Position numbers and translations under genes: made by a program
Shown: piece by piece, positions 1 through 64,000 of the stretch
Layout of the letters: every line of letters starts with the position of its first letter
Numbering within the stretch: the first letter of the stretch is position 1
The notes under the pieces: generated by a model
What the model was told of the DNA's origin: nothing
The model's input: the letters and a program-made list of their open reading frames with translations, nothing else
Database searches by the model: none
Assembly (NCBI RefSeq): GCF_001244545.1
Contig: NZ_LN852694.1
Coordinates: 62,001 to 126,000, forward strand
DNA length: 64,000 bases
Origin: Candidatus Stoquefichus sp. SB1
GTDB taxonomy: Bacteria; Bacillota_I; Bacilli_A; Erysipelotrichales; Coprobacillaceae
Reading direction: 5' to 3'

Positions 1-54
1 GCTGTAGGATTATATTTTAATGAAAAAAAGAAATGTAAAGATAAGAAACAGTGA
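1..54 (+). CDS. Possible 3' end of an upstream gene (partial)
   Basis: Only frame 1 is open from the window edge, giving 17 codons and a TGA stop at 52-54; the other two forward frames stop sooner. The tail is lysine-rich. It is too short to identify. It could be the last codons of another gene of the array that follows, since a copy of the intergenic leader repeat starts straight after it. Confidence 0.3.
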   Translation, partial: AVGLYFNEKKKCKDKKQ

Positions 55-100
55 AATCCTAGTTTCTCAAAGTAATAAAAGTAAGAATTTGTAAAAGGAA
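55..100 (+). repeat. Cassette leader repeat, copy 1 (divergent)
   Basis: This stretch begins AAATCCTAGTTT and ends AGAATTTGTAAAAGG. The same AAATCCTAGTTT opens the leader at 1197-1208, and the AAGTNATAAA and AATTTGT blocks follow in the same order. It sits directly after the previous stop and shortly before the first full gene. Confidence 0.5.
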
Positions 101-139
101 AAATTGTATGATCTTTTTGATGATATAGGAGGCAATAAA

Positions 140-589
140 ATGAACATTACTCAACAAATAGATATGCTAATATATTCAGAAAATAAACAGGCATATAATG
201 CCTTGAAAGAACTTTTAGCTTTAAGTGAAAAAAGCAATATTTTATATCCATATTTCAATCGATTTGTTGAAATGATGAATAATCAAGATAATTCATATAT
301 TCGTACTAGAGGATTACGTTTAATTGCATATAATTCAAAATGGGATATAGATAATCAAGTGAATGAAATTATTCATGAATGGTTGAAGCATATTGAAGAT
401 GAGAAGCCTATAACAGCTAGGCAGTGTATAAAAGATACAATTATCATAGCAAAAAATAAGCCAGAACTTATAGATGTCATTCTTCAAGCCTTAGAAGATT
501 ATCATACAATTTATGATGAAAGTATGCAAAATTTAGTATATAAAGATAGGCAAAAGGCGATACATCACATTAGACAATATACTTGGTAA
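140..589 (+). CDS. HEAT-repeat-like small protein (SufBD-like)
   Basis: A 149-residue soluble, mostly alpha-helical protein with paired-helix segments. It resembles small Firmicutes proteins labelled SufBD or HEAT-repeat proteins, which are common in arrays of accessory genes. No catalytic motif is visible and the role is unknown. The ATG at 140 is chosen because TAGGAGG lies at 126-132 with 7 bases of spacing; an in-frame ATG at 104 has no good ribosome site. It is the first complete gene of the same-strand accessory series. The family assignment is by resemblance only. Confidence 0.6.
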   Translation: MNITQQIDMLIYSENKQAYNALKELLALSEKSNILYPYFNRFVEMMNNQDNSYIRTRGLRLIAYNSKWDIDNQVNEIIHEWLKHIEDEKPITARQCIKDTIIIAKNKPELIDVILQALEDYHTIYDESMQNLVYKDRQKAIHHIRQYTW

Positions 590-607
590 ATTCTGGTATA
601 GCTAGAT

Positions 608-628
608 TGTAAATGAGAATTTGTGGAG
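608..628 (+). repeat. Cassette leader repeat, copy 2
   Basis: The core AAATGAGAATTTGTGGAG lies at 611-628. Its GTGGAG end serves as the ribosome site for the ATG at 635. The core recurs almost unchanged at 2468 and 5312. Confidence 0.7.
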
Positions 629-634
629 ATTATA

Positions 635-1192
635 ATGAGAGAGTTATTTGAGATATTTCCTTATTTGGAAAATGATAAAGTGATTATAAGAAAAATGGAA
701 TTAAATGATGTTGAAGCATTATCAGAAATGAGTAATAATGATAATATATATAGGTTTATACCACCGTTTCTGTATAAAAAAAGTAACAAAGCATTAGAGA
801 CAGCAATTAAAAATCTTGGGAAAAGAGATTTTGAAAAGAAAAAACTCATAATTGCAGGCATCTATTTAAAGGATAATCCTAATAGACTGGTGGGCTTGGC
901 AGAAATGTTTGACTATAAAAAAAGAGAAAACAAAATAACAGTAGGATATAAAGTGAATGAAAGTTATTGGAATAAAAAAATAGCAACAAATACTTTAAAG
1001 TTAATGGTTGATTATTTAGTAAACGAAATTGGAATTACAACACTTAATGCTTTTGTTATGCCAAAAAATATATATTCAGCAAAAATATTATTAAATAATG
1101 GTTTTATCAAGGAGAATTATACTATACAAGAAAAGAATTGGGGCGGTCAGGAAATTGTATCTGTTGATGTATACACATACACAAAGATATAA
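635..1192 (+). CDS. GNAT N-acetyltransferase, RimJ/RimL type
   Basis: A 185-residue protein with the RimJ/RimL-like GNAT layout: an N-terminal substrate strand, a central beta sheet near residues 84-106, the acetyl-CoA segment YWNKKIATNTL at 111-121, and the C-terminal strand pattern around AKILLNNGF at 149-157. It would transfer acetyl from acetyl-CoA to an amine; the substrate cannot be told from sequence. The ATG at 635 is preferred to an in-frame GTG at 623 because that GTG lies inside the ribosome site. It is the second gene of the accessory array. Confidence 0.8.
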   Translation: MRELFEIFPYLENDKVIIRKMELNDVEALSEMSNNDNIYRFIPPFLYKKSNKALETAIKNLGKRDFEKKKLIIAGIYLKDNPNRLVGLAEMFDYKKRENKITVGYKVNESYWNKKIATNTLKLMVDYLVNEIGITTLNAFVMPKNIYSAKILLNNGFIKENYTIQEKNWGGQEIVSVDVYTYTKI

Positions 1193-1196
1193 ATAA

Positions 1197-1248
1197 ATCC
1201 TAGTTTGTAGAAGTCATAAAGGGTAGTAAAAATTAAAATTTGTTGCTT
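1197..1248 (+). repeat. Cassette leader repeat, copy 3
   Basis: The block runs from AAATCCTAGTTTGTAGAAGT to AAATTTGTTG. Its 3' 45 bases align without gaps to the leader at about 2436-2482, with roughly three quarters of positions identical by eye. The ribosome site for the next gene, GGGGAGG, lies just downstream at 1255-1261. Confidence 0.6.
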
Positions 1249-1271
1249 TATCATGGGGAGGTTAAAATACA

Positions 1272-1919
1272 ATGAAATGTAGATTTGTAGAAAAAATATT
1301 CAAGCAAGGGAATCGATATTTCATTGAAATTCCCTTTAATGTCTGGGAAGAATTTGGTCAAAAGGGCATGATTTCAGTTAAAGTTTCCATAGAAGATTAT
1401 CCTTTTGAGTGCAGACTGATTCCAAAAGGAGAAGGAATCTATTACATACCGGTTGCAAAGAAAATTGCGGATCAGATAAAGGATGTGGTAAGTGTTTCCT
1501 TGGAAGTCATTAGTGGATTAACTCGAATAAATCATGATAGTCCATATACTAAGGAAAATCCTATACGAAAGATTAACTCTATTGAAAGTGTCAGTTATCC
1601 AAAAGATGGATATTGTGGACAAATCTGTATTGCTATGCTGACAGGTCTTAGTGTAGATGAAGTTATCAATATTATGCAAACAAAGGCATGGCAATGTTCT
1701 TTTACAAAACTGATAGAAACTTTAGACTATTTTGGTATTCAACATAATAAAAAGATTACTTATACTAAAGGAAAAGAGTTTACCTTACCAGAGTGTTGCA
1801 TTGTTAATATAAAAGACGAAAATACAAGTCATTTTGTCTTGTATTATAAAGGAAAATATTATGATACAAAATCTATTGTTCTATCAAAAATTATAGGTTA
1901 TTTAGAAATTATTATATAA
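1272..1919 (+). CDS. DUF1905-like barrel fused to a C39-like peptidase domain
   Basis: A 215-residue two-part protein. Residues 1-80 read like a DUF1905 beta-barrel: a conserved IEIPFNVWEEFG strand, then KG, PFECRL, and an alternating hydrophobic end. Residues 105-200 look like a C39/papain-like domain: DGYCGQICIAMLTG at 112-125 with candidate nucleophile Cys115, SHFVLYY with His187, and KYYDTKS with Asp198, in the Cys-His-Asp order of C39 peptidases. No signal peptide is present, so it should act in the cytoplasm. The start follows GGGGAGG. A function as a protease or peptide binder is an inference. Confidence 0.65.
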   Translation: MKCRFVEKIFKQGNRYFIEIPFNVWEEFGQKGMISVKVSIEDYPFECRLIPKGEGIYYIPVAKKIADQIKDVVSVSLEVISGLTRINHDSPYTKENPIRKINSIESVSYPKDGYCGQICIAMLTGLSVDEVINIMQTKAWQCSFTKLIETLDYFGIQHNKKITYTKGKEFTLPECCIVNIKDENTSHFVLYYKGKYYDTKSIVLSKIIGYLEIII

Positions 1920-1954
1920 TAAAAAAGATTGAGCAGATATATTCTTATTTATAC

Positions 1955-1973
1955 TTACAAATGAGAATTGGGG
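1955..1973 (+). repeat. Cassette leader repeat, copy 4
   Basis: AAATGAGAATTGGGGAAAG lies at 1959-1977, a variant of the leader core with GGGG in place of TGTGG. Here it sits about 55 bases upstream of the next start, which has its own GAGGAGG ribosome site. Confidence 0.5.
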
Positions 1974-2030
1974 AAAGAATCTTATGAAAAGATATAAGTA
2001 TAAATTCAAAAGTTGAGGAGGAAATTAAAT

Positions 2031-2426
2031 ATGTGGAAATGCCCTAAATGTGGAAGAGAGTTTAAAAGAACAAATCAAGGACATTATTGTGGAAAAACAG
2101 CTGAAACAGTATTAGAATATATAGACTCGCAACCATCGGAAACACATTCTCATTTAACAGAAATGATGATTACATTACAAAATAGTGTTCCATATATAAA
2201 TGAACGTATATTATGGAGTATGCCATACTATGAAAAAGAAGGAAAGTCTATTTCCTTTTCTGCTTGTAAAAATCATATTAGTCTTTATGTAGGAGTTGAA
2301 GCTATTGAAGAGTTTGCACCTGAATTAAATGAATTTGTTACAAAGAAAAATGCAATCTACTTTCCTTATAATAAAGCATTGCCAACAAAACTGATTACAA
2401 ATATTGTAAAATGGTGCTTAAAATAA
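2031..2426 (+). CDS. DUF1801 (YdhG-like) protein with N-terminal zinc ribbon
   Basis: A 131-residue protein. Residues 3-25 hold CPKC and an HYC knuckle that could bind zinc. The rest matches the DUF1801/YdhG fold, with a helical start, the RILWSMPYYEKEGKSISF strand-turn-strand and a terminal KLITNIVKWCLK helix. YdhG relatives are described as frataxin-like iron-handling proteins, but this member's role is unknown. The ATG at 2031 is chosen over an in-frame start at 2013 because GAGGAGG stands just before it. It is the fourth full gene of the array. Confidence 0.7.
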   Translation: MWKCPKCGREFKRTNQGHYCGKTAETVLEYIDSQPSETHSHLTEMMITLQNSVPYINERILWSMPYYEKEGKSISFSACKNHISLYVGVEAIEEFAPELNEFVTKKNAIYFPYNKALPTKLITNIVKWCLK

Positions 2427-2435
2427 TTTGATAAT

Positions 2436-2488
2436 TTTTTGTTTGTAAAAGTACTAAGGAACATTAAAAATGAGAATTTGTGGAGGTG
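2436..2488 (+). repeat. Cassette leader repeat, copy 5 (best preserved)
   Basis: The block GTTTGTAAAAGTACTAAGG leads to the core AAATGAGAATTTGTGGAGG at 2468-2486. This copy joins the upstream half seen at 55 and 1197 to the downstream core seen at 611 and 5312, so it links the two halves as one element. GGAGGTG is the ribosome site of the next gene. Confidence 0.7.
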
Positions 2489-2495
2489 TACTATT

Positions 2496-3050
2496 GTGAT
2501 TAAAATAGACTTTGAGAGATTGGAAGCTGGTTGGATAGAAGGGAAAATTACAACTGAAGAAAATAATCTATACTTTTCTTATAGCTGGATTTCAAATTTC
2601 TTAAATGATTTATTAAAGGCATTTTTATATGTTGGAGGGTATATAGAAAATAGATCTTTAGATAGATTCACTGCATATTCAGAACCTGCAATTGATGATT
2701 GGTTATTTAATAAAAAAGATAATGACTTGGTTATACAAATCAATTGTTTTAAAGATGAAACTAGAAATAAACAAATAGAAATTACGAAGATTCGCTGTGA
2801 TTACAATGAATTTATGGATGCACTTTTTGAAAGTTTAACTAGGCTTATTAAGAGAGTAGGAATATATGGCTATAGAACTGAATGGGAAGAAGAATTTCCA
2901 ATAAGTTTATATATGAAGTTATATGATGTTCTCAATAATTCTCATTATCTTGATTTAAATAAATTATCATTAGAAAAAACGTACAATCAAGGTGGACAAG
3001 TTTCAAATGTTTCTAATGAATTAACTCTTATAAGTGAGATACTAAAATAA
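2496..3050 (+). CDS. Hypothetical cassette protein
   Basis: A 184-residue soluble protein that I do not assign to a known family. The first 60 residues alternate strands and a helix around YSYSWISNFLNDLLKAF, and the middle is charged. There are no transmembrane segments or cysteine clusters. The GTG at 2496 is chosen because TGGAGGTG at 2481-2488 precedes it by 7 bases; the longer frame to 2439 would translate the leader repeat itself. Position in the array is the only hint of its nature as an accessory gene. Confidence 0.65.
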   Translation: MIKIDFERLEAGWIEGKITTEENNLYFSYSWISNFLNDLLKAFLYVGGYIENRSLDRFTAYSEPAIDDWLFNKKDNDLVIQINCFKDETRNKQIEITKIRCDYNEFMDALFESLTRLIKRVGIYGYRTEWEEEFPISLYMKLYDVLNNSHYLDLNKLSLEKTYNQGGQVSNVSNELTLISEILK

Positions 3051-3088
3051 ATAAATATTTATTTTCTAAATGCATTATAATTCAGTAA

Positions 3089-3451
3089 ATGAGAAGAATA
3101 GCTTTTGATTTCGAATGCATAAAAGGGTATGATGTTTTACAATGCACTTATAATGATATGAATATTGATATTACTGCACTGATGTTAGAAAATCTTAAAA
3201 CAAGCACACTTTAAAAAAATCGATATGAGTGATACTATTGATGTGGTATATGTAAATAGTTATATTGGTCATTCGGTTAGGCAAGAAATTGAATATGCAA
3301 AAACACATCACAAAGAGATTATTTTTTATAGCAAGGATATTCTGTAATTACTTCTACAAATTCCAGTTATGTAGAAGAATGTTTTGTTTTTAGTACAACT
3401 GATGTATATACCTCAAAGGCAGTATCCTTGAAAAAGGGCTTAATAGAATAA
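3089..3451 (+). pseudogene. Decayed gene, nucleoside deoxyribosyltransferase-like remnant
   Basis: Three overlapping frames each carry part of one protein. Frame one begins ATG AGA AGA at 3089 and stops after 41 codons. A second frame (3225-3347) reads DTIDVVYVNSYIGHSVRQE then IEYAKTHHKEIIFY, which resembles the GGYIGESTRREIEYAK signature of small nucleoside 2-deoxyribosyltransferase-like proteins. A third frame (to TAA at 3449-3451) gives a continuation rich in Ser and Thr. At least two frameshifts are needed to join them. The leader core AAATGAGAA overlaps the first ATG. Family resemblance is moderate; decay is clear. Confidence 0.55.
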
Positions 3452-3514
3452 AAATTGTTGAATATGGATGTAGGAATTTTAAACTCTGAATTTTATGCAT
3501 AGATGAGGTGGAAT

Positions 3515-4345
3515 ATGGATAAAAAAGCAAAGAAGATATTGTTTAGTACCTATTGGTCAAGTAATGGATGGAAAATGGAGAATGAACGTTACACATCACC
3601 AGAAGATTTTGCATATGCAAAAGAAAAAGGATTAATGTTTGAGCCAATTACGATTTCTCATGATGAATGTGTAAAAAAAATAGTAAAACTTGCAAATACA
3701 ATTACTATGGAACAAGTTACACGAGCATTCATGTGTAGTTTGTCTACACGACGTTTAGAATGGCGAAGTGCAGTATGCTCTTATTATATTGCAAAACTAT
3801 TTACAGAGCATAAATATACGCCTATTGAATCAGGTTATTTTTATGAGTGTGATGCAGTGACACACATAGATTATACTTGTGCTATATGTCGTGATATAAA
3901 ATATGGAGTAGTAGGACAAGAATACTACAAAAATATAGATTTGAATGTTTTGAATTTTGAGCGAATAAAATGGGGAGGACTTCGTCATGGAGATTTGATT
4001 TATACACTTTTTGATTTGGAACAGTTTATGAAAGAAGAAATCCCTGAACCAACTAGTAAGGATGCTGAAATTTTTAAAGAAATATTGAATGCAGTAGCGA
4101 GTTGTCATTCTAATGATTATCCAAGTGCTTTGAGAAACAAATTAGCAGAGATTTCACTGTTAAAGACAAATAAAGCTGAGCGTGATGTTATAATCGAGAT
4201 ATTGTCGTGTATAGGAGTGTTAACTCCTAAATCATACGATAGACCAGAGGCGGCAAAACATGATTGGACTTATGCGACTTATTGGCGTGGAGAAGATGGT
4301 TATGATAGTACTTTAGTGGATAAGTATTTTCGAAAGTACTTATAA
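3515..4345 (+). CDS. Hypothetical cassette protein
   Basis: A 276-residue soluble protein of no family I can name. It begins KKAKKILFSTYWSSNGWK and ends in a segment naming HDWTYATYWRGEDGYDS. The middle has a helical stretch (EQVTRAFMCSLSTRRLEWRS) and several cysteines (CDAVTHIDYTCAIC) that might bind metal. The ATG at 3515 follows GAGGTGG; an in-frame ATG at 3503 overlaps no ribosome site. It follows the decayed gene and keeps the array's orientation. Confidence 0.65.
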   Translation: MDKKAKKILFSTYWSSNGWKMENERYTSPEDFAYAKEKGLMFEPITISHDECVKKIVKLANTITMEQVTRAFMCSLSTRRLEWRSAVCSYYIAKLFTEHKYTPIESGYFYECDAVTHIDYTCAICRDIKYGVVGQEYYKNIDLNVLNFERIKWGGLRHGDLIYTLFDLEQFMKEEIPEPTSKDAEIFKEILNAVASCHSNDYPSALRNKLAEISLLKTNKAERDVIIEILSCIGVLTPKSYDRPEAAKHDWTYATYWRGEDGYDSTLVDKYFRKYL

Positions 4346-4441
4346 TTTTTTTAAAGGTAAATTTCAGTTAAGTGAAAAAGTTATAAGAGAGATAAATACC
4401 AGTTGTTCTAAATAGTGAAGAAAATAACAGAGGTAAAACTT

Positions 4442-5104
4442 ATGAATAAAGAATGGTCTAAATTACATAAAACTGTACAGGAACAAATAAAAAGGAAAGA
4501 TACTTATCAAGAAGGTATTGATACATTGTTTGAATTACGTAATAGTCTTATGAAAGTGCTCGTATCTATAAAAGATGAATTGATTAGAGAAGATTTCAAT
4601 ACAATACCATTTATAAATGCAGAAGGCTATCATAGTAAAACTATTGTTTATTCTATATGGCATATTTTCCGTATAGAGGATATTGTTGCACATACATTGA
4701 TAAATGGTGATGAACAAGTTTTCTTTAAAGGGAATTATCAAAAGCGAATCAATGCATCAATTATCACAACAGGAAATGAACTTGTGAAATATGAAATAGC
4801 AGAATTTTCAGAAAACTTAAATTTAGATGAACTTTATTCCTATATTTTTGAGGTGAAAGAGAGTACTGAGAAATTAATTAAAAATCTATCTTATACAGAT
4901 ATGAGAAACAAAATTTCAGAAGATAGAAAAAAGACTTTAAAATGTCTAAATGTGGTCAGTACAGATGAAAGCGCGATATGGCTTATTGACTATTGGTGTG
5001 GAAAAGATATAAGAGGATTAATTCTAATGCCCTTTTCAAGACATTGGATTATGCATATTGAAGCAAGTTTACGTATCAAGAATAAAATTTGTTCAAGTCA
5101 ATAA
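4442..5104 (+). CDS. DinB-like four-helix protein
   Basis: A 220-residue, largely helical protein. The segment YSIWHIFRIEDIVAHTLI and the C-terminal FSRHWIMHIEASL place histidines on separate helices, as in the DinB/YfiT four-helix metal-binding superfamily. Relatives in Clostridia are often mislabelled as phage head-tail adaptors. A thiol transferase role is known for some family members, but nothing here fixes a substrate. The ATG at 4442 has AGAGGT at 4429-4434 with 7 bases of spacing; a GTG at 4415 does not. Confidence 0.55.
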   Translation: MNKEWSKLHKTVQEQIKRKDTYQEGIDTLFELRNSLMKVLVSIKDELIREDFNTIPFINAEGYHSKTIVYSIWHIFRIEDIVAHTLINGDEQVFFKGNYQKRINASIITTGNELVKYEIAEFSENLNLDELYSYIFEVKESTEKLIKNLSYTDMRNKISEDRKKTLKCLNVVSTDESAIWLIDYWCGKDIRGLILMPFSRHWIMHIEASLRIKNKICSSQ

Positions 5105-5163
5105 CTTTTAGTCCATATAAAATTTTAAATTTATTACAATAAATAGTGGTATTTTCAATAATT

Positions 5164-5195
5164 GTGGGGTATTTTTTTACCTCACTTTAATTTTG
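5164..5195 (+). terminator. Hairpin with T-rich tail after the DinB-like gene
   Basis: GTGGGGTA at 5164-5171 pairs with TACCTCAC at 5178-5185 (one G-T pair), followed by TTTAATTTT. It would end transcription of the first half of the array, and a fresh promoter follows. Confidence 0.6.
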
Positions 5196-5246
5196 AGATT
5201 CAAAGCGATACTTTTTTTGTAAAAATAATCATTTTTAGACATATCT

Positions 5247-5255
5247 AAATGAGAA
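5247..5255 (+). repeat. Leader core fragment AAATGAGAA
   Basis: An isolated copy of the first nine bases of the leader core, between the terminator and the promoter of the acetyltransferase gene. It has no adjacent start codon. Confidence 0.4.
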
Positions 5256-5273
5256 CATAGTCAATAACTATAA

Positions 5274-5301
5274 TGCTTAATTATTTGATGTATGATATAA
5301 T
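5274..5301 (+). promoter_or_regulatory. Extended -10 promoter for the CatA-like gene
   Basis: TGATATAAT at 5293-5301 is a consensus extended -10 box; the -35 region is weak. It starts a new unit about 35 bases before the ribosome site and leaves the leader repeat in the 5' untranslated region. Confidence 0.55.
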
Positions 5302-5311
5302 AAGTTAAACT

Positions 5312-5331
5312 AAATGAGAATTTGATGGAGG
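5312..5331 (+). repeat. Cassette leader repeat, copy 6
   Basis: AAATGAGAATTTGATGGAGG, the core with one inserted base, ends in the ribosome site for the ATG at 5337. Confidence 0.7.
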
Positions 5332-5336
5332 ATATG

Positions 5337-5960
5337 ATGGCAAAAGAAGTTCAACCAAAAGATACAACCAGAGCCATGGCATATGAACTTTGGATGAAAG
5401 CTCCCAATCCAATGGTAACTTTTTTTAAGACTTTGGATGTAACGAATCTGATGAAAGTGAGTAAAAGAAAACACATGAAGTTCAATATGCTTCTGGATTT
5501 TTGCATTGGAAAAGCTGCTGTGAGTGTAAAAGAGTTTTATACACTTCCTGTAGGCGATAAACTTATGCAATATGATACGATTGCAATTAATACGATCGTG
5601 AAAAATAAAGATGGAGAAGTCAGTTCGTGTGACATTTTATATGTGGAAGATTTGAATAAATACAACCAACAATATTTAAAATATACCTCTCAGGTTGCAG
5701 AAAACTGTCAAGATAGAGATTTATCCAACAATAGTATGGTAATAGGTACATCAGCAATCATAGATACAGAAATTGATGGTGCTGTGGGTATGAACAGTGG
5801 CATTTTTAATAACCCATTTATCATTTGGGGAAGATACAAAAAGAAATGGTTTAAATATTACTTAACACTTTCTTTTCAATTTCACCATACACAGATGGAT
5901 GGTGCACATGCTGGTAGATTTTTGGCAAATTTACAAAAGGAGATTAATAGTTTAAAATAA
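5337..5960 (+). CDS. Chloramphenicol acetyltransferase-like protein (CatA family)
   Basis: A 207-residue protein, close to the usual 210-220 of type A chloramphenicol acetyltransferases. The signature FHHTQMDGAHAGRFLANLQ lies at 182-200, with catalytic His184 and Asp188 of the HHxxxDG motif. It would use acetyl-CoA to acetylate a hydroxyl; whether chloramphenicol is the real substrate is unknown, and distant family members often have none identified. The second of two tandem ATGs (5337) is chosen because GGAGG at 5327-5331 stands 5 bases off. The gene is bounded by leader-derived repeats, including a 12-bp inverted pair on its 3' side. Confidence 0.8.
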   Translation: MAKEVQPKDTTRAMAYELWMKAPNPMVTFFKTLDVTNLMKVSKRKHMKFNMLLDFCIGKAAVSVKEFYTLPVGDKLMQYDTIAINTIVKNKDGEVSSCDILYVEDLNKYNQQYLKYTSQVAENCQDRDLSNNSMVIGTSAIIDTEIDGAVGMNSGIFNNPFIIWGRYKKKWFKYYLTLSFQFHHTQMDGAHAGRFLANLQKEINSLK

Positions 5961-5963
5961 AAA

Positions 5964-6006
5964 ATTCTCATTTATCCAAATGACAAAGAATGATATAAAT
6001 GAGAAT
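5964..6006. repeat. 12-bp inverted repeat containing the leader core
   Basis: ATTCTCATTTAT at 5964-5975 and ATAAATGAGAAT at 5995-6006 are perfect inverted copies, separated by 19 bases. The right arm holds AAATGAGAAT in the same orientation as the other leaders, and the left arm is its mirror. As RNA it would form a hairpin after the acetyltransferase gene, but there is no T run behind it. Confidence 0.7.
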
Positions 6007-6099
6007 ATATAGAGAAGTTAAAAAACTTGATAAATTTTCAAAGGTATTTGTTAAAAAAGTTAATAATATAGAATTAGAATTTATGGAGGAAATGAATAT

Positions 6100-6504
6100 A
6101 TGGGTGCATGGGATTATGGTGTGTTTGATGATGATACTGCTTATGATGCTTTAGATGATTTAAAGGAATCAACAGATATTATGCTGGAAATGGAAAAGTA
6201 TTTTGATAAGGCAATACAGACTGATTATGTTGGTTATGACGAGGGACATTATGCTTTAGTGTCAGCTGCAGTGATAGATAGTGTAATAAATGGAACATCT
6301 TATAGATGTGATGATAGTTATACTGAATGGATAGAAACACTAAAAGAATTTGATTTGACGTCACTTAAACAAAAGGCAGTCATGGCTATTAATCAAGTTC
6401 TTTCTAATCACTCTGAATTAAAAGAACTATGGGAAGAGAATAAGGAATTATACCCTAAATGGTGTGATGATAAATGCAAGATAAAAAAGAGACTTATGGA
6501 GTAA
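6100..6504 (+). CDS. DUF4259 family protein
   Basis: A 134-residue protein opening MGAWDYGVFDDDTAYDALDDL, the hallmark start of DUF4259, which is usually about 130 residues. It is acidic and helical, with no membrane segment. The function of the family is not known; members are common as stand-alone accessory genes. TATGGAGGA at 6082-6090 precedes the ATG, and a weak leader-like AATTAGAATTT at 6070-6080 precedes that. Confidence 0.85.
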   Translation: MGAWDYGVFDDDTAYDALDDLKESTDIMLEMEKYFDKAIQTDYVGYDEGHYALVSAAVIDSVINGTSYRCDDSYTEWIETLKEFDLTSLKQKAVMAINQVLSNHSELKELWEENKELYPKWCDDKCKIKKRLME

Positions 6505-6558
6505 GTAGAGATTAAAAACAATGATTATGTATATGGGATGCAAAGGGGATATAAATAA

Positions 6559-6963
6559 GTGAATTTTATTGATAAAGCATTGGAAAATAATTTACATGGC
6601 GATGAATTTTTACAAGCTATGGCAGATATCTATTCAGAAAATAATGTACGAAGTGTATTAGATAAATATCCTCACTTTATAAAGGATGTTATTACTATTA
6701 TTGATTATGATACTGAAATTCAGATGGGTGGATTAGATGAAATTATAAATGGAAATATGCAAGAAATGTTTCCTCAAATATTACAAGCATTAGAAAATTG
6801 TGGTGCAAGCAAAGAAGCGAGTTTGCTGAAAAAAGCTAAAGCAATGTCACCACAAGAATATGAACAAAAATATAATGATTTGTATAATCAATTGGCTTTG
6901 AATAATGATTACAGTGCTTTTTGGGATTTGGTGAAAAAATATATTGATGATCATTTAGGTTGA
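6559..6963 (+). CDS. DUF4375 (DMP19-like) family protein
   Basis: A 134-residue helical acidic protein. The segment DTEIQMGGLDEIINGNMQEMF followed by ALENCGASKEASLLKKA resembles the DUF4375/DMP19 pattern, in which a glycine-rich turn precedes a helical pair. Neisseria DMP19 is a DNA-mimic protein; that role should not be assumed here. The start is GTG at 6559 with AGGGG at 6544-6548. It lies 54 bases after the DUF4259 gene, probably in the same transcript. Confidence 0.6.
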   Translation: MNFIDKALENNLHGDEFLQAMADIYSENNVRSVLDKYPHFIKDVITIIDYDTEIQMGGLDEIINGNMQEMFPQILQALENCGASKEASLLKKAKAMSPQEYEQKYNDLYNQLALNNDYSAFWDLVKKYIDDHLG

Positions 6964-7009
6964 TGATGAAATCTGGTTTATAGAATAATTATTTAACGGA
7001 GGTAATGTT

Positions 7010-7489
7010 ATGGGACATTTCGGATTTTCATATATTGGTTTCATCTTTTTACTGATGTTATTTATTCCAAATATGATTTGGGCAAGAAAAAAACCAGAAG
7101 GTTACACTGCTGATGGAGAAAATAAGATTTTAGGTTTATTTGAACGTATTGGTGAAATATTAGTATGTTGTTGTGCATTGATATTTTCAGATTTTAATTT
7201 TCGTGAAATAACAGCGTGGAGTGGATGGCTCATAGCAGCAATTATGCTGATGGTTTTATATGAAATTTGGTGGATAAAGTATTTTTGTAGTGAACGTCAA
7301 CTAAAAGATTTTTATACAGGCATCTTGTTTATTCCGCTTGCCGGAGCAACACTGCCTGTGATGGCATTTGGTTTGTTAGGAATATATGGAAAAGTGATTT
7401 GGATGTTAATTGCTGTAGTTATTTTAGGAATTGGACATATTGGAATTCATTTAGAACATTATTATAAACTGAATAAAAATAGAAAATAA
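7010..7489 (+). CDS. Small integral membrane protein
   Basis: A 159-residue protein with about five hydrophobic segments (residues 5-23, 46-62, 71-90, 104-125, 128-147) and short charged loops (ARKKPEGYTADGENK). Similar unnamed proteins are scattered in Firmicutes accessory regions. There are no catalytic or transport signatures. The ATG at 7010 follows ACGGAGGT. It starts a short run of membrane protein genes on the same strand. Confidence 0.65.
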   Translation: MGHFGFSYIGFIFLLMLFIPNMIWARKKPEGYTADGENKILGLFERIGEILVCCCALIFSDFNFREITAWSGWLIAAIMLMVLYEIWWIKYFCSERQLKDFYTGILFIPLAGATLPVMAFGLLGIYGKVIWMLIAVVILGIGHIGIHLEHYYKLNKNRK

Positions 7490-7567
7490 GTTTATTTGAG
7501 TTTTTTAATAGGTGTTAATCATAAGGAATATATTTATGGTTTTCATTTCTGAGAAAGGGGAATGGAT

Positions 7568-7918
7568 ATGAATAGTTTACGTCATATTTTTATGGCTTTA
7601 TCAATGGGAATAGTCATTGGTGTTATCTTTGGTAGTTTAAAGTCTGTTTTGCGCAAAAAAGCACCTTCACCAAAGCAAGTAGAATTTATGCGAGGAGTGA
7701 TTAATAAATTTGCAGTTGTATTAAAGTATGTCACAATGACATTGCTTGTGATCGGATTACTTTGGTGTATCTATTTTCTTCTTTTAGGAATCATTGTTCC
7801 AACCCAAGCAGACTATGCAGACAACATGTCAGAACTTATTGTCTCTGTATTAACTGTCATCTCTATTATATTTGCTTTTGTGGAGTTTATTAGACAAAAA
7901 GATCAAAAACTCAAATGA
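7568..7918 (+). CDS. Small membrane protein with three hydrophobic segments
   Basis: A 116-residue protein with hydrophobic segments near residues 5-22, 54-80 and 92-110, joined by a basic loop (LRKKAPSPKQVE). It is not recognised as a named family. The ATG at 7568 is preferred to the one at 7562, because AGGGG at 7556-7560 sits 7 bases from the former and only 1 from the latter. It lies 17 bases before the next small membrane gene, so the two are likely cotranscribed. Confidence 0.55.
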   Translation: MNSLRHIFMALSMGIVIGVIFGSLKSVLRKKAPSPKQVEFMRGVINKFAVVLKYVTMTLLVIGLLWCIYFLLLGIIVPTQADYADNMSELIVSVLTVISIIFAFVEFIRQKDQKLK

Positions 7919-7934
7919 AAAGGAGGACATATTT

Positions 7935-8057
7935 ATGGAATGGTACAAAAATATGAATGACCAACAAAAGAAAGATTTCAATAAAGTTGTTAATGTCTTT
8001 TTAATTGGAATTGCTGTTGTTTTGTTAATACCAATAGTTTTACATTTTATATTTTAA
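7935..8057 (+). CDS. 40-residue single-pass membrane peptide
   Basis: A 40-residue peptide: a charged amphipathic half (MEWYKNMNDQQKKDFNKV) followed by one hydrophobic helix of about 20 residues. The start is well supported, since AGGAGG at 7921-7926 stands 8 bases before the ATG at 7935. Single-pass peptides of this kind can regulate a neighbouring membrane protein or be toxins; neither is shown here. It directly follows the preceding membrane gene. Confidence 0.6.
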   Translation: MEWYKNMNDQQKKDFNKVVNVFLIGIAVVLLIPIVLHFIF

Positions 8058-8074
8058 TATATGGAGGTTATGAA

Positions 8075-8530
8075 ATGATTAGAGAAGTTACAAAAGAAGA
8101 TTTAAAAGGATTATTAGATCTCTATTTATATTTACATGAAAAATCAATTCCTCAACTAACTGATCATTTCATGTCTACATGGAATCAGATTTTAGAAAAT
8201 GATAATTATCATATTATTATAAAAATAATAGATGAAAAGATTATATCTTCTTGTACATGTATTATCATTCCTAATTTAACAAGAAATGCAAGCTCTTATG
8301 CTCTTATAGAAAATGTTGTTACACATCAAGATTATAGAGGAAAAGAACATGCTACGGAATGTTTAAAATATGCACAAGATTTAGCAATTCAGAAAAATTG
8401 TTATAAAATTATGTTGCTAACAGGTTCAAAGGATAAGAAAACATTAGATTTTTATCAAAAGGCTGGATATAATACGACGGATAAAACAGCTTTTATACGC
8501 TGGTTAAATGTTGAAAATAATGATTTTTAA
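8075..8530 (+). CDS. GNAT N-acetyltransferase
   Basis: A 151-residue GNAT-fold protein. ENVVTHQDYRGKEHATECLK at 79-98 is the strand plus acetyl-CoA loop, with RGKEHA matching RxxGxA. The C-terminal YQKAGY strand-turn is also present. It should acetylate a small amine-bearing molecule or protein, substrate unknown. TATGGAGG precedes the ATG. The gene lies 17 bases after the 40-residue peptide gene and 12 before the hydrolase. Confidence 0.85.
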   Translation: MIREVTKEDLKGLLDLYLYLHEKSIPQLTDHFMSTWNQILENDNYHIIIKIIDEKIISSCTCIIIPNLTRNASSYALIENVVTHQDYRGKEHATECLKYAQDLAIQKNCYKIMLLTGSKDKKTLDFYQKAGYNTTDKTAFIRWLNVENNDF

Positions 8531-8542
8531 GAGGTGATAACA

Positions 8543-9142
8543 TTGAAAAAAGCAATATTATATATACATGGAAAAGGTGGAAATGCCAAAGAAGCTAACC
8601 GTTATCAATCTGTTTGTATTGGATATGATATTTATGGATTGGATTATAAGGGAGAATTTCCATGGGATACTCAAGATGAAATAGAAAATGAATATAAAAA
8701 ACTGGCTATGGAGTATGATGAAATGACTATCGTTGCTAATAGTATTGGGGCATACTTTTGTATGAATGCATTACAAGGTCAGAAAATAAAAAAAGCATTA
8801 TTCATATCTCCAATTGTTGATATGGAAAAACTGATTACAGATATGATGGGATGGGCAAATGTCACTGAGAAGGAACTTTGTCAAAAAGGAGAGATTGAGA
8901 CTCAATTTGGAGAAACACTATCTTGGAAGTATTTAGAATATGTGAGAAACCATCCTATCAACTGGAAAGTACCTACAGCCATCCTTTATGCAGATCAAGA
9001 CCATCTAACTTCACGTAAAACAATTGAGTCTTATATTCAAAATCATAATGCTTCTCTTACAATTATGGAAAATGGAGAACATTGGTTCCATACTGATGAA
9101 CAATTAGCTTTCTTAGATAGATGGATAACAATGAATATTTAA
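8543..9142 (+). CDS. Alpha/beta-hydrolase family protein
   Basis: A 199-residue cytosolic hydrolase. It starts with KKAILYIHGKGG (oxyanion HG). The nucleophile elbow is ANSIGA with Ser67, a non-standard form where the first Gly of GxSxG is Ala. Asp151 or Asp153 (ADQDH) and His180 (NGEHWF) complete the triad. The TTG at 8543 is taken as the start because AGAGGTGAT at 8530-8538 is the ribosome site; the GTG inside it (8534) would be too close. Substrate unknown, with esterase-like activity likely. Confidence 0.8.
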   Translation: MKKAILYIHGKGGNAKEANRYQSVCIGYDIYGLDYKGEFPWDTQDEIENEYKKLAMEYDEMTIVANSIGAYFCMNALQGQKIKKALFISPIVDMEKLITDMMGWANVTEKELCQKGEIETQFGETLSWKYLEYVRNHPINWKVPTAILYADQDHLTSRKTIESYIQNHNASLTIMENGEHWFHTDEQLAFLDRWITMNI

Positions 9143-9188
9143 AACTCTTTTTGTATAATCGTTCAATTAATAATCAAATAGCTCTCGT

Positions 9189-9923
9189 TTATTTTCTTTG
9201 TGCAAAAGCAGTAAATTCTATTTTGTCGAATCGATAATGTGTAGTAGAATATTCAAATATTTTTCCATTAGATAAATAAACAATTGCCTCTAATTCTAAA
9301 ACAGGTTCATTGAGTTCTAATAATAAATTATGTATATCAATTTCATTTGGTATCATAGCTCTTAATGTACGCTGTGAACTTGTGATTTTTAAATCGGTTT
9401 CATTTTCTATAAAATGAAATAAAGAGTTTGATAATATTTCCAAAGTTAAACCTGGAACTAAAGTGGTACTAATATAAGTTGTTTCAATTAAATAGGGTTC
9501 ATTGTCTAAAGAACGTAGTCTCACTATTTTATATACGGAATCTTGGATATGAATATTAAGTTTATTGGCTATTTCTTCATCTGCAAACAATAATTGAAAC
9601 TCCAAAACTTTAGAAGTACATTCATTTTCGGTTAACTCACTAAAACTAACTAAATCCTGATCAAACAACTGAAGAACAGAATTTTTATATGAATTTTTAT
9701 ATAATACAAAACTACCATGACCACGTTTACGATAAATGAAGCCTTCTGATACCAAAATATCAAGGGCTTTTTTCATAGTCATACGGCTACATTTGAATTC
9801 ATCACACAATGTTAATTCATCAGGTATCTGATAGTTATTATCACTATATTTTCCATCTATTATTCTTTGTTTAAGTACATCATAAATTATTTTATATTTT
9901 GGAAATGAATAATCTTTATCCAT
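9189..9923 (-). CDS. GntR-family repressor with UTRA ligand domain
   Basis: A 244-residue regulator. Residues 8-75 are the winged helix (YKIIYDVLKQRI, DELTLCDEF, SRMTMKKALDILVSEG, GHGSFV), and about 95-240 is the UTRA sugar-phosphate sensing domain. It is divergent from the PTS-GH31 operon and probably represses it until the phosphosugar binds. The ATG at 9923 follows GAGGAG; an upstream in-frame ATG at 9965 lacks a ribosome site and would translate an operator-like palindrome (9945-9958). Half-sites TATAGACA/TGTCTATA lie in the shared upstream region. Confidence 0.9.
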   Translation of the reverse strand: MDKDYSFPKYKIIYDVLKQRIIDGKYSDNNYQIPDELTLCDEFKCSRMTMKKALDILVSEGFIYRKRGHGSFVLYKNSYKNSVLQLFDQDLVSFSELTENECTSKVLEFQLLFADEEIANKLNIHIQDSVYKIVRLRSLDNEPYLIETTYISTTLVPGLTLEILSNSLFHFIENETDLKITSSQRTLRAMIPNEIDIHNLLLELNEPVLELEAIVYLSNGKIFEYSTTHYRFDKIEFTAFAQRK

Positions 9924-9944
9924 AAAATCACTCCTCACTTCTTT

Positions 9945-9958
9945 GACATTCAAATGTC
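9945..9958. promoter_or_regulatory. Operator-like inverted repeat in the gntR leader
   Basis: GACATT-CA-AATGTC, a 6-2-6 inverted repeat, lies just upstream of the gntR ribosome site. Its GACAT half resembles the half-sites at 10022-10072, so the repressor may also control itself here. Confidence 0.45.
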
Positions 9959-10021
9959 TATTCATATTCTAACATAAATATAGTATTTTTACATAGAAAA
10001 TTATGAAATTCATATAAAAAC

Positions 10022-10072
10022 TATAGACAATAAAATAAATATGTCTATAAAAATAAATTAAAAGTATAGACA
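10022..10072. promoter_or_regulatory. GntR operator half-sites upstream of the PTS operon
   Basis: TATAGACA at 10022-10029, TGTCTATA at 10042-10049 and TATAGACA at 10065-10072 form two inverted pairs with 12- and 15-base spacers. The last copy covers the -35 box, so binding would block RNA polymerase. Confidence 0.7.
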
Positions 10073-10095
10073 AATAGAAAAAGTTTGTGTATACT
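10067..10095 (+). promoter_or_regulatory. Sigma-A type promoter of the PTS-GH31 operon
   Basis: -35 TAGACA at 10067-10072, a 17-base spacer, and -10 TATACT at 10090-10095. The -35 is part of an operator half-site. Confidence 0.75.
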
Positions 10096-10130
10096 GTGAA
10101 TTGTAAGGGGTAACAAAAGGAGGAGAAGAT

Positions 10131-10433
10131 ATGGTTATCTATTTATTTTGTAATGCGGGGATGTCAACAAGCTTAGTTGGCTCATTTGCAAAAAAGTCTT
10201 TATTAGCAAGGGGACATGATGTTGAAGTGGAAGCATTTGATATGTCAATGCTTCCAGAAGTCGCACCAGAGGCAGATGTTATTATTCTTGGTCCGCAAAT
10301 AGCATGGCAATATGACAATGTCAAAAAGGATTATCCAGATAAAGTTGTTATATTATTAACGATGCAAGAGTTTGGTTCAATGAATGGTGATGTTATTGCT
10401 GATCGAATTGAAAAAGAGATAGAGGAGAAATAG
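10131..10433 (+). CDS. PTS lactose/cellobiose-family EIIB
   Basis: A 100-residue EIIB component. The phosphocysteine is Cys7 in FCNAGMSTS, the P-loop of the Lac/Cel family. It takes phosphate from EIIA and passes it to the sugar at the EIIC channel. The length is normal. It leads the operon (IIB 10131, IIC 10445, IIA 11785, GH31 12128) after an AGGAGGAG ribosome site. Regulation is probably by the divergent GntR protein. Confidence 0.95.
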   Translation: MVIYLFCNAGMSTSLVGSFAKKSLLARGHDVEVEAFDMSMLPEVAPEADVIILGPQIAWQYDNVKKDYPDKVVILLTMQEFGSMNGDVIADRIEKEIEEK

Positions 10434-10444
10434 GAGGGGTTAAA

Positions 10445-11785
10445 ATGAATTTAAATGCGTTATCAGTCAAATTGAATAAGACAATCAGCAAAATTTCAGG
10501 AAATAGACTTTTGTTGACAATGAGAGATACTTTTATTATGGCAGCAACACCACTTATGATAGCTGGTTTTGCGATTATGATTAATTCAGTATTCTTAGAT
10601 CCAAATGGAGTTATTTTTGGTGAAAGTGGTTTAAGAATAGGAGCGTTTATCAGTGGTTCAATGGAAGCTTGGTCAACTTCTGGGATGGCAGATAATTTAC
10701 GAGGATTACAAGCTTATTTTAATTTATTTAGTCAAGGAACAATGACAATTAATTCAATATTAATTGTTTGTGGGTTTGCATTCTTTTTAACAAAAAGATT
10801 TTTTCCAAAAAACAGAGAACCTATTATTTCTAGTTTTTATGCATTAGGTTCATTCTTTATTTGTCTACCATGGCAGTTTACAACACAGTTAGATGGTAAA
10901 GATGTTGTCATATCAGGATTAAATGCTGATTATCTTGGACAAAAAGGAATTTTTGCCGGATTGATTATAGCCGGAGTTACAGTTTATCTTTACAATAAAC
11001 TTTTAGAGAAAAATATTAAGTTAAAGATGCCTGATTCCGTACCACCAGCAGTCGCAAGATCATTTGAATCTTTAATTCCTGGACTAATTTCAATATCTTT
11101 ATTTGTTGTTTTAGCAGGGGGATGTCAAAGTATCTTCAATATGTCTATACCTGAATTATTATTAAATTCTTTACAAAAACCAGCAATGGCAATCGCAAGT
11201 ACACCTTTCTTTGCATTAGCAGCTGTAACTACTCAGCCACTATTACAATGGTTTGGTATTCATGGTTCATCTGTATGGAGTCCAATCTTTGGAGTGACTT
11301 GGGATATCGCAAGTAATGAGAATGTTTTAGGTGTTGCTCAACATTTATATTCTACAATATTTATGAATTTCTCTGTTGTTGCTTCTGGAACGTTAACAGT
11401 TGCACCAATTGTCGCTTTGTTATTATTTTCAAAACGTGATGAAAGCAAATCACTCGTTAAAATTGCAGCTATGCCAGCACTTTTCAATATTTCTGAACCA
11501 TTGACATTTGGATTGCCAATAGCCCTTAATCCTATTTATTTTATTCCATATATAGGTTCATGGCTTGTTTCATTCTTTGTGGCACAGGTTTTAACAATGA
11601 TTGGCTTTATACCGATTATTTCAAATCATGTTCCATGGACAGTACCGCCAGTGATTTCTGGTTTATTATATACAGGTTCGTGGACAGGAGCTGTTGCTCA
11701 AATTATTATTATGGCATTATGTATCTTACTGTGGATGCCTTTTGTAAAAATGGCAAATAAGATGAAATATGGGGAGAAAAAGTAA
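10445..11785 (+). CDS. PTS lactose/cellobiose-family EIIC permease
   Basis: A 446-residue membrane channel with about ten transmembrane helices, typical of the Lac/Cel EIIC family (usual length 420-450). It carries the conserved FNISEPLTFGLPIALNPIYFIPY segment region (given here only in part, around residues 344-366), where the glutamate helps bind sugar. It imports and phosphorylates a disaccharide or glycoside. It starts 11 bases after the IIB stop and overlaps the IIA start by one base (TAATG), indicating translational coupling. Confidence 0.95.
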   Translation: MNLNALSVKLNKTISKISGNRLLLTMRDTFIMAATPLMIAGFAIMINSVFLDPNGVIFGESGLRIGAFISGSMEAWSTSGMADNLRGLQAYFNLFSQGTMTINSILIVCGFAFFLTKRFFPKNREPIISSFYALGSFFICLPWQFTTQLDGKDVVISGLNADYLGQKGIFAGLIIAGVTVYLYNKLLEKNIKLKMPDSVPPAVARSFESLIPGLISISLFVVLAGGCQSIFNMSIPELLLNSLQKPAMAIASTPFFALAAVTTQPLLQWFGIHGSSVWSPIFGVTWDIASNENVLGVAQHLYSTIFMNFSVVASGTLTVAPIVALLLFSKRDESKSLVKIAAMPALFNISEPLTFGLPIALNPIYFIPYIGSWLVSFFVAQVLTMIGFIPIISNHVPWTVPPVISGLLYTGSWTGAVAQIIIMALCILLWMPFVKMANKMKYGEKK

Positions 11786-12096
11786 TGGATGAAAATGTAT
11801 TAAAAGATTCAATGCAATTGATATTTTATGCAGGGAATGCAAAATCTCAAGCAATGCAAGCCATTGAAGCAGCTGAACATCATGATTTTGATTTGGCTAA
11901 AAAAATGATAAAGGATGCAAGACGTGAGTTATCACAATCTCATCAAATTCAAACAACAATGATGCAGGATGAACTTAATGGAAAAGAAATTGAAAAATCA
12001 ATCTTATTAATTCATTCACAGGATCATTTTATGTCAGCTTCACTATGTTGTGATCTGGCTGAAAAATTAATCCATGTACATGAAAAAATAAAATAA
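11785..12096 (+). CDS. PTS lactose/cellobiose-family EIIA
   Basis: A 103-residue three-helix EIIA. The phosphohistidine is His77 in LLIHSQDHFM, with Asp80 as the usual trimer metal ligand and His81 following. It shuttles phosphate from HPr to EIIB. Its ATG overlaps the EIIC stop codon. A family-typical length and intact motif suggest a working transporter. Confidence 0.95.
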   Translation: MDENVLKDSMQLIFYAGNAKSQAMQAIEAAEHHDFDLAKKMIKDARRELSQSHQIQTTMMQDELNGKEIEKSILLIHSQDHFMSASLCCDLAEKLIHVHEKIK

Positions 12097-12127
12097 CAAA
12101 ATTATTAATATATAGGGAGAGTCAATC

Positions 12128-14455
12128 GTGATTACAAATAAATTTAATCTGATACCTAATGATAATCGTATTTTTCATCAAGAAGGATATGATATAGATA
12201 TTTTAAAGACTGTAAAAGGTATCAGTTATCAAAATGATTGTTTTGTAGAGTTTATTGTTGAAACACAAAATGCTACAAAAATTTATCTGAGTATTATCAA
12301 TTATTGTGAAGAAACATTTAGAATCATAATGTCTAAAGAGTCTCGTCAAACTCATACGACTTTAATTGATTTTGAAGATAAAAATTTATATATGACAGAA
12401 ACAAATGTTTTAGAAAGTGAAGATAAGTATATAATTAAAAATAGTTCTCTTTATTTGGAAGTACAAAAAGATTTATTTAATATTTGTCTTTATAATGCCC
12501 AAGGAAAGTTATTATGGGATTTGGAAAATACAGATAAAAAAAGTTGGTGTGTTACACCACCAATGGCTTATCGAAACAATTTAAATGATTTAACTGAACA
12601 ACCAGTTATTAGTTTTCGAATGAAAAATGATGAACATTTTTATGGGTTGGGTGAAAAATTTAGTCCTTTAGATAAACGTCATACCAAGGCTACAATTTGG
12701 GGTGCAGATACAATGGGGACCAACACAACTGATTTAAGTTATAAATCAATTCCCGTATTATTTTCTAATTATAATTATGGGATGTTGTTTAATACGACAT
12801 ACAAAAGTCAATTTGAAATAGGAACGTTTTCTTATCCAACAGCTTCAGTTATGGTATATGAAAAATGCTTAGATTTGTTTATATGGGCTAAAGATAATTT
12901 TAAAGAGATGTTAGAACGTTATTATAGAATGGTTGGTAAACCTTATATGATTCCAAAATGGGCATTAGGTATTTGGATGAGTAAGTGCTCTTATAATACC
13001 AATGAAGAACTTGATCAATTAACATCAATGCTTCAAAAGAAGGAGATTCCAATTGATTGCATTAATATAGATACAGGTTGGATGAAAGAATCTTTCTATA
13101 ATACAATAGGAACAGATGCCTGCGATTTTGTATGGGATGATGAAAAATTAAGAGATAGAAAAACGCTGTTTAAAGAATTAAAGCAAAAGGGGTATCATCT
13201 TTGTATGTGGATAAATCCATATATTGCAGAACATACAGATTTATATCATGAAGCAAGTCAGAAAGGTTATCTGGTTAAAGATCAAGATGGACATAATGCA
13301 CGAATCGAAAGTGGAGAAACCGCTGGATTGGTAGATTTTACAAATCCTGATGCAACAAGATGGTGGCAAAGTCAGTTAGAAGTCTTTATTGATGATGGAA
13401 TGGATTGTGTAAAGCCAGATTATGCTGATAGAACACCTTGTAATGCTGTCTTTTATAATGGAAAAACAGGAGAGGAAATGCATAATATTTATTCTTATTA
13501 TTATGTAAAAGCAGTTGATGAACTTATATATAAAAAGACAAATGAACATATTATGTTTAGGCGATCTGGGTATATAGGAACACAAAAATATCCAGTAACC
13601 TGGGCGGGGGATACGCAAACAAGTTGGCCAGCATTAAAATGTGTCATAAGAGCAGGACTAAGTGCTGGATTATGTGGGGAAGTATTCTGGTCTCATGATG
13701 CAGGAGGATTTACAGGGTCTAAACCATCTGATGAACTGTATGTGAGATGGGCACAATATGCGATGTTTACTCCAATTACAAGATTTCATGGAACTACTCC
13801 TAGAGAACCATGGAATTATAGTAAGGATGCTGAAAAAATAGTTGTTGATTATATGAGACTTAGATATAGATTGTTGCCATATATTTATCATTATGCTCAA
13901 AAAAGTTGTCAGAATGGTTTACCTATGATGAGGGCTCTGGTTGCTGAATATTCTGATGATCCATTCATTCATACAATCGAAGATGAGTATATGTTTGGAG
14001 ACTCATTGTTGGTAGCACCTGTTATTTTGCCAGAGGCGAGAAGTAGAAATGTTTATCTGCCAGCAGGGTATTGGAAAGCTATCAATGGTAATGAGGGCAT
14101 ATTATTAGGAAATCAATATTATAAAATAGATACACCACTGGAGAGAATACCTTTATTTATGAAAGATGGTTCTATTCTTGTAGAATATAAAAATAATATA
14201 AAGAATTCTCTTGAACATGATGGAATGTATAAACTAACAATCTTCTGTTATGAAAAGAATGCATATTTATATTTATATGACGATGAATATGCTATTGAAG
14301 TGAATGCAACACTTATTGATAAAAATTTAGATATTATGATTAAGCATAATGTGAAATCATTAGAAATAGATGTTATCAATGATCATTTTGATGCTATTAT
14401 TCTTAATGGGCAAGTATATCAAACACATGAAAAAATATTTCATATAACTTTATAA
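12128..14455 (+). CDS. Glycoside hydrolase family 31, YicI-like alpha-glycosidase
   Basis: A 775-residue cytoplasmic GH31 enzyme; no signal peptide. The catalytic nucleophile is Asp431 in CVKPDYADRTP (YicI: KTDFGE), and the acid/base is Asp495 in WAGDTQTSW. Other conserved blocks are FYGLGEKF, WMSKCSY, WINPYIAE, FWSHDAGGF and RFHG. The overall match is to the alpha-xylosidase (YicI) branch. It is last in the PTS operon, 31 bases after IIA, with a GTG start behind AGGGAGA. Its substrate should be what the PTS delivers, possibly a phosphorylated alpha-glycoside; that is an inference, as GH31 enzymes normally act on unphosphorylated sugars. Confidence 0.92.
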   Translation: MITNKFNLIPNDNRIFHQEGYDIDILKTVKGISYQNDCFVEFIVETQNATKIYLSIINYCEETFRIIMSKESRQTHTTLIDFEDKNLYMTETNVLESEDKYIIKNSSLYLEVQKDLFNICLYNAQGKLLWDLENTDKKSWCVTPPMAYRNNLNDLTEQPVISFRMKNDEHFYGLGEKFSPLDKRHTKATIWGADTMGTNTTDLSYKSIPVLFSNYNYGMLFNTTYKSQFEIGTFSYPTASVMVYEKCLDLFIWAKDNFKEMLERYYRMVGKPYMIPKWALGIWMSKCSYNTNEELDQLTSMLQKKEIPIDCINIDTGWMKESFYNTIGTDACDFVWDDEKLRDRKTLFKELKQKGYHLCMWINPYIAEHTDLYHEASQKGYLVKDQDGHNARIESGETAGLVDFTNPDATRWWQSQLEVFIDDGMDCVKPDYADRTPCNAVFYNGKTGEEMHNIYSYYYVKAVDELIYKKTNEHIMFRRSGYIGTQKYPVTWAGDTQTSWPALKCVIRAGLSAGLCGEVFWSHDAGGFTGSKPSDELYVRWAQYAMFTPITRFHGTTPREPWNYSKDAEKIVVDYMRLRYRLLPYIYHYAQKSCQNGLPMMRALVAEYSDDPFIHTIEDEYMFGDSLLVAPVILPEARSRNVYLPAGYWKAINGNEGILLGNQYYKIDTPLERIPLFMKDGSILVEYKNNIKNSLEHDGMYKLTIFCYEKNAYLYLYDDEYAIEVNATLIDKNLDIMIKHNVKSLEIDVINDHFDAIILNGQVYQTHEKIFHITL

Positions 14456-14478
14456 TTTTAAATAATAATCCAAATTTT

Positions 14479-14516
14479 AGAGTATCTTCTTAAAATGTAA
14501 GAATATACTCTTTTTC
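14479..14516 (+). terminator. Rho-independent terminator of the PTS-GH31 operon
   Basis: AGAGTAT at 14479-14485 pairs with ATACTCT at 14505-14511. TTCTTA pairs with TAAGAA inside, and TTTTT follows. Confidence 0.8.
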
Positions 14517-14598
14517 TGTCTATTTTATTAAATAATGATTTATGTGTTTGAAGAGAAATTTTGATAGTTAATAAGCAGTTTATTTTGATTTATAGACA
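14517..14598. promoter_or_regulatory. Distal GntR-like half-sites
   Basis: TGTCTAT at 14517-14523 and TATAGACA at 14591-14598 repeat the half-sites found at the PTS promoter. They lie between the GH31 terminator and the next gene, about 85 bases before its start. Confidence 0.35.
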
Positions 14599-14637
14599 AA
14601 AGGAATAGGAGTTTTCTTTTCTTGTGTGATGAATATG

Positions 14638-14646
14638 TGATATAAT
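14638..14646 (+). promoter_or_regulatory. Extended -10 box of the Cache-GGDEF gene
   Basis: TGATATAAT at 14638-14646, a consensus extended -10. The -35 is weak. It stands 36 bases before the ATG. Confidence 0.55.
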
Positions 14647-14681
14647 AAATGAAGAGGTTTCGTATAAAGTAGGTGTTGATT

Positions 14682-16883
14682 ATGAAAAAATATTTAAATA
14701 ATAATTTTATAAAAATTGCTTTTTTGTTAGTTATGGCAGTATTACTATACTATTCTTTTTATGATTATAATTATCGTAATGGGAAAAGAATAGAAGATAA
14801 CTTACGCTCTATAACTGAAGAAAATAATCAACAAACAAACACAGCTGTTACTGAAAAACTAAATGATCAGATTTATATATTACAATCATATGCAACATTA
14901 ATTTCAGAAGAAGATGATATTACCAGTGCAATGGCTTTTCAAAAGTTAGAACCATTATTAAAAACAGATATGTTTTCTCGTGTAGCTATTACTAATGCAC
15001 AGGGAATATCTTATACAAGTGATCATTTTCAACATGATTCTTCCAATCGAGAATATTACATTGAAGGAAAAAAAGGAAATAGTTATATCTCTAATTTGAT
15101 GACAAGTATGATTGATCAAAAAGAAGTGATTGTTATGAGTGTCCCTGTTTATCAAAACAATCATTTTGCTGGAGTGCTTCGTGCAACATTAAATATTGAA
15201 AAATTGAATGAATATTTTGAACTCTCATTTTTATCTGGTAATGTTTCATCTTATCTTATTCAAAGTGATGGGTTAAATCTGATTTCAAGTGAAGATATAG
15301 ATAGTCATTTTTTTGATATGTTAGGTAAGTCCCATAATGATGAATCAATAATAGAAGAAATGAAAGAAAACTTAAATAGTGGTAAAAAGGGGAGTTTGAC
15401 TTTTCAATTAAATGAAAAAACACGATACGCTTATTATTCTCCGATTGCACATACTGATTGGTTTATGTTAACGGTTTTACCTTATACAACAATACAGGAG
15501 GAGATGAGTCATAATTTTGAACAGACAATTATTCTAGCATTGAAAATCAGTTCTATTCTTTTAATCACATGTTTATATTTTTTCTATTTACAGTATCAAG
15601 GTGCAAGAACAGCTAAGAAAATGAATAAACGTATGGATGCTATTATTTCTAATACACCAGGATCAAGTTATAAACATGAAGTAACAAAACCAGATACAAT
15701 TGTCTTTTTCAAACAAGATAATCGTTTATTGGCTGGATATACGCAAGAAGAAATTAGAGAAATTATTCATGAAGATATTTATAGATTAATATTGGAAGAG
15801 GACTATCAGGCTTTACAAGCATCTTTACAGAATTTAGAATTTAATTCTGTTATTTCCAATACATATCGTATAAAAAACAAAGATAATAAAATGCAATGGA
15901 TTTTTGATCAACGTCAGATTATCCAAGAGGATCATCGTCTTATATATTATGTTGAAGTCTTAGATGTTACTGAATTAAAGGCAGCTCAAGAACAATTAAT
16001 GATTAGTGAAGAACGTTATCAAATGATTCTAAAAGAAACAGAATCTGTTATTTTTGAATGGGATACAAATACAGATCAAATGACATTTTCAGATTTATGG
16101 GTAAGTAAATATGGTTATCCAAGACAGTTAAATGGTTTTCTTGTTTTGACTTATCAGCTTTTTGAAGGGAAAACAAATACTTACATTCCATTGATAGAAA
16201 AAATGGTGGCTGGGAAAGTAGAAAGTGATCAAATAGAATGTATTCTTCCTAAAGCAAATGGTGAAGAAATATGGGTTAAAATTTTTGCAAAAGCTATCTT
16301 AAATGAAGAAGGTTATTTATTACGTATTGTTGGAAGTATTTCAGATATCAGTCAAGAAAAACAGCGAGCTTTGCAGTTGTTAGAGCGGGCTCAAAAAGAT
16401 GGACTAACGAAAACTTATAATCGAATGACTTTAGAAAATATGATTACTTTAGAATTAGAAAGAAATCCTCATCAATGTCATGTTATGTTTGCTATTGATA
16501 TTGATAATTTCAAAGTGATTAATGATACTTTAGGACATACAAGTGGAGATGAAGCATTGAAAAAGTTTTCATCTGTACTTATGTCAAGTTTTAGAGAAAA
16601 TGATATTATTGGTCGACTTGGTGGTGATGAATTTGTTGTTTTTATGAAATATCCAGATCAGTTTACAAATGAACAGATTGAAAGGAAATGTGATGATTTT
16701 CTAAAAACAATTTCTGAAATTCGATTAACAAGAAATCGTACATATCGTATACAGTGTTGTGTTGGTGTTGCTATTTATGATAGAGATGGAATGAATTATC
16801 AACAATTATTTGAATGCGCTGATAGACGATTATATCAGGCTAAAAAGAGCGGGAAAAATACTTATATTTATAAAGATGAATGA
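14682..16883 (+). CDS. Membrane diguanylate cyclase: dCache-PAS-PAS-GGDEF
   Basis: A 733-residue c-di-GMP synthase. A transmembrane helix at about 10-26 and a second near 283-303 bracket an extracellular dCache sensor (RVAITNAQGISYTS and the YISNLM..QKEVIVMSVPVY core). Two PAS-like domains follow (about 330-435 and 445-560). The cyclase domain has DIDNFKVINDTLGH and an intact GGDEF at 647-651, with the inhibitory I-site REND five residues upstream. The ATG at 14682 is taken over GTG 14673, with AGG at 14671-14673. It should convert two GTP to c-di-GMP in answer to an outside ligand. It is monocistronic. Confidence 0.92.
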   Translation: MKKYLNNNFIKIAFLLVMAVLLYYSFYDYNYRNGKRIEDNLRSITEENNQQTNTAVTEKLNDQIYILQSYATLISEEDDITSAMAFQKLEPLLKTDMFSRVAITNAQGISYTSDHFQHDSSNREYYIEGKKGNSYISNLMTSMIDQKEVIVMSVPVYQNNHFAGVLRATLNIEKLNEYFELSFLSGNVSSYLIQSDGLNLISSEDIDSHFFDMLGKSHNDESIIEEMKENLNSGKKGSLTFQLNEKTRYAYYSPIAHTDWFMLTVLPYTTIQEEMSHNFEQTIILALKISSILLITCLYFFYLQYQGARTAKKMNKRMDAIISNTPGSSYKHEVTKPDTIVFFKQDNRLLAGYTQEEIREIIHEDIYRLILEEDYQALQASLQNLEFNSVISNTYRIKNKDNKMQWIFDQRQIIQEDHRLIYYVEVLDVTELKAAQEQLMISEERYQMILKETESVIFEWDTNTDQMTFSDLWVSKYGYPRQLNGFLVLTYQLFEGKTNTYIPLIEKMVAGKVESDQIECILPKANGEEIWVKIFAKAILNEEGYLLRIVGSISDISQEKQRALQLLERAQKDGLTKTYNRMTLENMITLELERNPHQCHVMFAIDIDNFKVINDTLGHTSGDEALKKFSSVLMSSFRENDIIGRLGGDEFVVFMKYPDQFTNEQIERKCDDFLKTISEIRLTRNRTYRIQCCVGVAIYDRDGMNYQQLFECADRRLYQAKKSGKNTYIYKDE

Positions 16884-16893
16884 TAGTGAAAGT

Positions 16894-16925
16894 ACAAAAG
16901 AAGCAAATATTGCTTCTTTTGTGTT
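16894..16925. terminator. Bidirectional terminator
   Basis: ACAAAAGAAGCAA at 16894-16906 pairs perfectly with TTGCTTCTTTTGT at 16910-16922. It serves both the GGDEF gene and the convergent small membrane gene. Confidence 0.8.
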
Positions 16926-16932
16926 TCTCTAA

Positions 16933-17238
16933 CTATTTTTGATTTGAGTGATTTACTTTATGTTGATGAATACGATTTGATACAAATGATATACTACCAA
17001 CTGATAATGTAATTAATGACCATAATGGTTTTTCACTCAAAAATTGAATTACACCATAAATAATGAGACAAAGGCTAACAATAGCACTCACTGCAGTTCC
17101 AATCTTATCAACTTGTTTTGATGGATGACGCAATTTTTTACTTTTCTTAATAATAGAATGAGTTGCATTCATCATTCTTTCTGTTTTGTTTTTAGATGCT
17201 GCTAAAGCAGTCTGTGTATATTCTAAGGGTTGTTTCAT
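16933..17238 (-). CDS. Small basic membrane protein
   Basis: A 101-residue protein with a cytosolic, lysine-rich first half and two hydrophobic segments near 50-66 and 71-87, ending in a His/Lys-rich tail. It is not recognised as a family. Its ATG follows the permease stop with no gap (TAA-ATG), with GGAGG inside the permease's last codons, so it is translationally coupled and probably a partner or accessory of that permease. Confidence 0.6.
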   Translation of the reverse strand: MKQPLEYTQTALAASKNKTERMMNATHSIIKKSKKLRHPSKQVDKIGTAVSAIVSLCLIIYGVIQFLSEKPLWSLITLSVGSISFVSNRIHQHKVNHSNQK

Positions 17239-17940
17239 TTATTTTTCCTCCGTATGATTGATTTTGTTTAATAATATGAAGATTATACTGCTTATTACAA
17301 AAAGTGATATTCCAATAATAAGCAGTAAGGCTATGAGACTATCAGAGATATTAACAAAGATGATAATATTGCCATAAATACCGTATAGTATAAAGAAACT
17401 TATCAGAGTCATAATAACTGATTTTTTGATTGTGTTAATACCCATTATGATAATTCCGATGGTGTTAGAAAATATTGAAGAAATAAGAACTGATTGAAAG
17501 GTGGATAATAATAAATTCACTGTAATGATATCTGATACAATAGGAATAAATGATTCAGTCATTGAAAAGAAAATAAGTGGTATTATTGTATGGATTATTA
17601 TTGATATCATTATGAATAAAAAGATTAAGAATACTCTTATTATCAATATTTTAGAATCAAAAACTAAATAAGACAAAGGCAATATCTGTTTATAAGAAAA
17701 GTCTTTTACAATCAAATGGTTATACATTACTGTTGATAGAATGCTAGAAGTCAAAAGACTGATAATACAGGTCAATTGAAAAATGTTATTATAAGTCATA
17801 AATGTTCTTTCTTGTGTGATTTGTGCGACATTTGCTATAAAGTAAATAAATGTTAATATGATTCCTGCTAGTATACAAGATGTGATGAAATAAAATCTTA
17901 AATTGATACGTTGTAATTCTAACTTTATCAGTTTTGACAT
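17239..17940 (-). CDS. ABC-2-like membrane permease, no ATPase beside it
   Basis: A 233-residue protein with about six transmembrane helices, an N-terminal KLIKLELQR start and a long hydrophobic run, as in ABC-2-type exporter permeases. The usual cognate ATPase is not adjacent; the next genes are a TetR regulator upstream and a small membrane protein downstream. AAAGGAG precedes the ATG. A TetR-like operator (17971-17983) lies between it and the regulator, so it is probably induced by the TetR ligand. It may borrow an ATPase from elsewhere or be a remnant of a larger operon. Confidence 0.65.
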   Translation of the reverse strand: MSKLIKLELQRINLRFYFITSCILAGIILTFIYFIANVAQITQERTFMTYNNIFQLTCIISLLTSSILSTVMYNHLIVKDFSYKQILPLSYLVFDSKILIIRVFLIFLFIMISIIIHTIIPLIFFSMTESFIPIVSDIITVNLLLSTFQSVLISSIFSNTIGIIIMGINTIKKSVIMTLISFFILYGIYGNIIIFVNISDSLIALLLIIGISLFVISSIIFILLNKINHTEEK

Positions 17941-17969
17941 TGGTATTGTCTCCTTTATTATTTTTAAAA

Positions 17970-17984
17970 ACCGACCGTTGGTCT
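17970..17984. promoter_or_regulatory. TetR operator upstream of the permease
   Basis: GACC-GTT-GGTC at 17973-17983. On the minus strand it reads CAACGGTCGGTTT, matching TAACGGTCTGTTT at 18691-18703 next to the tetR start. Confidence 0.65.
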
Positions 17985-17995
17985 TTTTTTAGGTC

Positions 17996-18028
17996 AAAAA
18001 ATAAACTGTAAAAAAACAGTTATTTTTT
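17996..18028 (-). terminator. Terminator of the tetR gene
   Basis: On the minus strand AATAACTG pairs with CAGTTTATT around an AT loop and is followed by T6. It separates tetR from the permease promoter. Confidence 0.55.
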
Positions 18029-18042
18029 ACGATAATTACTCA

Positions 18043-18672
18043 TTAAGCATATGTTTTTAACAAAGCAGAGATGAGATAATCATCTAAAATATCTAATCCA
18101 AGTTGAGCCATGGTAAATTGCAAATAGTTTAATCGTTCTTTTGTATCCGCATAGTTACGTTCAAACAAGATAGGATTTGCCCAATAATTTAAGAGCATTA
18201 AGAACACTTCTGAACAAAGCGCAGGTTGAGTTGTTGTAAAAGATCCATCTTCAATACCTTCTTCGATGAGTTTACAAATGATAGGAGCGTCTTGTTTTAT
18301 ACAGCTTTGCATACCACCTACTACAAAATAGGGATCAATATGAGTAGTTATCGCTTTGTCAAGTGAATAAGTTTCTGTGTCAGTTACGAGTTGATAAAGT
18401 ATTATTTTGAGTTTTTCTTTTGCATTTTCACCTTGTGTATTTTTGATAATATTATGAAATCTTTCATTAACATAATGAACACGTTTTTGCATGACAGCAT
18501 TTAAAATCTCTTCTTTTGATTTAAAGTGATGATAAAGTCCACCTTTTGAAAGTTTTGTGATATCAAGAATATCTTGTATACTTGTTTGTTCATAGCCTTT
18601 TTTTGAAAATAGTTCTGCTGAAACATTAATAATGGCTTCTCGTGTTTGTTCTGGTTGTTTGCTTCTTCCCAT
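18043..18672 (-). CDS. TetR-family transcriptional regulator
   Basis: A 209-residue TetR repressor. The DNA-binding half is textbook: TREAIINVSAELFSKKGY, then SIQDILDITKLSKGGLYHHF with the recognition helix (residues 11-55). The C-terminal ligand domain is helical and contains a C-C pair typical of many stand-alone members. AGGAGG precedes the ATG at 18672. Matching operators are found in front of its own gene and in front of the permease, so it likely represses both. The ligand is unknown, possibly a toxic small molecule exported by the permease. Confidence 0.9.
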   Translation of the reverse strand: MGRSKQPEQTREAIINVSAELFSKKGYEQTSIQDILDITKLSKGGLYHHFKSKEEILNAVMQKRVHYVNERFHNIIKNTQGENAKEKLKIILYQLVTDTETYSLDKAITTHIDPYFVVGGMQSCIKQDAPIICKLIEEGIEDGSFTTTQPALCSEVFLMLLNYWANPILFERNYADTKERLNYLQFTMAQLGLDILDDYLISALLKTYA

Positions 18673-18690
18673 AACGTCCTCCTAACAAAC

Positions 18691-18705
18691 TAACGGTCTG
18701 TTTTG
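18691..18705. promoter_or_regulatory. TetR operator upstream of tetR
   Basis: TAACGGTCTGTTTTG shares AACGGTC-GTTT with the permease operator, which implies autoregulation. Confidence 0.65.
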
Positions 18706-18970
18706 AATATCATAACAAATGATTTATAGACTGTCAAGCATTGATTAGTCAGTAAATTTTAAATATATCCATTACTTAATTGCAATATTGGAATTAACTT
18801 TATCTTTATATATGAAGGAAATGGATGAACGGAAGTATGAACTGTTAAGAGGCTATTATATAGCTTTTCTTATATCAAAAAGAGATAATGACTATTGAAA
18901 TAGTGGTATCTATAATATCTGAAAAAATATGAAAAGACATATATTAGTAAAGGAAGTGGATAGTATTTCC
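18706..18970. other. Intergenic stretch between two divergent TetR genes
   Basis: Apart from the operators and promoter listed separately, this AT-rich stretch shows only a 25-codon frame at 18821-18898 with a weak AAGGA site, which I do not call as a gene. No RNA gene or repeat is visible. Confidence 0.5.
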
Positions 18971-18999
18971 TTGACAAAGCGAGGTTTATATCACATAAT
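18971..18999 (+). promoter_or_regulatory. Promoter of the WHG-type TetR gene
   Basis: -35 TTGACA at 18971-18976, 17-base spacer, -10 CATAAT at 18994-18999. Confidence 0.75.
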
Positions 19000-19001
19000 A
19001 G

Positions 19002-19027
19002 AACATATGTTATAGAACGTATGTTAT
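19002..19027. promoter_or_regulatory. Tandem operator downstream of the -10 box
   Basis: AACATATGTTATAG at 19002-19015 is followed directly by AACGTATGTTATAA at 19016-19029, a 14-bp direct repeat; the first unit begins with a perfect AACATATGTT palindrome. It lies over the likely transcription start, as expected for self-repression by the TetR protein encoded next. Confidence 0.65.
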
Positions 19028-19046
19028 AAATAAAGGAGGCGTGGTT

Positions 19047-19622
19047 ATGCCACCAAAAGCAAAGTTTACACGAGAGCAGATTTCCTCTGCCGCACTAAAT
19101 ATTATTAAAGAAAAAGGAGTGGAGAGCTTAACAGCAAGGGAACTTGGTAGAAGTTTAGGTAGCTCTGCTTGTCCTATCTTTACTGTTTTTGAAAACATGG
19201 AGGAGGTAAGCGAAGCAGCAAAGCAACTGGCAAGAGATTTATATGCTGAATATATAAATGCAGGTCTTAAAGATACACCAGCGTTTAAAGGGGTTGGTAT
19301 GCAATATATCAAATTTGCAATCGAAGAGCCTAAGCTATTTCAACTTTTGTTTATGTCAGAGCAACAAAATAAACCCAATTTCCAAAATGTCTTACCTATT
19401 ATTGATGAAAACTATTCGGAAATTCTTTTGTCAGTAGAGTCTAGTTTTGGTGTTCACGACAAGATTGCTGAAAAACTATATCAGCATTTATGGATATATA
19501 CACATGGTATTGCAGTATTATGTGCTACCAATATGTGTGTATTTACTACTGATGAAATTGGAACAATGATGACTGAAGTGTTACGTGGGTTACTTCAGAT
19601 ATTGTCAATAGGTGAGGTTTAA
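19047..19622 (+). CDS. TetR/AcrR-family regulator of the adjacent ABC transporter
   Basis: A 191-residue TetR-type protein. The N-terminal helix-turn-helix spans about 10-50 (FTREQISSAALNIIKEKG, SLTARELGRSLGSSACPIF). Its recognition helix has the SACPIFTVF form seen in the subgroup with a WHG-type C-terminal domain. The ATG at 19047 has GGAGG 7 bases upstream; GTG 19041 is too close. The ABC ATPase and permease genes follow on the same strand, so it likely controls them along with itself. Confidence 0.88.
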   Translation: MPPKAKFTREQISSAALNIIKEKGVESLTARELGRSLGSSACPIFTVFENMEEVSEAAKQLARDLYAEYINAGLKDTPAFKGVGMQYIKFAIEEPKLFQLLFMSEQQNKPNFQNVLPIIDENYSEILLSVESSFGVHDKIAEKLYQHLWIYTHGIAVLCATNMCVFTTDEIGTMMTEVLRGLLQILSIGEV

Positions 19623-19876
19623 GAAGTCATGACCTTTTCTAAAATAGGAGAGTTTATTTCAATACACATATTTTAAAAAAGTTTTTGTTTATTGATTACA
19701 TGCTGGGAGAAAATGACTATAGGTTTTGTATGTAGATTGATTTTCTTTGTATGAAATATCTTGTGATTATGTTGTCATATATATCAATTGCTTGACATTG
19801 TAATATAGGAGTGATGATTTTAAAAGGAATATTATATTAAGTACAGATACGTATGTACATAAAGGAGAATAAAGAA

Positions 19877-20569
19877 ATGATAAAAATTTCGAAGATTATA
19901 AAAGCTTATGGAGTAGGTGATAACAAAGCGGAAATATTAAAGGGTATCAGTTTAGAAATCGCTGATGGAGATTTTGCAGTCATCTTAGGTGCATCAGGAT
20001 CAGGGAAGTCTACCTTTTTAAATGTGATTTCAGGTCTTGAGCGTCCTGACAGTGGTATTGTTGCGTATGATAATGTCGATATTACGAAGTTTTCAGAAGT
20101 AGAATTGACACGTTTTCGTAAATGTAACATAGGATTTATTTTTCAGCAATATTATCTATTGCCCAATATGAATGTTGAAAAAAATGTAAGAATGGGAGCC
20201 GATCTTGCCAATAATAAAGATTATCATAAAATTATTAAAGCAGTAGGTCTTGATGGTAAGCAGAGCAAATTTCCCAGCGAACTTTCAGGTGGAGAGCAGC
20301 AAAGGGTATCGATTGCACGAGCGCTTGCTAAAAAACCTAAAGTGTTGTTTCTTGATGAGCCAACGGGAGCATTAGACGAGCAAACAGGTAGACAAATTCT
20401 GGACTATATATGTAAATTACATAATGAATATGGGTTTACTATTGTTATGGTTACACACAATCAAAATATTGCAGAAATGGCAAACACAGTTATTCATATG
20501 AACAGTGGTAGAGTATCAGAAGTCTATAAAAATGTCACAGTGAAAACTGCTTATGAGATAGGGTGGTGA
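19877..20569 (+). CDS. ABC transporter ATP-binding protein (LolD/MacB type)
   Basis: A 230-residue ATPase with Walker A GASGSGKST at 38-46, Q-loop Gln90, signature LSGGEQQR at 136-143, Walker B VLFLDEP at 156-162, D-loop ALDE and H-loop His (MVTHN). This is the subfamily that powers FtsX-type permeases for export or mechanical work, not import. The ATG at 19877 follows AAAGGAG; an ATG at 19853 would include the ribosome site. The permease gene begins 5 bases after its stop. Confidence 0.95.
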   Translation: MIKISKIIKAYGVGDNKAEILKGISLEIADGDFAVILGASGSGKSTFLNVISGLERPDSGIVAYDNVDITKFSEVELTRFRKCNIGFIFQQYYLLPNMNVEKNVRMGADLANNKDYHKIIKAVGLDGKQSKFPSELSGGEQQRVSIARALAKKPKVLFLDEPTGALDEQTGRQILDYICKLHNEYGFTIVMVTHNQNIAEMANTVIHMNSGRVSEVYKNVTVKTAYEIGW

Positions 20570-20574
20570 TAGAT

Positions 20575-21714
20575 ATGATTGTTGGATTTAAGGATGTTTT
20601 TAAACTGATAGGAATATCTATTGTTGCATGTTGTGCAGTATTTGTATGTACTCTTTTTCTAAACTATAATCTTGATCTTGTTGCAATGGAAAGTGAAATC
20701 ACAATGGTGGCCGGTAAGGCTATGTATGATGCTGTTGTCTCTATGGGAAGGGTCATAGCGATAGTATCAGGGTGTTGCTTAGTGCTTACATCAGTCGTTA
20801 TGCTGATGTTTTATATAAAAAATTATATTGACATACATTGCAAAGAACTTGGTATTTTAAAGGCATTAGGATATTCGAATATGACAATTGCAAGAAGTTT
20901 TTGGGTGTTTGGTCTGAGTATTTTATTAGGTTGTGTTGTTGGATATGTGATAGCTTATCTTTATTTACCAACATTCTATATGCAAAATAACACAGATAAG
21001 CTTTTCCCAGATATTATGGTGCAATTTCATCCATTGTTATGCTTTTTACTTACAATTGCTCCAACACTGTTGTTTTCAATAATCTCTGTACTGTATGCAG
21101 ATTTTAAACTGAAACAACCTGTTATTAACTTATTAAGAGAAATTAAGCCAGTGAAATTCAAAAAAATCAAGTATAAAAATAGTGAACTCCCTTTTTTACA
21201 AGAATTACCTAAAACAACAGTTAGATCTCAAAAGACACTTGTTTTCTTTACCGCTTTTTCAGCATTTTGTTTTTCTGCAATGGTGCAGATGTCTATGTCT
21301 ATGAAGCAACTTGCAAGTGAAAACTATGCTTTTATGATTATCACAATTGGATTAATACTAAGTTTTATAACTTTAATTCTGTCCTTGTCTACAGTAGTCA
21401 AAGGAAATGTGAAGACGATTGCAATGATGAGGGTATTTGGGTATGAACATCGCATTTGTAGTCAGAAGATTTTAGGTGCATATAGATTGTTTGCTTATAT
21501 TGGCTTTTTCATAGGTACACTGTATCAATATGTTTTACTCAAATTGATGGTGACAGTCTTATTTGCAAATATTGAGAATATGCCTGATTATCATTTTGAC
21601 TTTCAAATTCTTCTGATTACACTGATTGCTTTTGTTGTGGTTTATGAAATTATTCTTTATGTTTACTCTTTACAAATTAAAAGATTGTCATTAAAGAGTG
21701 TTATGGTGGAATAA
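20575..21714 (+). CDS. FtsX-family ABC permease
   Basis: A 379-residue membrane protein with two FtsX-like units. The first has the conserved KELGILKALGYSNMTIARSF coupling segment (residues 95-114) followed by two helices; the second spans about 240-375 and contains AMMRVFGYEHR. It lacks a large MacB periplasmic domain, and is shorter than BceB-type permeases. With the preceding ATPase it should form an exporter or lipid/peptide extractor under TetR control. Substrate unknown. GGTGG precedes the ATG. Confidence 0.88.
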   Translation: MIVGFKDVFKLIGISIVACCAVFVCTLFLNYNLDLVAMESEITMVAGKAMYDAVVSMGRVIAIVSGCCLVLTSVVMLMFYIKNYIDIHCKELGILKALGYSNMTIARSFWVFGLSILLGCVVGYVIAYLYLPTFYMQNNTDKLFPDIMVQFHPLLCFLLTIAPTLLFSIISVLYADFKLKQPVINLLREIKPVKFKKIKYKNSELPFLQELPKTTVRSQKTLVFFTAFSAFCFSAMVQMSMSMKQLASENYAFMIITIGLILSFITLILSLSTVVKGNVKTIAMMRVFGYEHRICSQKILGAYRLFAYIGFFIGTLYQYVLLKLMVTVLFANIENMPDYHFDFQILLITLIAFVVVYEIILYVYSLQIKRLSLKSVMVE

Positions 21715-21788
21715 AGGTGTTTTGGTTTGATAATAAAAAGAAGTATATCTCATATGTAATGAATGAAAATATCAAGTATTGTAGTCAT

Positions 21789-21814
21789 TAAAAAAAGCTG
21801 CTAATAATAGCAGC
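21789..21814 (-). terminator. Terminator of the PAS-GGDEF gene
   Basis: GCTGCTA at 21797-21803 pairs with TAGCAGC at 21808-21814; on the minus strand it is followed by a T run of about 7. Confidence 0.8.
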
Positions 21815-21853
21815 ACAAAAGAAATAAGTTAAGAATGATATAACTATATTTTA

Positions 21854-23647
21854 TTAGTAAGGTATTTCATTGTGTAAGAACAAGTGAATAATATCACTAA
21901 TGATACGGAGTGTATATCGTTCTTCACCACTACCATGACGTAACGAATGGCAATCTTCAAAACATAAAAACATATGTAAATCATTATTTTCTTTTAATGG
22001 ACATAGAATTGCAGCCAATGTTAATCTTTGTGTAAACCATTGTCTTATTTGATTATTTTCAATGGATTGAATATTTGTATAAGCAAAAATTCTAGATGAA
22101 TTGTTTTCTTTATCTTGTAATTCTTGAACAACTGGTAAATGAGTTTCATTGATTTGATAAATGGGATCACTGATCCATTCATAAGAACGCTGAAAAATAT
22201 GGTTTTCTTTAATATAGAGAGTGATACGATCACAGTCAAAAGTTTTTCCAATAAATTCTAATACATAATTCATCGCTTTTTGCTTATTAGAATTTGTTAT
22301 TAAAATACGTATAACATATTCAATAATATGATCATGGAAAGTTTTTTTCATATATTTTTGTGGTTCAACAGTTGCTTGTTGTTGAGGATTATGATTGGTA
22401 AAGACAGAAAATTGTCCTTTACCTTCTTTTTTTGACTGATACATTGCAATATCTGCATGTTCAAACAATTCTTCATAATTATGTCCATGTTCTGGGTAAA
22501 AACTAATGCCAATACTACAATTGATTTCACATTGTAGTCTTTGAGTCAAGATAAATTCAAAAGTTGTTTGAATACGTTCTGCTTTATTAGTAGCAATCTG
22601 GTAATCAGGCAAATTCATTAAACATATCACAAATTCATCGCCACCAAGTCTGGCAGCAATATCGTGTGGACGAATCATTGCTTTTAATTCTTCAGCAATT
22701 GCACATAAGACTTCATCACCTTTGGTATGACCATAAGTATCATTAATCACTTTAAAATCATCTATATCAATTAATATAAATGCAAATAAATCATCATTTA
22801 ATGAAATATAATCTTCCAATTGACGTAAACATTCTCGTCTATTATATAACCCCGTTAAAGGATCTAAAGCAGCTTCTTCTTTTGATTTCATAATTTCTTG
22901 TTTTTGATCATGGATATCTGTAATGACACCAAGAATTTTAATCAGATTTCCTTCTTCATCACGCAGTGATGTTCCTTGTGTATAAACCCAACGATATCCT
23001 TTATCACGATATTTTAAACGATACTCACATTGCATATGATCTTTTCCTTGACGAATTAATTGAAAAGCATTACGGACAATGGGCTCATCATCTGGATAGA
23101 TGATATGGGAAGAAAATAGAGAATCAGGAAATCCATTAATAGGAATGGTATATCCAAATTTCTTTTCAAGATTATCAGAATAATAGACTTCATTATGAGG
23201 ACAATCATATTCAAAAACAATATCTTGTGTTTGAGAAAGGATATATTCTAAGCGTTTTTCACTAATCTTTAATGCTTCTTCATTTCTTTTTTCTTCTTCT
23301 ATATCATGAAATATACAATGAAAAAAAGCTTCTTCCTGATTACGTTTTATATATTGTGCACTAATCCATATCCATTTTAAAGTTCCATCTTTACATACTA
23401 AACGATTTTCATACATAAAGACACCATCTTTTTTGACTTGACGCATAATTTCATCTAAAATATGTTCACGTTCTTCTTGATAAATAACTTGGATTAATTG
23501 ATTTTGGAAACGTTCTTGAAATTCTTCTTGAGTATATCCAATTAGAGAAAAAAGTGAAGAATCTGCTTGAATTAAAGTAAAAGATGAATCACAGCGACAA
23601 TCAAAAACACCACCAGTTTTTGTTTTATACTTTTTTATGTTTTGCAT
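21854..23647 (-). CDS. Cytosolic diguanylate cyclase: PAS-PAS-GGDEF with C-terminal GAF-like domain
   Basis: A 597-residue protein without transmembrane helices. Two PAS domains with PAC motifs (about 15-120 and 130-252) lead to the GGDEF domain. It has DIDDFKVINDTYGH, GGDEF at 335-339, and the I-site RPHD five residues before it. The last 150 residues (TFDCDRITLYIKEN, FTQRLTLAAILCPL) look like a GAF domain, an unusual place since GAF units normally precede the cyclase. GAGGTG precedes the ATG. It should make c-di-GMP in response to a redox, light or small-molecule cue. Confidence 0.9.
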   Translation of the reverse strand: MQNIKKYKTKTGGVFDCRCDSSFTLIQADSSLFSLIGYTQEEFQERFQNQLIQVIYQEEREHILDEIMRQVKKDGVFMYENRLVCKDGTLKWIWISAQYIKRNQEEAFFHCIFHDIEEEKRNEEALKISEKRLEYILSQTQDIVFEYDCPHNEVYYSDNLEKKFGYTIPINGFPDSLFSSHIIYPDDEPIVRNAFQLIRQGKDHMQCEYRLKYRDKGYRWVYTQGTSLRDEEGNLIKILGVITDIHDQKQEIMKSKEEAALDPLTGLYNRRECLRQLEDYISLNDDLFAFILIDIDDFKVINDTYGHTKGDEVLCAIAEELKAMIRPHDIAARLGGDEFVICLMNLPDYQIATNKAERIQTTFEFILTQRLQCEINCSIGISFYPEHGHNYEELFEHADIAMYQSKKEGKGQFSVFTNHNPQQQATVEPQKYMKKTFHDHIIEYVIRILITNSNKQKAMNYVLEFIGKTFDCDRITLYIKENHIFQRSYEWISDPIYQINETHLPVVQELQDKENNSSRIFAYTNIQSIENNQIRQWFTQRLTLAAILCPLKENNDLHMFLCFEDCHSLRHGSGEERYTLRIISDIIHLFLHNEIPY

Positions 23648-23813
23648 AGAGACACCTCATTTGTTTGTCATAACTTAGTCATAGTATATCACTTTTGCCC
23701 AAATGATAGTACTGATTTAATTAATAATCCCCATTTTATCAGTTATTTTTGTATTAAGTATTAAATATTCATCTTATCTTTTTAAATAATCTAAATAATA
23801 TTTGTTTTCAATC

Positions 23814-23839
23814 AAAAAAATTCCTTGACGGAATTTTTT
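23814..23839. terminator. Terminator downstream of the small membrane gene
   Basis: AAAAAATTCC and GGAATTTTTT around a TTGAC loop. Symmetric A and T runs allow either direction; it serves the minus-strand gene ending at 23856. Confidence 0.75.
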
Positions 23840-23855
23840 CTATTTGCTTAAAACA

Positions 23856-24176
23856 TTATGATATCCAAAAATAATCAATTGCACTTATGATTGTCCCTAA
23901 AACGATAGACATAATCAACATCGGTAAAACCGATTTACGATCTTCTTTAGCAACCATTATGATTGTTGGTAAGGCAAGAGAAAAACCAACAATCCCACCT
24001 TTAAGCCACCATTTTATTCCATATAAATCAACATTCACAATTATAAAAGATAACATAAAGTAAAATAAAAATGCTGATAGAATTGAGTATTTGTCTAATT
24101 TCATTTTAATCATAGGTATAATATCAATGGCTCCAATCAATATTCCTAGCAAAGCAGTTAATAAAATCTTATTCAT
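23856..24176 (-). CDS. Small integral membrane protein
   Basis: A 106-residue protein with four hydrophobic helices (about 4-20, 28-50, 56-75 and 84-103) and short loops. It is alternately acidic and basic at the membrane edges. No named family is recognised. GGAGGACAAA precedes the ATG, and a hairpin terminator follows. It is monocistronic. Confidence 0.65.
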   Translation of the reverse strand: MNKILLTALLGILIGAIDIIPMIKMKLDKYSILSAFLFYFMLSFIIVNVDLYGIKWWLKGGIVGFSLALPTIIMVAKEDRKSVLPMLIMSIVLGTIISAIDYFWIS

Positions 24177-24293
24177 TTTGTCCTCCTCATAATATAAAAT
24201 TTAAGAACAAGTCATATTGAAATGTCCTCATATTATTTGACAAGATAAATTGAAGATTGTGACAAAAACTTTTTTATTATATAATTTGCAAAA

Positions 24294-24309
24294 ATGCAAG
24301 CGTTTAAAT
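24294..24309. promoter_or_regulatory. Candidate cre (CcpA) site
   Basis: ATGCAAGCGTTTAAAT matches the consensus WTGNAARCGNWWWCAW at all but one position. It lies 53 bases before the next start, near the expected promoter. Confidence 0.45.
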
Positions 24310-24361
24310 TTGTTTTCATAAAATAAATATGCTACTGTAATAGTAAGAAAGGGGAATATTT

Positions 24362-24706
24362 ATGGATAAAGAAAAATTAAATAATATTATTTTAAGAACA
24401 CATGAATTAATAGAGGCACCAACTTGTTGTCAGGAATTAAAAGTTGCTGCCCAAAAATGGCTTGATGCTGTTGGAACAGAAAATGAAGAGGCTGAGACAA
24501 AAAAATACTTTTTAGAGTTAGAAGAAGATATTATGCCAATTGATCAACTGATTGCCTTTGCAGATTCAAAAGCCGGAGCAGAGTATTTTGGAGAAGAAAC
24601 TGCCCAAAATATTGCTACGCATGCTAAAGACATCAAGGCTGCTGGAGCAAAGTATTGTGATTGCCCTGCCTGTGCAGCAGTAGAAGCTATTTTGAAGCAG
24701 AAATAA
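24362..24706 (+). CDS. Small conserved protein with CDCPAC motif (often mislabelled Hsp90)
   Basis: A 114-residue protein typical of gut Firmicutes. It has a helical body with EAPTCCQELKVAAQKWLDAV near residues 18-37, a central LEEDIMPIDQLIAFADS, and the C-terminal AKYCDCPACAAVEAIL with three cysteines that could bind metal. Databases often call it an Hsp90-like chaperone without basis; its true role is unknown. A strong terminator follows, and a candidate cre site lies upstream. Confidence 0.8.
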   Translation: MDKEKLNNIILRTHELIEAPTCCQELKVAAQKWLDAVGTENEEAETKKYFLELEEDIMPIDQLIAFADSKAGAEYFGEETAQNIATHAKDIKAAGAKYCDCPACAAVEAILKQK

Positions 24707-24719
24707 TTGATTATGAAAG

Positions 24720-24753
24720 AGACATCATTTTGATTGAAATGGTGTCTTTTTCT
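24720..24753 (+). terminator. Rho-independent terminator
   Basis: AGACATCATTT at 24720-24730 pairs with AAATGGTGTCT at 24737-24747, followed by TTTTTC. Confidence 0.85.
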
Positions 24754-24788
24754 ATGCTGATCAAATCAAAACGATTATGTAATGTTTC

Positions 24789-24817
24789 TTGTACATCATT
24801 ATTTCAAATGATATAAT
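24789..24817 (+). promoter_or_regulatory. Promoter of the Hpt-REC operon
   Basis: -35 TTGTAC at 24789-24794, 17-base spacer, extended -10 TGATATAAT ending at 24817. Confidence 0.7.
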
Positions 24818-24842
24818 AATATAAATACAAGGAGGGGTCATA

Positions 24843-25196
24843 ATGACAATTAAAGAGTGTTATGAAGCAATGGGCGGAGATTATGATGAAATTATTCATT
24901 TATTAATAAATGAACAAAGAATCATGAAATATTTGATTAAATTTACTGAAGATAAATCTATGCAAAATTTAAGTGATGCTTTAGAACAAGGAGATTATGA
25001 ACAGGCTTTTCGAAGTGTTCATACATTAAAAGGTGTCACAATTAATTTAGGAATGAAAAAATTAGCTGATTCTAGTCATTTACTTACTGAAGCATTGAGA
25101 AATAATGAAAAAAATATTGATGATCTTTATCAGAATGTAAAAGCAGATTATGATCAAACAATTCATGCAATTCATCAATTGCTTCATGATGCATAG
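24843..25196 (+). CDS. Stand-alone histidine phosphotransfer (Hpt) protein
   Basis: A 117-residue four-helix Hpt domain. The phospho-accepting residue is His60 in FRSVHTLKGVTINLG, with the family's HxLKG motif. It moves phosphate between a histidine kinase receiver and a response regulator. It starts the operon after AAGGAGGGG and ends 13 bases before the REC-HD-GYP-GGDEF gene, which is the probable partner. There is no histidine kinase in the window. Confidence 0.9.
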   Translation: MTIKECYEAMGGDYDEIIHLLINEQRIMKYLIKFTEDKSMQNLSDALEQGDYEQAFRSVHTLKGVTINLGMKKLADSSHLLTEALRNNEKNIDDLYQNVKADYDQTIHAIHQLLHDA

Positions 25197-25209
25197 CGAG
25201 TGAATTGCG

Positions 25210-27240
25210 ATGGCACATAAAGATAAGATTTTAATTGTAGATGATTCTGATATTAATCGCTCATTGTTAATAGATATTCTTTCTCATCAATATGATATTG
25301 TAGAAGTTGAAAATGGTTTAGAAGCGATTGAGTATATGGGAAAACATATTGAAAGTATTAGTTTGGTTCTTTTAGATATTGTTATGCCTGTCATGGATGG
25401 TTTTGAAGTTTTAACAATTATGAATCATAATCAGTGGATTCAAAGTACACCAGTTATCATGATTACATCAGAAACAGCATCTCAATATATTAATAAAGCT
25501 TATGATTTAGGCGTTACAGATTATATTAATAGACCATTTGATGAATTGACTGTTCAGCGAAGAGTCAATAATACTATAATATTGTATGCAAAACAAAAGA
25601 TGTTAGAGAATATGGTGACTGAACAAATCTTAGAAAAAGAAAAAAACAATCTCCTTATGGTTGAAATTTTAAGTCATATTGTTGAATTTCGTAATGGTGA
25701 AAGTGGATTACATGTATTACGTATTCGTATTATTACTGAATTTTTAATGCAAGAGTTATCACGTTCATCTGATCAATATTCTTTTTCTTCATCTTATATT
25801 TCAAAAGTTGTTAATGCTTCAGCTTTACATGATATTGGAAAAATCATGATCCCAGAGACAATTTTAAATAAGCCTGGAAAATTAACAAAAGAAGAATTTA
25901 AAGTTATTCAGACCCATAGTGCTCTAGGTGCACAAATGCTTGAGAATGTTCCTTATTATCAACAGGAAGATTTGATTCAAATCGCTCATGACATTTGTCG
26001 TTGGCATCATGAACGCTATGATGGTAAAGGATACCCTGATGGACTCATTGGTGATGATATTCCATTTGCTGCACAGGTTGTTGCTTTGGCAGATGTTTAT
26101 GATGCTTTAACGAGTCAGCGTGTATATAAGCCAGCATTTACACATGAAAAAGCTATGGAAATGATAAAAAACGGAGAATGTGGATGCTTTAATCCAGAGT
26201 TACTGGAATGTTTTTATAATAGTGGTGAGAAATTAAGACAAAAACTTGATACCTATTCTTCGCATCAGTTACTTGAGACAGAATCCCAAAATGTGAAAGA
26301 ACAATTACTGAAAAATGCAAGTGTTTCTAATCGAACTTTAGCCTTATTAGAACAAGAACGAACAAAATATAGATTTTTTGCATCAATGTCTGGAGAAATT
26401 CAGTTTGAATATGATATCAATTCAGATATATTATCTTTATCTGAATGGGGTGCAATGCATCTATGTATACCAGAAATTATAGTGAAACCATTTGAGAATT
26501 CTTTAATAAAAAATATTATTCTCAAAGATTCATTAGATAAATTAAAAAATAAAATAGAATTAGCAACATTAGAAAAACCAATTATTGAAATGATGGCTCG
26601 TATGAATATTAAGGGTGAACACCGATGGATGAAGATTTTAGCACGCCCATTATGGTTGGAAGAAACGCATGAAATGATTAATGTCATTGGAAAATGTGTG
26701 GATATTCATGAAGAATATACTAAAATGAATCATTTGGAAATTATTGCGAATCACGATTCATTAACAAAATTATGGAATCATAAAGCTGCAAGAGATCAAA
26801 TTGAATTATTGATGTCAAAAAAGAATAATTCTAAATATGCTTTGGTACTAATAGATTTGGATTATTTTAAAGAAGCTAATGATCATTTTGGGCATATGTT
26901 TGGTGATGATGTTTTAAGGTATGTAGCAAATGAATTGTTAAGAAATGTGAATGATGAAAGTATTGTTTCTAGAGTTGGTGGAGATGAATTTATGCTCTTC
27001 TTTAAATATGATAAAGATATAGAAGGGATTATGCGAAAACTTCATCATGCTATTATTCGTGAATATAAGGGCTATTCAATCGCATTGTGCATGGGAATTG
27101 CTTTATATCCACAAGATGGTGAAGTTTATGATGATATTTATAATCGTGCTGATCAGGCACTTTATGTAGCAAAAAACAATGGACGAAAACAATATCGTTT
27201 CTATGCTCCTTATTTTCATGAAAAGCAGGTGAAGAGTTAA
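25210..27240 (+). CDS. Response regulator with HD-GYP and GGDEF output domains
   Basis: A 676-residue fusion that pairs c-di-GMP breakdown and synthesis. Receiver domain at 5-125, with the acid pair Asp11-Asp12 and phospho-Asp56; the usual KPF Lys is Arg (NRPF at 107-110). HD-GYP at about 150-340, with HD 207-208 and HHERYDGKGYP at 266-276, a full motif. A PAS-like region at 395-510 follows, then GGDEF at 590-594 with DLDYFKEANDHFGH. No I-site is seen before GGDEF. The GYP domain normally hydrolyses c-di-GMP. Phosphate probably comes from the Hpt protein. It overlaps the next gene by one base. Confidence 0.93.
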   Translation: MAHKDKILIVDDSDINRSLLIDILSHQYDIVEVENGLEAIEYMGKHIESISLVLLDIVMPVMDGFEVLTIMNHNQWIQSTPVIMITSETASQYINKAYDLGVTDYINRPFDELTVQRRVNNTIILYAKQKMLENMVTEQILEKEKNNLLMVEILSHIVEFRNGESGLHVLRIRIITEFLMQELSRSSDQYSFSSSYISKVVNASALHDIGKIMIPETILNKPGKLTKEEFKVIQTHSALGAQMLENVPYYQQEDLIQIAHDICRWHHERYDGKGYPDGLIGDDIPFAAQVVALADVYDALTSQRVYKPAFTHEKAMEMIKNGECGCFNPELLECFYNSGEKLRQKLDTYSSHQLLETESQNVKEQLLKNASVSNRTLALLEQERTKYRFFASMSGEIQFEYDINSDILSLSEWGAMHLCIPEIIVKPFENSLIKNIILKDSLDKLKNKIELATLEKPIIEMMARMNIKGEHRWMKILARPLWLEETHEMINVIGKCVDIHEEYTKMNHLEIIANHDSLTKLWNHKAARDQIELLMSKKNNSKYALVLIDLDYFKEANDHFGHMFGDDVLRYVANELLRNVNDESIVSRVGGDEFMLFFKYDKDIEGIMRKLHHAIIREYKGYSIALCMGIALYPQDGEVYDDIYNRADQALYVAKNNGRKQYRFYAPYFHEKQVKS

Positions 27241-27614
27241 TGATGAGATTGAAAAATCATGAACAATTGTTTTTAAGATTGTCTCGTTCTACATTTAGAA
27301 GTCGTTTTCATCTTCAAACTAAAGATTTTGAATATATCAATCAAAAAGGTTTAGAAACAATCCGTCAGCATGCATATGATTTTATTAATAAAAGATTAGC
27401 ACCCAAAACGATAATCAATGATGGAAAACAGACACCAATGAGAGGGCATCCTGTTTTTATTGCCCAGCATGCGACAGCAACTTGCTGTCGCAAATGTCTT
27501 TATAAATGGCATTCTATTCCAATGGGAACGGATTTAAATCAAGAACAAGTTGAGTATATTGTTGATATTATTATGGAATGGATTCAAAGAGAAGAAAGAA
27601 GGTATAAAAATTGA
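27240..27614 (+). CDS. DUF4186 family protein
   Basis: A 124-residue protein matching the DUF4186 pattern: LSRSTFRSRFHL at the start, the PMRGHPVFIAQHATATCCR core with two adjacent cysteines at about 78-81, then CLYKWHSIP. The conserved His, Cys and Arg residues suggest a metal or nucleotide site, though the family has no proven function. Its ATG overlaps the TAA of the response-regulator gene, and its stop overlaps the following ATG by one base, so all are coupled. Confidence 0.82.
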   Translation: MMRLKNHEQLFLRLSRSTFRSRFHLQTKDFEYINQKGLETIRQHAYDFINKRLAPKTIINDGKQTPMRGHPVFIAQHATATCCRKCLYKWHSIPMGTDLNQEQVEYIVDIIMEWIQREERRYKN

Positions 27615-27952
27615 TGAAAGTTATTTATCATATTGACGAAAGAGAAAAGTGGTCATTATGTCTTGGCAATGTTGAAAATATGAAAGCATATTACCGAAGT
27701 CATCATATCCCATATCAAATTGAAGTTTTAGCCAATAGTCTTGCTGTGAAAGATTATGTTAAAGACAGTGCATTGGCTTTGAAACTCAAAGAACTATCAT
27801 GTCAAGGAATACAGTTTGCAGCTTGTCATAATGCTTTGCGAGGACAAAAGATTGCTTTAGAAGATTTGTTGGAAGAAGTTGTCGTTGTTGATGCAGGTGT
27901 TGTAGAGTTAGCCCTGAAACAAAGTCAAGGCTTTGCTTATATTAAACCATAG
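27614..27952 (+). CDS. DsrE/DsrF-like family protein
   Basis: A 112-residue protein with the DsrE fold order: a beta start (KVIYHIDEREKW), IEVLANSLAVKDYVKD, then the segment FAACHNALRG near residue 78, where the cysteine is the equivalent of the active Cys in many DsrE-like proteins, and a C-terminal AGVVELALKQSQGFAYIKP. Members relay sulfur or persulfide. The TGA of DUF4186 overlaps its ATG, so it is translated from the same message. Role in this operon unclear. Confidence 0.75.
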   Translation: MKVIYHIDEREKWSLCLGNVENMKAYYRSHHIPYQIEVLANSLAVKDYVKDSALALKLKELSCQGIQFAACHNALRGQKIALEDLLEEVVVVDAGVVELALKQSQGFAYIKP

Positions 27953-27965
27953 GGAGTGTTTGAAA

Positions 27966-28358
27966 ATGAATGAAGAAAGAGGTTTTGCATATTGTGGATT
28001 GGCTTGCTGTCTTTGTCGTGAGGCAAAGGATTGTCCTGGATGTCGACAAGAGGGATGTCATGATAAAGAATGGTGCCAATGTTTTCAATGCTGTCAAAAA
28101 CAAAATTTAAAAGGATGTTGGGAATGTCAGGATTTCCCTTGTGATAATCATATGTTAAATAAGTTAAGAGTCAGAACATTTGCTAAATTTATTGGTATAT
28201 ATGGAGAAGAAAAGTTGTTGGAATGTTTAAAAAGAAATGAAGAAAATGGGGTTGTTTATCATTATCAGGGTAGTCATATGGGTGAATATGATCAATTTGA
28301 GACAGAGGAAGAAATTATGGATTTGATAATGCATGGGGTAAAGGAATATCAGTCATGA
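27966..28358 (+). CDS. DUF3795 Cys-rich protein
   Basis: A 130-residue protein with cysteines packed in the first 60 residues (CGLACCLC, CPGCRQEGC, CQCFQCC, CWEC, FPC), the pattern of DUF3795, presumed to bind zinc or an iron-sulfur cluster. The second half is helical. GGAG at 27953-27956 precedes the ATG at 27966. It is inside the same operon, 13 bases after the DsrE-like stop and 4 bases overlapping the next gene. Confidence 0.78.
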   Translation: MNEERGFAYCGLACCLCREAKDCPGCRQEGCHDKEWCQCFQCCQKQNLKGCWECQDFPCDNHMLNKLRVRTFAKFIGIYGEEKLLECLKRNEENGVVYHYQGSHMGEYDQFETEEEIMDLIMHGVKEYQS

Positions 28359-29419
28359 TTGATTTTATGGATTTTAATTATATCAAGGCAATTGAATTAT
28401 CCCATGATCTGCAGTCAGATATTTCAGAATTATTTGATATCAATCATAAAACAACAACGAAACAACATGTTTTATCCGTTGCTCAAACAAGTCGAAAATT
28501 AGCACAACGATTCAACCTAGATGAGAATCTCTGCTATCAAAGTGCATTATTACATGATATTAGTGCTATTATAAAGAGCGATGATATGAAGAAATTAGCC
28601 CTAAAAAATGGTTATATACTAGATAAAGCAGAAGAAAAATATCCTTTCTTGCTTCACCAAATAGTATCAATTTGGATAGCACAAGATATATTTCAGATAC
28701 AAGATGAACGTATCTTAAATGCGATTGCATGTCATACAACATTAAAAGCAAACCCATCTTTGTATGATATGGTTTTGTTTTTAGCTGATAAAATTTCTTG
28801 GGATCAGAAAGGAATTCCACCTTATTTACCTCAAATTGGAAAAGCACTTGAAATATCATTGGAAAAAGCATGTTATGAATATATTCGTTATCTTTTTGAA
28901 AATCATCAGTTGCTTTTTCCTCATCGAAAAATGAAAGAAGCACGTGATTTCTTTTATCAAAAATATCTACCTATTACATTTCGATGTTGGCATCAGGATG
29001 ATGGAGAATTGTTTTATAAACATTCACATTCTGATGAACTTTATCAATATATGAATGATGATTTTCCCAAAACTTTAGAAGAATGTGAAAAAACAGTAAA
29101 GATATTGAGTCAATCAAATGATGAAGCAAAAGTTATTTTGTTAGATGAAGAAATGATTGGATGTATAGCTGGTTTTTATGAAAGTGATAATAAGGTTAAG
29201 TTAGCATATTGGTTAGATGTCCAGTATTGGAATCAAGGGATTATGAGTCTTGTTCTTGAAAAATTCATACAATGGTTATTTGTTGAAAAGAATGTTCAAT
29301 ATATTTATGCAAAACCGTTTCAAGATAATATAGCTTCAAAGCGTTTGCTTGAAAAATCACACTTTCAAAAATATATTTGTCATGATCAAACCATACTCTA
29401 CATGAGAAAGAAAGATTAA
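28355..29419 (+). CDS. HD-domain (YqeK-like) hydrolase fused to a GNAT acetyltransferase
   Basis: A 354-residue fusion. Residues 30-200 hold an HD phosphohydrolase of the YqeK type: QHVLSVAQTSRKLA, SALLHDISA with the HD dyad, then HQIVSIWIA, ACHTTLKA and LFLADKIS. YqeK enzymes cleave diadenosine tetraphosphate. Residues 205-354 form a GNAT unit (MIGCIAGFYESD, WLDVQYWNQGIMSLVLEKF, SKRLLEKSHFQKY). This order is not the common two-protein arrangement. It closes the Hpt-led operon and is followed by a terminator. Which acyl acceptor it has is unknown. Confidence 0.82.
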   Translation: MIDFMDFNYIKAIELSHDLQSDISELFDINHKTTTKQHVLSVAQTSRKLAQRFNLDENLCYQSALLHDISAIIKSDDMKKLALKNGYILDKAEEKYPFLLHQIVSIWIAQDIFQIQDERILNAIACHTTLKANPSLYDMVLFLADKISWDQKGIPPYLPQIGKALEISLEKACYEYIRYLFENHQLLFPHRKMKEARDFFYQKYLPITFRCWHQDDGELFYKHSHSDELYQYMNDDFPKTLEECEKTVKILSQSNDEAKVILLDEEMIGCIAGFYESDNKVKLAYWLDVQYWNQGIMSLVLEKFIQWLFVEKNVQYIYAKPFQDNIASKRLLEKSHFQKYICHDQTILYMRKKD

Positions 29420-29437
29420 ATGTCTTTCTTTTTTTAT
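29409..29437 (+). terminator. Terminator overlapping the HD-GNAT stop codon
   Basis: AGAAAGA at 29409-29415 pairs with TCTTTCT at 29423-29429, followed by T-rich DNA. The stop codon lies in the loop. Confidence 0.75.
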
Positions 29438-29509
29438 CTTGAACACGCTTTTTATTTTTCTTCAATCATAAAAATGATATGATATAAGAGAAATAGGAGG
29501 TATAGAGTT

Positions 29510-31018
29510 ATGAGAGGAATTTATTCGTCTGTTACAGATATTCGTCGAAAAATTTTTACTGAAATTGCACGTATGGCATATAACGGGGATTATTCAAATA
29601 TAGAAGAATTGCCATACAAAATTATCCCAGGAGAAGTAGCAACTTATCGTGAAAGTATTTTCCTAGAAAGAGCAATTGTTGGAGAAAGATTACGTTTGGC
29701 AATGGGACTGCCATTACGCCCAATTGATCAGCATGCTCCACTACCTACTGGTATTAGTAATAGTATTATTGCTGAAAAATACTATGAACCACCACTTATT
29801 AATATTATTAAGTTTGCTTGTCATGCATGTCCAGATAATGTTGTAAAAGTAACTGATGCATGTCAAGGATGTTTAGCACATCCTTGTAAAGAAGTGTGTC
29901 CAAAAGATGCTATAAGTATTGTTGATGGACGTAGCGTTATTGATCAAGAAAAGTGTATCAAATGTGGATTATGTATTAAAAATTGTCCTTATGGAGCAAT
30001 TATGAAAATGGAAAGACCATGTGCAAAAGCATGTGGTATGGATGCTATTCGTACTGATGAGAATGGACATGCAGATATAGATTATGATAAATGTGTGTCT
30101 TGTGGAATGTGTCTGGTGAATTGTCCATTTGGTGCAATTAGTGATAAAGGACAAATCTTTCAATTGATTACTGCAATGAAGCAGGGATATAAAGTTTATG
30201 CAGCTGTAGCACCGGCTTTTGTAGGACAATTAGGACCAAAAGTCACACCTGAAAAATTAAAGGGTGCGATGAAGGCATTAGGATTTGAAGATACAGTTGA
30301 AGTGGCTATTGGCGCTGATTTATGTACAGTTGAAGAAGCTGAAGATTTTTTAAGTAAAGTTCCAAAAGAACAACCGTTTATGGGAACGTCATGTTGTCCG
30401 GCCTGGTCAGTGATGGCTAAAAAATTGTTTCCAGAATTTAAACCTTATATTTCTATGGCGCTAACACCAATGGTTTTAACTGCTCGTATGATTAAAAAAG
30501 ATCATCCAGACTGTAAAGTTGTTTTTGTAGGACCATGTGCAGCTAAAAAGCTAGAAGCTTCTCGTAAATCAGTTCGTAGTGATGTTGATTTTGTTTTAAC
30601 TTTTGAAGAAATTATGGGTATGTTTGAAGCAAAAGATATTCATTTTGAAGATTTAACAGAGGAAGAAGAATTGGGTGAAGCAACAGCTGATGGACGTGGT
30701 TTTGCAGTCAGTGGAGGAGTCGCTCAGGCAGTTGTGAATTGTATCCATAAGACACATCCTGATGTTGAAGTGAAGGTACATGCTGAAGAAAGTCTACGTA
30801 ATTGCCGCAAGATGTTACAGGATGCTAAAAAAGGTGTTTATGATGGTTATCTGTTAGAAGGTATGGCATGTCCTGGAGGATGTATTGCAGGCGCAGGGAC
30901 ATTACAATCAATTGTTCGTGCAAAAGGTGCAGTCAATAAGTTTAAGGCAAGTTCAAAAAAGAAAGTGTCTTCTGAAAGTGAATATGTTGAACGCTTAGAA
31001 GAACTAGTTGAGGAATAA
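29510..31018 (+). CDS. [FeFe] hydrogenase, monomeric, group B-like
   Basis: A 502-residue iron-only hydrogenase. The H-cluster signatures are complete: TSCCPAW at 293-299, GPCAAKKLE at 341-349, and EGMACPGGC at 449-457. Upstream are ferredoxin-like cluster sites, CIKCGLCIKNCP at 149-160 and CVSCGMCLVNCP at 195-206, plus a looser Cys set at 104-130. GPC rather than MPC in the second signature is typical of group B enzymes. It makes or uses H2 with ferredoxin as electron carrier. The HydEFG maturases are not in this window. RBS AGGAGG. It is probably expressed with the VOC gene. Confidence 0.92.
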   Translation: MRGIYSSVTDIRRKIFTEIARMAYNGDYSNIEELPYKIIPGEVATYRESIFLERAIVGERLRLAMGLPLRPIDQHAPLPTGISNSIIAEKYYEPPLINIIKFACHACPDNVVKVTDACQGCLAHPCKEVCPKDAISIVDGRSVIDQEKCIKCGLCIKNCPYGAIMKMERPCAKACGMDAIRTDENGHADIDYDKCVSCGMCLVNCPFGAISDKGQIFQLITAMKQGYKVYAAVAPAFVGQLGPKVTPEKLKGAMKALGFEDTVEVAIGADLCTVEEAEDFLSKVPKEQPFMGTSCCPAWSVMAKKLFPEFKPYISMALTPMVLTARMIKKDHPDCKVVFVGPCAAKKLEASRKSVRSDVDFVLTFEEIMGMFEAKDIHFEDLTEEEELGEATADGRGFAVSGGVAQAVVNCIHKTHPDVEVKVHAEESLRNCRKMLQDAKKGVYDGYLLEGMACPGGCIAGAGTLQSIVRAKGAVNKFKASSKKKVSSESEYVERLEELVEE

Positions 31019-31024
31019 ATATTG

Positions 31025-31471
31025 ATGAAACTCGGATGTACGTATATATGTGTGACAGATATGGAAAAATCATTAGATTTTTATCAGAAATTATTACAAC
31101 AAGAACCCACATATCAAAATGAAAATCGTTGGGCACAATTTGATATTGGGAATGTATTCGCATTATATAATGCTCAGTATGATCTAGATAAAATGAATTC
31201 TTCTAAAGATGTTTTACAATGTTATAATGATGCTTATCAGAAATATTTTCAACTTCCAAAACATATAACAAATACAAATATTGTTTTGAATTTTGAAGTT
31301 GATGATTTAAAAAAGGAATATACAAGAGTAAAAGCTTTAAATATAGGTCAAGTTTCACCATTGTTTTATGTAAATATAGCTGCTCCATATTGGTATTTTA
31401 CAATTCAAGATCCAGATGGAAATGAATTAGAGATAACAGGAGGATATGATGATAAAAGTGATTATAGATAG
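31025..31471 (+). CDS. VOC (glyoxalase/dioxygenase-fold) protein
   Basis: A 148-residue protein with two beta-alpha-beta-beta-beta units: LGCTYICVTDMEKSLDFYQKLL at 3-24, and a C-terminal WYFTIQDPDGNELEITGG near 123-140. Glyoxalase-like metal ligands are only partly visible (Glu at the end). It could be a dioxygenase, lyase or antibiotic-binding protein; no substrate can be named. Its ATG is six bases after the hydrogenase stop, and its 3' end overlaps the next gene. Confidence 0.8.
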   Translation: MKLGCTYICVTDMEKSLDFYQKLLQQEPTYQNENRWAQFDIGNVFALYNAQYDLDKMNSSKDVLQCYNDAYQKYFQLPKHITNTNIVLNFEVDDLKKEYTRVKALNIGQVSPLFYVNIAAPYWYFTIQDPDGNELEITGGYDDKSDYR

Positions 31472-31778
31472 ACCATTAGGTAGTTACCATCCTCAATATC
31501 CAGATCTTTATTATCCAGTTAATTATGGATATATTGAAGGTGTGATTGCAGGCGATGGGGAAGAACAAGATGCTTATGTTTTAGGGGTTAATGAACCAGT
31601 CAGTGAATTTATAGGCGAACTCTATGCCATTGTACATAGACAAGATGATGTTGAGGATAAATGGATAGTTGTTCCACCTAAAAGTCATTATAATATTGAA
31701 GAGATTGAACAAGCCATTTCATTTTGTGAACAATACTTTTCGCATGAAATAGAAATCATTCATTCTCATGAATTTTAA
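31449..31778 (+). CDS. Short inorganic-pyrophosphatase-like protein
   Basis: A 109-residue protein with family I pyrophosphatase features: DRPLGSYHPQYP, YYPVNYGYIEG, then GDGEEQDAYVLG, where the first and last Asp could take the place of the DxxxD metal ligands. It is far shorter than the usual 160-180 residues, missing part of the barrel, so activity is uncertain. AGGAGG at 31438-31443 supports the ATG at 31449. The gene overlaps the VOC gene end by 23 bases. It may act on another phosphoanhydride. Confidence 0.7.
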   Translation: MIKVIIDRPLGSYHPQYPDLYYPVNYGYIEGVIAGDGEEQDAYVLGVNEPVSEFIGELYAIVHRQDDVEDKWIVVPPKSHYNIEEIEQAISFCEQYFSHEIEIIHSHEF

Positions 31779-31840
31779 TTATTGATAAAAAGAATATAGA
31801 AAAGTCATAAAATCAATGAGGATATGAAAAGAATAAATAG

Positions 31841-31873
31841 TGGTAGTTTCATCAAAAATGTAACTACCATTTT
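31841..31873 (+). terminator. Rho-independent terminator
   Basis: TGGTAGTT at 31841-31848 pairs with AACTACCA at 31862-31869, followed by TTTTC. Confidence 0.75.
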
Positions 31874-31890
31874 CAATTTATCGAAAAAAG

Positions 31891-31920
31891 TTTACGAAAC
31901 ATCTCAAAGAGTTGTATAAT
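31891..31920 (+). promoter_or_regulatory. Promoter of the first MATE gene
   Basis: -35 TTTACG at 31891-31896, 18-base spacer, -10 TATAAT at 31915-31920. Confidence 0.7.
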
Positions 31921-31943
31921 GCAAAACATAGGGGGAATGTTGC

Positions 31944-33311
31944 ATGGGTGTTGATGAAAATAATTTTGCAAAAGGGAAGATGTCAAGTCATATATTACAT
32001 TTAGCAGGGCCAATGATAGTTGCTCAATTCATTAATGTTTTATATAACGTCATAGATCGCATTTATATTGGAAGAATTCCTGAGGCTGCTACTTTAGCAA
32101 TGGGTGGACTAGGATTGTGTCTGCCCATTATATCTATTATTATTGCTTTTGCGAATTTGTTTGGAATGGGTGGATCCCCATTATGTTCAATTGCGAGAGG
32201 ACAAGGAAAAATAGATGAAGCAGAAGAAATTATGGGCAATTCTTTTACACTTTTGATTATTTTTTCTATTCTTATTATGGGAATTGGGTTGATTTTTAAA
32301 GAACAATTATTGTGGTTATTTGGAGCAAGTTCACAGACAATAGGTTATGCTAATGATTATTTGACGATTTATTTATTAGGAACATTGTTTGTATTAATTG
32401 GACTTGGTATGAATAGTTTTATTAATAGTCAGGGCTTTGCTAAAATTGGGATGATGACTGTCCTTTTAGGTGCCATAACAAATATTATTTTAGATCCAGT
32501 GTTTATTTTTACTTTTTCAATGGGGGTTAAAGGAGCGGCTCTAGCAACTGTTATTTCTCAGTTTGTATCTGCAGTGTGGACTTTTCGTTTTTTAACAGGA
32601 CAAAAAACAATTTTAAAAATTAGAAAAGAAAAAATGCATCTTCAGATACATCACGTGAAACGTATATTTTCACTAGGAATGGCTGGCTTTATGATGGGAA
32701 TTACAAATTCAATAGTCACTATCGTTTGTAATTCAACACTACAGATATATGGTGGAGATCTCTATATAGCTATTATGACAATTATCAATTCCATTCGTGA
32801 AGTCATCTCTTTACCAGGTCAAGGATTAGCTAATGCTTCTCAACCAGTATTGGGATTTAATTATGGAGCAAAAAAATATCAGCGTGTTTTACAAGGTATG
32901 AAATATGTAACCATTGCTTCCTTAATAACAAGTCTTATTTTATGGCTATCAGTCACAACATTTCCAGAACTCTTTATTAGAATCTTTAGTCATAATTCAG
33001 ATATGATTATGCATGGAACAAAAGCAATTCGTTTATACTTTTTTGGTTTCTTTATGATGTCTTTTCAGATGACTGGGCAGGCAATAGCAGTAGGATTAGG
33101 AAAATCTAAACAAGCTGTTTTCTTTTCTGTTTTTCGAAAGGTTATTATTGTCGCGCCTTTAACAGTGATATTACCTATGTTTATAGGTATTGATGGTGTT
33201 TTTATTGCTGAAGCAATTAGTAATTTTATTGGTGGAGGAGCATGCTACATAACAATGTTATTAACAATCGGAAAAGACTTACGAAAGAAAACAAAGACCT
33301 ATTCATTTTAA
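31944..33311 (+). CDS. MATE-family efflux transporter
   Basis: A 455-residue membrane protein with the twelve-helix MATE layout in two mirrored halves. Diagnostic stretches include LAGPMIVAQFINVLYNVIDR near residue 18, LGLCLPIISIIIAFANLFGMGG, and GAALATVISQF. It exports organic cations or drugs by Na+ or H+ antiport. GGGGGA precedes the ATG and a separate promoter lies at 31891. It is alone in its transcript. Substrates unknown. Confidence 0.93.
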   Translation: MGVDENNFAKGKMSSHILHLAGPMIVAQFINVLYNVIDRIYIGRIPEAATLAMGGLGLCLPIISIIIAFANLFGMGGSPLCSIARGQGKIDEAEEIMGNSFTLLIIFSILIMGIGLIFKEQLLWLFGASSQTIGYANDYLTIYLLGTLFVLIGLGMNSFINSQGFAKIGMMTVLLGAITNIILDPVFIFTFSMGVKGAALATVISQFVSAVWTFRFLTGQKTILKIRKEKMHLQIHHVKRIFSLGMAGFMMGITNSIVTIVCNSTLQIYGGDLYIAIMTIINSIREVISLPGQGLANASQPVLGFNYGAKKYQRVLQGMKYVTIASLITSLILWLSVTTFPELFIRIFSHNSDMIMHGTKAIRLYFFGFFMMSFQMTGQAIAVGLGKSKQAVFFSVFRKVIIVAPLTVILPMFIGIDGVFIAEAISNFIGGGACYITMLLTIGKDLRKKTKTYSF

Positions 33312-33660
33312 ATAACAAGTTGAAAATTTAAGGTAAAAAATGATTATTATTTTGTGTTATTAGGATATATGAAATAAGTATTGATATTTAAAAGTAAATA
33401 TAATGTTAATCATGCAATATTCTTTAATCAAAGTAAAAAATAAAACACTTCTATAGTTTAGGAATTGCACATGTTATACATTAAATATGCATTATATACG
33501 TAATACCTTTACATAGTCTTAAAATTATGATAATTTGGTTGTAAATAAGCAGATAATTTTGATTTTCTTATGCTTATGAATTGGTTATAGAATATTTATG
33601 AAAGTTATTTAAGTCGCTTGTTTTATGATTGTAAACAAAAAATAAAGGAGATTTCTATTC
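33312..33660. other. AT-rich intergenic stretch with one promoter
   Basis: 349 bases without a supported gene. Apart from the candidate promoter at 33508-33536 I see no RNA, repeat or terminator structure; the MATE gene has no clear hairpin here. Confidence 0.5.
33508..33536 (+). promoter_or_regulatory. Candidate promoter of the secreted RseB-like protein gene
   Basis: -35 TTTACA at 33508-33513, a 17-base spacer, -10 TAATTT at 33531-33536. Confidence 0.45.
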
Positions 33661-34599
33661 ATGAAAAAGGGAAATAAAATTTTAATTGGTGGTATTGCAT
33701 TGGGAGTATTAATGACTGGATTCATGTCAAATTATCATATCAGTCCGTTAGATGATGTAAAAGCAAGTTCAAGTCATGAAATGACATCAAGTCAGCAAAG
33801 TGTAAAAGTTTTTACTAATTCAGATTCAGATAAGACACAACTGTTAAATATGATGATTAATTCAACTGATTATTTTAAAAATGCTTCTGGATCATTTAGA
33901 TATTATTCAAAAAATGCTGAAACTGATATGGATATAGACTTTGTGGTTGATATTGAAAATTCAAAGTCATATGAAAAGAATACATTTAGAAATTTAAAAA
34001 CAAAAAGTATTGTAGAACCATTTGAGGAAAGTATTTTTAATGGTGAATATTATTCGGTATATAGAAGTCAAGATTATCTTGCAACTCAACTTTCTTTAGA
34101 AGAACTTGCAACGAGTAGCGGATCAAGTCAGTTTCATTATCAAAAAATATCTACTCCTGATTCACAGAATCAAGGCATTGTAGCAGATAATACAATAGAA
34201 GATAGAATAGCAACAACTGATGCTCAGGATTCATATGTTAGAAAAACAGAAACTTCGCTTATGGGAATCACGAAAACTGTTTTGTTACCAGAAGATTTTG
34301 CAATTGGCTTTATAGGTACAGATTTGAGCGGTTGGAATATTGTATCGAATGAAAAATATTTAGACAGAGACTGTGTAATCGTTGAACCAGTATTAAACGC
34401 TTATTATAAAGGAAAGCATAATGCAGTTTCGGCACGCTTCATTATTGATTCTGCTACTGGTATTTTACTTGAATCTCATTTGATTGATAGTGACGGAAAT
34501 GATACTTTTTTAACAAAAATAAATTCATTAAGTCTTAATCAGTCTTTACAAACAAATGTTTTTGATAAACATAATCATTTCATAAAAGAGAATGAATAA
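33661..34599 (+). CDS. Secreted or membrane-tethered protein, MucB/RseB-LolA-like fold
   Basis: A 312-residue extracytoplasmic protein. Residues 1-24 are a signal or anchor (basic KKGNK then a hydrophobic run). The body has a repeated beta pattern with the closing ARFIIDSATGILLESHLIDS motif, similar to the D-xxTG-L stretch of the RseB/LolA lipid-binding fold. Function unknown; such proteins may sense lipoproteins or envelope damage. AAAGGAGA precedes the ATG. The small anchored protein gene follows 151 bases later. Confidence 0.6.
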   Translation: MKKGNKILIGGIALGVLMTGFMSNYHISPLDDVKASSSHEMTSSQQSVKVFTNSDSDKTQLLNMMINSTDYFKNASGSFRYYSKNAETDMDIDFVVDIENSKSYEKNTFRNLKTKSIVEPFEESIFNGEYYSVYRSQDYLATQLSLEELATSSGSSQFHYQKISTPDSQNQGIVADNTIEDRIATTDAQDSYVRKTETSLMGITKTVLLPEDFAIGFIGTDLSGWNIVSNEKYLDRDCVIVEPVLNAYYKGKHNAVSARFIIDSATGILLESHLIDSDGNDTFLTKINSLSLNQSLQTNVFDKHNHFIKENE

Positions 34600-34750
34600 T
34601 TTTTGAAATACATATTTATTTCTATCGTTGATAGAATTTGTAGATTGAGATTTTGTGTTGGACAATTTAAATAGAAACAGATGCTTCTGTATTGATTGTC
34701 CAAACTTATGAGTCATTATATATAAGAACATGAAGAGAAGAGGATTTAAA

Positions 34751-35137
34751 ATGAGTAAATATTGTTTGCGAAATAAAGGTATAAAAATTTTACTGATTTG
34801 TCTATGTATTGGTGTATTTTTATTTGTTTTATGTCAAAATTATTTCACTAAAGATGATGTTGATGGTAATTTTACTAAACCTACTATTCATGTGAATGGA
34901 TATATCTATGGAACCACTATGAATAAAAGTGGTGATATTGATAAAGATTATACATTTTATGGATGTGTAAAAAGTACAACAAAAGATATGATAGCAGTTC
35001 CGAGTCATGATTTAGAAGTTAGTCAAATTATTAAAGATAACATAGGTTATAAAGTTTATATATCGGAAAATAAGGATTTTGTTGCGATTTTTAATGAAGA
35101 AACACAAAAATATGATTACTTTGAAAAACTATATTAA
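34751..35137 (+). CDS. Small membrane-anchored extracytoplasmic protein
   Basis: A 128-residue protein with an N-terminal anchor helix (about residues 12-30) and an 85-residue outside domain of beta-rich composition (IHVNGYIYGTTMN, YTFYGCVKSTTKDMIAVPSHDL). No family is recognised. The ATG at 34751 is chosen over 34730 because AAGAGG stands 7-8 bases before it. A terminator follows. It may act with the RseB-like protein upstream. Confidence 0.6.
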   Translation: MSKYCLRNKGIKILLICLCIGVFLFVLCQNYFTKDDVDGNFTKPTIHVNGYIYGTTMNKSGDIDKDYTFYGCVKSTTKDMIAVPSHDLEVSQIIKDNIGYKVYISENKDFVAIFNEETQKYDYFEKLY

Positions 35138-35253
35138 TAGGATATTATTATAAAATGAGATTATAGATAATGATTTAGAATGAATGCATCATCTTTTTAT
35201 ACTGTTTTCTTTTCTAGTATCATAGTCATATTCACATGAATAAATAGAGAAAT

Positions 35254-35284
35254 GAGAGAACATGATTGTCAGTTCTCTTTTTTG
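35254..35284 (+). terminator. Rho-independent terminator
   Basis: GAGAGAAC and GTTCTCT form a hairpin across 35254-35278 and are followed by TTTTTTG. Confidence 0.75.
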
Positions 35285-35315
35285 ATTTAAAGCATATAAT
35301 GTTTTGGGTGATGAT

Positions 35316-35984
35316 ATGAAAAAAGTAATACCATTTGTTTTTATGTTTGCATTATGTTCATTAATATTTAAACCAGTGATTAGTGTCTCATCATCACAAT
35401 CTCTTGCTAAAAAAGTGATCGTTTTGGATCCAGGACATGGTGGAATGGATAATGGGGCTAATGTTGGAAAGGTCAATGAAGATGAATTGAATTTAAAGAT
35501 TTGTTTTGCGTTAAAAGAAGAATTGGAATCAAGGGGAGCAACCATTTATTTGACACGTACTGATGATCAAGATATGACAAAACGTGATTATAATTATTCT
35601 AAACAAGATGATATGTATTTAAGAGTCTTAAAAATTGATGAATATAAGCCGGATTTGTTTTTAAGTATTCATTTGAACTCTTCATCATCTGGAGCATGGG
35701 GATCACAAGTGTTTTATTATCAGAATAGTCAGGAAGGAAAAAGGTTGGCACAAAATATTCATGATAGTATGAAACCAGTGACAGGGACACGTAAGAATAT
35801 TTCACCATGCAGTTTTTATGTTGTGCGTGCGACACAATCTTTGGGTGTTCTTATCGAATGTGGTTTTTTATCAAATGAGAATGAACGTGGTCAGCTAAAA
35901 AGTAGTAAATATCAAAAGAAGTTAGCAGTATCAATCAGTGATGGAATAGAGTCATATTATCAATCCTTGAACTCCGGGGTATAG
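35316..35984 (+). CDS. cwlD: N-acetylmuramoyl-L-alanine amidase, CwlD-like
   Basis: A 222-residue secreted Amidase_3 enzyme. A signal peptide covers about residues 1-25. Zinc ligands: His41 (DPGHGG), Glu55 or Glu57 (NEDELNL), His119 (SIHLNSS); catalytic Glu181 (IECGFLSN). It cuts the amide between MurNAc and the stem peptide. Length and layout match CwlD, which in spore formers makes muramic-delta-lactam in the cortex, but vegetative amidases of this type exist. The ATG at 35316 follows GGTGATG. It appears monocistronic. Confidence 0.82.
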   Translation: MKKVIPFVFMFALCSLIFKPVISVSSSQSLAKKVIVLDPGHGGMDNGANVGKVNEDELNLKICFALKEELESRGATIYLTRTDDQDMTKRDYNYSKQDDMYLRVLKIDEYKPDLFLSIHLNSSSSGAWGSQVFYYQNSQEGKRLAQNIHDSMKPVTGTRKNISPCSFYVVRATQSLGVLIECGFLSNENERGQLKSSKYQKKLAVSISDGIESYYQSLNSGV

Positions 35985-36051
35985 TGTTTTTATTGTAAAT
36001 ATTTGGTAATAATGGTATGATTAGATTAACGATTGAAGGGAAGTTTTATAT

Positions 36052-37473
36052 ATGAAGAAAATAATGAAAGTACTATGTTGTGTGGCTTTGTTAATGTGTA
36101 TAGGATGCTCTTCGAAGAGCTATTTAGATCCAGATAATCCAGTTACAGTCAAATTGTGGAATTATTACACTGGAAAACAATTGGAATCTTTTAACGCTTT
36201 GGTAAGCCAATTTAATACAACGGTTGGTAAAGAAAAAGGAATTATTGTTGAGGTGACAGGTTTTGGTAATGTCAATGAATTAGGGGAAAGTGTCTTAGAT
36301 GCTGCTAATAAAAAAGTGGGATCTAAAGAAGTTCCAAATATTTTTGCGGCATATGCTGATACAGCCTATCAAGTGGATGCTTTAGGTTTGGTCCAGGATT
36401 TAAAGCCTTATTTTACAGATAAAGAACTTTCTGCTTATGTAGATGGATATATTGAAGAAGGAATGTTTCATGATGCTCTGAAAATTTTTCCTACGGCTAA
36501 ATCTACAGAGATTATGATGATTAACATGACAGATTTTAATAAATTTGCTAAAGTGACAGGAGCAAAATTAGAAGATTTATCAACTATTGAAGGGTTATGT
36601 GCAACAGCTAAAAAATATTATGAGTATACTGATCAGATGACACCAACACCAAATGATGGGAAAGCTTTTTTTGGTAGAGATGCCATGGCTAATTATATTG
36701 TTATTGGTTTAAAGCAATTAGGACATGATATTATTACTGTAAGTGATAGTGGAAAGGCAACTTTGGATTTTGATAAAGATGCTGTTAAAAAATTGTGGGA
36801 TTATTATTATACGCCTTATATTCATGGTTATTTTAAAGCAGAAGGGCGTTTTAGAAGTGATGATGTGAAATTAGGAAATATTATTAGTTTCGTTGGATCT
36901 TCTTCAGGAGCAACATTCTTTCCAGAACAGGTTATTGTGGATGATGAGAATTCTTATCCGATTGATGTGAAAGTTTTAGAAGCACCAACTTTTAAAGATG
37001 GTGAAGCATATGCTGTTCAGCAGGGAGCTGGAATGGTTGTTACTACAGGTGATGAAGCACATGTTGAAGGATCTGTTGAGTTTTTAAAATGGTTTACACA
37101 ACAAGAACAAAATATTAAATTTTCTATTGATTCTGGTTATTTACCAGTTACTAAAGATGCCAATCAGTTTTCAGCGATAGAAAAAACAGTTAAGATTGAA
37201 TCAAATCTTATGAAAGAAGTTATTCAAACTTCTGTTGATACAGTTAATAATAAAAAACTTTATACAACAAAAGCTTGTGATAATGGTGCAACATTAAGAA
37301 CTCAATTAGAAAATTGTTTAAAAGATAAAGCAGAGACAGATCGAAAAACGATTCAAAAATCACTTGATAACGGTCAAGATTCAAACAGTGTGTTTGCACA
37401 ATATGACAATCAGGATAATTTTGAAAATTGGTATCAAGAGACATATAAGGCCTTAAAAGATATAGTAGGTTAA
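36052..37473 (+). CDS. Extracellular solute-binding lipoprotein
   Basis: A 473-residue family 1 solute-binding protein. The lipobox Cys is Cys19 (MCIGC). The mature part starts VTVKLWNYYTGKQLESFNALVSQF, typical of sugar or oligosaccharide binding proteins, and ends in a long Gln/Asn-rich helix. No ABC permease or ATPase is adjacent. Instead a Cache-GGDEF-EAL gene follows after 4 bases, so this protein is likely to act as a sensor that loads the Cache domain rather than as a transporter part. Confidence 0.85.
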   Translation: MKKIMKVLCCVALLMCIGCSSKSYLDPDNPVTVKLWNYYTGKQLESFNALVSQFNTTVGKEKGIIVEVTGFGNVNELGESVLDAANKKVGSKEVPNIFAAYADTAYQVDALGLVQDLKPYFTDKELSAYVDGYIEEGMFHDALKIFPTAKSTEIMMINMTDFNKFAKVTGAKLEDLSTIEGLCATAKKYYEYTDQMTPTPNDGKAFFGRDAMANYIVIGLKQLGHDIITVSDSGKATLDFDKDAVKKLWDYYYTPYIHGYFKAEGRFRSDDVKLGNIISFVGSSSGATFFPEQVIVDDENSYPIDVKVLEAPTFKDGEAYAVQQGAGMVVTTGDEAHVEGSVEFLKWFTQQEQNIKFSIDSGYLPVTKDANQFSAIEKTVKIESNLMKEVIQTSVDTVNNKKLYTTKACDNGATLRTQLENCLKDKAETDRKTIQKSLDNGQDSNSVFAQYDNQDNFENWYQETYKALKDIVG

Positions 37474-37477
37474 TATT

Positions 37478-40468
37478 ATGAAATTAAAATATAATAAAGT
37501 ATTTCAAAAAAATTCTTTATTTAAAAGAATTTTTATCCCCATGTGTATGCTGATTGCCTCTGTTGTTATATTTTTAATTGGGTTTAGTTATTATTATGAT
37601 ATATTGGGGGAAATGAATGCAAACAGCCGAAGTTTATTTGATCAGCAAGTCAAAAATAGAGCACATGATTTACAAACATCTATGATTACGAAATGGTCTA
37701 ATATTGAAGGTGAGATTAATCGTATTAATGCAATTACCAAAAATCTTGTTGATAGTCATCAGATTTCATTGGATCACTTAACAAATTCTTCTCAGGATAG
37801 TTTATTGCTGCTTGAAAAAACTTCTGATGAACTGATTACAATGTTGCGAAATCATGGCACGACAGGGGCTTATTTGTTTTTAAGTGATGGACAGTTTACG
37901 CAAAAAAACAGTCAGTTTTTCCCAGGTATTTATGTTATTGATAATGATCCAGAAAGCGTCTATACGTCAACGAATACAGATCTTTTATTAGCACGTTCTC
38001 CTAAAGAACTTGTTGATAAATTAAATATATCAACAGATAGTTGTTGGCAACCATCATTTCAATTTAATCGGGAAGATTATATATTTTATGAAAAAGCTTT
38101 TCAAAATTTTCAGTTAGTGATTGATAATCCGGATTTTTCATTGAATGATGTTGGATGCTGGATTCAGCCGTATAAGCTTTATGGCAGTGATACATATAGT
38201 ATTTCATTTATGCTTCCATTGATCTGTAATCAAAAGGTATATGGAGCTATTAGGGTAGATATTTCATTTGCTTATTTACAGAAGATATTGAATTATGATG
38301 AATTGCTTAATAATGGGAATAGTGGATATGTATTGGCTTTAAAAGAAGATGATCATACATATCAGTCAATGTTTTTAAATGGGCCTTATTATTCACGCTC
38401 ATTTAATGATTTTTCTAAAATGAAAGTTGAAGGGACTGATGAACAATATATTGATGATAAAATTTATTGTTCTGCGTCTTCATTGAAACTCTATAATACC
38501 AATACACCTTATGAAAATGAAAGATGGGTATTATTGGGACTGGTGGATAAGAGCGAACTTTATAGTATTACCAATCATTTAACAGAAATATTTACATTTA
38601 TATTTGTTGTTATTATTGTTTTAGGAGCACTTCTTTCTTTTGTTTTAACGAAATATATTACAAAGCCAATTGTTGATTTGGCAAAACGAATTGCCCATCC
38701 AACAGGTGCTATGGCACGTTTGAAATTGGCTAAAACAAATATTATTGAAATTGATCAATTAATTCAGGCTATTGAAAAAATGAATAATGATGTGCTTGAA
38801 TCAGCATCACGTTTTACTAATATTATTCGATTAGCAAATACCAAATTGGCTGGTTTTGAAATTGACTATACAACCAATCAATTGTTTATTACAGATCAAT
38901 TTTTTGATATTTTTATGTTACATGATATAGATACAAGACATATGTCAGTTGATGAATTTAAAAAATTATTTAATACATTTGATGGATGTTGCAAAGCAAC
39001 AAAGAATCATAATGAGTATGTTTATCATATTGAGACATCAACTGATGAGGTATATTTACGTTTGAGATATCATAGTGATAAAGAAAAATGTGTTGGTTTA
39101 TTGGAAGAAATTAGTGATGTTATTAAAGAACGATTAGCAATTGAACATGAAAGAGATCATGATGTTTTAACTGGTTTAATGAATCGACGTGCGTTCCAAA
39201 GAAAAATGAAACGATTGTTTAGTGTTCATAAGAGTCAGTTGAATGTTGGAGCATTGGTGATGATGGATTTAGATAATTTAAAGGCTATTAATGATAAATA
39301 TGGCCATGATTGTGGAGATTCCTATATTAAAGGAACGGCACGCATATTTAAAGAGAATTCACCAAAGCAAACAATTGTATCGCGTACATCTGGCGATGAA
39401 TTTTATCTTTTCTATTATGGATATCATAGTAAAGATCAAATTGCTGAACAGTTAGAGCGTTTAAAAAAGGCTTTAGCGATTGCTAGTATTGAATTACCAA
39501 ATCAACAAAAAGTTAAGATTCGAGTATCTGGCGGTATTGCCTGGTATCCAGATGATAGTACCGATTTTGAAGAATTACAAAGATATTCTGATTATGCAAT
39601 GTATTCTGTGAAGAAAACAGTTAAGGGCGAAATAGGAGTTTTCAATCTTTTGGATTATGAGAATAATTCCTATATTATGAAAAAACGCATTGATTTTCAT
39701 CAATTTATGGATGAAAGAATGATGGTTTATCATTTTCAGCCAATTATTAGTACTAATACTGGTGAAATTTATGGCTATGAAGCACTTTTGCGTTCTTCTC
39801 ATCCAACTTTAAAAGATCCTAAAGAAATTATTATGTTAGCGAAATTAGAAGCACAGTTAAGCCAAATAGAAGCTATGACATGGCGTGAAGCATTATACTC
39901 TTATAATGAATATTATCATCAAGGAAAAGTACACAAAAATCATAAAGTTTTTATTAATTCACTATCACATCAATTAATCGCTGATGAACAGATAGAGCAG
40001 ATTGAAAAAAATTATCATGAACTTTTACATAATGTTGTATTAGAAGTCACTGAATATGAAGATACAAATCAAGATTGTTTTGAGGCAAAGAAAGCAACAT
40101 TATCTCGTTGGAAAGCGGAAATTGCATTAGATGATTATGGTAGTGGGTATAATAGTGAACGTAATTTATTGATGATTAATCCAACTTATGTAAAGATAGA
40201 TATGGATATTATTCGTGATATTGATACTGATATTGATAAACAAAAAATTGTTGAGAATATTGTATCTTATTGCCATGAAAGAGGGAAAAGTGTGATTGCT
40301 GAGGGAATTGAGTCTTTAGAAGAATTACAGGTTGTTTTAAGATTGGAAGTTGATTTTGTACAAGGATTTTTATTTGCTAAGGCAATGCCTTTACCTAGTC
40401 AAATTAATGAAAAGGGAATTCAATGTATTTTAGAGTATCAAAAGAAAAGATTAAAAGAGGGATTATAA
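37478..40468 (+). CDS. Membrane GGDEF-EAL c-di-GMP enzyme with extracellular sensor
   Basis: A 996-residue bifunctional-type protein. Transmembrane helices near 18-40 and 367-390 bracket an extracellular Cache-like domain of about 320 residues. Then come a HAMP-like stretch (TKYITKPIVDLAKRIA), a PAS-like region, a GGDEF domain whose motif reads SGDEF (638-642), and a complete EAL domain: EAL at 768-770, LEVTEYED, LDDYGSGYN, VKID, EG, then VQGFLF. No I-site precedes SGDEF. With the first Gly lost, cyclase activity is doubtful and phosphodiesterase activity is likely. It is translationally linked to the solute-binding gene. Confidence 0.92.
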   Translation: MKLKYNKVFQKNSLFKRIFIPMCMLIASVVIFLIGFSYYYDILGEMNANSRSLFDQQVKNRAHDLQTSMITKWSNIEGEINRINAITKNLVDSHQISLDHLTNSSQDSLLLLEKTSDELITMLRNHGTTGAYLFLSDGQFTQKNSQFFPGIYVIDNDPESVYTSTNTDLLLARSPKELVDKLNISTDSCWQPSFQFNREDYIFYEKAFQNFQLVIDNPDFSLNDVGCWIQPYKLYGSDTYSISFMLPLICNQKVYGAIRVDISFAYLQKILNYDELLNNGNSGYVLALKEDDHTYQSMFLNGPYYSRSFNDFSKMKVEGTDEQYIDDKIYCSASSLKLYNTNTPYENERWVLLGLVDKSELYSITNHLTEIFTFIFVVIIVLGALLSFVLTKYITKPIVDLAKRIAHPTGAMARLKLAKTNIIEIDQLIQAIEKMNNDVLESASRFTNIIRLANTKLAGFEIDYTTNQLFITDQFFDIFMLHDIDTRHMSVDEFKKLFNTFDGCCKATKNHNEYVYHIETSTDEVYLRLRYHSDKEKCVGLLEEISDVIKERLAIEHERDHDVLTGLMNRRAFQRKMKRLFSVHKSQLNVGALVMMDLDNLKAINDKYGHDCGDSYIKGTARIFKENSPKQTIVSRTSGDEFYLFYYGYHSKDQIAEQLERLKKALAIASIELPNQQKVKIRVSGGIAWYPDDSTDFEELQRYSDYAMYSVKKTVKGEIGVFNLLDYENNSYIMKKRIDFHQFMDERMMVYHFQPIISTNTGEIYGYEALLRSSHPTLKDPKEIIMLAKLEAQLSQIEAMTWREALYSYNEYYHQGKVHKNHKVFINSLSHQLIADEQIEQIEKNYHELLHNVVLEVTEYEDTNQDCFEAKKATLSRWKAEIALDDYGSGYNSERNLLMINPTYVKIDMDIIRDIDTDIDKQKIVENIVSYCHERGKSVIAEGIESLEELQVVLRLEVDFVQGFLFAKAMPLPSQINEKGIQCILEYQKKRLKEGL

Positions 40469-40503
40469 GTTCTTGCTTGTTTTAAGGTATAGATATAAAT
40501 AAT

Positions 40504-40560
40504 AAAAAAGAAGAAGTCAATTGCTGATCAATTTCAGTACTTTATTTCTTCTTTCATTTA
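40504..40560 (+). terminator. Weak terminator-like hairpin
   Basis: AAAAAGAAGAAGT pairs imperfectly with ACTTTATTTCTTCTTTC around a long loop. It could end the SBP-GGDEF-EAL transcript. Weakly supported. Confidence 0.35.
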
Positions 40561-40650
40561 TTATGGCTTTCATTATTTATCGATTAATCAAGTCTTAGGA
40601 CTTATCTTTTTCTTTTGTAGCTTAATTATGCAAAAAAAATAAAAAAAGTA

Positions 40651-40679
40651 TTGACGAAAAATAGGGGCTATGCTAATAT
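40651..40679 (+). promoter_or_regulatory. tRNA operon promoter
   Basis: -35 TTGACG at 40651-40656, 17-base spacer, -10 TAATAT at 40674-40679, 18 bases before the first tRNA. Confidence 0.8.
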
Positions 40680-40697
40680 ATTAGGGCAGTCATTAAT

Positions 40698-40774
<77 letters not shown>

Positions 40775-40793
40775 TTAATTTCTGTTATAATAT

Positions 40794-40870
<77 letters not shown>

Positions 40871-40891
40871 TATTAATTTAATATAGGTTTT

Positions 40892-40967
40892 GGGGCTTTA
40901 GCTCAGATGGGAGAGCGCCTGCTTTGCACGCAGGAGGTCAGCGGTTCGATCCCGCTAAGCTCCACCA
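40892..40967 (+). tRNA. tRNA-Ala (TGC anticodon)
   Basis: 76 bases including CCA, with the acceptor pair GGGGCTT/AAGCTCC (one G-T), loop CTTTGCACG with anticodon TGC, and the T arm GGTTCGATCC. It is the last of the cluster. Confidence 0.97.
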
Positions 40968-40976
40968 ATTGAAAAT

Positions 40977-41002
40977 AACGTTACTTATGTAACGTTTTTA
41001 TT
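40977..41002 (+). terminator. Terminator of the tRNA operon
   Basis: AACGTTAC pairs with GTAACGTT around TTAT, followed by TTTATT. Confidence 0.85.
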
Positions 41003-41021
41003 GTATATAGGAGGGAAAATA

Positions 41022-41744
41022 ATGGAAAGGTATATCAGTGCACTTGTGATTTCTTTTTTTATTTATGGTTTTTGTGGATGGATATGGGAATCTTTCATCT
41101 GTCCATTAATAACAGGACATAAAATTAAAAACAGTGGTTTTTTGAATGGACCGATTGTACCTATTTATGGTGTAGGAGCATTGGTTGTTTCTTTATTATT
41201 TTCACCTCAAGAAAGTTATTTATCTATATTTATAGAAGGAGCTTTTGTTGCATGTGTTATTGAATATTTAACTTCTTGGGCAATGGAGGCATTATATCAT
41301 CATCGTTGGTGGGATTACTCTGATAAAGCTTTTAATGTGAATGGGAGAGTCTGCTTAGAAGGATTTTTGGTATTTGGACTTTTTAGTGTGATTGCAGTTA
41401 AATTTGTTCAGCCAGCAATAATGGAATGGTTATTACAATATGGAATGGTTCTTTTATTAGTTGTTGCAACCGTTTTAACTACAATTTTGACTATTGATTT
41501 AATTTTTACGATTATTGCATTGGCTCATTTAGAAGAGCGCTTGGAAGAGTTTAGAAAAATGGTAGAAGAATATACTGTCAAAGCATTTGATGGTTTTGAA
41601 AGCAGTAAGAAGAACTTGTATGAGATATTTGAGGATATGAAAGTTAAGGATATGCCAATATATCAGGAAATTACAAAACAGACAAAGTTTGCTGAGAAGC
41701 GTATTTTAAAAGCTTTCCCTCACTTAATGAATAAGAAAAAATAA
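41022..41744 (+). CDS. CmpB-like putative membrane transporter (PF06541 family)
   Basis: A 240-residue protein with about six transmembrane helices. The conserved GFCGWIWESFICPL near residue 15, FLNGPIVPIYGVGA, and the EYLTSWAMEALYHHRWWDYSD region are the landmarks of the family labelled putative ABC transporter type IV, whose function is unproven. The C-terminal 60 residues are a charged cytosolic helix. The ATG at 41022 follows AGGAGGG; an upstream ATG at 41001 lies in the ribosome site region. The next gene, a MATE pump, begins 15 bases later. Confidence 0.82.
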   Translation: MERYISALVISFFIYGFCGWIWESFICPLITGHKIKNSGFLNGPIVPIYGVGALVVSLLFSPQESYLSIFIEGAFVACVIEYLTSWAMEALYHHRWWDYSDKAFNVNGRVCLEGFLVFGLFSVIAVKFVQPAIMEWLLQYGMVLLLVVATVLTTILTIDLIFTIIALAHLEERLEEFRKMVEEYTVKAFDGFESSKKNLYEIFEDMKVKDMPIYQEITKQTKFAEKRILKAFPHLMNKKK

Positions 41745-41759
41745 AGGCAGGGATGTTCT

Positions 41760-43127
41760 ATGAAAAAATTTTTGGGGAATAAAGTTTTTTATATGACAAC
41801 ATTATCCATTGCTTTGCCAATTATGGCACAGCAATTTGTAACAAGTTTTGTAAATCTCATTGATAATATTATGATTGGTAGTGTTGGAAGTCTAGCATTA
41901 ACTTCAGTAACTGTAGCTAATCGTGTATATCTGATTTTTAATTCAACAATGTTTGGTATTTGTGGGGCCGCTGGTATTTTTATTGCTCAATATTATGGAG
42001 CGAAGAAATATCAGAATTGTCAAAAGATACTTAATATCAATTTATCATGTGGACTTTTAGTGGCGGGATTATTTGTTGTGGCTTTAATGACAGTGCCTAG
42101 ACAACTGATGGAAATATTTTCATCTAATCCTGCTGTTATTGAAGAAAGTTTACGTTATATTCAGTTTGCAGTATTGACTTATATTCCTTTTGCTATGAGT
42201 TTTAGTATTATGATGGCTATGCGTGCTGTAGGAATTAATAAAATTCAGTTGATAGTTGGGCTAATTACTGTAGTAACCAATACTTCATTGAATTATTTAT
42301 TGATTTTTGGAAATTTTGGTTTTCCAACATTAGGAGTACAAGGAGCGGCCATTGCAACTGCTATAGCTAGATTTTTAGAATTAGGTATTTATTTAATTAT
42401 TTTAAAACGACATAAACATTTTTTTACTTTTTCATTGCGAAATTTGTTCCATCTTGACACATCATTAATTCGTTCAATGATTAGAAAAGCAATTCCACTC
42501 ACTGCTAATGAAATTTTATTTTCATTAGGATTAGCTATGATTTTCTTATCCTATATGCGTTGTGATGAAAGCTTGATTTCAGCTATTAGTGTTGTTGATA
42601 CAGTTATGCAAATTGCATATATTGTATTTGGTGGGTTATCGAGTGCTATTTCTATTTTAATTGGGAATCGTTTAGGCGCAAATCAGATTGAAGAAGCCAA
42701 AGCAAATGCTTATAAATTATTAGCATTTGGTGTTATGATTGGTTTGACAATTAGTGTTATTTTTATTGGTGTAGCACCATTGATTGCTTCCTTTTATAAT
42801 GTTGAAGATATGATTAAAGAAACAATTGTTATGTTGTTGAGAATTAAGTCTTTATTGTTACCTATTTATGTTTATAATGTCTGTGTATTTTTTACATTAA
42901 GAGCTGGTGGTGATACTTTCTCAACAATGTTGATGGACTCTGGTTTTTTATGGTGTGCAGGAGTTCTTTTATCAACAGTTTTATCTATTTTTACGAATTT
43001 ATCACTTGTTCAATTGTTTGCAATTGTTGAGGCCTGTGATTTACTGAAATTGTTTGTTGCTACGTATTTCTTTAAAAAAGGACGATGGGCTAAAAATATG
43101 ACATTAACTCAGGAAGTCGTTTATTAA
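41760..43127 (+). CDS. MATE-family efflux transporter
   Basis: A 455-residue MATE protein, distinct from the one at 31944. Landmarks are ALPIMAQQFVTSFVNLIDNI at about 18-37, ANRVYLIFNSTMFGICGA, and GAAIATAIARFLELGIY. It should export drugs or metabolites with cation antiport. It follows the CmpB-like gene closely and is followed by the PTS IIC gene 30 bases later, so the three may be one transcript. Confidence 0.93.
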   Translation: MKKFLGNKVFYMTTLSIALPIMAQQFVTSFVNLIDNIMIGSVGSLALTSVTVANRVYLIFNSTMFGICGAAGIFIAQYYGAKKYQNCQKILNINLSCGLLVAGLFVVALMTVPRQLMEIFSSNPAVIEESLRYIQFAVLTYIPFAMSFSIMMAMRAVGINKIQLIVGLITVVTNTSLNYLLIFGNFGFPTLGVQGAAIATAIARFLELGIYLIILKRHKHFFTFSLRNLFHLDTSLIRSMIRKAIPLTANEILFSLGLAMIFLSYMRCDESLISAISVVDTVMQIAYIVFGGLSSAISILIGNRLGANQIEEAKANAYKLLAFGVMIGLTISVIFIGVAPLIASFYNVEDMIKETIVMLLRIKSLLLPIYVYNVCVFFTLRAGGDTFSTMLMDSGFLWCAGVLLSTVLSIFTNLSLVQLFAIVEACDLLKLFVATYFFKKGRWAKNMTLTQEVVY

Positions 43128-43157
43128 GATATTGAATTAGAAAAAGGAGGAATTGTT

Positions 43158-44177
43158 ATGGCACGTGCATCACAAAAAGAAAACTATATTGTTAAGACAC
43201 TTAATGGGATGGCCTATGGCTTTTTTGCCAGTCTCATTATTGGAACAATATTAAAACAAATTGGTGGGGCAATACATTGGGGTGATTTGATTTATTGGGG
43301 ACAGTTAGCGACATATTTAATGGGACCGGCTATTGGTGTAGGAATTGCTGTTGTCTTAGATGCAAAAGGTCTTAATATGATTGCAGCTGTTATTGCTGGA
43401 GCAATTGGTGCTGGGACATTTTCTATCAGTGGACAAAATGTATCTGTTGCTGTAGGAAATCCTGTATCTGCTTATTTAGCTGTTATATTGGCTATTGAAG
43501 TTACAAAACTTATACAAGATAAAACACCTTTGGATATTTTATTGGTTCCATTGACTTCTATTCTTTGTGCTGGTTTGATTACAAAATTTGTTGGACCTTA
43601 TATTTCTCAAGTGATTGTATGGATTGGTGATTTAATTAATCAAGGTGTAACAATGCAGCCTTTGTTAATGGGAATGATTGTTGCGGTTTTAATGGGAATG
43701 GCTTTAACTGCTCCGATTTCATCAGCAGCTATTGGTATTATGTTAGGTTTAAATGGTTTGGCGGCTGGTGCTGCTTTAGCAGGATGCTGTGCTCAAATGG
43801 TTGGATTGGCTATCATGTCAATGGATGATAATCAAATTGGTGATGTCATTGCTATTGGTATTGGAACTAGTATGTTACAATTTAAAAATATTGTTAAACG
43901 TCCGATTATATGGCTTCCACCAATCGTAGCAAGTCTTATTACAGGAATCCTTTCAACTGCTGTTTTAGGTATCAAATGTACACCTGTTGGTTCTGGAATG
44001 GGAACGGCTGGACTGGTAGGATTATTAGAATGTATACAGGTCATGGGATCATCTTTCTGGTTACCTTTAATTATCGTAGATGTTCTTGTCCCAATGGCAA
44101 TTTGCTGGAGTATGTATCGTGCCTTTCGTAAATTGAATTACATAAAAAGTGGAGATATGAAATTAACAAGATTATAA
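43158..44177 (+). CDS. Orphan PTS-type EIIC-like transporter (PTS_EIIC_2 family)
   Basis: A 339-residue membrane protein with about nine helices and Gly/Ala-rich segments (GAIGAGTFSISGQNVSVAVGNPVS, GAALAGCCAQMVGLA; each shown partly). It fits the PF13303-type EIIC_2 family. No EIIA or EIIB is encoded beside it; such orphans often have unknown substrates and may act as uncoupled permeases. AAGGAGG precedes the ATG. A strong UUCG-loop terminator follows. Confidence 0.8.
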   Translation: MARASQKENYIVKTLNGMAYGFFASLIIGTILKQIGGAIHWGDLIYWGQLATYLMGPAIGVGIAVVLDAKGLNMIAAVIAGAIGAGTFSISGQNVSVAVGNPVSAYLAVILAIEVTKLIQDKTPLDILLVPLTSILCAGLITKFVGPYISQVIVWIGDLINQGVTMQPLLMGMIVAVLMGMALTAPISSAAIGIMLGLNGLAAGAALAGCCAQMVGLAIMSMDDNQIGDVIAIGIGTSMLQFKNIVKRPIIWLPPIVASLITGILSTAVLGIKCTPVGSGMGTAGLVGLLECIQVMGSSFWLPLIIVDVLVPMAICWSMYRAFRKLNYIKSGDMKLTRL

Positions 44178-44200
44178 TCATCTTCGGATGATTTTTTCTT
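44176..44200 (+). terminator. UUCG tetraloop terminator
   Basis: AATCATC-TTCG-GATGATT at 44176-44193 followed by TTTTCTTTT. Confidence 0.9.
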
Positions 44201-44221
44201 TTATTTGCATTTAAAAACAGA

Positions 44222-44227
44222 TATAAT
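44222..44227 (+). promoter_or_regulatory. -10 box before murE
   Basis: TATAAT at 44222-44227, 17 bases before the ATG. The -35 is poorly defined, so the leader would be very short. Confidence 0.45.
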
Positions 44228-44243
44228 AGGATTGGTGAGAAAA

Positions 44244-45698
44244 ATGAAATTAAAACAATTAGTAGAAGAAATGGATTATGAAGTTTTACAAGGTGATTTG
44301 AATCAAGATGTTAGTCAGATTGATTATGATTCAAGAACTGTTAAAGATAGAAGTTTATTTGTATGTATTCCAGGTGCCAATGTTGATGGGCATGATTTTA
44401 TTGATCAAGTGATTGATCAAGGTGCTCGTGTTATTGTTGTTGAACGTGATGTTCCTTTTCGTGAAGGCATTACATACATGAAAGTACCTGAGGCTAGAAA
44501 AGCATTAGCACTTTTATCGTGTGCCTTTTTTGGACATCCAAGTCGTCAGATGACAGTGATTGGAATTACTGGAACAAAAGGAAAAACGACAACATCTTAT
44601 ATGGTGGAATCAATTTTAGAAAAAGCTAATAAGAAAGTAGGAATTATTGGAACAATTGGTTCTATTGTCAATGGAGAGTTTCAAAAAACAAAGAATACAA
44701 CACCAGAATCATTTGAATTACAAAGATTAATGAGACAAATGGTAGATTGTGGATGTGAGTATTGTGTTATGGAAGTTTCATCACAAGGATTGATGCTTAA
44801 TCGTGTGGCAGGAATTGATTTTGATTATGGTGTTTTTACAAATCTTTCACCAGATCATATTGGAGAGCATGAACATCATTCTTTTGAACATTATATGGAA
44901 TGTAAGAAAATGCTATTTCAAATGTGTAAAGTAGGGATTTTTAATCAGGATGATGAACATTATGGAGATATGATTAAAGGTGCAAAATGTGATATCAAAA
45001 CTTATTCATTACATCATGAAAGTGATTTAAAGGCATCCCATATTCAATTAAGTCAAGGTCAAGGAACTTTGGGTGTTTCTTTTCAAACATCTGGAATTAT
45101 TAATGCTGAGTTTGAAACAGACATTCCAGGACGTTTTAGTGTTTATAACTCGCTTGTAGCGATTATGCTTTGTCATCTTTTACACATTGAGACAAATTAT
45201 ATTCAAGCGGCTTTAAAGCAAGTCAGAGTAAGAGGACGTGTTGAAATTGTGCCAGTCAGACAACCTTATACTGTTATGATTGATTACGCTCATAATGCAC
45301 TTTCATTTGAGAGCATTCTTCAGACCATCATGGATTATCATCCACATCGCATTTATTGTGTTTATGGTGCAGGTGGACATCGTGATGTTAAACGTCGTTA
45401 TGATGTTGGAGAAATTGTTGCAAAATATAAAGCTTTTTCGATATTAACAGCGGATAATCCACGTGGCGAAAGTATTTCAAAAATTTGTCAGGATATTGTG
45501 ACAGGTATTCAACGTATTGGTGGAGAATATGTGATTATTGAAGACCGTAAAGAAGCAATTCATTATGCTTTAGATCATGGAGAAACTGGTGATGTCATTT
45601 TATGCTTAGGCAAAGGACATGAAGATTATCAAATTATTGATCAAGAACCTCTGGCATTTAGTGAAAAAGAAATTATTGAAGAATATTTTCAATTATAG
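44244..45698 (+). CDS. murE: UDP-MurNAc-tripeptide synthetase (MurE)
   Basis: A 484-residue Mur ligase that adds the third amino acid to UDP-MurNAc-L-Ala-D-Glu. The ATP site is GITGTKGKTTTSYM near residues 110-123. The C-terminal DNPRGE (Asp404-Arg407) is the sequence that recognises meso-diaminopimelate, in contrast to Lys-type enzymes. The ATG at 44244 is picked over 44205, as the latter has no ribosome site. It is not in a dcw cluster; a polysaccharide deacetylase gene follows 44 bases later. Confidence 0.92.
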   Translation: MKLKQLVEEMDYEVLQGDLNQDVSQIDYDSRTVKDRSLFVCIPGANVDGHDFIDQVIDQGARVIVVERDVPFREGITYMKVPEARKALALLSCAFFGHPSRQMTVIGITGTKGKTTTSYMVESILEKANKKVGIIGTIGSIVNGEFQKTKNTTPESFELQRLMRQMVDCGCEYCVMEVSSQGLMLNRVAGIDFDYGVFTNLSPDHIGEHEHHSFEHYMECKKMLFQMCKVGIFNQDDEHYGDMIKGAKCDIKTYSLHHESDLKASHIQLSQGQGTLGVSFQTSGIINAEFETDIPGRFSVYNSLVAIMLCHLLHIETNYIQAALKQVRVRGRVEIVPVRQPYTVMIDYAHNALSFESILQTIMDYHPHRIYCVYGAGGHRDVKRRYDVGEIVAKYKAFSILTADNPRGESISKICQDIVTGIQRIGGEYVIIEDRKEAIHYALDHGETGDVILCLGKGHEDYQIIDQEPLAFSEKEIIEEYFQL

Positions 45699-45742
45699 GA
45701 CTGAAAAAGATCTTTTGTGCATATAGTATTTTGGTGATACAT

Positions 45743-47137
45743 ATGAAAAAGATCTTTTTTTCTTGCATAGCAGTTTTAGCTTGTGCAGGTATAATTTACA
45801 TTTCGCAACAACCAAGAATTCATTTTATTCATGATGAAATTCATTTGTCATTATATGAAGAAGTGAAACCTTATGATTATATTGAAGAGGTTTCACATAT
45901 GGATATAGAAGAATTACAAATTCATAGTCAAGTGAATAATGAAAAATTAGGTGAATATAAAATTGAGTATGTTTATCGAAATAAAACATTTACATTAAAG
46001 ATATTTATTGATGATAAAATTCCTCCTCAATTTGATACAGTCAATACCAAAATATTACGTAATGAAAAAGTGAATCCTGAATCATTAGTTAAAAATATTC
46101 AAGATGATTCAAAAACAATTGTTTATTTTAAAGAAGATTATATTTTTAATGAAGTGAAAACATATCGAGTTATTGTTGTTGTAGAAGATGAATATGAAAA
46201 TAAAACAGAAAAAAATGCATATGTGTTAGTAGAAGAAAGAGATAATGAAGCACCAACAATATCTGGATTAGATAAAGTAACAATGTTAATTGGTGATGAA
46301 ATAGATTTAAAAAAGGGGATTACAGTTCAGGATGACCATGATAAGAATCCTAAATTAACAATTGATGATTCGCAGTTAAATATTCGTAAAACAGGTGAAT
46401 ATGAAGTTTATTATCACGTTGTGGATGATCAGGGCAATGAAGAAACATATACACGTTTAGTAGAAGTTTTGAGTCAATATGATAATCGTGAAGCAAAACA
46501 AGATGGTAAAAAAACATGTTATTTAACTTTCGATGATGGGCCCTCGAGCAATACCGCTAAAATTCTAAAGGTATTAGATGAATATCATATAAAAGCCACT
46601 TTCTTTGTCACGGGAACATCTCCTAAAGATTTTCATTATATTAAAGAAGCCTATGAAAAAGGACATACAATTGGGTTACACACATATAGTCATGATTATG
46701 AACTCATCTATAGTTCACTGAAGAATTATATTAATGATTTAAATAAGATTAAAGATGTAGTTTATGAACAAACTGGAGTTTATACAAAATTTATGCGTTT
46801 TCCTGGTGGTTCAAGTAACCTTGTTTCTAAAAAGTATAATGTAGGTATTATGAAACGATTAACAAAGAAAGTCATTGATTTAGGATATCAGTATTATGAT
46901 TGGACATCTATTAATGGTGATGGTGAGGGTATTAAAACAGTGAATGGCTTAAAAAAGAAAGCCATTGAAGAAATTGGTGATAAAGAAGATATTATGTTTT
47001 TAATGCATGATAGTTCAGGACAGGATAATACAGTTAAAGCATTGCCAGCTATATTAGATTATCTGATTAAAAAAGGCTATCAGTTTGAAGTCATAGATCA
47101 GTATTCTCCAACTTTTCATCATACAGTACAAAACTAA
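45743..47137 (+). CDS. Secreted polysaccharide deacetylase with Ig-like domains
   Basis: A 464-residue membrane-anchored NodB enzyme. An N-terminal helix (4-21) is followed by two or three small Ig-like repeats (about 25-245; DNEAPTISG and KTGEYEVYYHVVDDQG). The NodB domain follows: TFDDGPS with Asp264-Asp265, HTYSHDY with His313 and His317, RFPGGSS, YYDWTS, and LMHDSSGQ. It probably removes acetyl groups from peptidoglycan or another cell-wall glycan and so protects against lysozyme. It lies close behind murE; the ATG at 45743 follows GGTGATAC. Confidence 0.88.
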   Translation: MKKIFFSCIAVLACAGIIYISQQPRIHFIHDEIHLSLYEEVKPYDYIEEVSHMDIEELQIHSQVNNEKLGEYKIEYVYRNKTFTLKIFIDDKIPPQFDTVNTKILRNEKVNPESLVKNIQDDSKTIVYFKEDYIFNEVKTYRVIVVVEDEYENKTEKNAYVLVEERDNEAPTISGLDKVTMLIGDEIDLKKGITVQDDHDKNPKLTIDDSQLNIRKTGEYEVYYHVVDDQGNEETYTRLVEVLSQYDNREAKQDGKKTCYLTFDDGPSSNTAKILKVLDEYHIKATFFVTGTSPKDFHYIKEAYEKGHTIGLHTYSHDYELIYSSLKNYINDLNKIKDVVYEQTGVYTKFMRFPGGSSNLVSKKYNVGIMKRLTKKVIDLGYQYYDWTSINGDGEGIKTVNGLKKKAIEEIGDKEDIMFLMHDSSGQDNTVKALPAILDYLIKKGYQFEVIDQYSPTFHHTVQN

Positions 47138-47147
47138 ATATAATCGG

Positions 47148-47190
47148 AAAATCATTGATGATAGAATTCCTGTTATTAATGATTTTTTTC
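47148..47190 (+). terminator. Terminator after the deacetylase gene
   Basis: AAATCATT and AATGATTT with further pairs inside, followed by T6. Confidence 0.7.
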
Positions 47191-47334
47191 TTTATAAAAT
47201 CCTGTTACTATTATAATTATTTACTGATTATTGATATATAAGTCTTGATATTTCTTTTTTTGTAAAGAAATGGTATAACATATTAAAATGAAAACATAGA
47301 CTACAGATTGAATTTTTTGTATCTTTGGTTCAAG

Positions 47335-47363
47335 TTGCTATTGGCATTTAATGGCTGTATAAT
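47335..47363 (+). promoter_or_regulatory. Promoter of the methyltransferase gene
   Basis: -35 TTGCTA at 47335-47340, 17-base spacer, -10 TATAAT at 47358-47363. Confidence 0.7.
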
Positions 47364-47398
47364 ATCTCTATAAAAGAAATCTTGGAGGGGAAGTTGTC

Positions 47399-48184
47399 AT
47401 GAATATAACAGATGAAAATATTGATGGTGGAAAAGCTTTTGATTTTGGGAAAACTTCAGCAGATTATGCAAAATTTAGAGATATTTATCCACAGGAATTT
47501 TATGATAAAATCATAAACCGTCAATTATGTATGAGTGGTCAAAGTGTCCTTGATATGGGAACAGGAACAGGAGTTCTACCTAGAAATATGTATCGCTATG
47601 GAGCAAAATGGACAGGTACAGACATATCTGAAAATCAAATTGAACAAGCTAAAATTCTTTCGGAAGGTATGGATATTGATTATTATGCATTATCAGCAGA
47701 AAACATCAATTTCCCAGATGAATCATTTGATGTTATTACGGCTTGTCAATGTTTCTGGTATTTCAATCATGAGGAAATTGTATCTAAGTTTTATCGTATG
47801 CTTAAGCCTAATGGACGGATTCTTGTATTGTATATGGCTTGGTTGCCTTATGAAGATAAAATTGCAGGAGCAAGTGAAAAACTTGCACTGAAATATAGTC
47901 CACAGTGGAGTGGTGCTGGAGAAACAATCCACCCAATAAGTATACCTGATTGTTATGATGAAAAATTTGAACTCATTTATCATGAAGAGTATCCTTTATA
48001 TGTACATTTTACTCGTGAAAGCTGGAATGGAAGAATGAAGGCTTGTCGTGGGATTGGTGCTTCACTTACGGAAGAAGAGATTGCCATGTGGGAACAGGAA
48101 CATTTAAAGTTACTTACTGATAATGCTCCTGCTGAGTTTGATGTTTTGCATTATGGTGCCATTGCTGAACTTAAAAAGAAGTAA
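47399..48184 (+). CDS. Class I SAM-dependent methyltransferase
   Basis: A 261-residue methyltransferase. Motif I is SVLDMGTGTGVL at 49-60, and further motifs are TDISENQIEQA at about 75, AENINFPDESFDVITA, and LKPNGRILVLYMAW. This is the UbiE/type 11 fold. No substrate marker is visible. TTGGAGGGG precedes the ATG. It appears monocistronic, apart from the small zinc-ribbon gene 87 bases later. Confidence 0.88.
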   Translation: MNITDENIDGGKAFDFGKTSADYAKFRDIYPQEFYDKIINRQLCMSGQSVLDMGTGTGVLPRNMYRYGAKWTGTDISENQIEQAKILSEGMDIDYYALSAENINFPDESFDVITACQCFWYFNHEEIVSKFYRMLKPNGRILVLYMAWLPYEDKIAGASEKLALKYSPQWSGAGETIHPISIPDCYDEKFELIYHEEYPLYVHFTRESWNGRMKACRGIGASLTEEEIAMWEQEHLKLLTDNAPAEFDVLHYGAIAELKKK

Positions 48185-48271
48185 GATTTCAATTCTTGTT
48201 GAAGTGTGTTTATGGGTAAAGGATGGTTTTTATAAAAAACTAACGAGTCAAAACGTTTGGAGGTGTTGATA

Positions 48272-48496
48272 ATGATTTGTCCTCAATGTGGCAAAGAGAT
48301 GCAGCCAGGATTTTTACAAACAGGGAATATCATTGCATTCAATAAAACAAGACATAAAATATCGTTAAATTCAAAACATGAAGAGGATGTTATGATAGCA
48401 AAAAACACTCTCATGGGATCAGATTTTCATGCCTTTATTTGTAAAGAATGTGGTCTGATTGTGTTTGATTATAAAAATGTTATCTCACATTTATAG
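48272..48496 (+). CDS. Small zinc-ribbon protein (PF20097-like)
   Basis: A 74-residue protein with CPQCGKEMQPGFL at the start and CKECGLIVFDY near the end, two CxxC knuckles that can bind one zinc. The spacer contains a beta-rich segment. It matches a small Firmicutes family of unknown function. The ATG at 48272 follows TTGGAGGTG. A terminator lies at 48532. Confidence 0.75.
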   Translation: MICPQCGKEMQPGFLQTGNIIAFNKTRHKISLNSKHEEDVMIAKNTLMGSDFHAFICKECGLIVFDYKNVISHL

Positions 48497-48531
48497 TTTC
48501 CTATTTGATTGTGATTTCAATTCGATATGAC

Positions 48532-48570
48532 AAGCAGTTTATCTTTATGACGAACTGCTTTTTCTTTTTG
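48532..48570 (+). terminator. Terminator after the zinc-ribbon gene
   Basis: AAGCAGTT at 48532-48539 pairs with AACTGCTT at 48553-48560, followed by TTTCTTTTT. Confidence 0.75.
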
Positions 48571-48680
48571 TAAGAAGTGTCATATCATACAATCAATTCT
48601 AATTTAAGAATGATACAATATAAAAAGTGATAATAATACTGAGTGTATAAATGTCACTGAAAATAAAAAAGGAGGAAATT

Positions 48681-50216
48681 ATGAAAAAAATAACAATAAT
48701 GGTTGTCGCAATGATGATGTTGTTTACACTGACTATTCATAAAACGTCTGCGGCTGATGAAACATTTGAAAAAGATGGTCTAACGTACCAAATGATTGGC
48801 GAAAATAATGTCAGTGTTATTGGTGCTGATAAAACACGAACTTCCTATAATATACCACAAACCATTGAATATAATGATGTTATGTATACTGTTGTCAGTT
48901 TAGGAGATCATTTATTTTATGATAATGTTAATCCTGCTGCTTTGGTTTCGATTACACTTCCTGAAACAATCACGAGTATTGGTACAGGAGCGTTTCAAAA
49001 TTGTAAACAGTTAAAATCTGTTAAGATTCCTGATGAAGTGAAAATAATTGAAAATTATACATTTCAAGACTGTCTTCGTTTAGAAAATATCCAACTCTCT
49101 CATCAATTAACAGAAATAAAATCAAATGCTTTTTATCATTGTGCTAAATTAGAGGCAATAGCTCTTCCAGATAGTGTCAAAAAAATTGCAGATAATGTTT
49201 TTATTGATTGTCATTCGCTTAAATCAATTGTCATTCCAAAAAATGTTGAATCTTTAGGTGCATCATCACTATGGTATTGTACAAATTTAGAATCAGTAAC
49301 ATTATCTAATAAGATTGCAAATATTAAAGATACAGCATTACAGCATTCTTCAAAACTTTCAAAAATAATGGTTATAACTGATACAAAGGATGAAATAATG
49401 AATCCTCAAATTTTAGCAGCTGTCAATAAAATAACAAATCCACATCAAATCTATCGTGGTGTCACACACGTAAAAGCAAATCAAAGTACAATTCATGCGA
49501 ATAGGGGACAAACACTAGATTTAGATTCATATTTTGATAAAACATTTCAAGTATATGATGAAAATAATCAATTGTCATCGGCAATGATGATTCCGTCAAA
49601 TTATCAAAATGTAGAATATCAATTAATAGGAACTCATTTCCCAAAGACTCAAATTTCAGGACATCAGATAAAAATAGGGGATGATGAAACAAATTCAATA
49701 CAAATCAAAGCTAATCTCAATGGTTATAGTGATACTTTAACAGTGGATGTTCTTGAAATTACAATCACAAATATTGAAATTGATGAAAAGCCAGAGAAAA
49801 CAACCTATTTTGAAGGAGAATTCTTTAATCCTGAAGGTTTAAAAATAAAGGTTCATTATAGTGATGGAACTTATAAAATAGTTACTTATAATCAAGATTC
49901 AAAAGCGAATTTCTCATTTTCTCATCAAGATCCATTAAAAACAACTGATAATAAAATCATTATGAAATATGCACAACATTTAGTAGAATTCAATATAGAG
50001 GTTCAAGCAAAAGATGTGATTAATGATGATAATCAGGAGGATCAAACAATTCCAGATAATAAGCCACAAGAAGAACCTGTTCAAAAACCTGAATCAATAG
50101 AAAATGATACTCCAAAAACAGAAGATCAGACAATGATTTTAGGATTAACACTTCTTATGATTGTCAGTGGAGCAATTGTATTTATAAAAATGAAAAAACA
50201 AAGTTATGAAATATAA
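48681..50216 (+). CDS. Surface protein with BspA-type leucine-rich repeats and a PxTxD sorting signal
   Basis: A 511-residue cell-wall protein. The signal peptide covers about residues 1-24. BspA/Treponema-type leucine-rich repeats occupy about 85-245 (five units ending GAFQNC, YTFQDC, NAFYHC, NVFIDC, SSLWYC). A bacterial Ig-like unit follows (TNIEIDEKPEKTTYFEGEFF). The C-terminus has TPKTED at 477-482, a helix and a KMKK tail, a sortase-type signal lacking the Gly of LPxTG. It probably binds host or microbial ligands. The ATG at 48681 follows AAGGAGG. Confidence 0.85.
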   Translation: MKKITIMVVAMMMLFTLTIHKTSAADETFEKDGLTYQMIGENNVSVIGADKTRTSYNIPQTIEYNDVMYTVVSLGDHLFYDNVNPAALVSITLPETITSIGTGAFQNCKQLKSVKIPDEVKIIENYTFQDCLRLENIQLSHQLTEIKSNAFYHCAKLEAIALPDSVKKIADNVFIDCHSLKSIVIPKNVESLGASSLWYCTNLESVTLSNKIANIKDTALQHSSKLSKIMVITDTKDEIMNPQILAAVNKITNPHQIYRGVTHVKANQSTIHANRGQTLDLDSYFDKTFQVYDENNQLSSAMMIPSNYQNVEYQLIGTHFPKTQISGHQIKIGDDETNSIQIKANLNGYSDTLTVDVLEITITNIEIDEKPEKTTYFEGEFFNPEGLKIKVHYSDGTYKIVTYNQDSKANFSFSHQDPLKTTDNKIIMKYAQHLVEFNIEVQAKDVINDDNQEDQTIPDNKPQEEPVQKPESIENDTPKTEDQTMILGLTLLMIVSGAIVFIKMKKQSYEI

Positions 50217-50218
50217 GG

Positions 50219-50242
50219 AGAAGGAAGCCCTTCTTCTTTTTC
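50219..50242 (+). terminator. Terminator after the BspA-like gene
   Basis: AGAAGGAAG and CTTCTTCT form a slightly bulged hairpin followed by TTTTC. Confidence 0.6.
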
Positions 50243-50252
50243 ATTTGTTAAG

Positions 50253-50280
50253 TTGAAAAATATATTTAATCATGTATAAT
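50253..50280 (+). promoter_or_regulatory. Promoter of the ABC-F gene
   Basis: -35 TTGAAA at 50253-50258, 16-base spacer, -10 TATAAT at 50275-50280. Confidence 0.7.
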
Positions 50281-50310
50281 AAGGAAGACTATGAAAGAGG
50301 AGAAACAAAG

Positions 50311-51906
50311 ATGATATCAACACAAAATGTAACATTAAGATATGGTGATAGAGCTTTATTTGAAAATGTTTCTATACAGTTTACAGAAGGAAACTGTTAT
50401 GGAATCATAGGAGCCAATGGAGCTGGGAAATCAACCTTTTTAAAAATACTATCTGGTGAAATAGAACCAAATAAAGGGGAAGTTGTTGTCACACCGGGAC
50501 AAAGATTATCGGTTTTAAAACAGGACCATTTTGCTTATGATGAAATGGAAGTTTTAAAAACTGTTTTAATGGGAAATAAACGTCTTTATGAAATTATGGT
50601 AAGAAAAGAAGAACTTTATAGCAAACCTGATTTTAATGATGAAGATGGGATTGAATTGGCTGAATTAGAAGGTGAATTCATGGAAATGGATGGCTGGAAT
50701 GCGGAAACTGATGCTGAGATATTATTGAATGGATTAGGAGTAACTGGGGAATTTCATCATGTTTTGATGAAAGAACTTGGTGATCAACAAAAAGTGAAAG
50801 TTTTATTGGCACAGGCATTATTTGGTAATCCTGATATTCTTTTATTAGATGAACCTACAAACCATTTAGATATAAAGAGTATTAATTGGCTGGAAAATTT
50901 CTTACTTAATTTTCCTAATACTGTGATTGTTGTTTCACATGACCGACATTTTTTAAATAAAGTATGTACCCATATTGCAGATATTGATTTTAGTAAGATT
51001 CAATTGTATGTAGGAAATTATGATTTCTGGTATGAATATTCACAAATGATGGTAAAACAAGCTAAAGATATCAATAAAAAAGCAGAAGCTAAGAAAAAAG
51101 AATTAGAAGAATTTATTGCACGTTTTAGTGCGAATGCTTCTAAGGCAAAACAAGCGACTTCTCGTAAGAAATTATTAGATAATTTAGAGATGGTAGATAT
51201 TAAACCATCACTAAGAAGATATCCTTTTATTGGTTTTACTCCAGATCGTGAAGTTGGGAATATTGTTTTAAATGTTGAAGATTTATCTTATGAAGTCAAT
51301 GGTGAAAAGATATTAAATCATATTTCTTTTTCTGTAAATCCAAAAGATAAGATTGCTTTTGTTGGTGAACATGAATTAGCAGTCACATCGTTCTTTAAAA
51401 TTATTACTGGTGAAATTAAAGATTATGAAGGAACATTCCAATGGGGAGTCACAACATCACAATCTTATTTTCCTAAAGATAATAATGAATATTTTGAAAA
51501 TTGTGATTTAACATTGGTTGATTGGTTACGTCAGTTTACAGATGAAGATGTCTATGATCAAGATTTAAGAGGTTGGCTAGGAAGAGTACTATTTTCTGGT
51601 GAAGAAGCACTTAAAAAAGCAAATGTTTTATCTGGAGGAGAAAAAGTAAGATGTATGTTGGCTAAAATGATGATGGCAAATTGTAACGTTTTGATTTTAG
51701 ATGAACCGACAAACCATCTTGATTTAGAGTCTATTCAAGCTTTAAATGAGGGACTTATGCGTTTTAAAGAGAATATTTTATTTTCATCACATGACCATCA
51801 GTTTGTACAGACTGTTGCAAATCGTGTTATTGAATTTAATGAAAAAGGTTGCTTAGATCGTTTATCAACATATGATGAGTATTTAGAATATAAAGAAAAT
51901 ATGTAA
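50311..51906 (+). CDS. ABC-F family ATPase (YbiT/YkpA-like)
   Basis: A 531-residue protein with two nucleotide-binding domains and no membrane segment, acting on the ribosome. The first domain has Walker A GANGAGKST and Walker B LLLDEPTNHLD, with an atypical signature ELGDQQK. The linker (KKAEAKKKELEEFIARFSAN) is the ribosome-contacting coiled arm. The second domain has a good signature LSGGEK and Walker B, but its Walker A reads GEHELAVTSFF and lacks the Lys. This is the YbiT/YkpA pattern. It may ease stalled translation. The ATG at 50311 follows GAGGAG. Confidence 0.9.
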   Translation: MISTQNVTLRYGDRALFENVSIQFTEGNCYGIIGANGAGKSTFLKILSGEIEPNKGEVVVTPGQRLSVLKQDHFAYDEMEVLKTVLMGNKRLYEIMVRKEELYSKPDFNDEDGIELAELEGEFMEMDGWNAETDAEILLNGLGVTGEFHHVLMKELGDQQKVKVLLAQALFGNPDILLLDEPTNHLDIKSINWLENFLLNFPNTVIVVSHDRHFLNKVCTHIADIDFSKIQLYVGNYDFWYEYSQMMVKQAKDINKKAEAKKKELEEFIARFSANASKAKQATSRKKLLDNLEMVDIKPSLRRYPFIGFTPDREVGNIVLNVEDLSYEVNGEKILNHISFSVNPKDKIAFVGEHELAVTSFFKIITGEIKDYEGTFQWGVTTSQSYFPKDNNEYFENCDLTLVDWLRQFTDEDVYDQDLRGWLGRVLFSGEEALKKANVLSGGEKVRCMLAKMMMANCNVLILDEPTNHLDLESIQALNEGLMRFKENILFSSHDHQFVQTVANRVIEFNEKGCLDRLSTYDEYLEYKENM

Positions 51907-51916
51907 TTGATTAAAG

Positions 51917-51946
51917 GAAGTTTTCATTTAAATGAAGACTTCTTTT
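51917..51946 (+). terminator. Terminator after the ABC-F gene
   Basis: GGAAGTTTTCATT pairs with AATGAAGACTTC, then TTTTT. Confidence 0.85.
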
Positions 51947-52060
51947 TGTTATGGAAGATGTCTAATTGAAAAAATGTATTTAATAATGAAATTTATAAAA
52001 AATAAAATTTATGCAATAATTGATGTTATGATTGTATTAATAAGGTGAAAGGGGAGACAT

Positions 52061-52591
52061 ATGCATATGAATAATCGAGAAATTGATCAATTAATTTTAA
52101 ACATTCCCCAAATTGATAATGCTTTTCATGAATTATATGAGAAAACACGAACGCTTGTTTTTGCATATATTATGAGCATTATCAAAAACTATGATGATAG
52201 CAGTGATATTATGCAGGAGACTTATATAAAAATATATCTGGCAAGTTCTTCTTATCATTCTATGAAAAAGCCACTTGCATGGATATTTACAATTGCTAGA
52301 AATGAATGTTATCTGCATTTACGAAGAAGAAAAATGAATCAGGAATATGATGATAATATGTCTTTGCCTCAAGTGAATAATTGGGAAACACAAATGATAT
52401 TAGAACAATTATTTCAAGCTCTTAATGATAAAGAAAGAGAAATTATTATTATGCATTCATTATGGGGCTTTAAGCATTATGAAATTGCAACATTATTAGA
52501 TATTCCATTAGCAACTTCACTATCTTGCTATCGACGAGGAATGAAAAAAATGAAAGAAATAGGAGGTAGAGTGGATGAAAGATTTAAATGA
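52061..52591 (+). CDS. ECF-type RNA polymerase sigma factor
   Basis: A 176-residue sigma-70 group 4 factor. Region 2 spans about 20-90 (YIMSIIKNYDDSSDIMQETYIKIY, KPLAWIFTIARNECYLHLRR; each shown in part). Region 4 spans about 115-170 (LNDKEREIIIMHSLWGFKHYEIA, LATSLSCYRRGMKKM) and is the -35 recognition helix. GGGGAG precedes the ATG at 52061; an ATG two codons later is also possible. Its last 17 bases overlap the anti-sigma gene, a standard coupling in sigma/anti-sigma pairs. Confidence 0.9.
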   Translation: MHMNNREIDQLILNIPQIDNAFHELYEKTRTLVFAYIMSIIKNYDDSSDIMQETYIKIYLASSSYHSMKKPLAWIFTIARNECYLHLRRRKMNQEYDDNMSLPQVNNWETQMILEQLFQALNDKEREIIIMHSLWGFKHYEIATLLDIPLATSLSCYRRGMKKMKEIGGRVDERFK

Positions 52592-53945
52592 GGTTTTTCA
52601 GGAAATTACACCAGATTCTTATCAGTCAATCCAAACTCAATTACAAAATAGAAATGAAGAGATTGTTGTGGAACAACCCAAAAAGAAAAGAAAAATATAT
52701 TATGTATTACCAGTTATGATGATTGTTTTGATTGCAATATTGACAATCAGTCAAAAACCAAATCAAGTCATAGCCACTGTAGGATTTGATGTTAATCCAA
52801 GTATTGCTATAGATATTGATGATCAAAATAAAATTGTAAAAGTTCATCCATATAATCAAGATGGTCAAAAGATTATTGGAAGTATGAAATTAGAAGGCAA
52901 TGATATTGAATTAGCAACAAATGCATTAATTGGTTCTATGTTAAAACAAGGGTATATTAATGAATTAAAAAATTCTTTACTAATATCAGTGACGGGAGAT
53001 AATCAAGAAAAGAATGAACAATTGCGTATGATATTATCAATGCATATTGATGAATATTTAAAAGACAGTCAAATTCAAGGCTCTATTTTATCACAAACTG
53101 TTTCACAAAAAAAAGATATTGAAGCTTTAGCAAGTCAATATCAAATTTCTATTGGAAAAGCAGAAGTGATTCAAGAACTGATTCATAAGAATAACCGTTA
53201 TACTTTTGAGTCCTTAAAAGATTTATCAGTCAATGATTTAAATATTCTATTGCATAAAAATAGCATAGATATTCATACAACAGGAACACAAGCAAGTGAA
53301 AGTGGATATATTGGTAAAGAAAAAGCAATGGAAATTGCTGTGAATGATGCCAAAGTTTCACAACCAACAAATCAACATGTAGAATTGGATTATGATGATA
53401 ATGTCATGATTTATGAAGTGGAGTTTGTAAAAGGAGATATAAAATATGAGTATGATATTCAAGCAAGTCACGGGAAAATACTTAAGAAAGAAGTAGAGGA
53501 AAAAAAGAAAAATCATACCAATAATCAATCTTCATCACAAAAACAAATAACAGAAGCTAAGGCAAAAACAATAGCAATGAATCATGCAAGTGTTCAAAAT
53601 ATTACTCAATATGAATTCCATAAAGATGATGAAGATGGACAATTGGAATATGAAATGAAATTTGTTAGTGGTCAATATAAATATGAATATACGATTCGTG
53701 CTCATGATGGAAAAATATTGGATTATGAAAAAAAGGATATGGGTGAAATCAAGGTTACTCAAGAAGAGGCTAAAAATAAAGCCTTTCAACATGCAAATGT
53801 GAAAGCTACACAAGTTAAAAATTTAGAAGTCGAACTAGAAAAGAAATACTATGAAGTGAAATTTGAAGTTGGGCAATATGAATATGAGTATCATATTGAT
53901 AAAATCAATGGTCAAATATTGTTTCATGAAAAAGAAAGAGATTAA
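52575..53945 (+). CDS. RsgI-like membrane anti-sigma factor with PepSY domains
   Basis: A 456-residue single-pass protein. About 40 cytosolic residues would hold the sigma factor. A transmembrane helix lies at 41-59. An outside segment VIATVGFDVNPSIAIDID (65-82) has Asn74-Pro75, the site at which RsgI-type anti-sigma proteins are reported to self-cleave. Three PepSY-like units follow (about 245-305, 325-385 and 390-455; EYEYDIQASHGKIL, EYTIRAHDGKIL, EYHIDKINGQILF). They probably sense an extracellular signal. AGGAGGT lies 7 bases before the ATG. It overlaps the ECF gene by 17 bases. Confidence 0.85.
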   Translation: MKDLNEVFQEITPDSYQSIQTQLQNRNEEIVVEQPKKKRKIYYVLPVMMIVLIAILTISQKPNQVIATVGFDVNPSIAIDIDDQNKIVKVHPYNQDGQKIIGSMKLEGNDIELATNALIGSMLKQGYINELKNSLLISVTGDNQEKNEQLRMILSMHIDEYLKDSQIQGSILSQTVSQKKDIEALASQYQISIGKAEVIQELIHKNNRYTFESLKDLSVNDLNILLHKNSIDIHTTGTQASESGYIGKEKAMEIAVNDAKVSQPTNQHVELDYDDNVMIYEVEFVKGDIKYEYDIQASHGKILKKEVEEKKKNHTNNQSSSQKQITEAKAKTIAMNHASVQNITQYEFHKDDEDGQLEYEMKFVSGQYKYEYTIRAHDGKILDYEKKDMGEIKVTQEEAKNKAFQHANVKATQVKNLEVELEKKYYEVKFEVGQYEYEYHIDKINGQILFHEKERD

Positions 53946-53960
53946 AATTGTTTTGAGTAA

Positions 53961-54002
53961 AAAAGAGATTTTCGGTCATAATAGACATCAAAATCTCTTT
54001 TT
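53961..54002 (+). terminator. Terminator of the sigma/anti-sigma operon
   Basis: AAAAGAGATTTT at 53961-53972 pairs with AAAATCTCTTTT at 53990-54001. Confidence 0.8.
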
Positions 54003-54212
54003 CATATGCACTGATTCGTTATCCGCTTATATATCATTTTAATAAGTGTTGTCTCTATAATATATCATATATTCTTAATGATGTTATCTGTCTATATCCT
54101 TTAATTTTGGTTAAAATAAATAAGACCACTAGAGAAATGAAAGCTAAGAAAATTGTTTCTAAAATCATTTGTATAACCATATATAATATGGTGGTATATT
54201 TATTTTTTATAC

Positions 54213-54232
54213 AAAAAAAGGCTTTCGCCTTT
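54213..54232 (-). terminator. Terminator of the flavin reductase-like gene
   Basis: On the minus strand AAAGGC-GAAA-GCCTTT is followed by TTTT. The gene's stop codon is part of the stem. Confidence 0.8.
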
Positions 54233-54734
54233 AAATGTTCTGATAGATACTTTTTATTTTAGCAATATACATGATATGATAATCATGCTCTGGGTAACAT
54301 TTTTCATCTAATGTTTGGTCTAAGAAACACTCCGGTTTAATCGTATCTTCATAAATCTTTTCAACAATGAATACAAGTTTTGCTTCTTCAAAAGTAGGAA
54401 CACCTTCTAAAAAAGTTGGATGAAAATGCACATCTGTTATTTTATCAGTATCACGTCCAGAAACTGTTCCAAGAATACTCAATTCTTTTTTATATCCATC
54501 AAAAAAAGATAGTGAGAAACAACTTTCCTGATCTACAAATTCTTTTGTATAACGTTGTGGACGAATATAAGCAGTGACAACATTTTCATTCCACAGTACA
54601 CCAATACCACCCCAAGAAGCGGTCATTGTATTGATTTTTTGCTGGTTACCAGCAGTAATTAACATCCAATCCTTACCTATTGCAGTCAATGGATTCATAT
54701 CTAAATCCTGAATATTTATTTTTTGAAATGCCAT
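54231..54734 (-). CDS. Flavin reductase-like (FMN-binding split barrel) protein
   Basis: A 167-residue protein of the flavin-reductase-like fold. The segment GKDWMLITAGNQQKINTMTASWGGIG near residue 20 is the FMN-binding start, followed by VTAYIRPQRYT and CFSLSFFDG. It resembles the small flavoproteins of anaerobes that may reduce free flavin or iron. Third of three tandem ATGs (54734) is chosen, since GGAGG at 54742-54746 is 7 bases upstream. It is transcribed alone. Confidence 0.82.
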   Translation of the reverse strand: MAFQKINIQDLDMNPLTAIGKDWMLITAGNQQKINTMTASWGGIGVLWNENVVTAYIRPQRYTKEFVDQESCFSLSFFDGYKKELSILGTVSGRDTDKITDVHFHPTFLEGVPTFEEAKLVFIVEKIYEDTIKPECFLDQTLDEKCYPEHDYHIMYIAKIKSIYQNI

Positions 54735-54804
54735 CATCATTCCTCCTTTATATGATATTATATCACATGAAATACGAAAATAGTAAAAAACAAAATGAAA
54801 GCAG

Positions 54805-55734
54805 GTGATTCACATCAAAAAAATCTTAAAAATTGTGATTGTTTTTATATTGGTTCTCATATTAATGATAAGTTGTTTATCATTATATATTGGAAATTAT
54901 TTGTATGATTATACTTTAAATCCCTATTCTAAACATAATATTTCTGAAAAAATAGAAACAAACAAAACGGTGGAAGAAGCATCTCGTCAGTGGTTAAGTG
55001 ATAATGGTGTGAATGTTTCATTAGAAAATGAAGAACATATGAATTTATATGGGTGTTATATTGATCAGGGAAGTTCAACTTATGTAATTATGGTACATGG
55101 TTATCGAGGTGATGGAGCAAGTATTATTTCACCTATTAAAAACTTTAAGAAACAGGGCTATAATCTTTTGATTCCTGATTTAAGAGGACATGGATTTAGT
55201 GATGGTGATTATATAGGGATGGGCTGGGATGATCGTTTGGATATTATTCAATGGATTGATTATCTTATCCAAAAGGATCAAAATGCCTCTATTATTTTAT
55301 ATGGAGTATCAATGGGTGGAGCTACTGTTATGAATGTCGCTGGAGAAAAAATTCCTAAACAAGTCAAAGCAATTATAGAAGATTGTGGTTATACAAGTGT
55401 CTGGGATGTCTTTAAAACACATATTAATATGAATGAAGTAGAAAGTGAGATTGCTTTGCATATGGCTAGTTTTGTGACAAAAATGCGTGCTGGATATTAT
55501 CTTGAAGATGTAAAACCAATTGAACAAGTGAAAAAAAGTCAAACACCTATTTTATTTATTCATGGCAATCAGGATAATTTTGTTCCTTTTTCTATGCTTG
55601 ATGAACTGTATCAGGCAGCAAATTGTCAAAAAGAAAAATTGGTGGTTGAAGGAGCAGGGCATGCCAATAGTTGTTCAGTAGGTGAAGATATTTATTATCA
55701 GACAATTTATCGATTTATTGAAAATTATCAATGA
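54805..55734 (+). CDS. Membrane-anchored alpha/beta hydrolase
   Basis: A 309-residue outward-facing hydrolase with an N-terminal transmembrane helix (about residues 5-30). The oxyanion motif is VHGYRG; the nucleophile is Ser169 in GVSMGG, with Asp257 (GNQDNFVPF) and His286 (AGHANS). This is the BAAT/acyl-like family of surface hydrolases. The start is odd: GTG 54805 lies inside the AGGTG ribosome site, and the expected ATG position six bases later reads ATC. Substrate unknown. Confidence 0.82.
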   Translation: MIHIKKILKIVIVFILVLILMISCLSLYIGNYLYDYTLNPYSKHNISEKIETNKTVEEASRQWLSDNGVNVSLENEEHMNLYGCYIDQGSSTYVIMVHGYRGDGASIISPIKNFKKQGYNLLIPDLRGHGFSDGDYIGMGWDDRLDIIQWIDYLIQKDQNASIILYGVSMGGATVMNVAGEKIPKQVKAIIEDCGYTSVWDVFKTHINMNEVESEIALHMASFVTKMRAGYYLEDVKPIEQVKKSQTPILFIHGNQDNFVPFSMLDELYQAANCQKEKLVVEGAGHANSCSVGEDIYYQTIYRFIENYQ

Positions 55735-55738
55735 AAAA

Positions 55739-55772
55739 ACATGAACTAAAACAAATTTGTTTTAGTTCATGT
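55739..55772 (-). terminator. 34-base perfect palindrome, terminator for the small minus-strand gene
   Basis: Bases 55739-55772 form one perfect palindrome around AAATTT, so the hairpin can form on either strand. A T run of six follows on the minus strand only, so it ends the small gene at 55793. The plus-strand hydrolase may also stop here. Confidence 0.75.
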
Positions 55773-55792
55773 AATGATTGGTTATAGATAAT

Positions 55793-55981
55793 CTAGGCTA
55801 CATTTTTTTGAATCTCATTTTTAAGCTCATACAGTAAATGTCTCACTTCTTCTAAGTTGTCAATAACTGATGAAATTTGTTGCTTTTGCTGAAATGATAA
55901 ATCATCGTTATTAAATTTAACTAAAGTCAAAAGTGTCTCATATAATAAATCATTTGCTTTATCTACGCTGTTATTATTCAT
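55793..55981 (-). CDS. Small coiled helical protein
   Basis: A 62-residue, acidic, alpha-helical protein with a heptad-like C-terminal half (NLEEVRHLLYELKNEIQKN). No family is recognised and no membrane segment is seen. A ribosome site is present upstream (GAGGT on the minus strand) and a strong terminator follows, so it looks like a genuine single gene. It may pair with a partner by coiled-coil contact. Confidence 0.6.
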   Translation of the reverse strand: MNNNSVDKANDLLYETLLTLVKFNNDDLSFQQKQQISSVIDNLEEVRHLLYELKNEIQKNVA

Positions 55982-56012
55982 TTTGTTTATACCTCGTTTC
56001 TTTATATCTGAA

Positions 56013-56465
56013 TTATACTATAAAATGACAACAAAGAATTATAAAGACAATCAAGATGTAGCTATAATTCCAAACTTTTTTTAAAAATAAAACAAAAATA
56101 AAACCAAAACATTGAATTGCTATGTTTATACATAAGACACCAAATGGGATTTGTCGAAAAAAGTAGAAAAATAAGATAAAATGTAAAAAAATGAAAAAAA
56201 CTATATATTTTAAGAATTGTTTGAAAAGAAGTTTCAAACAGTCTATACGATTAAGACGAATGCGAATAAAAGTATAAAGAATAATATATTGATAAACGAT
56301 CTGATAAAAATATGTACACCAAAAAATTTGGATAGCTATAAATATAAAATAACGAAAATCAATTATTGGATAATGTAAAAGAATAGCTGGTAACATAGTT
56401 TTATAAAGCGAATATAAATATCCAAATAATAATGTATAAACAAGACTTGTTTTAATCCATTTCAT
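56013..56465 (-). CDS. Membrane protein of the ABC exporter operon
   Basis: A 150-residue protein with about four transmembrane helices (starting near residues 7, 30, 75 and 120). It is the last gene of the exporter operon and overlaps the ATPase gene by 14 bases if the ATG at 56465 is used, or 32 bases with the ATG at 56483; no clear ribosome site helps decide. It is likely a third membrane subunit of the transporter. Family unknown. Confidence 0.6.
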   Translation of the reverse strand: MKWIKTSLVYTLLFGYLYSLYKTMLPAILLHYPIIDFRYFIFIAIQIFWCTYFYQIVYQYIILYTFIRIRLNRIDCLKLLFKQFLKYIVFFIFLHFILFFYFFRQIPFGVLCINIAIQCFGFIFVLFLKKVWNYSYILIVFIILCCHFIV

Positions 56466-57060
56466 CTTGTTTGAATTGACCATTTTCTAAATGATATATA
56501 TGTGTATAATGAATTTCTTTGAGATAGTCATGTGCTGCAATAACAATTGTTTTTCCTTGGGCATTGAATTCATTTATTGTTTGACAAAATGTTTGAATGG
56601 ATTCAGCATCCAGTCCTCTGGTTGGTTCATCTAATAAAATAAGATTCTGATCTTCCATAATCGCTTGAATAATACCAGCTTTCTGACGCATCCCTAGAGA
56701 ATAATTTTTTAATTTTATTCGACTTTGATAATCTAATTGAAATAATTGGCAAAGTTGTTCTATTTTTTGAGGATCATGATTGTGATTTAAGGAAGCTAAG
56801 AATTTTAAGTTAAATGCAAGTGTTTCATTTTCAAGAAAACCAGGATTTTCAATCAATGCACCAATATGTATATCAGAAGATATTTGAATTGTTCCTGAAT
56901 CAGGTTTTAATATATCACAAATCAACTTAAATAAAGTTGATTTACCAGAACCATTAATACCATGGATATAAACCAATTGACCTGTTTGAATTTTTAAATT
57001 TAAATGATCTAAAACGAGATGATGATGAAAAGATTTTGATAAATCATGTATTTCTAACAT
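56452..57060 (-). CDS. ABC exporter ATP-binding protein
   Basis: A 202-residue ATPase. Walker A GINGSGKST at 34-42, signature YSLGMRQK at 120-127, Walker B LILLDEP at 140-146 and the H-loop His (AAHD). It is of the short type that serves ABC-2-like exporters for peptides, lantibiotics or lipids. The signature SLGMRQ replaces LSGGQ, common in this subgroup. It is third in an operon of membrane proteins and overlaps the next gene. Confidence 0.92.
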   Translation of the reverse strand: MLEIHDLSKSFHHHLVLDHLNLKIQTGQLVYIHGINGSGKSTLFKLICDILKPDSGTIQISSDIHIGALIENPGFLENETLAFNLKFLASLNHNHDPQKIEQLCQLFQLDYQSRIKLKNYSLGMRQKAGIIQAIMEDQNLILLDEPTRGLDAESIQTFCQTINEFNAQGKTIVIAAHDYLKEIHYTHIYHLENGQFKQDEMD

Positions 57061-57071
57061 AGTAAACTCCT

Positions 57072-57569
57072 TTATGATAAATTAATAAATAAAATATGAA
57101 ATAAAAAATTAACAAAAATAGGTAATGCTAAATAAATAAAATTTTTCTTTTGACCAATCTGTAAATAAATAATCGTTGTTTCTATACCCATGATAATAAA
57201 ATTATAAATCATAAAAACAACAGTGATTTGAAAAGATTCACTAGGAATTGCTCCAAAAAAGAAAGCATAACTTATATAAATGATAAGTGTATATAGTGCT
57301 CCTAATAGAAACAATGCTACATATGTCCATATATAAACTGCTTTTTCTCCAAGACGAATGACCATTGGTTGAAAGAAAACATTGAGTCGATAAGCAAACT
57401 GATAAGTCATTAAAAGAAAAATGTTATTCATATAAACAGTTAAATAATGAGAGTAAATTAAACATATTGTATAAGTGTTTTGACCACATAAAGTGGGGGA
57501 TGCAATAAGCATAATCATTAATAATAAAAGTATTCGTTTATCTAATAGTTGATAGAGTTTTTTAATCAT
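57072..57569 (-). CDS. ABC exporter membrane subunit, small
   Basis: A 165-residue protein with about five hydrophobic helices and a basic first few residues (KKLYQLLDKR). Its start overlaps the end of the larger permease gene by 8 bases, and the ATPase starts 11 bases after its stop. It should form the membrane part of the transporter with the 58404 product. No family name is assigned. Confidence 0.65.
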   Translation of the reverse strand: MIKKLYQLLDKRILLLLMIMLIASPTLCGQNTYTICLIYSHYLTVYMNNIFLLMTYQFAYRLNVFFQPMVIRLGEKAVYIWTYVALFLLGALYTLIIYISYAFFFGAIPSESFQITVVFMIYNFIIMGIETTIIYLQIGQKKNFIYLALPIFVNFLFHILFINLS

Positions 57570-58404
57570 ATTGTTCTCTCCGTTTTTTTAATATTTGAAA
57601 ACATCCAAAAGAGAAACCACTATAAATGCCAGCACTCACAAGATAGAGAGTAAGATGTGAAAAACCAAATGGATTGGCTCGTACATTTTCCATACCAATC
57701 GCAACAAGATTATTAATTTGTAAAATAAATGCCAGATCAGGATTAGGTAAGTAACCTTGAATTAAAGCTGGAATCAGGACAAGTAGAATCCCAAAAATGA
57801 CACCAAAACAACGATAAATATATTTATTTGTAATAATGACTTGTAATGAAAATAAAAGACTAGAGACAATTCCGTAACCAATTGCTGTCAATACAGTAAA
57901 CAAGAAAAGACTTAGAATTTCATTTTGGCAAAAAAGTTGTGTTGTACAATAATAATTTTCAGGATATGTCATTGTATTGAATTGAATAGGTGCATAAAAG
58001 AAATGAATTGTTATTAAAATGAATATTTGAATAATGAAAACAGTCATTATAGAGATCATAATATTTTTGATAAAAATATTATGATAATAACTTCGTTTAG
58101 ATATACGAGCTTCAATCATATAGTCCGCATGATTTTGATGAATATTTAAAAAATCATAAGATATCAGATTCGGCATCAATAACATAAGTAATATAAATAA
58201 AAATGGATTAACGCCAACACAATAAAGATAATAAAAAAATTCTAAGCCAGCATTGGGATAGGTTTGACTATATTGATCATAAGAATAAATCGAATTATGA
58301 TAAACAGTTGATATACTCATTAAAATAAGTACAAGAATTCCCAATACCAATAATCCCTTTTCAATTGTGAGAAAAGGAGACCATAATTGCTTTGTTTGTT
58401 TCAT
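57562..58404 (-). CDS. ABC exporter membrane permease, large
   Basis: A 280-residue permease with about six or seven transmembrane helices and an external loop (YHNSIYSYDQYSQTYPN) near residue 31. It resembles ABC-2-type permeases. It leads the operon, after AAAGGAGG, and is divergent from the LytTR regulator gene. The intergenic -35 box TTGACA and a direct repeat beside it suggest activation by that regulator. Confidence 0.75.
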   Translation of the reverse strand: MKQTKQLWSPFLTIEKGLLVLGILVLILMSISTVYHNSIYSYDQYSQTYPNAGLEFFYYLYCVGVNPFLFILLMLLMPNLISYDFLNIHQNHADYMIEARISKRSYYHNIFIKNIMISIMTVFIIQIFILITIHFFYAPIQFNTMTYPENYYCTTQLFCQNEILSLFLFTVLTAIGYGIVSSLLFSLQVIITNKYIYRCFGVIFGILLVLIPALIQGYLPNPDLAFILQINNLVAIGMENVRANPFGFSHLTLYLVSAGIYSGFSFGCFQILKKRREQYD

Positions 58405-58431
58405 ATTTTCCTCCTTTAATTGATATATAAT

Positions 58432-58460
58432 CTTTTACAGATTAACAAAAAAAATGTCAA
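58432..58460 (-). promoter_or_regulatory. Promoter of the ABC exporter operon
   Basis: On the minus strand TTGACA at 58460-58455 is followed after 17 bases by TAAAAG, a weak -10. The weak -10 fits a promoter that needs an activator. Confidence 0.55.
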
Positions 58461-58471
58461 AAAAAGAAACG

Positions 58472-58508
58472 ATGGCGTAAAAAGTGCACAAAATGGCGTA
58501 AAAGTGAC
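58472..58508. promoter_or_regulatory. Direct repeat, candidate LytTR binding site
   Basis: ATGGCGTAAAAAGTGCAC begins at 58472 and ATGGCGTAAAAGTGAC at 58493. The copies are offset by 21 bases, two helical turns, as in AgrA/PlnC-type sites. They lie just upstream of the exporter -35 box. Confidence 0.7.
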
Positions 58509-58559
58509 ATTTTTTTGTCAGAATTTGTAGTAAAATATATCTGATTGAAAGGAGAGCAT

Positions 58560-59261
58560 ATGAAAATATTAATTTGTGATGAAGATGAAAAATATATTGA
58601 ATATTTAATAGAAAAGATTAAATCTTTTCCTTGTGATGAGGAATTACTTTTTGAAAGTTATACTGAGACACCTGGAATTGCTCGTCGAATTGAAACTGAA
58701 AATTTTGATATTGCTTATTTAGGAGCAGTTATTCATGGTAGAAATGGTTTTGAATTAGGGAGAATGATTCATCAACATTATCCAGACTGTATTTTGTTTT
58801 ATGTTTGTGAAGATTATAAATATATGCATGAAGTCTTTAGAGCATATGGTTTCCAAATGTTACTGAAGACTCAGGAAAAATTATTAGCTAGTGAGTTTCA
58901 AAGAGCTTTGACAGTTTATCAAAAACTTCATTTTCATGTATTATTTCATCTTGAAGATGAAACAACACATGATTTTATCCCAGCTGAAATTGTTTATATT
59001 GAAACAACAGATGAAACAACAACAGTCATTACAATGGGGGAACGTTATTGTGGTTATTTTGAAAAATTAAAGCCACTCAAACAAAAATTATTAGAATATC
59101 ATTTCTTTCAGATGCATCCACAATATTTTGTAAATATGGAGCATATTGAATTGGTGAGAAGTGGTGAATTGGTTATGGATAATGGGGATTGTATTCCAAC
59201 TTCAGCAATGAATAGAGAAGTCATTGATGATGCGATTCAATCATTTATGGACAGAATTTAA
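58560..59261 (+). CDS. LytTR-type response regulator lacking the phospho-acceptor Asp
   Basis: A 233-residue regulator. Residues 2-115 are a receiver-like domain: Asp7 and Glu8 are present, but the position of the phospho-Asp is Gly55 in FDIAYLGAVIHG. Residues 133-228 are a LytTR DNA-binding domain (HDFIPAEIVYIETTDETTTV, FEKLKPLKQKLLEYHFFQMHPQYFVNMEHIE; shown in part). It is likely phosphorylation-independent. No histidine kinase is beside it. The ATG at 58560 follows AAAGGAG. It is divergent from the ABC operon and probably its activator. Confidence 0.9.
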   Translation: MKILICDEDEKYIEYLIEKIKSFPCDEELLFESYTETPGIARRIETENFDIAYLGAVIHGRNGFELGRMIHQHYPDCILFYVCEDYKYMHEVFRAYGFQMLLKTQEKLLASEFQRALTVYQKLHFHVLFHLEDETTHDFIPAEIVYIETTDETTTVITMGERYCGYFEKLKPLKQKLLEYHFFQMHPQYFVNMEHIELVRSGELVMDNGDCIPTSAMNREVIDDAIQSFMDRI

Positions 59262-59274
59262 TAAGTGAATAATA

Positions 59275-59314
59275 AAAATGATACTTAATTATATGATTAG
59301 GTATCATTTTTATA
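59275..59314 (+). terminator. Terminator after the LytTR gene
   Basis: AAAATGATAC at 59275-59284 pairs with GTATCATTTT at 59301-59310, followed by T-rich DNA. Confidence 0.75.
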
Positions 59315-59420
59315 TAATTTCATTGTTGTTTGTCACCCTTTTGATGTCCATAGGTATTTATAATAATTATATGAATAAATGATTGGAAAGGATTTGATAA
59401 AGGGAAATGTTTACATATTT

Positions 59421-59435
59421 ATGAAAACGCTTACT
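59421..59435. promoter_or_regulatory. Candidate cre (CcpA) site
   Basis: ATGAAAACGCTTACT matches WTGNAARCGNWWWCAW except at one position. It lies 33 bases upstream of the surface-protein ATG. Confidence 0.5.
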
Positions 59436-59467
59436 GATTAAAATTCAAAGAAAAGGAGAAAAAAGGA

Positions 59468-60919
59468 ATGGGAAAGAAATTATTGAAAAAAGCAAGTGTG
59501 GCATTATTAGCCGTGATGATGTCATTAGCATTGATGCCAATGAAAGAAGTTCATGCTATAAGTTATCAATTTGCAAATATCGAAGTTGGAGATATCTTGA
59601 AAGCAGGTGATACTTTTAATTTGTCTGAAAACAATGAACAAATACAAGAGGTAGCTTATTATAAACACAATGGTGGACATATTGCTTCAGGAATGAATTA
59701 TAATAGTGGAACGTATACAGTACCGTCTAATGTTTCTACCGCAAGTTATGATCAATGGGAAGTTACAAGCATAACACTTTATAACAATTCAACAAATAGA
59801 TATTTTATGACTTTAAAGGGAATTCGTTCTACTGCGACAGTTGATGATGTTATCGTTAAAGGTGGAATAGGACAAAATATACAAATTGAGCCAACATTAG
59901 TTAAAATTCATACAAATGTAGAAATCAACAAAGCTGTGGGTGGTACAGTATCAGGCTGGTTTAAAAATCTACCTGCTGGACTGGTTGCAATTATTGATAG
60001 TGATGATTCTGAAAATGGAATAATTACTTTAAAAATATATGGACAGGCAACAACGGCGGTAAGTGAAGCAATGGAAATTGTTATTCCTAAGGAAGATATT
60101 GATGGTGCAAGTAAAAATTTAGAAGTAACTTCAAATTCCAATGCTAAATTTGAAATAGGAGAACGTGAAGCAACTGTAGAAAATGTTGTAATCACAGGTT
60201 CTGTAGGAGAAACAATAACAAATCAAACATTTAAGATTACAATTAAAAATGATGAATTTGTCAAAAATTTAAGTGCTACATCTAATCTCAAAACAAATCT
60301 TCCGAGTGATTTATTTGTGGTGTATTCTCGTTTAATAGATGAAACTCATGTTGTTGTTAGTGTGACTGGAACACCATTAGCTAGTGAAAAAGGGACTCTT
60401 CAACTCACAATTCCTGATGAATGGTTAAAGAGTGGAGAATTCTTAAAAGTCACTGCTAATTCAAATGCTAAATATGATATTGGAAGTGTCAAAATAACTG
60501 CTGGAACTAATTCATCACATAAAACTGGTACTACTGGTGATTTAAAATTTACATGTAGTGGAAAATTAGATGATTTTGTTGGTATTTATGTAGATAATGC
60601 ATTGGTTAACCCAAGTCATTATACTGTTCAATCTGGAAGTACAATTCTTACTTTGAAAGCCAATTATTTAAATACTTTGGCCTCAGGAACACATACATTA
60701 AAATTCCAATATAAAAATAATGTTTCCGTTACAACAACTTTTAAAATTTTGGCTGATGACAGCAAGAAAAAACCACCAGTTAATCAAAAAGATAAGACAA
60801 ACAATTCAAAGACACCTCAAACAGCTGATATGTCTCCAATTGCTTTCTATTCATTACTAATTATGGTCAGTGGACTTGCTGGAGTATTTGTGCTAAAAAG
60901 AAAAAAAGAACAAATTTAA
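59468..60919 (+). CDS. Secreted surface protein with repeat modules and a PxTxD sorting signal
   Basis: A 483-residue wall protein. The signal peptide is cut after VHA near residue 30. Two tandem modules of about 115 and 110 residues end in SNSNAKFEIG and ANSNAKYDIG and so share one origin. A CBM_X2-like unit follows (about 350-425; KLDDFVGIYVDNALVNPSHY and TLKFQYKN). The C-terminus has TPQTAD at 449-454, a helix and an RKKK tail. It is likely anchored by sortase and may bind carbohydrate. It lies under a candidate cre site. AAAAGGAG precedes the ATG. Confidence 0.82.
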   Translation: MGKKLLKKASVALLAVMMSLALMPMKEVHAISYQFANIEVGDILKAGDTFNLSENNEQIQEVAYYKHNGGHIASGMNYNSGTYTVPSNVSTASYDQWEVTSITLYNNSTNRYFMTLKGIRSTATVDDVIVKGGIGQNIQIEPTLVKIHTNVEINKAVGGTVSGWFKNLPAGLVAIIDSDDSENGIITLKIYGQATTAVSEAMEIVIPKEDIDGASKNLEVTSNSNAKFEIGEREATVENVVITGSVGETITNQTFKITIKNDEFVKNLSATSNLKTNLPSDLFVVYSRLIDETHVVVSVTGTPLASEKGTLQLTIPDEWLKSGEFLKVTANSNAKYDIGSVKITAGTNSSHKTGTTGDLKFTCSGKLDDFVGIYVDNALVNPSHYTVQSGSTILTLKANYLNTLASGTHTLKFQYKNNVSVTTTFKILADDSKKKPPVNQKDKTNNSKTPQTADMSPIAFYSLLIMVSGLAGVFVLKRKKEQI

Positions 60920-60928
60920 AATAAAATG

Positions 60929-60965
60929 AAAAGATTAGCTTGTAAATGGTTAATCTTTTCTTAAT
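60929..60965 (+). terminator. Terminator after the surface protein gene
   Basis: GAAAAGATTAGC and GGTTAATCTTTTC form a hairpin; the T run is weak. Confidence 0.55.
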
Positions 60966-61019
60966 AAAGAATAATTTTATTTAATATTAAAAATAGGTAA
61001 AAAAATTGTAGAATAGTGG

Positions 61020-61048
61020 TTGAAAAATCATATAAGAAATGATATTAT
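61020..61048 (+). promoter_or_regulatory. Promoter of the fhs-purE-purC operon
   Basis: -35 TTGAAA at 61020-61025, 17-base spacer, -10 TATTAT at 61043-61048. Transcription should start about 7 bases later, at the foot of the riboswitch. Confidence 0.75.
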
Positions 61049-61053
61049 TCACT

Positions 61054-61152
61054 TAGTTATACAACTGGCGGAAGTGGAATGAACCACATGGAGTATAATA
61101 GGAAAGAGTCGACCGTCTGGGCAAAAGTCTGGATGAGTACGCTCTTTTTTTT
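61054..61152 (+). ncRNA. ZTP riboswitch (pfl motif)
   Basis: TTATAC at 61057-61062 pairs with GTATAA at 61093-61098 (P1), the conserved ACTGGCGG follows at 61063-61071, GTGG at 61074-61077 pairs with CCAC at 61084-61087, and the 3' part has CCGTCTGGGC at 61113-61122. A terminator-type end with an AAGAG/CTCTT stem and T8 (61145-61152) is the expression platform. This layout is the pfl/ZTP motif, which senses ZMP/ZTP when 10-formyl-THF is short, and turns on fhs and purine genes. Placement before fhs-purE-purC fits that role. Confidence 0.85.
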
Positions 61153-61259
61153 GTTTTTCTTGAAATGATATCGATATCACTGGAGAAAAACCTCAATTTA
61201 TGGTATAAAAGAAGTGTCGAAGTCCTTAATAAAAAAGTATAAAAAGAAAGGGTGGCATT

Positions 61260-62930
61260 ATGTTAACTGATGTAGAAATTGCACAAAGTGCGAAGATGAA
61301 ACCAATTAAAGAAATTGCTCAAAAAGTTGGTTTAGATGAAGATGATTTAGAACTTTATGGAAAGTATAAAGCTAAGATTTCTTTAGAAGCAATCACGAAG
61401 TTAAAAAACAATGAAAATGGGAAATTGATTTTAGTGACTGCAATTAATCCAACTCCAGCTGGAGAAGGAAAAACAACAACAATGATAGGTTTATCTCAAG
61501 CTTTAAATAAGCTGGGGAAAAAATCTGTTGTGGCTATGCGTGAACCAAGTTTAGGACCATGTTTTGGTGTGAAAGGTGGGGCAGCTGGTGGAGGATATGC
61601 ACAAGTTGTTCCAATGGAAGATATTAATTTGCATTTTACTGGAGATATTCATGCAATTACAACTGCGAATAACTTAATTGCAGCGATGTTGGATAATTCT
61701 ATTCAACAAGGAAATCCTTTGGATATTGATACAAGACAAATTGTTTGGAAACGTGTTGTTGATTTAAATGATAGAGCATTAAGACATATTGTTGTTGGTC
61801 TTGGTGGTAAAGTGAATGGTGTCCCTAGAGAAGATGGATTTGATATCAGTGTGGCAAGTGAAGTCATGGCTATTTTATGTTTAGCAACTTCATTAGAAGA
61901 TTTAAAGAAGCGTGCAGGACGTATGATTGTTGCTTATAATCATGCTGGGGATCCTGTTACTGTGGATGATATCAAAGCAACAGGAGCAGTGACTTTATTA
62001 TTAAAAGATGCGATCAAACCAAACTTAGTGCAAACATTAGATCATACACCAGTGTTTGTTCATGGTGGACCATTTGCGAATATTGCTCATGGATGTAACT
62101 CTGTTATGGCAACAAACTTAGCTATGAAATTAGGTGATTATGCGATTACTGAAGCTGGGTTTGGAGCTGATTTAGGAGCTGAAAAGTTCTTAGATATCAA
62201 ATGTCGTCAGGCTGGACTTTCACCTGATGCAGTTGTCATTGTGGCAACAGTACGTGCATTAAAGATGCATGGTGGAGTTGCTAAGAAAGATTTAAATGAA
62301 GAAAACTTAGATGCTTTAAGAAAAGGAATTGAAAACCTTGAAAAGCATATTGAAAATATTTCAAAATACAATTTACCAAGTGTGGTTGCGATTAATGCTT
62401 TCCCAACTGACACAGAGGCTGAATTACAATTATTAAACGAAATCTGTCAGGCTAAAGGTGTTGATGTAGCCATTAGTAAAGTATGGGAAAAAGGTGCTGA
62501 TGGTGGAATTGAATTGGCGGAAAAATTGTTAGATGTTTTAGCAACAAAAGAAGCTCATTTTTCACCTATCTATGATCTTGATTTGTCAATTGCTGATAAG
62601 ATCAAGACAATTGCTAAAGAAATATATGGTGCAGATGATGTCACTTTCACTAAGAAAGTGTTGAATAAGATGAAGAAATATGAAGCACAGGGATTAGGAC
62701 AATTACCAATCTGTGTTGCAAAAACACAATATTCTTTATCTGATGATCCAACATTATTAGGAAGACCAAGTGGTTTTGTTGTAGAAATCAATGATTTAAT
62801 TCCGAATACTGGAGCCGGTTTCTTAGTTGCAATTAGTGGTGATATCATGCGTATGCCGGGACTTCCAAAAGTGCCAGCGGCTGTCAATATGGATATTGAT
62901 GAGGAAGGAAAAATAGTAGGTTTATTCTAG
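61260..62930 (+). CDS. fhs: Formate-tetrahydrofolate ligase
   Basis: A 556-residue enzyme, the usual length. It joins formate to THF with ATP to give 10-formyl-THF, which feeds purine synthesis. The P-loop is [10 protein letters not shown] at 65-74, followed by a Gly-rich [18 protein letters not shown] region. The substrate-binding [11 protein letters not shown] (near residue 182) is present. GGGTGG precedes the ATG. It is the first gene after the ZTP riboswitch; a weak hairpin lies between it and purE. Confidence 0.97.
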
Positions 62931-62952
62931 AAGAGACAATTGTCTCTTTTGG
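62931..62952 (+). terminator. Weak intercistronic hairpin
   Basis: AAGAGACAATTGTCTCTT at 62931-62948 is palindromic and has only two further Ts. It may lower downstream expression or protect mRNA ends. Confidence 0.5.
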
Positions 62953-62978
62953 CGTTTAAAAAGAAAGGAAGATAAAAG

Positions 62979-63467
62979 ATGAAAGTTGCAATTATTATGG
63001 GTTCAACAAGTGATTTATCAAAAGTAGAACCAGCTGTAGAGATTTTAAAGGATTATGGTGTAGAAGTGAATGTGAGATGTCTTTCTGCACATCGTGCACA
63101 TTTAGGTTTAAGTGCATTCATTGAAGAAACAAAAACGGATGGAACAGAAGTGATTATTACAGCAGCTGGAATGGCAGCAGCTTTACCAGGCGTTGTTGCT
63201 TCACAAACTGTATTACCAGTGATTGGGGTTCCTCTTAGTGGTGCAACATTAGATGGTATGGATGCATTGTTATCAATTGTCCAAATGCCTTCTGGTATTC
63301 CAGTGGCAACTGTTGCGATTAATGGAAGTAAGAATGCAGCTTATTTGGCATTACAAATCATGGCCATCAAACATGATGATATCAAAGAAAAATTATTAGC
63401 TTATAGAAAAGACATGGAAGCACAAGCAATGCGTGCTAACGATGAAGTTATAGAAAAATATAAATAA
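62979..63467 (+). CDS. purE: N5-carboxyaminoimidazole ribonucleotide mutase
   Basis: A 162-residue PurE of class I size and order: MGSTSDLSKVEPAVEILKDYGV at the start, SAHRAHLG near residue 40, and ITAAGMAAALPGVVASQT and LSIVQMPSGIPVATVA after. The usual SAHRTP reads SAHRAH here, a variant around the substrate loop. It catalyses the mutase step in purine synthesis and requires PurK elsewhere. It is second in the ZTP-regulated operon, and AAAGGAAG precedes the ATG. Confidence 0.92.
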   Translation: MKVAIIMGSTSDLSKVEPAVEILKDYGVEVNVRCLSAHRAHLGLSAFIEETKTDGTEVIITAAGMAAALPGVVASQTVLPVIGVPLSGATLDGMDALLSIVQMPSGIPVATVAINGSKNAAYLALQIMAIKHDDIKEKLLAYRKDMEAQAMRANDEVIEKYK

Positions 63468-63482
63468 GAAGGAGAAACGAAA

Positions 63483-64000
63483 ATGGCAGAATTATTGTAT
63501 GAAGGAAAAGCAAAACAAGTTTATAAAACAGACAAAGAAGGTGAATATTTAATTCATTACAAAGATGATGCAACAGCAGGAAATGGTGTTAAACATGATC
63601 AATTTGAAGGAAAAGGTGTTTTAAATAATACAATTTCTTGTATTATCTTTGATATGTTAGAAGAAGCAGGTATCAAAACACATATGATTGAAAAAATCAA
63701 TGAAAGAGATATCAGAGTTAAAAAAGTTGAAATCTTCCCATTAGAAGTGATTGTTAGAAATATTACAACTGGATCTTTCTGTAAAAGATTGGGAGCACCT
63801 GAAGGCATTGTTTTAGATGAACCAATCTTTGAATTAAGTTATAAAAATGATGATTATGGTGATCCATTAATTAATGAAGATCATGCTGTCGCATTAAAAT
63901 TATGTACAAGAGAAGAATATGCATTTATTAAAAAAGAAACATTACAAATTAATGAATTATTGAAAGAATTCTTCTTGAAATTCAATTTAAAATTAGTTGA
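63483..64000 (+). CDS. purC: SAICAR synthetase (truncated at window end)
   Basis: The first 172 codons of purC, cut by the window edge. MAELLYEGKAKQVYKT, DDATAGNGVKHD, the VEIFPLEVIVRNITTGSFCKR core and the KNDDYGDPLI segment are typical of PurC (about 235 residues when complete). It ligates aspartate to CAIR using ATP. AAGGAG precedes the ATG, 16 bases after purE. The end is missing only because of the window. Confidence 0.95.
   Translation, partial: MAELLYEGKAKQVYKTDKEGEYLIHYKDDATAGNGVKHDQFEGKGVLNNTISCIIFDMLEEAGIKTHMIEKINERDIRVKKVEIFPLEVIVRNITTGSFCKRLGAPEGIVLDEPIFELSYKNDDYGDPLINEDHAVALKLCTREEYAFIKKETLQINELLKEFFLKFNLKLV

Follow-up and report, generated by a model that had tools for sequence, protein, structure and literature searches.

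An ECF sigma factor gene overlapping a gene for an RsgI-like, PepSY-bearing candidate anti-sigma factor in Candidatus Stoquefichus

Introduction

ECF sigma factors are the group IV sigma factors, and sigma24C of C. thermocellum is ECF-like. Self-cutting sensors of the RsgI type are known with the sigma factor SigI, mostly for the cell wall or plant fibre, and the self-cleavage of RsgI was reportedly described in two papers of 2023. The outer domain of these proteins, RsgI_M, is presumably the one called SEAL.

The name SEAL appears in the accessible text of PMC12203970. As outlined there and in PMC10202637, as far as these texts were available, the RsgI chain runs from self-cutting of the outer domain through loss of the outer piece to a cut in the membrane by RseP and degradation of the tail by ClpXP. 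The locus described here shares with SigI–RsgI of B. subtilis and C. thermocellum an RsgI_M/SEAL-type domain, an Asn-Pro bond, a single membrane helix, a variable outer sensor, an operon with the sigma gene and RseP in the genome. It differs at both ends. SigI lacks sigma4, according to the portion of PMC10575876 consulted, whereas the partner here, an ECF factor, has a sigma4 domain; RsgI has an RsgI_N tail, which is missing here; and the outer modules named in the available part of PMC12203970 are CBM, GH, PA14 and S1C, in place of which this protein has PepSY domains. The nearest precedent is sigma24C–Rsi24C, which the excerpt of PMC3990059 lists beside RsgI-like pairs with a sigma not named SigI; the likeness lies in that listing, and the Rsi24C sensor is GH5-like whereas the sensor here is PepSY. 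RsiV and RsiP, as far as the sources at hand describe them, are also Gram-positive membrane anti-sigma factors of ECF factors activated by regulated intramembrane proteolysis, but they have another outer domain, and it is a protease, not the anti-sigma factor, that makes their site-1 cut. YpeB, YpmB and other PepSY proteins share the PepSY fold, tandem or single, but have no anti-sigma fusion.

Here we establish computationally the gene pair, its domains and predicted fold, the conserved Asn-Pro, a sigma partner other than SigI, the upstream motif and the presence of RseP. What is new in kind is a swap at both ends, with an ECF factor and a short tail of two predicted helices for SigI and RsgI_N, and PepSY for carbohydrate modules. 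Our literature search found no description of an ECF/RsgI pair, of a PepSY-RsgI protein or of a PepSY-bearing anti-sigma factor of an ECF system; most subscription papers and the main ECF classification lay outside its scope, and an earlier notice is possible. With this system it can be tested cleanly whether release by self-cutting is portable.

The gene pair

The window, the whole stretch of 64,000 nucleotides that was analysed, comes from contig NZ_LN852694.1 of Candidatus Stoquefichus sp. SB1. Its relevant features, in window coordinates, are as follows.

52012..52039, + strand: promoter-like motif TGCAATAA-N14-GTATTA, probably the promoter for ECF autoregulation (conserved upstream motif)
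52061..52591, + strand: ECF sigma factor, 176 aa (ORF and profile matches; alternative ATG start at 52067)
52575..53945, + strand: membrane anti-sigma factor candidate, 456 aa (ORF, Pfam domains)
52575..52703, + strand: cytoplasmic tail, residues 1–43 (two short predicted helices, 2–11 and 16–24, pLDDT 36–64)
52695..52751, + strand: transmembrane helix, about residues 41–59 (sequence; helix at 44–58 in the model)
52773..53270, + strand: RsgI_M/SEAL-type domain, residues 67–232 (Pfam 67–201; structural match 75–232)
52794..52799, + strand: Asn74-Pro75, presumed self-cleavage bond (codons; alignment with RsgI chains; conservation)
53301..53498, + strand: PepSY repeat 1, residues 243–308 (Pfam, model)
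53538..53735, + strand: PepSY repeat 2, residues 322–387 (Pfam, model)
53745..53942, + strand: PepSY repeat 3, residues 391–456 (Pfam, model)
53960..54002, + strand: terminator-like A/T-rich hairpin at the operon end (fold z-score -3.24; none of 200 shuffles equally stable)

The 17-base overlap noted in the initial annotation is present, as the two ORFs share nucleotides 52575–52591. A GGAGG at 52562–52566, 8 nt 5' of the ATG at 52575, supports this start of the second gene. The 176-aa product matches Sigma70_r2 (9.3e-13) and Sigma70_r4_2 (2.4e-8), both over the Pfam cut-off, scores 66.2 bits with TIGR02937 against a cut-off of 42.9, and has solved ECF factors among its sequence matches. It has the make-up of an ECF (group IV) factor, being short and holding sigma2 and sigma4 only, and the same operon encodes a candidate membrane anti-sigma factor that would inhibit it. 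Chance ORFs were ruled out by the Pfam domains, the conserved Asn-Pro of the relatives and the spread of RsgI_M proteins, which were found in 22 of the 40 genomes from the family and in 64 of the 392 from the phylum.

The hairpin at 53960..54002 was not picked up by a G+C-based terminator scan. A sigma-70 promoter scan was uninformative (20 found, 19.0 expected), no RNA element was found within 48000–58000, and the locus had no match in a plasmid collection, which is still compatible with horizontal transfer. Two genes ahead of the operon, window positions 48651–50216 encode a secreted protein that is rich in repeats and anchored in the membrane at its C-terminus, which from its sequence we take to be a BspA-like leucine-rich-repeat surface protein.

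The anti-sigma candidate and its Asn-Pro bond

The main model of the 456-aa protein was built from 41 aligned relatives (mean pLDDT 86.3) and contains two tail helices at low confidence, a membrane helix, an RsgI-like domain and three PepSY domains. The parts that had been read from the letters alone are borne out: the transmembrane helix is predicted at about residues 44–58; DVNPSI with Asn74-Pro75 is encoded, its Asn-Pro codons at 52794–52799; the self-cleavage-type domain matches RsgI_M (PF23750) over residues 67–201 (6.3e-28, 98.4 bits, cut-off 25.3); and PepSY (PF03413) is matched in three stretches (1.1e-16, 61.4 bits, cut-off 24), C-terminal to RsgI_M, in the place of carbohydrate modules as proposed. 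Neither RsgI_N (PF12791) in the whole protein nor any known Pfam anti-sigma domain in the cytoplasmic tail was matched. The tail of about 43 aa with two helices of low pLDDT may be set beside class II (CnrY-like) anti-sigma domains, defined in the text seen of PMC7406223 as shorter than 50 aa with two helices that wrap the ECF factor.

The best solved sequence relatives of the protein are all RsgI outer domains. In the structural comparison, for which an earlier model from 12 sequences was used, model residues 75–232 match RsgI2 (8hdj) with Z 16.5 and an rmsd of 2.3 over 147 aligned residues, and the solved RsgI domains range from Z 13 to 16; the B. subtilis RsgI mutant 8t9n (Z 15.5) spans model residues 65–199. 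For the five cleaved C. thermocellum RsgI chains listed (8hdj, 8hep, 8heq, 8her and 8u9o), every structural alignment opens at model residue 75, and the sequence search places the first residue of every chain on Pro75. The Asn-Pro sits in the modelled loop that joins strands 67–72 and 76–81. Both residues are invariant in 12 of 12 close relatives and in 41 of 41 chosen PepSY-type relatives, and each is kept in at least 90% of 72 ECF-partnered members. A simple pattern count finds Asn-Pro near the domain start in 132 of 135 ECF-partnered proteins, with at least one entry (TMTNPKKR) in the tail rather than the loop. By analogy with the solved chains, the membrane protein probably cuts itself at Asn74-Pro75.

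The sigma partner is not SigI

The initial annotation took the partner to be an ECF factor rather than SigI, a reading that grouping with SigI would have overturned. We tested the grouping, and the sigma trees put SigI apart. A single ECF sequence, shorter than 140 aa, was omitted before the trees were built (135 to 134). The smaller tree, with 50 of the 134 ECF rows and four 'spo' rows chosen by length, has the ECF partners on one side (94) and 11 SigI sequences on another (99, starred), and SigI separates again in the larger tree with all 134 (100, starred). All 11 SigI sequences match TIGR02895. The partner sigmas match ECF-type NCBIfam models in 134 of 134 cases among the matches listed, which cover 25 of 105 families, so the exclusion of SigI rests on the trees. 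In the Stoquefichus sp. SB1 genome SigI (TIGR02895) has no match over the cut-off and four weaker ones, and RsgI_N has no match at all; the B. subtilis control was positive in both searches. Nor is RsgI_N one of the 17 Pfam families with a match in at least one of the 72 ECF-partnered relatives. SigI as the partner is thus rejected, on the lack of a SigI over cut-off in the genome and on the separation in the trees.

The sigma-only tree carries a second signal. Mapped onto its 145 rows, the partner's PepSY label needs just 2 changes, against a mean of 44.8 when shuffled, which argues that sensor and sigma travel together; the PepSY-type pairs form nearly one block.

A conserved upstream motif

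Upstream of the ECF genes (150 nt + 30 nt examined), TGCAATAA occurs in 67 of 135 cases, against a mean of 1.5 and a maximum of 6 in 200 dinucleotide shuffles. It precedes 65 of 89 PepSY-type pairs versus 2 of 44 PepSY-less pairs, 2 of the 46 having been excluded for less than 100 nt upstream; the exact form is missing from the stretch examined in 24 of the 89 PepSY-type operons. Sixty-two of the 135 have it 14 nt ahead of nnnTT, 61 of them PepSY-type, and column counts give a consensus of about TGCAATAAWA-N12-TGCATT. On the sigma tree the motif label takes 15 changes. The conserved motif resembles the promoter expected of an autoregulated ECF operon. ECF -35 elements are described with AAC in the available part of PMC6056542; the motif here has AAT. 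The copy at 52012–52039 makes it likely that the operon is autoregulated, and the motif gives a handle for finding the ECF regulon.

In the Stoquefichus sp. SB1 genome the exact pattern has 3 matches versus 1 for the reversed control, 2 of the 3 reading as inside other genes, and it stands in promoter position solely before this operon; in a genus mate, 1 of 6 exact matches is in promoter position. A wider regulon in Stoquefichus sp. SB1 was dropped, as no second gene has the exact motif in promoter position. With one mismatch allowed there are 65 matches versus 11 reversed in Stoquefichus sp. SB1 and 58 versus 11 in the genus mate. Of these 123 matches 21 loci were inspected, and ORFs cover most of them; an earlier form of the pattern beat its control also in most genomes without the pair. 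We therefore draw no regulon from the one-mismatch matches.

MurA makes the first committed wall precursor. In all four testable genomes of one related genus, by inference Massilimicrobiota-like, the motif lies 220–232 nt ahead of the single murA gene, in one of them with a mismatch; the murA upstream of a fifth genome is cut by a contig end. At L249:1501-2998, L227 and L230 the distance from motif to gene is about 200 nt, a long untranslated stretch lying between them. The motif was found before murA in none of 10 other pair-bearing genomes, Stoquefichus sp. SB1 included (two with less than 450 nt upstream examined), and in none of 9 genomes without the pair in the stretch examined. As a general target murA is rejected, the motif preceding it in one genus only. 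There it hints at a role in the cell wall, and it is the sole functional hint that the sequences give.

Proposed mechanism and alternatives

From these findings we infer inhibition of the ECF factor, self-cleavage, the order of the cuts, promoter use and the nature of the signal, as follows. The two genes would make up a self-contained, autoregulated envelope-signalling operon in which an anti-sigma factor with a self-cutting RsgI-type domain and a PepSY sensor restrains the ECF factor, and we consider this the probable reading. The anti-sigma factor would be a membrane protein whose short N-terminal tail lies in the cytoplasm and holds the ECF factor there. On the outer side, once the RsgI-type (SEAL) domain has folded, it would most likely cut its own chain between Asn74 and Pro75, with both pieces kept together by a beta sheet that they share. 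The outer sensor would consist of the three PepSY domains; a change in whatever they bind, for which the condition of the wall or a wall enzyme is the likeliest candidate, would release the outer piece. The site-2 protease RseP, for which the Stoquefichus sp. SB1 genome has a match over the cut-off, could then cut the membrane helix, and degradation of the tail would free the ECF factor to transcribe, its first target being its own operon through the TGCAATAA-N14 motif. What we propose is thus, by analogy, the chain described for RsgI with an ECF factor as the endpoint.

The same anti-sigma factor could work without self-cleavage, the Asn-Pro being kept for folding while a separate site-1 protease starts the cascade. 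According to the passages seen of PMC12203970, RsgI8 is not self-cleaved and B. subtilis RsgI still signals to some extent when its cut is blocked, so that an Asn-Pro alone leaves the mechanism unsettled; and RsiP, in the text available of PMC8844934, is cut by signal peptidase. The near-invariance of exactly these two residues, in the 72 ECF-partnered members as in the 41 PepSY-type relatives, and the start of the solved self-cut chains at a Pro that aligns with Pro75 nevertheless make this course unlikely. Mere co-transcription of the two genes, with no regulation of the ECF factor by the RsgI_M protein, would fit the lack of a known anti-sigma domain in its tail and the existence of tail-less RsgI_M proteins of lipoprotein type. 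We regard this reading as very improbable, since the overlapping pair is kept from Erysipelotrichales to Clostridia and sensor type and sigma tree go together.

For the signal, the initial annotation had suggested a protease or peptide, and this gained no positive support. An M4-type protease or its propeptide could free the outer fragment by binding to the PepSY domains, PepSY being a peptidase-propeptide domain, and the vibriolysin propeptide chain 3nqz is among the fold matches of the PepSY part (Z 8.9). But YpeB 5boi (9.3), a C. difficile lipoprotein (9.3) and YpmB 2gu3 (9.0) match equally or better, differences in Z below 1 being treated as ties, and around the 63 loci compared neither a protease gene nor any other third gene is conserved, the most widely shared cluster of neighbours being present at 7 of them. 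We think a secreted protease or peptide rather improbable as the signal. Given the ties with the wall proteins YpeB and YpmB and the murA motif, a wall-derived signal is at least as likely. That the PepSY domains monitor the wall, either by themselves or by way of a wall hydrolase or synthase, with the ECF factor answering with wall genes, has in our estimate about an even chance: the YpmB–MreC model 9a5z is among the fold matches, the motif precedes murA in one genus, and B. subtilis RsgI senses wall defects according to the accessible parts of PMC10202637 and PMC7478892, but the murA motif is missing from the 10 other ECF-bearing genomes. More tentatively, and with some doubt, the operon may represent a distinct, widespread class of envelope signalling in gut Firmicutes, in which a self-cutting, force-releasable RsgI domain has been separated from SigI and combined with an ECF subfamily, a PepSY wall sensor and a promoter type (TGCAATAA-N14-nnnTT) of its own. 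The ECF factor would then fire without a site-1 protease, and in Stoquefichus the operon would perhaps be nearly its sole exact target, a self-reinforcing switch.

Distribution and related loci

We sorted 197 distinct RsgI_M proteins, after dropping matches shorter than 150 aa and dropping or merging proteins with identical last 100 residues. The gene next upstream encodes an ECF factor in 135, SigI in 11 and neither in 51. The 135 ECF/RsgI_M pairs come from Erysipelotrichales and Clostridia genomes, 89 with PepSY and 46 without, and their ORFs overlap in 99. Among the 132 proteins that the Pfam model retrieved by itself (72 ECF, 11 SigI, 49 neither), PepSY occurs in 26 of 72 ECF-partnered proteins, 0 of 11 SigI-partnered ones and 13 of the remaining 49. 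The other 65 proteins, 63 with an ECF factor, were collected by a scan with a PepSY-bearing query, a biased set whose Clostridia loci were preselected for PepSY, so the PepSY in all 63 is uninformative on frequency. Carriers include Candidatus Stoquefichus massiliensis, Longibaculum muris, Roseburia inulinivorans, Massiliimalia timonensis and Flavonifractor strains; the same putative two-gene switch is found across many gut Firmicutes.

The Stoquefichus sp. SB1 genome holds a second ECF/RsgI_M pair, without PepSY (L002:1420-2623; near 966558–967118). Its anti-sigma factor has a His-rich C-terminal tail, and the gene just ahead of the ECF gene codes for a small, likewise His-rich secreted protein. 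At least 5 His in the last 40 residues are found in 12 of 46 PepSY-less versus 0 of 89 PepSY-type ECF anti-sigma factors, and a metal sensor is possible for this second pair.

Among the 51 RsgI_M proteins lacking a sigma gene next upstream, 40 have a lipobox and no cytoplasmic tail, usually with Asn-Pro intact (for example L076:1791-3011, L059:241-1521, L061:2035-3168 and L090:3357-4511). The gene lies directly ahead of an ECF gene in 11 cases and immediately behind an RsgI_M anti-sigma gene in 14; such a protein is possibly a detachable second half or a decoy of the sensor. At L080:1090-5201, and similarly at L028 and L096, a canonical SigI–RsgI pair is followed by an RsgI_M lipoprotein and then by further genes, which at L080 we take from their starts to encode a VTC-domain protein, a small membrane protein and a CotH-like protein.

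Follow-up and report, generated by a model that had tools for sequence, protein, structure and literature searches.

An Asp-less LytTR response regulator, conserved tandem repeats and a divergent ABC exporter: candidate parts of a split bacteriocin-like system in Candidatus Stoquefichus sp. SB1

Regulators of the AgrA/ComE/PlnC type combine a receiver with a LytTR domain and are associated with tandem direct repeats two helical turns apart near the promoter, with published half-sites of the form TACGTTAAT or ACCACTTAT. In the ALR and PsR regulators the phosphorylatable Asp is replaced by Gly, Glu or Ser, the Lys of the pocket is retained, and the acid pair and the Thr/Ser position are eroded; in the ALR survey, Gly is the frequent substitution without a solved representative. 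ALR and pseudo-receiver regulators are precedents for action without the Asp (PMC4395418, PMC12632262), and the D60A form of Streptococcus mutans ComE acts without ComD, i.e., as a phosphorylation-independent LytTR regulator (PMC12323615). A 2025 perspective writes that the mechanisms by which pseudo-receivers of bacteria are turned on or off "remain a mystery" (PMC12632262). Kinase-free LytTR control is also found in the LRS (HdrRM, BrsRM), in which repeats precede the promoter of the regulator itself and which are in some cases linked to ABC transporters. Finally, lactococcin 972 cassettes and the LanFEG and PmtABCD systems associate a small signal-peptide protein with a dedicated ABC transporter of ABC-2 fold, sometimes together with a LytTR regulator and a kinase.

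The locus described here, in a 64-kb stretch of the genome of Candidatus Stoquefichus sp. SB1 (hereafter the window), shares these features with each system but departs from all of them (Table 1). In contrast with AgrA/ComE/PlnC-type regulators, its LytTR regulator has no phospho-Asp and no adjacent kinase, and its half-site letters differ. Unlike ALR/PsR regulators, it carries a LytTR output domain and belongs to a clade-wide series from Asp to Glu, Ser and Gly on one exporter locus. Unlike LRS regulators, it has a receiver domain and is not followed by a co-transcribed membrane inhibitor. Two small permeases and a 156-aa membrane protein replace the large TIGR01654 protein of lactococcin 972 cassettes, none of the known families tested matches the associated secreted proteins, and the ATPase scores under curated cut-offs. 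A natural Asp, Glu, Ser and Gly series at one conserved promoter and exporter is well suited to asking how a kinase-less pseudo-receiver works.

Table 1. Coordinates in the window of the regulator, the divergent exporter operon and the sites between them.
Feature	Coordinates	Strand	Basis or remark
Direct repeat 1, ATGGCGTAAAA	58472..58482	+	conserved 16-base unit 58474-58489
Direct repeat 2, ATGGCGTAAAA	58493..58503	+	conserved 16-base unit 58494-58509, continuing into GTGACA
Probable regulator promoter: GTGACATTTTTTT, then -10 TAAAAT 58531-58536	58504..58536	+	sequence; top intergenic conservation, 0.92 at 58505-58514
Possible exporter promoter: -35 TTGACA 58460-58455, 17 bp, weak -10 TAAAAG 58437-58432	58432..58460	-	sequence
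Asp-less LytTR response regulator, 233 aa	58560..59261	+	Pfam LytTR, active-site comparison, tree, structure model
PERM1, ABC-2 type permease, 280 aa	57562..58404	-	no Pfam family; conserved in relatives; weak fold match to NosY, PmtD
PERM2, small membrane subunit, 165 aa	57072..57569	-	conserved in relatives
ABC ATPase, 202 aa	56452..57060	-	PF00005, 2.1e-24
TM4, membrane protein, 156 aa, last exporter subunit	56013..56483	-	conserved in operon
S62, soluble conserved protein, 62 aa, after exporter in window-type loci	55793..55981	-	DegQ-like match E 0.036, under cut-off

The LytTR domain of the regulator (approximately 58980-59216) is recognized by Pfam (PF04397, E 1.1e-12, 48.4 bits, cut-off 22.6), while the receiver domain scores under the Pfam cut-off (18.5 vs 30.2 bits). 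In the predicted structure (pLDDT 81), residues 1-126 resemble receivers with Z up to 18.8, and the top full-length Foldseek match of the model is ComE (4cbv). The ATG at 58560, preceded by the ribosome-binding site AGGAG, is the favoured start, a TTG at 58545 being an in-frame start further upstream. Codon 55 is GGA (58722-58724), which places Gly at the phospho-Asp position, as a first-pass annotation made from the sequence had noted; Asp occupies the equivalent position in 44 further LytTR response regulators from related genomes. The same annotation saw no kinase nearby, and indeed no GHKL kinase is present in the window or at the orthologous loci, each of the genome's four strongest GHKL kinases adjoining a different LytTR regulator. 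The gene following the regulator is fhs in relatives; in the window it encodes a protein with a signal peptide, a wall-anchor-like C terminus and a weak CBM_X2 match (59468-60919), which lies between the regulator and fhs in this genome only. At 61051-61129, fhs and the pur genes are preceded by a ZMP/ZTP riboswitch (RF01750, 53.2 bits).

Candidatus Stoquefichus massiliensis is of the same genus as the present genome; its regulator shows 68% identity and has Glu at the phospho position. Synteny extends to nine other genomes (including one frameshift-ridden assembly and some loci cut by contig ends) and comprises a flavin-reductase-like gene, a hydrolase, the 62-aa protein, the exporter, the regulator, and fhs and pur genes, with regulator and exporter diverging around the repeat site in 10/10 genomes. 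Across the nine readable regulators the phospho position is G (window), E, G, S, G, S, G, G and D, i.e., Asp is missing in eight. Among orthologues adjoining the exporter, Asp occurs solely in that of the deepest relative (G029, 33% identical), which has no kinase near this locus; no close relative was found to combine a restored Asp with a kinase. In a tree of 66 regulators, the exporter-linked ones group with a second, mostly Asp-less set, which has Glu (AFIEM...) in 8/11 members, and Asp is present in all 44 rows outside the combined group.

Among the orthologues the acid pair and the Thr/Ser position vary and the pocket Lys is constant. Receiver dN/dS is 0.10-0.35, indicating purifying selection, and the domain is therefore kept for some use; this low ratio rejects pseudogene decay of the exporter-linked clade. 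In one assembly (G001) broken frames affect fhs and the exporter too, and look like assembly errors. One use of the domain might be direct sensing of a ligand or of redox state, e.g., of the exporter substrate by a one-component regulator: ligand-binding pseudo-receivers are known (PMC12632262), and all nine orthologues that were aligned have Cys6 and Cys77. We consider this improbable, as no conserved novel pocket was identified and Cys6 is also frequent in LytTR regulators that retain the Asp.

The two copies of ATGGCGTAAAA between the regulator and the exporter operon are exact and offset by 21 bp, as initially described, and constitute the sole exact tandem of at least 11 bases at an offset of 20-22 in the 64 kb (approximately 0.15 expected); the chance of such a tandem in this 155-bp intergenic region is P=0.002. 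The pair is unique in the 3.6-Mb genome even when 3 mismatches are allowed, the reversed-pattern control giving 5 chance matches. The evolutionarily kept register is a 16-base unit around AAAARTG with a period of 20-21, and conservation is 0.76 over the repeats and the adjoining GTGRCATTTTTT vs 0.52 in the rest of the intergenic region. Published LytTR half-sites (LytTR Regulatory Systems, PMC6193735) have no significant match in the window, and a matrix built from 39 published half-sites gives P 0.03-0.6 over the orthologues. Being conserved, and with their motif recurring at a sister LytTR locus (see below), the repeats look functional.

The first-pass annotation assigned this site to the exporter, and the site is indeed followed on one side by a divergent ABC-2 type exporter, with a -35 TTGACA at 11 bp from the nearer repeat and the weak -10 already remarked upon. 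However, the site is at least as much an element of the regulator's own promoter, which had been missed: the second repeat directly touches GTGACATTTTTTT, in the order AAAAGTG, 24 nt and the regulator -10, and the regulator-promoter side is the best-conserved part of the intergenic region. Because the repeats abut this promoter, the support for autoregulation is no weaker than that for control of the exporter. The repeats could even serve mainly for autoregulation, the exporter having its own promoter and merely neighbouring the site. Consistent with this, the Asp-to-Glu paralogue genes of the sister locus are preceded by a site of the same geometry, one relative (G021) has lost the exporter at this place and retains the repeats ahead of a split regulator, and the exporter TTGACA is not conserved in relatives, being peculiar to this genome, and was not found by a consensus promoter scan. 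Against it, exporter and regulator remain divergent around the site in every syntenic genome, four loci (L072-L075) have a TTGACT/TCGACT-like box approximately 9 bp beyond the repeat on the exporter side, and the repeat recurs at the paralogous locus, where a regulator is on one side of it and a secreted gene on the other. On balance, we consider a mainly autoregulatory role unlikely. Another relative (G022) has neither exporter nor repeats at this place. The entire intergenic region (58411-58554) forms a loose inverted repeat with 44-nt arms of 70% identity, in which AAAAAAATGTCA/TGACATTTTTTT is exact, and the two divergent promoters are thus partly mirror images.

The sister locus (G000:C4:650410-654504; L079 5410-9505) is conserved (orthologues L147-L151, L153 and L154) and includes the gene of a secreted protein. 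It consists of a regulator with Glu and a regulator with Asp, followed on the opposite strand by a GHKL kinase and a third regulator, also with Asp. The first regulator has Glu for Asp (AFIEM) in 8/8 exporter-bearing genomes examined, the acid pair and Lys being intact. A matrix trained solely on exporter-regulator intergenic regions, with 300 shuffles for P, identified tandem pairs (P<=0.003) upstream of 7/7 Asp-to-Glu paralogue genes tested and in 4/6 of the intergenic regions that separate the third regulator from the secreted gene; it was negative in two diverged regions (L152 and L155). Control loci gave two weak matches among seven unrelated LytTR loci (P=0.007 and 0.02), and in the window the matrix scores 38.5 at this intergenic region vs at best 11.1 among 33 other intergenic pieces. 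In the deepest relative, G029, the repeat is changed at both loci, which have an identical 13-mer in common (P=0.0025). Genome-wide, where patterns rather than the matrix were used, a relaxed repeat pattern gave three matches vs none for the reversed control, namely the regulator/exporter site, the secreted-gene site (C4:653979-654008) and one within a coding sequence. With these patterns, no wider regulon of the exact repeat was found in the genome. These comparisons provide good evidence that the repeats represent the recognition site of this LytTR subfamily, common to two loci.

A motif common to both loci would also fit an antagonist, i.e., an Asp-less regulator that occupies the sites of its phosphorylated sister regulators and damps their output, like PlnD with respect to PlnC, two proteins that share their repeats yet act in opposite directions (PMC2714321). 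We regard this as distinctly unlikely: the affinities of the window and kinase-locus sites may not overlap, because their flanking letters differ. The sharing of the motif nevertheless qualifies the earlier description of the activator as kinase-free, which holds at the locus but perhaps not for the circuit, since the same repeat family is present at a paralogous locus with a GHKL kinase and Asp-bearing regulators, upstream of the genome's single gene for the secreted family that adjoins this type of exporter elsewhere.

The divergent operon runs from 58404 down to 55793, in the order PERM1, PERM2, ABC ATPase, TM4 and S62. Fold matches of PERM1 are weak (best E 0.02), yet all point to ABC-2 permeases, and the best NCBIfam model for the ATPase is TIGR03740 (lantibiotic protection; 135.7 bits, under the cut-off of 309.75). 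Solved structures, PHROGs and PADLOC returned nothing informative for the permeases or the secreted protein. Distant homologues of the exporter adjoin LytTR regulators with kinases (L128, L131 and L137) or with degenerate kinase-like proteins (L132 and L138) and, also or instead, a signal-peptide-like protein of 130-160 aa. Derivation of the present arrangement by simple loss from a kinase-linked exporter cassette was rejected, because the regulators beside these kinase-linked exporters (L128, L131, L132, L137 and L138) fall in a distant clade; from the tree, the exporter rather appears to have changed regulators.

The exporter-adjacent secreted proteins are homologous to the secreted protein of the sister locus (83, 55 and 29 bits), and members of this family lie beside the four-gene ABC exporter at other loci (L129, L133, L136, L138, L144, L145, L189-L191 and L193-L195). 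Six of eight newly found and fetched members adjoin PERM1-PERM2-ATPase-TM4 operons (L189, L190, L191, L193, L194 and L195), the remaining two being located beside a regulator and kinase (G029) and on a contig that ends (G180). Exporter and secreted families co-occur in 18 of 316 genomes of the order (2.0 expected) and in 11/80 genera (3.4 expected), figures inflated by the relatedness of the genomes and by six model members picked by adjacency. Thirteen members of the secreted family gave nothing credible in Pfam, no solved relative was found, and four exporter-adjacent members have no credible NCBIfam match, TIGR01653 included. A single exporter of this type and a single secreted gene are encoded in the present genome, 534 kb apart, the latter at the kinase locus and adjoining the same kind of repeat. 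The secreted gene is present in 9/10 window-type genomes, the exception (G009) having regulator and exporter with no secreted gene found. The operon had been proposed to export a small molecule or peptide; an ABC-2 type exporter is borne out, but this signal-peptide protein, handled for immunity or removal, is a likelier substrate than an unspecified small molecule. These associations point to an unannotated secreted, possibly bacteriocin-like family with dedicated ABC pumps, and to a pump and a secreted protein that are physically separated yet retain a common control sequence.

Taken together, these data may reflect a split bacteriocin-like system, in which the Asp-less regulator drives itself and the pump while the remote kinase locus makes the secreted protein inducible, a tentative reading to which we give slightly less than even confidence. 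Its basis at the sequence level comprises Asp loss under purifying selection, conserved repeats and a motif at both loci, together with the exporter/secreted-protein cassette of other genomes and the single copy of each here; from these we infer DNA binding, activation rather than repression, a role in immunity and cross-talk of the loci. The Asp-less receiver-LytTR regulator would bind the 20/21-bp direct repeats without phosphorylation and, from this one divergent site, activate both its own gene and the operon of the ABC exporter. The latter would most likely be a pump that protects the cell against (or clears) a bacteriocin-like signal-peptide protein of approximately 140 aa. The remote GHKL kinase, with two Asp-bearing and one Asp-to-Glu LytTR regulator, would render the secreted protein inducible via the same type of repeat. 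Pump expression would then be independent of the kinase owing to the Asp-less regulator, and the two loci, despite their distance, would form one split regulon. The split-system reading is weakened because the published half-sites do not match significantly, the exporter -35 is not conserved, G009 lacks the secreted gene, G021 has repeats without exporter, and control loci gave two weak matches. A more far-reaching proposal, somewhat less probable, is that the pump with its Asp-less sister regulator and the secreted protein with its kinase and Asp-bearing regulators, on distant loci, are held together by one co-evolving direct-repeat code. Paralogues with and without a phosphorylatable residue would both read this code, and those lacking the Asp would set a kinase-independent floor or ceiling for immunity.

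Two further loci can be mentioned. Elsewhere in the genome (G000:C5:704-709 kb; L082), a lactococcin-972-like gene (TIGR01653 just under cut-off) is found with genes for a TIGR01654-like protein, an ABC ATPase, a LytTR regulator and a GHKL kinase. In the window, a sigma-factor-like gene followed by that of an RsgI-type anti-sigma factor with PepSY domains is located at 52061-53945.
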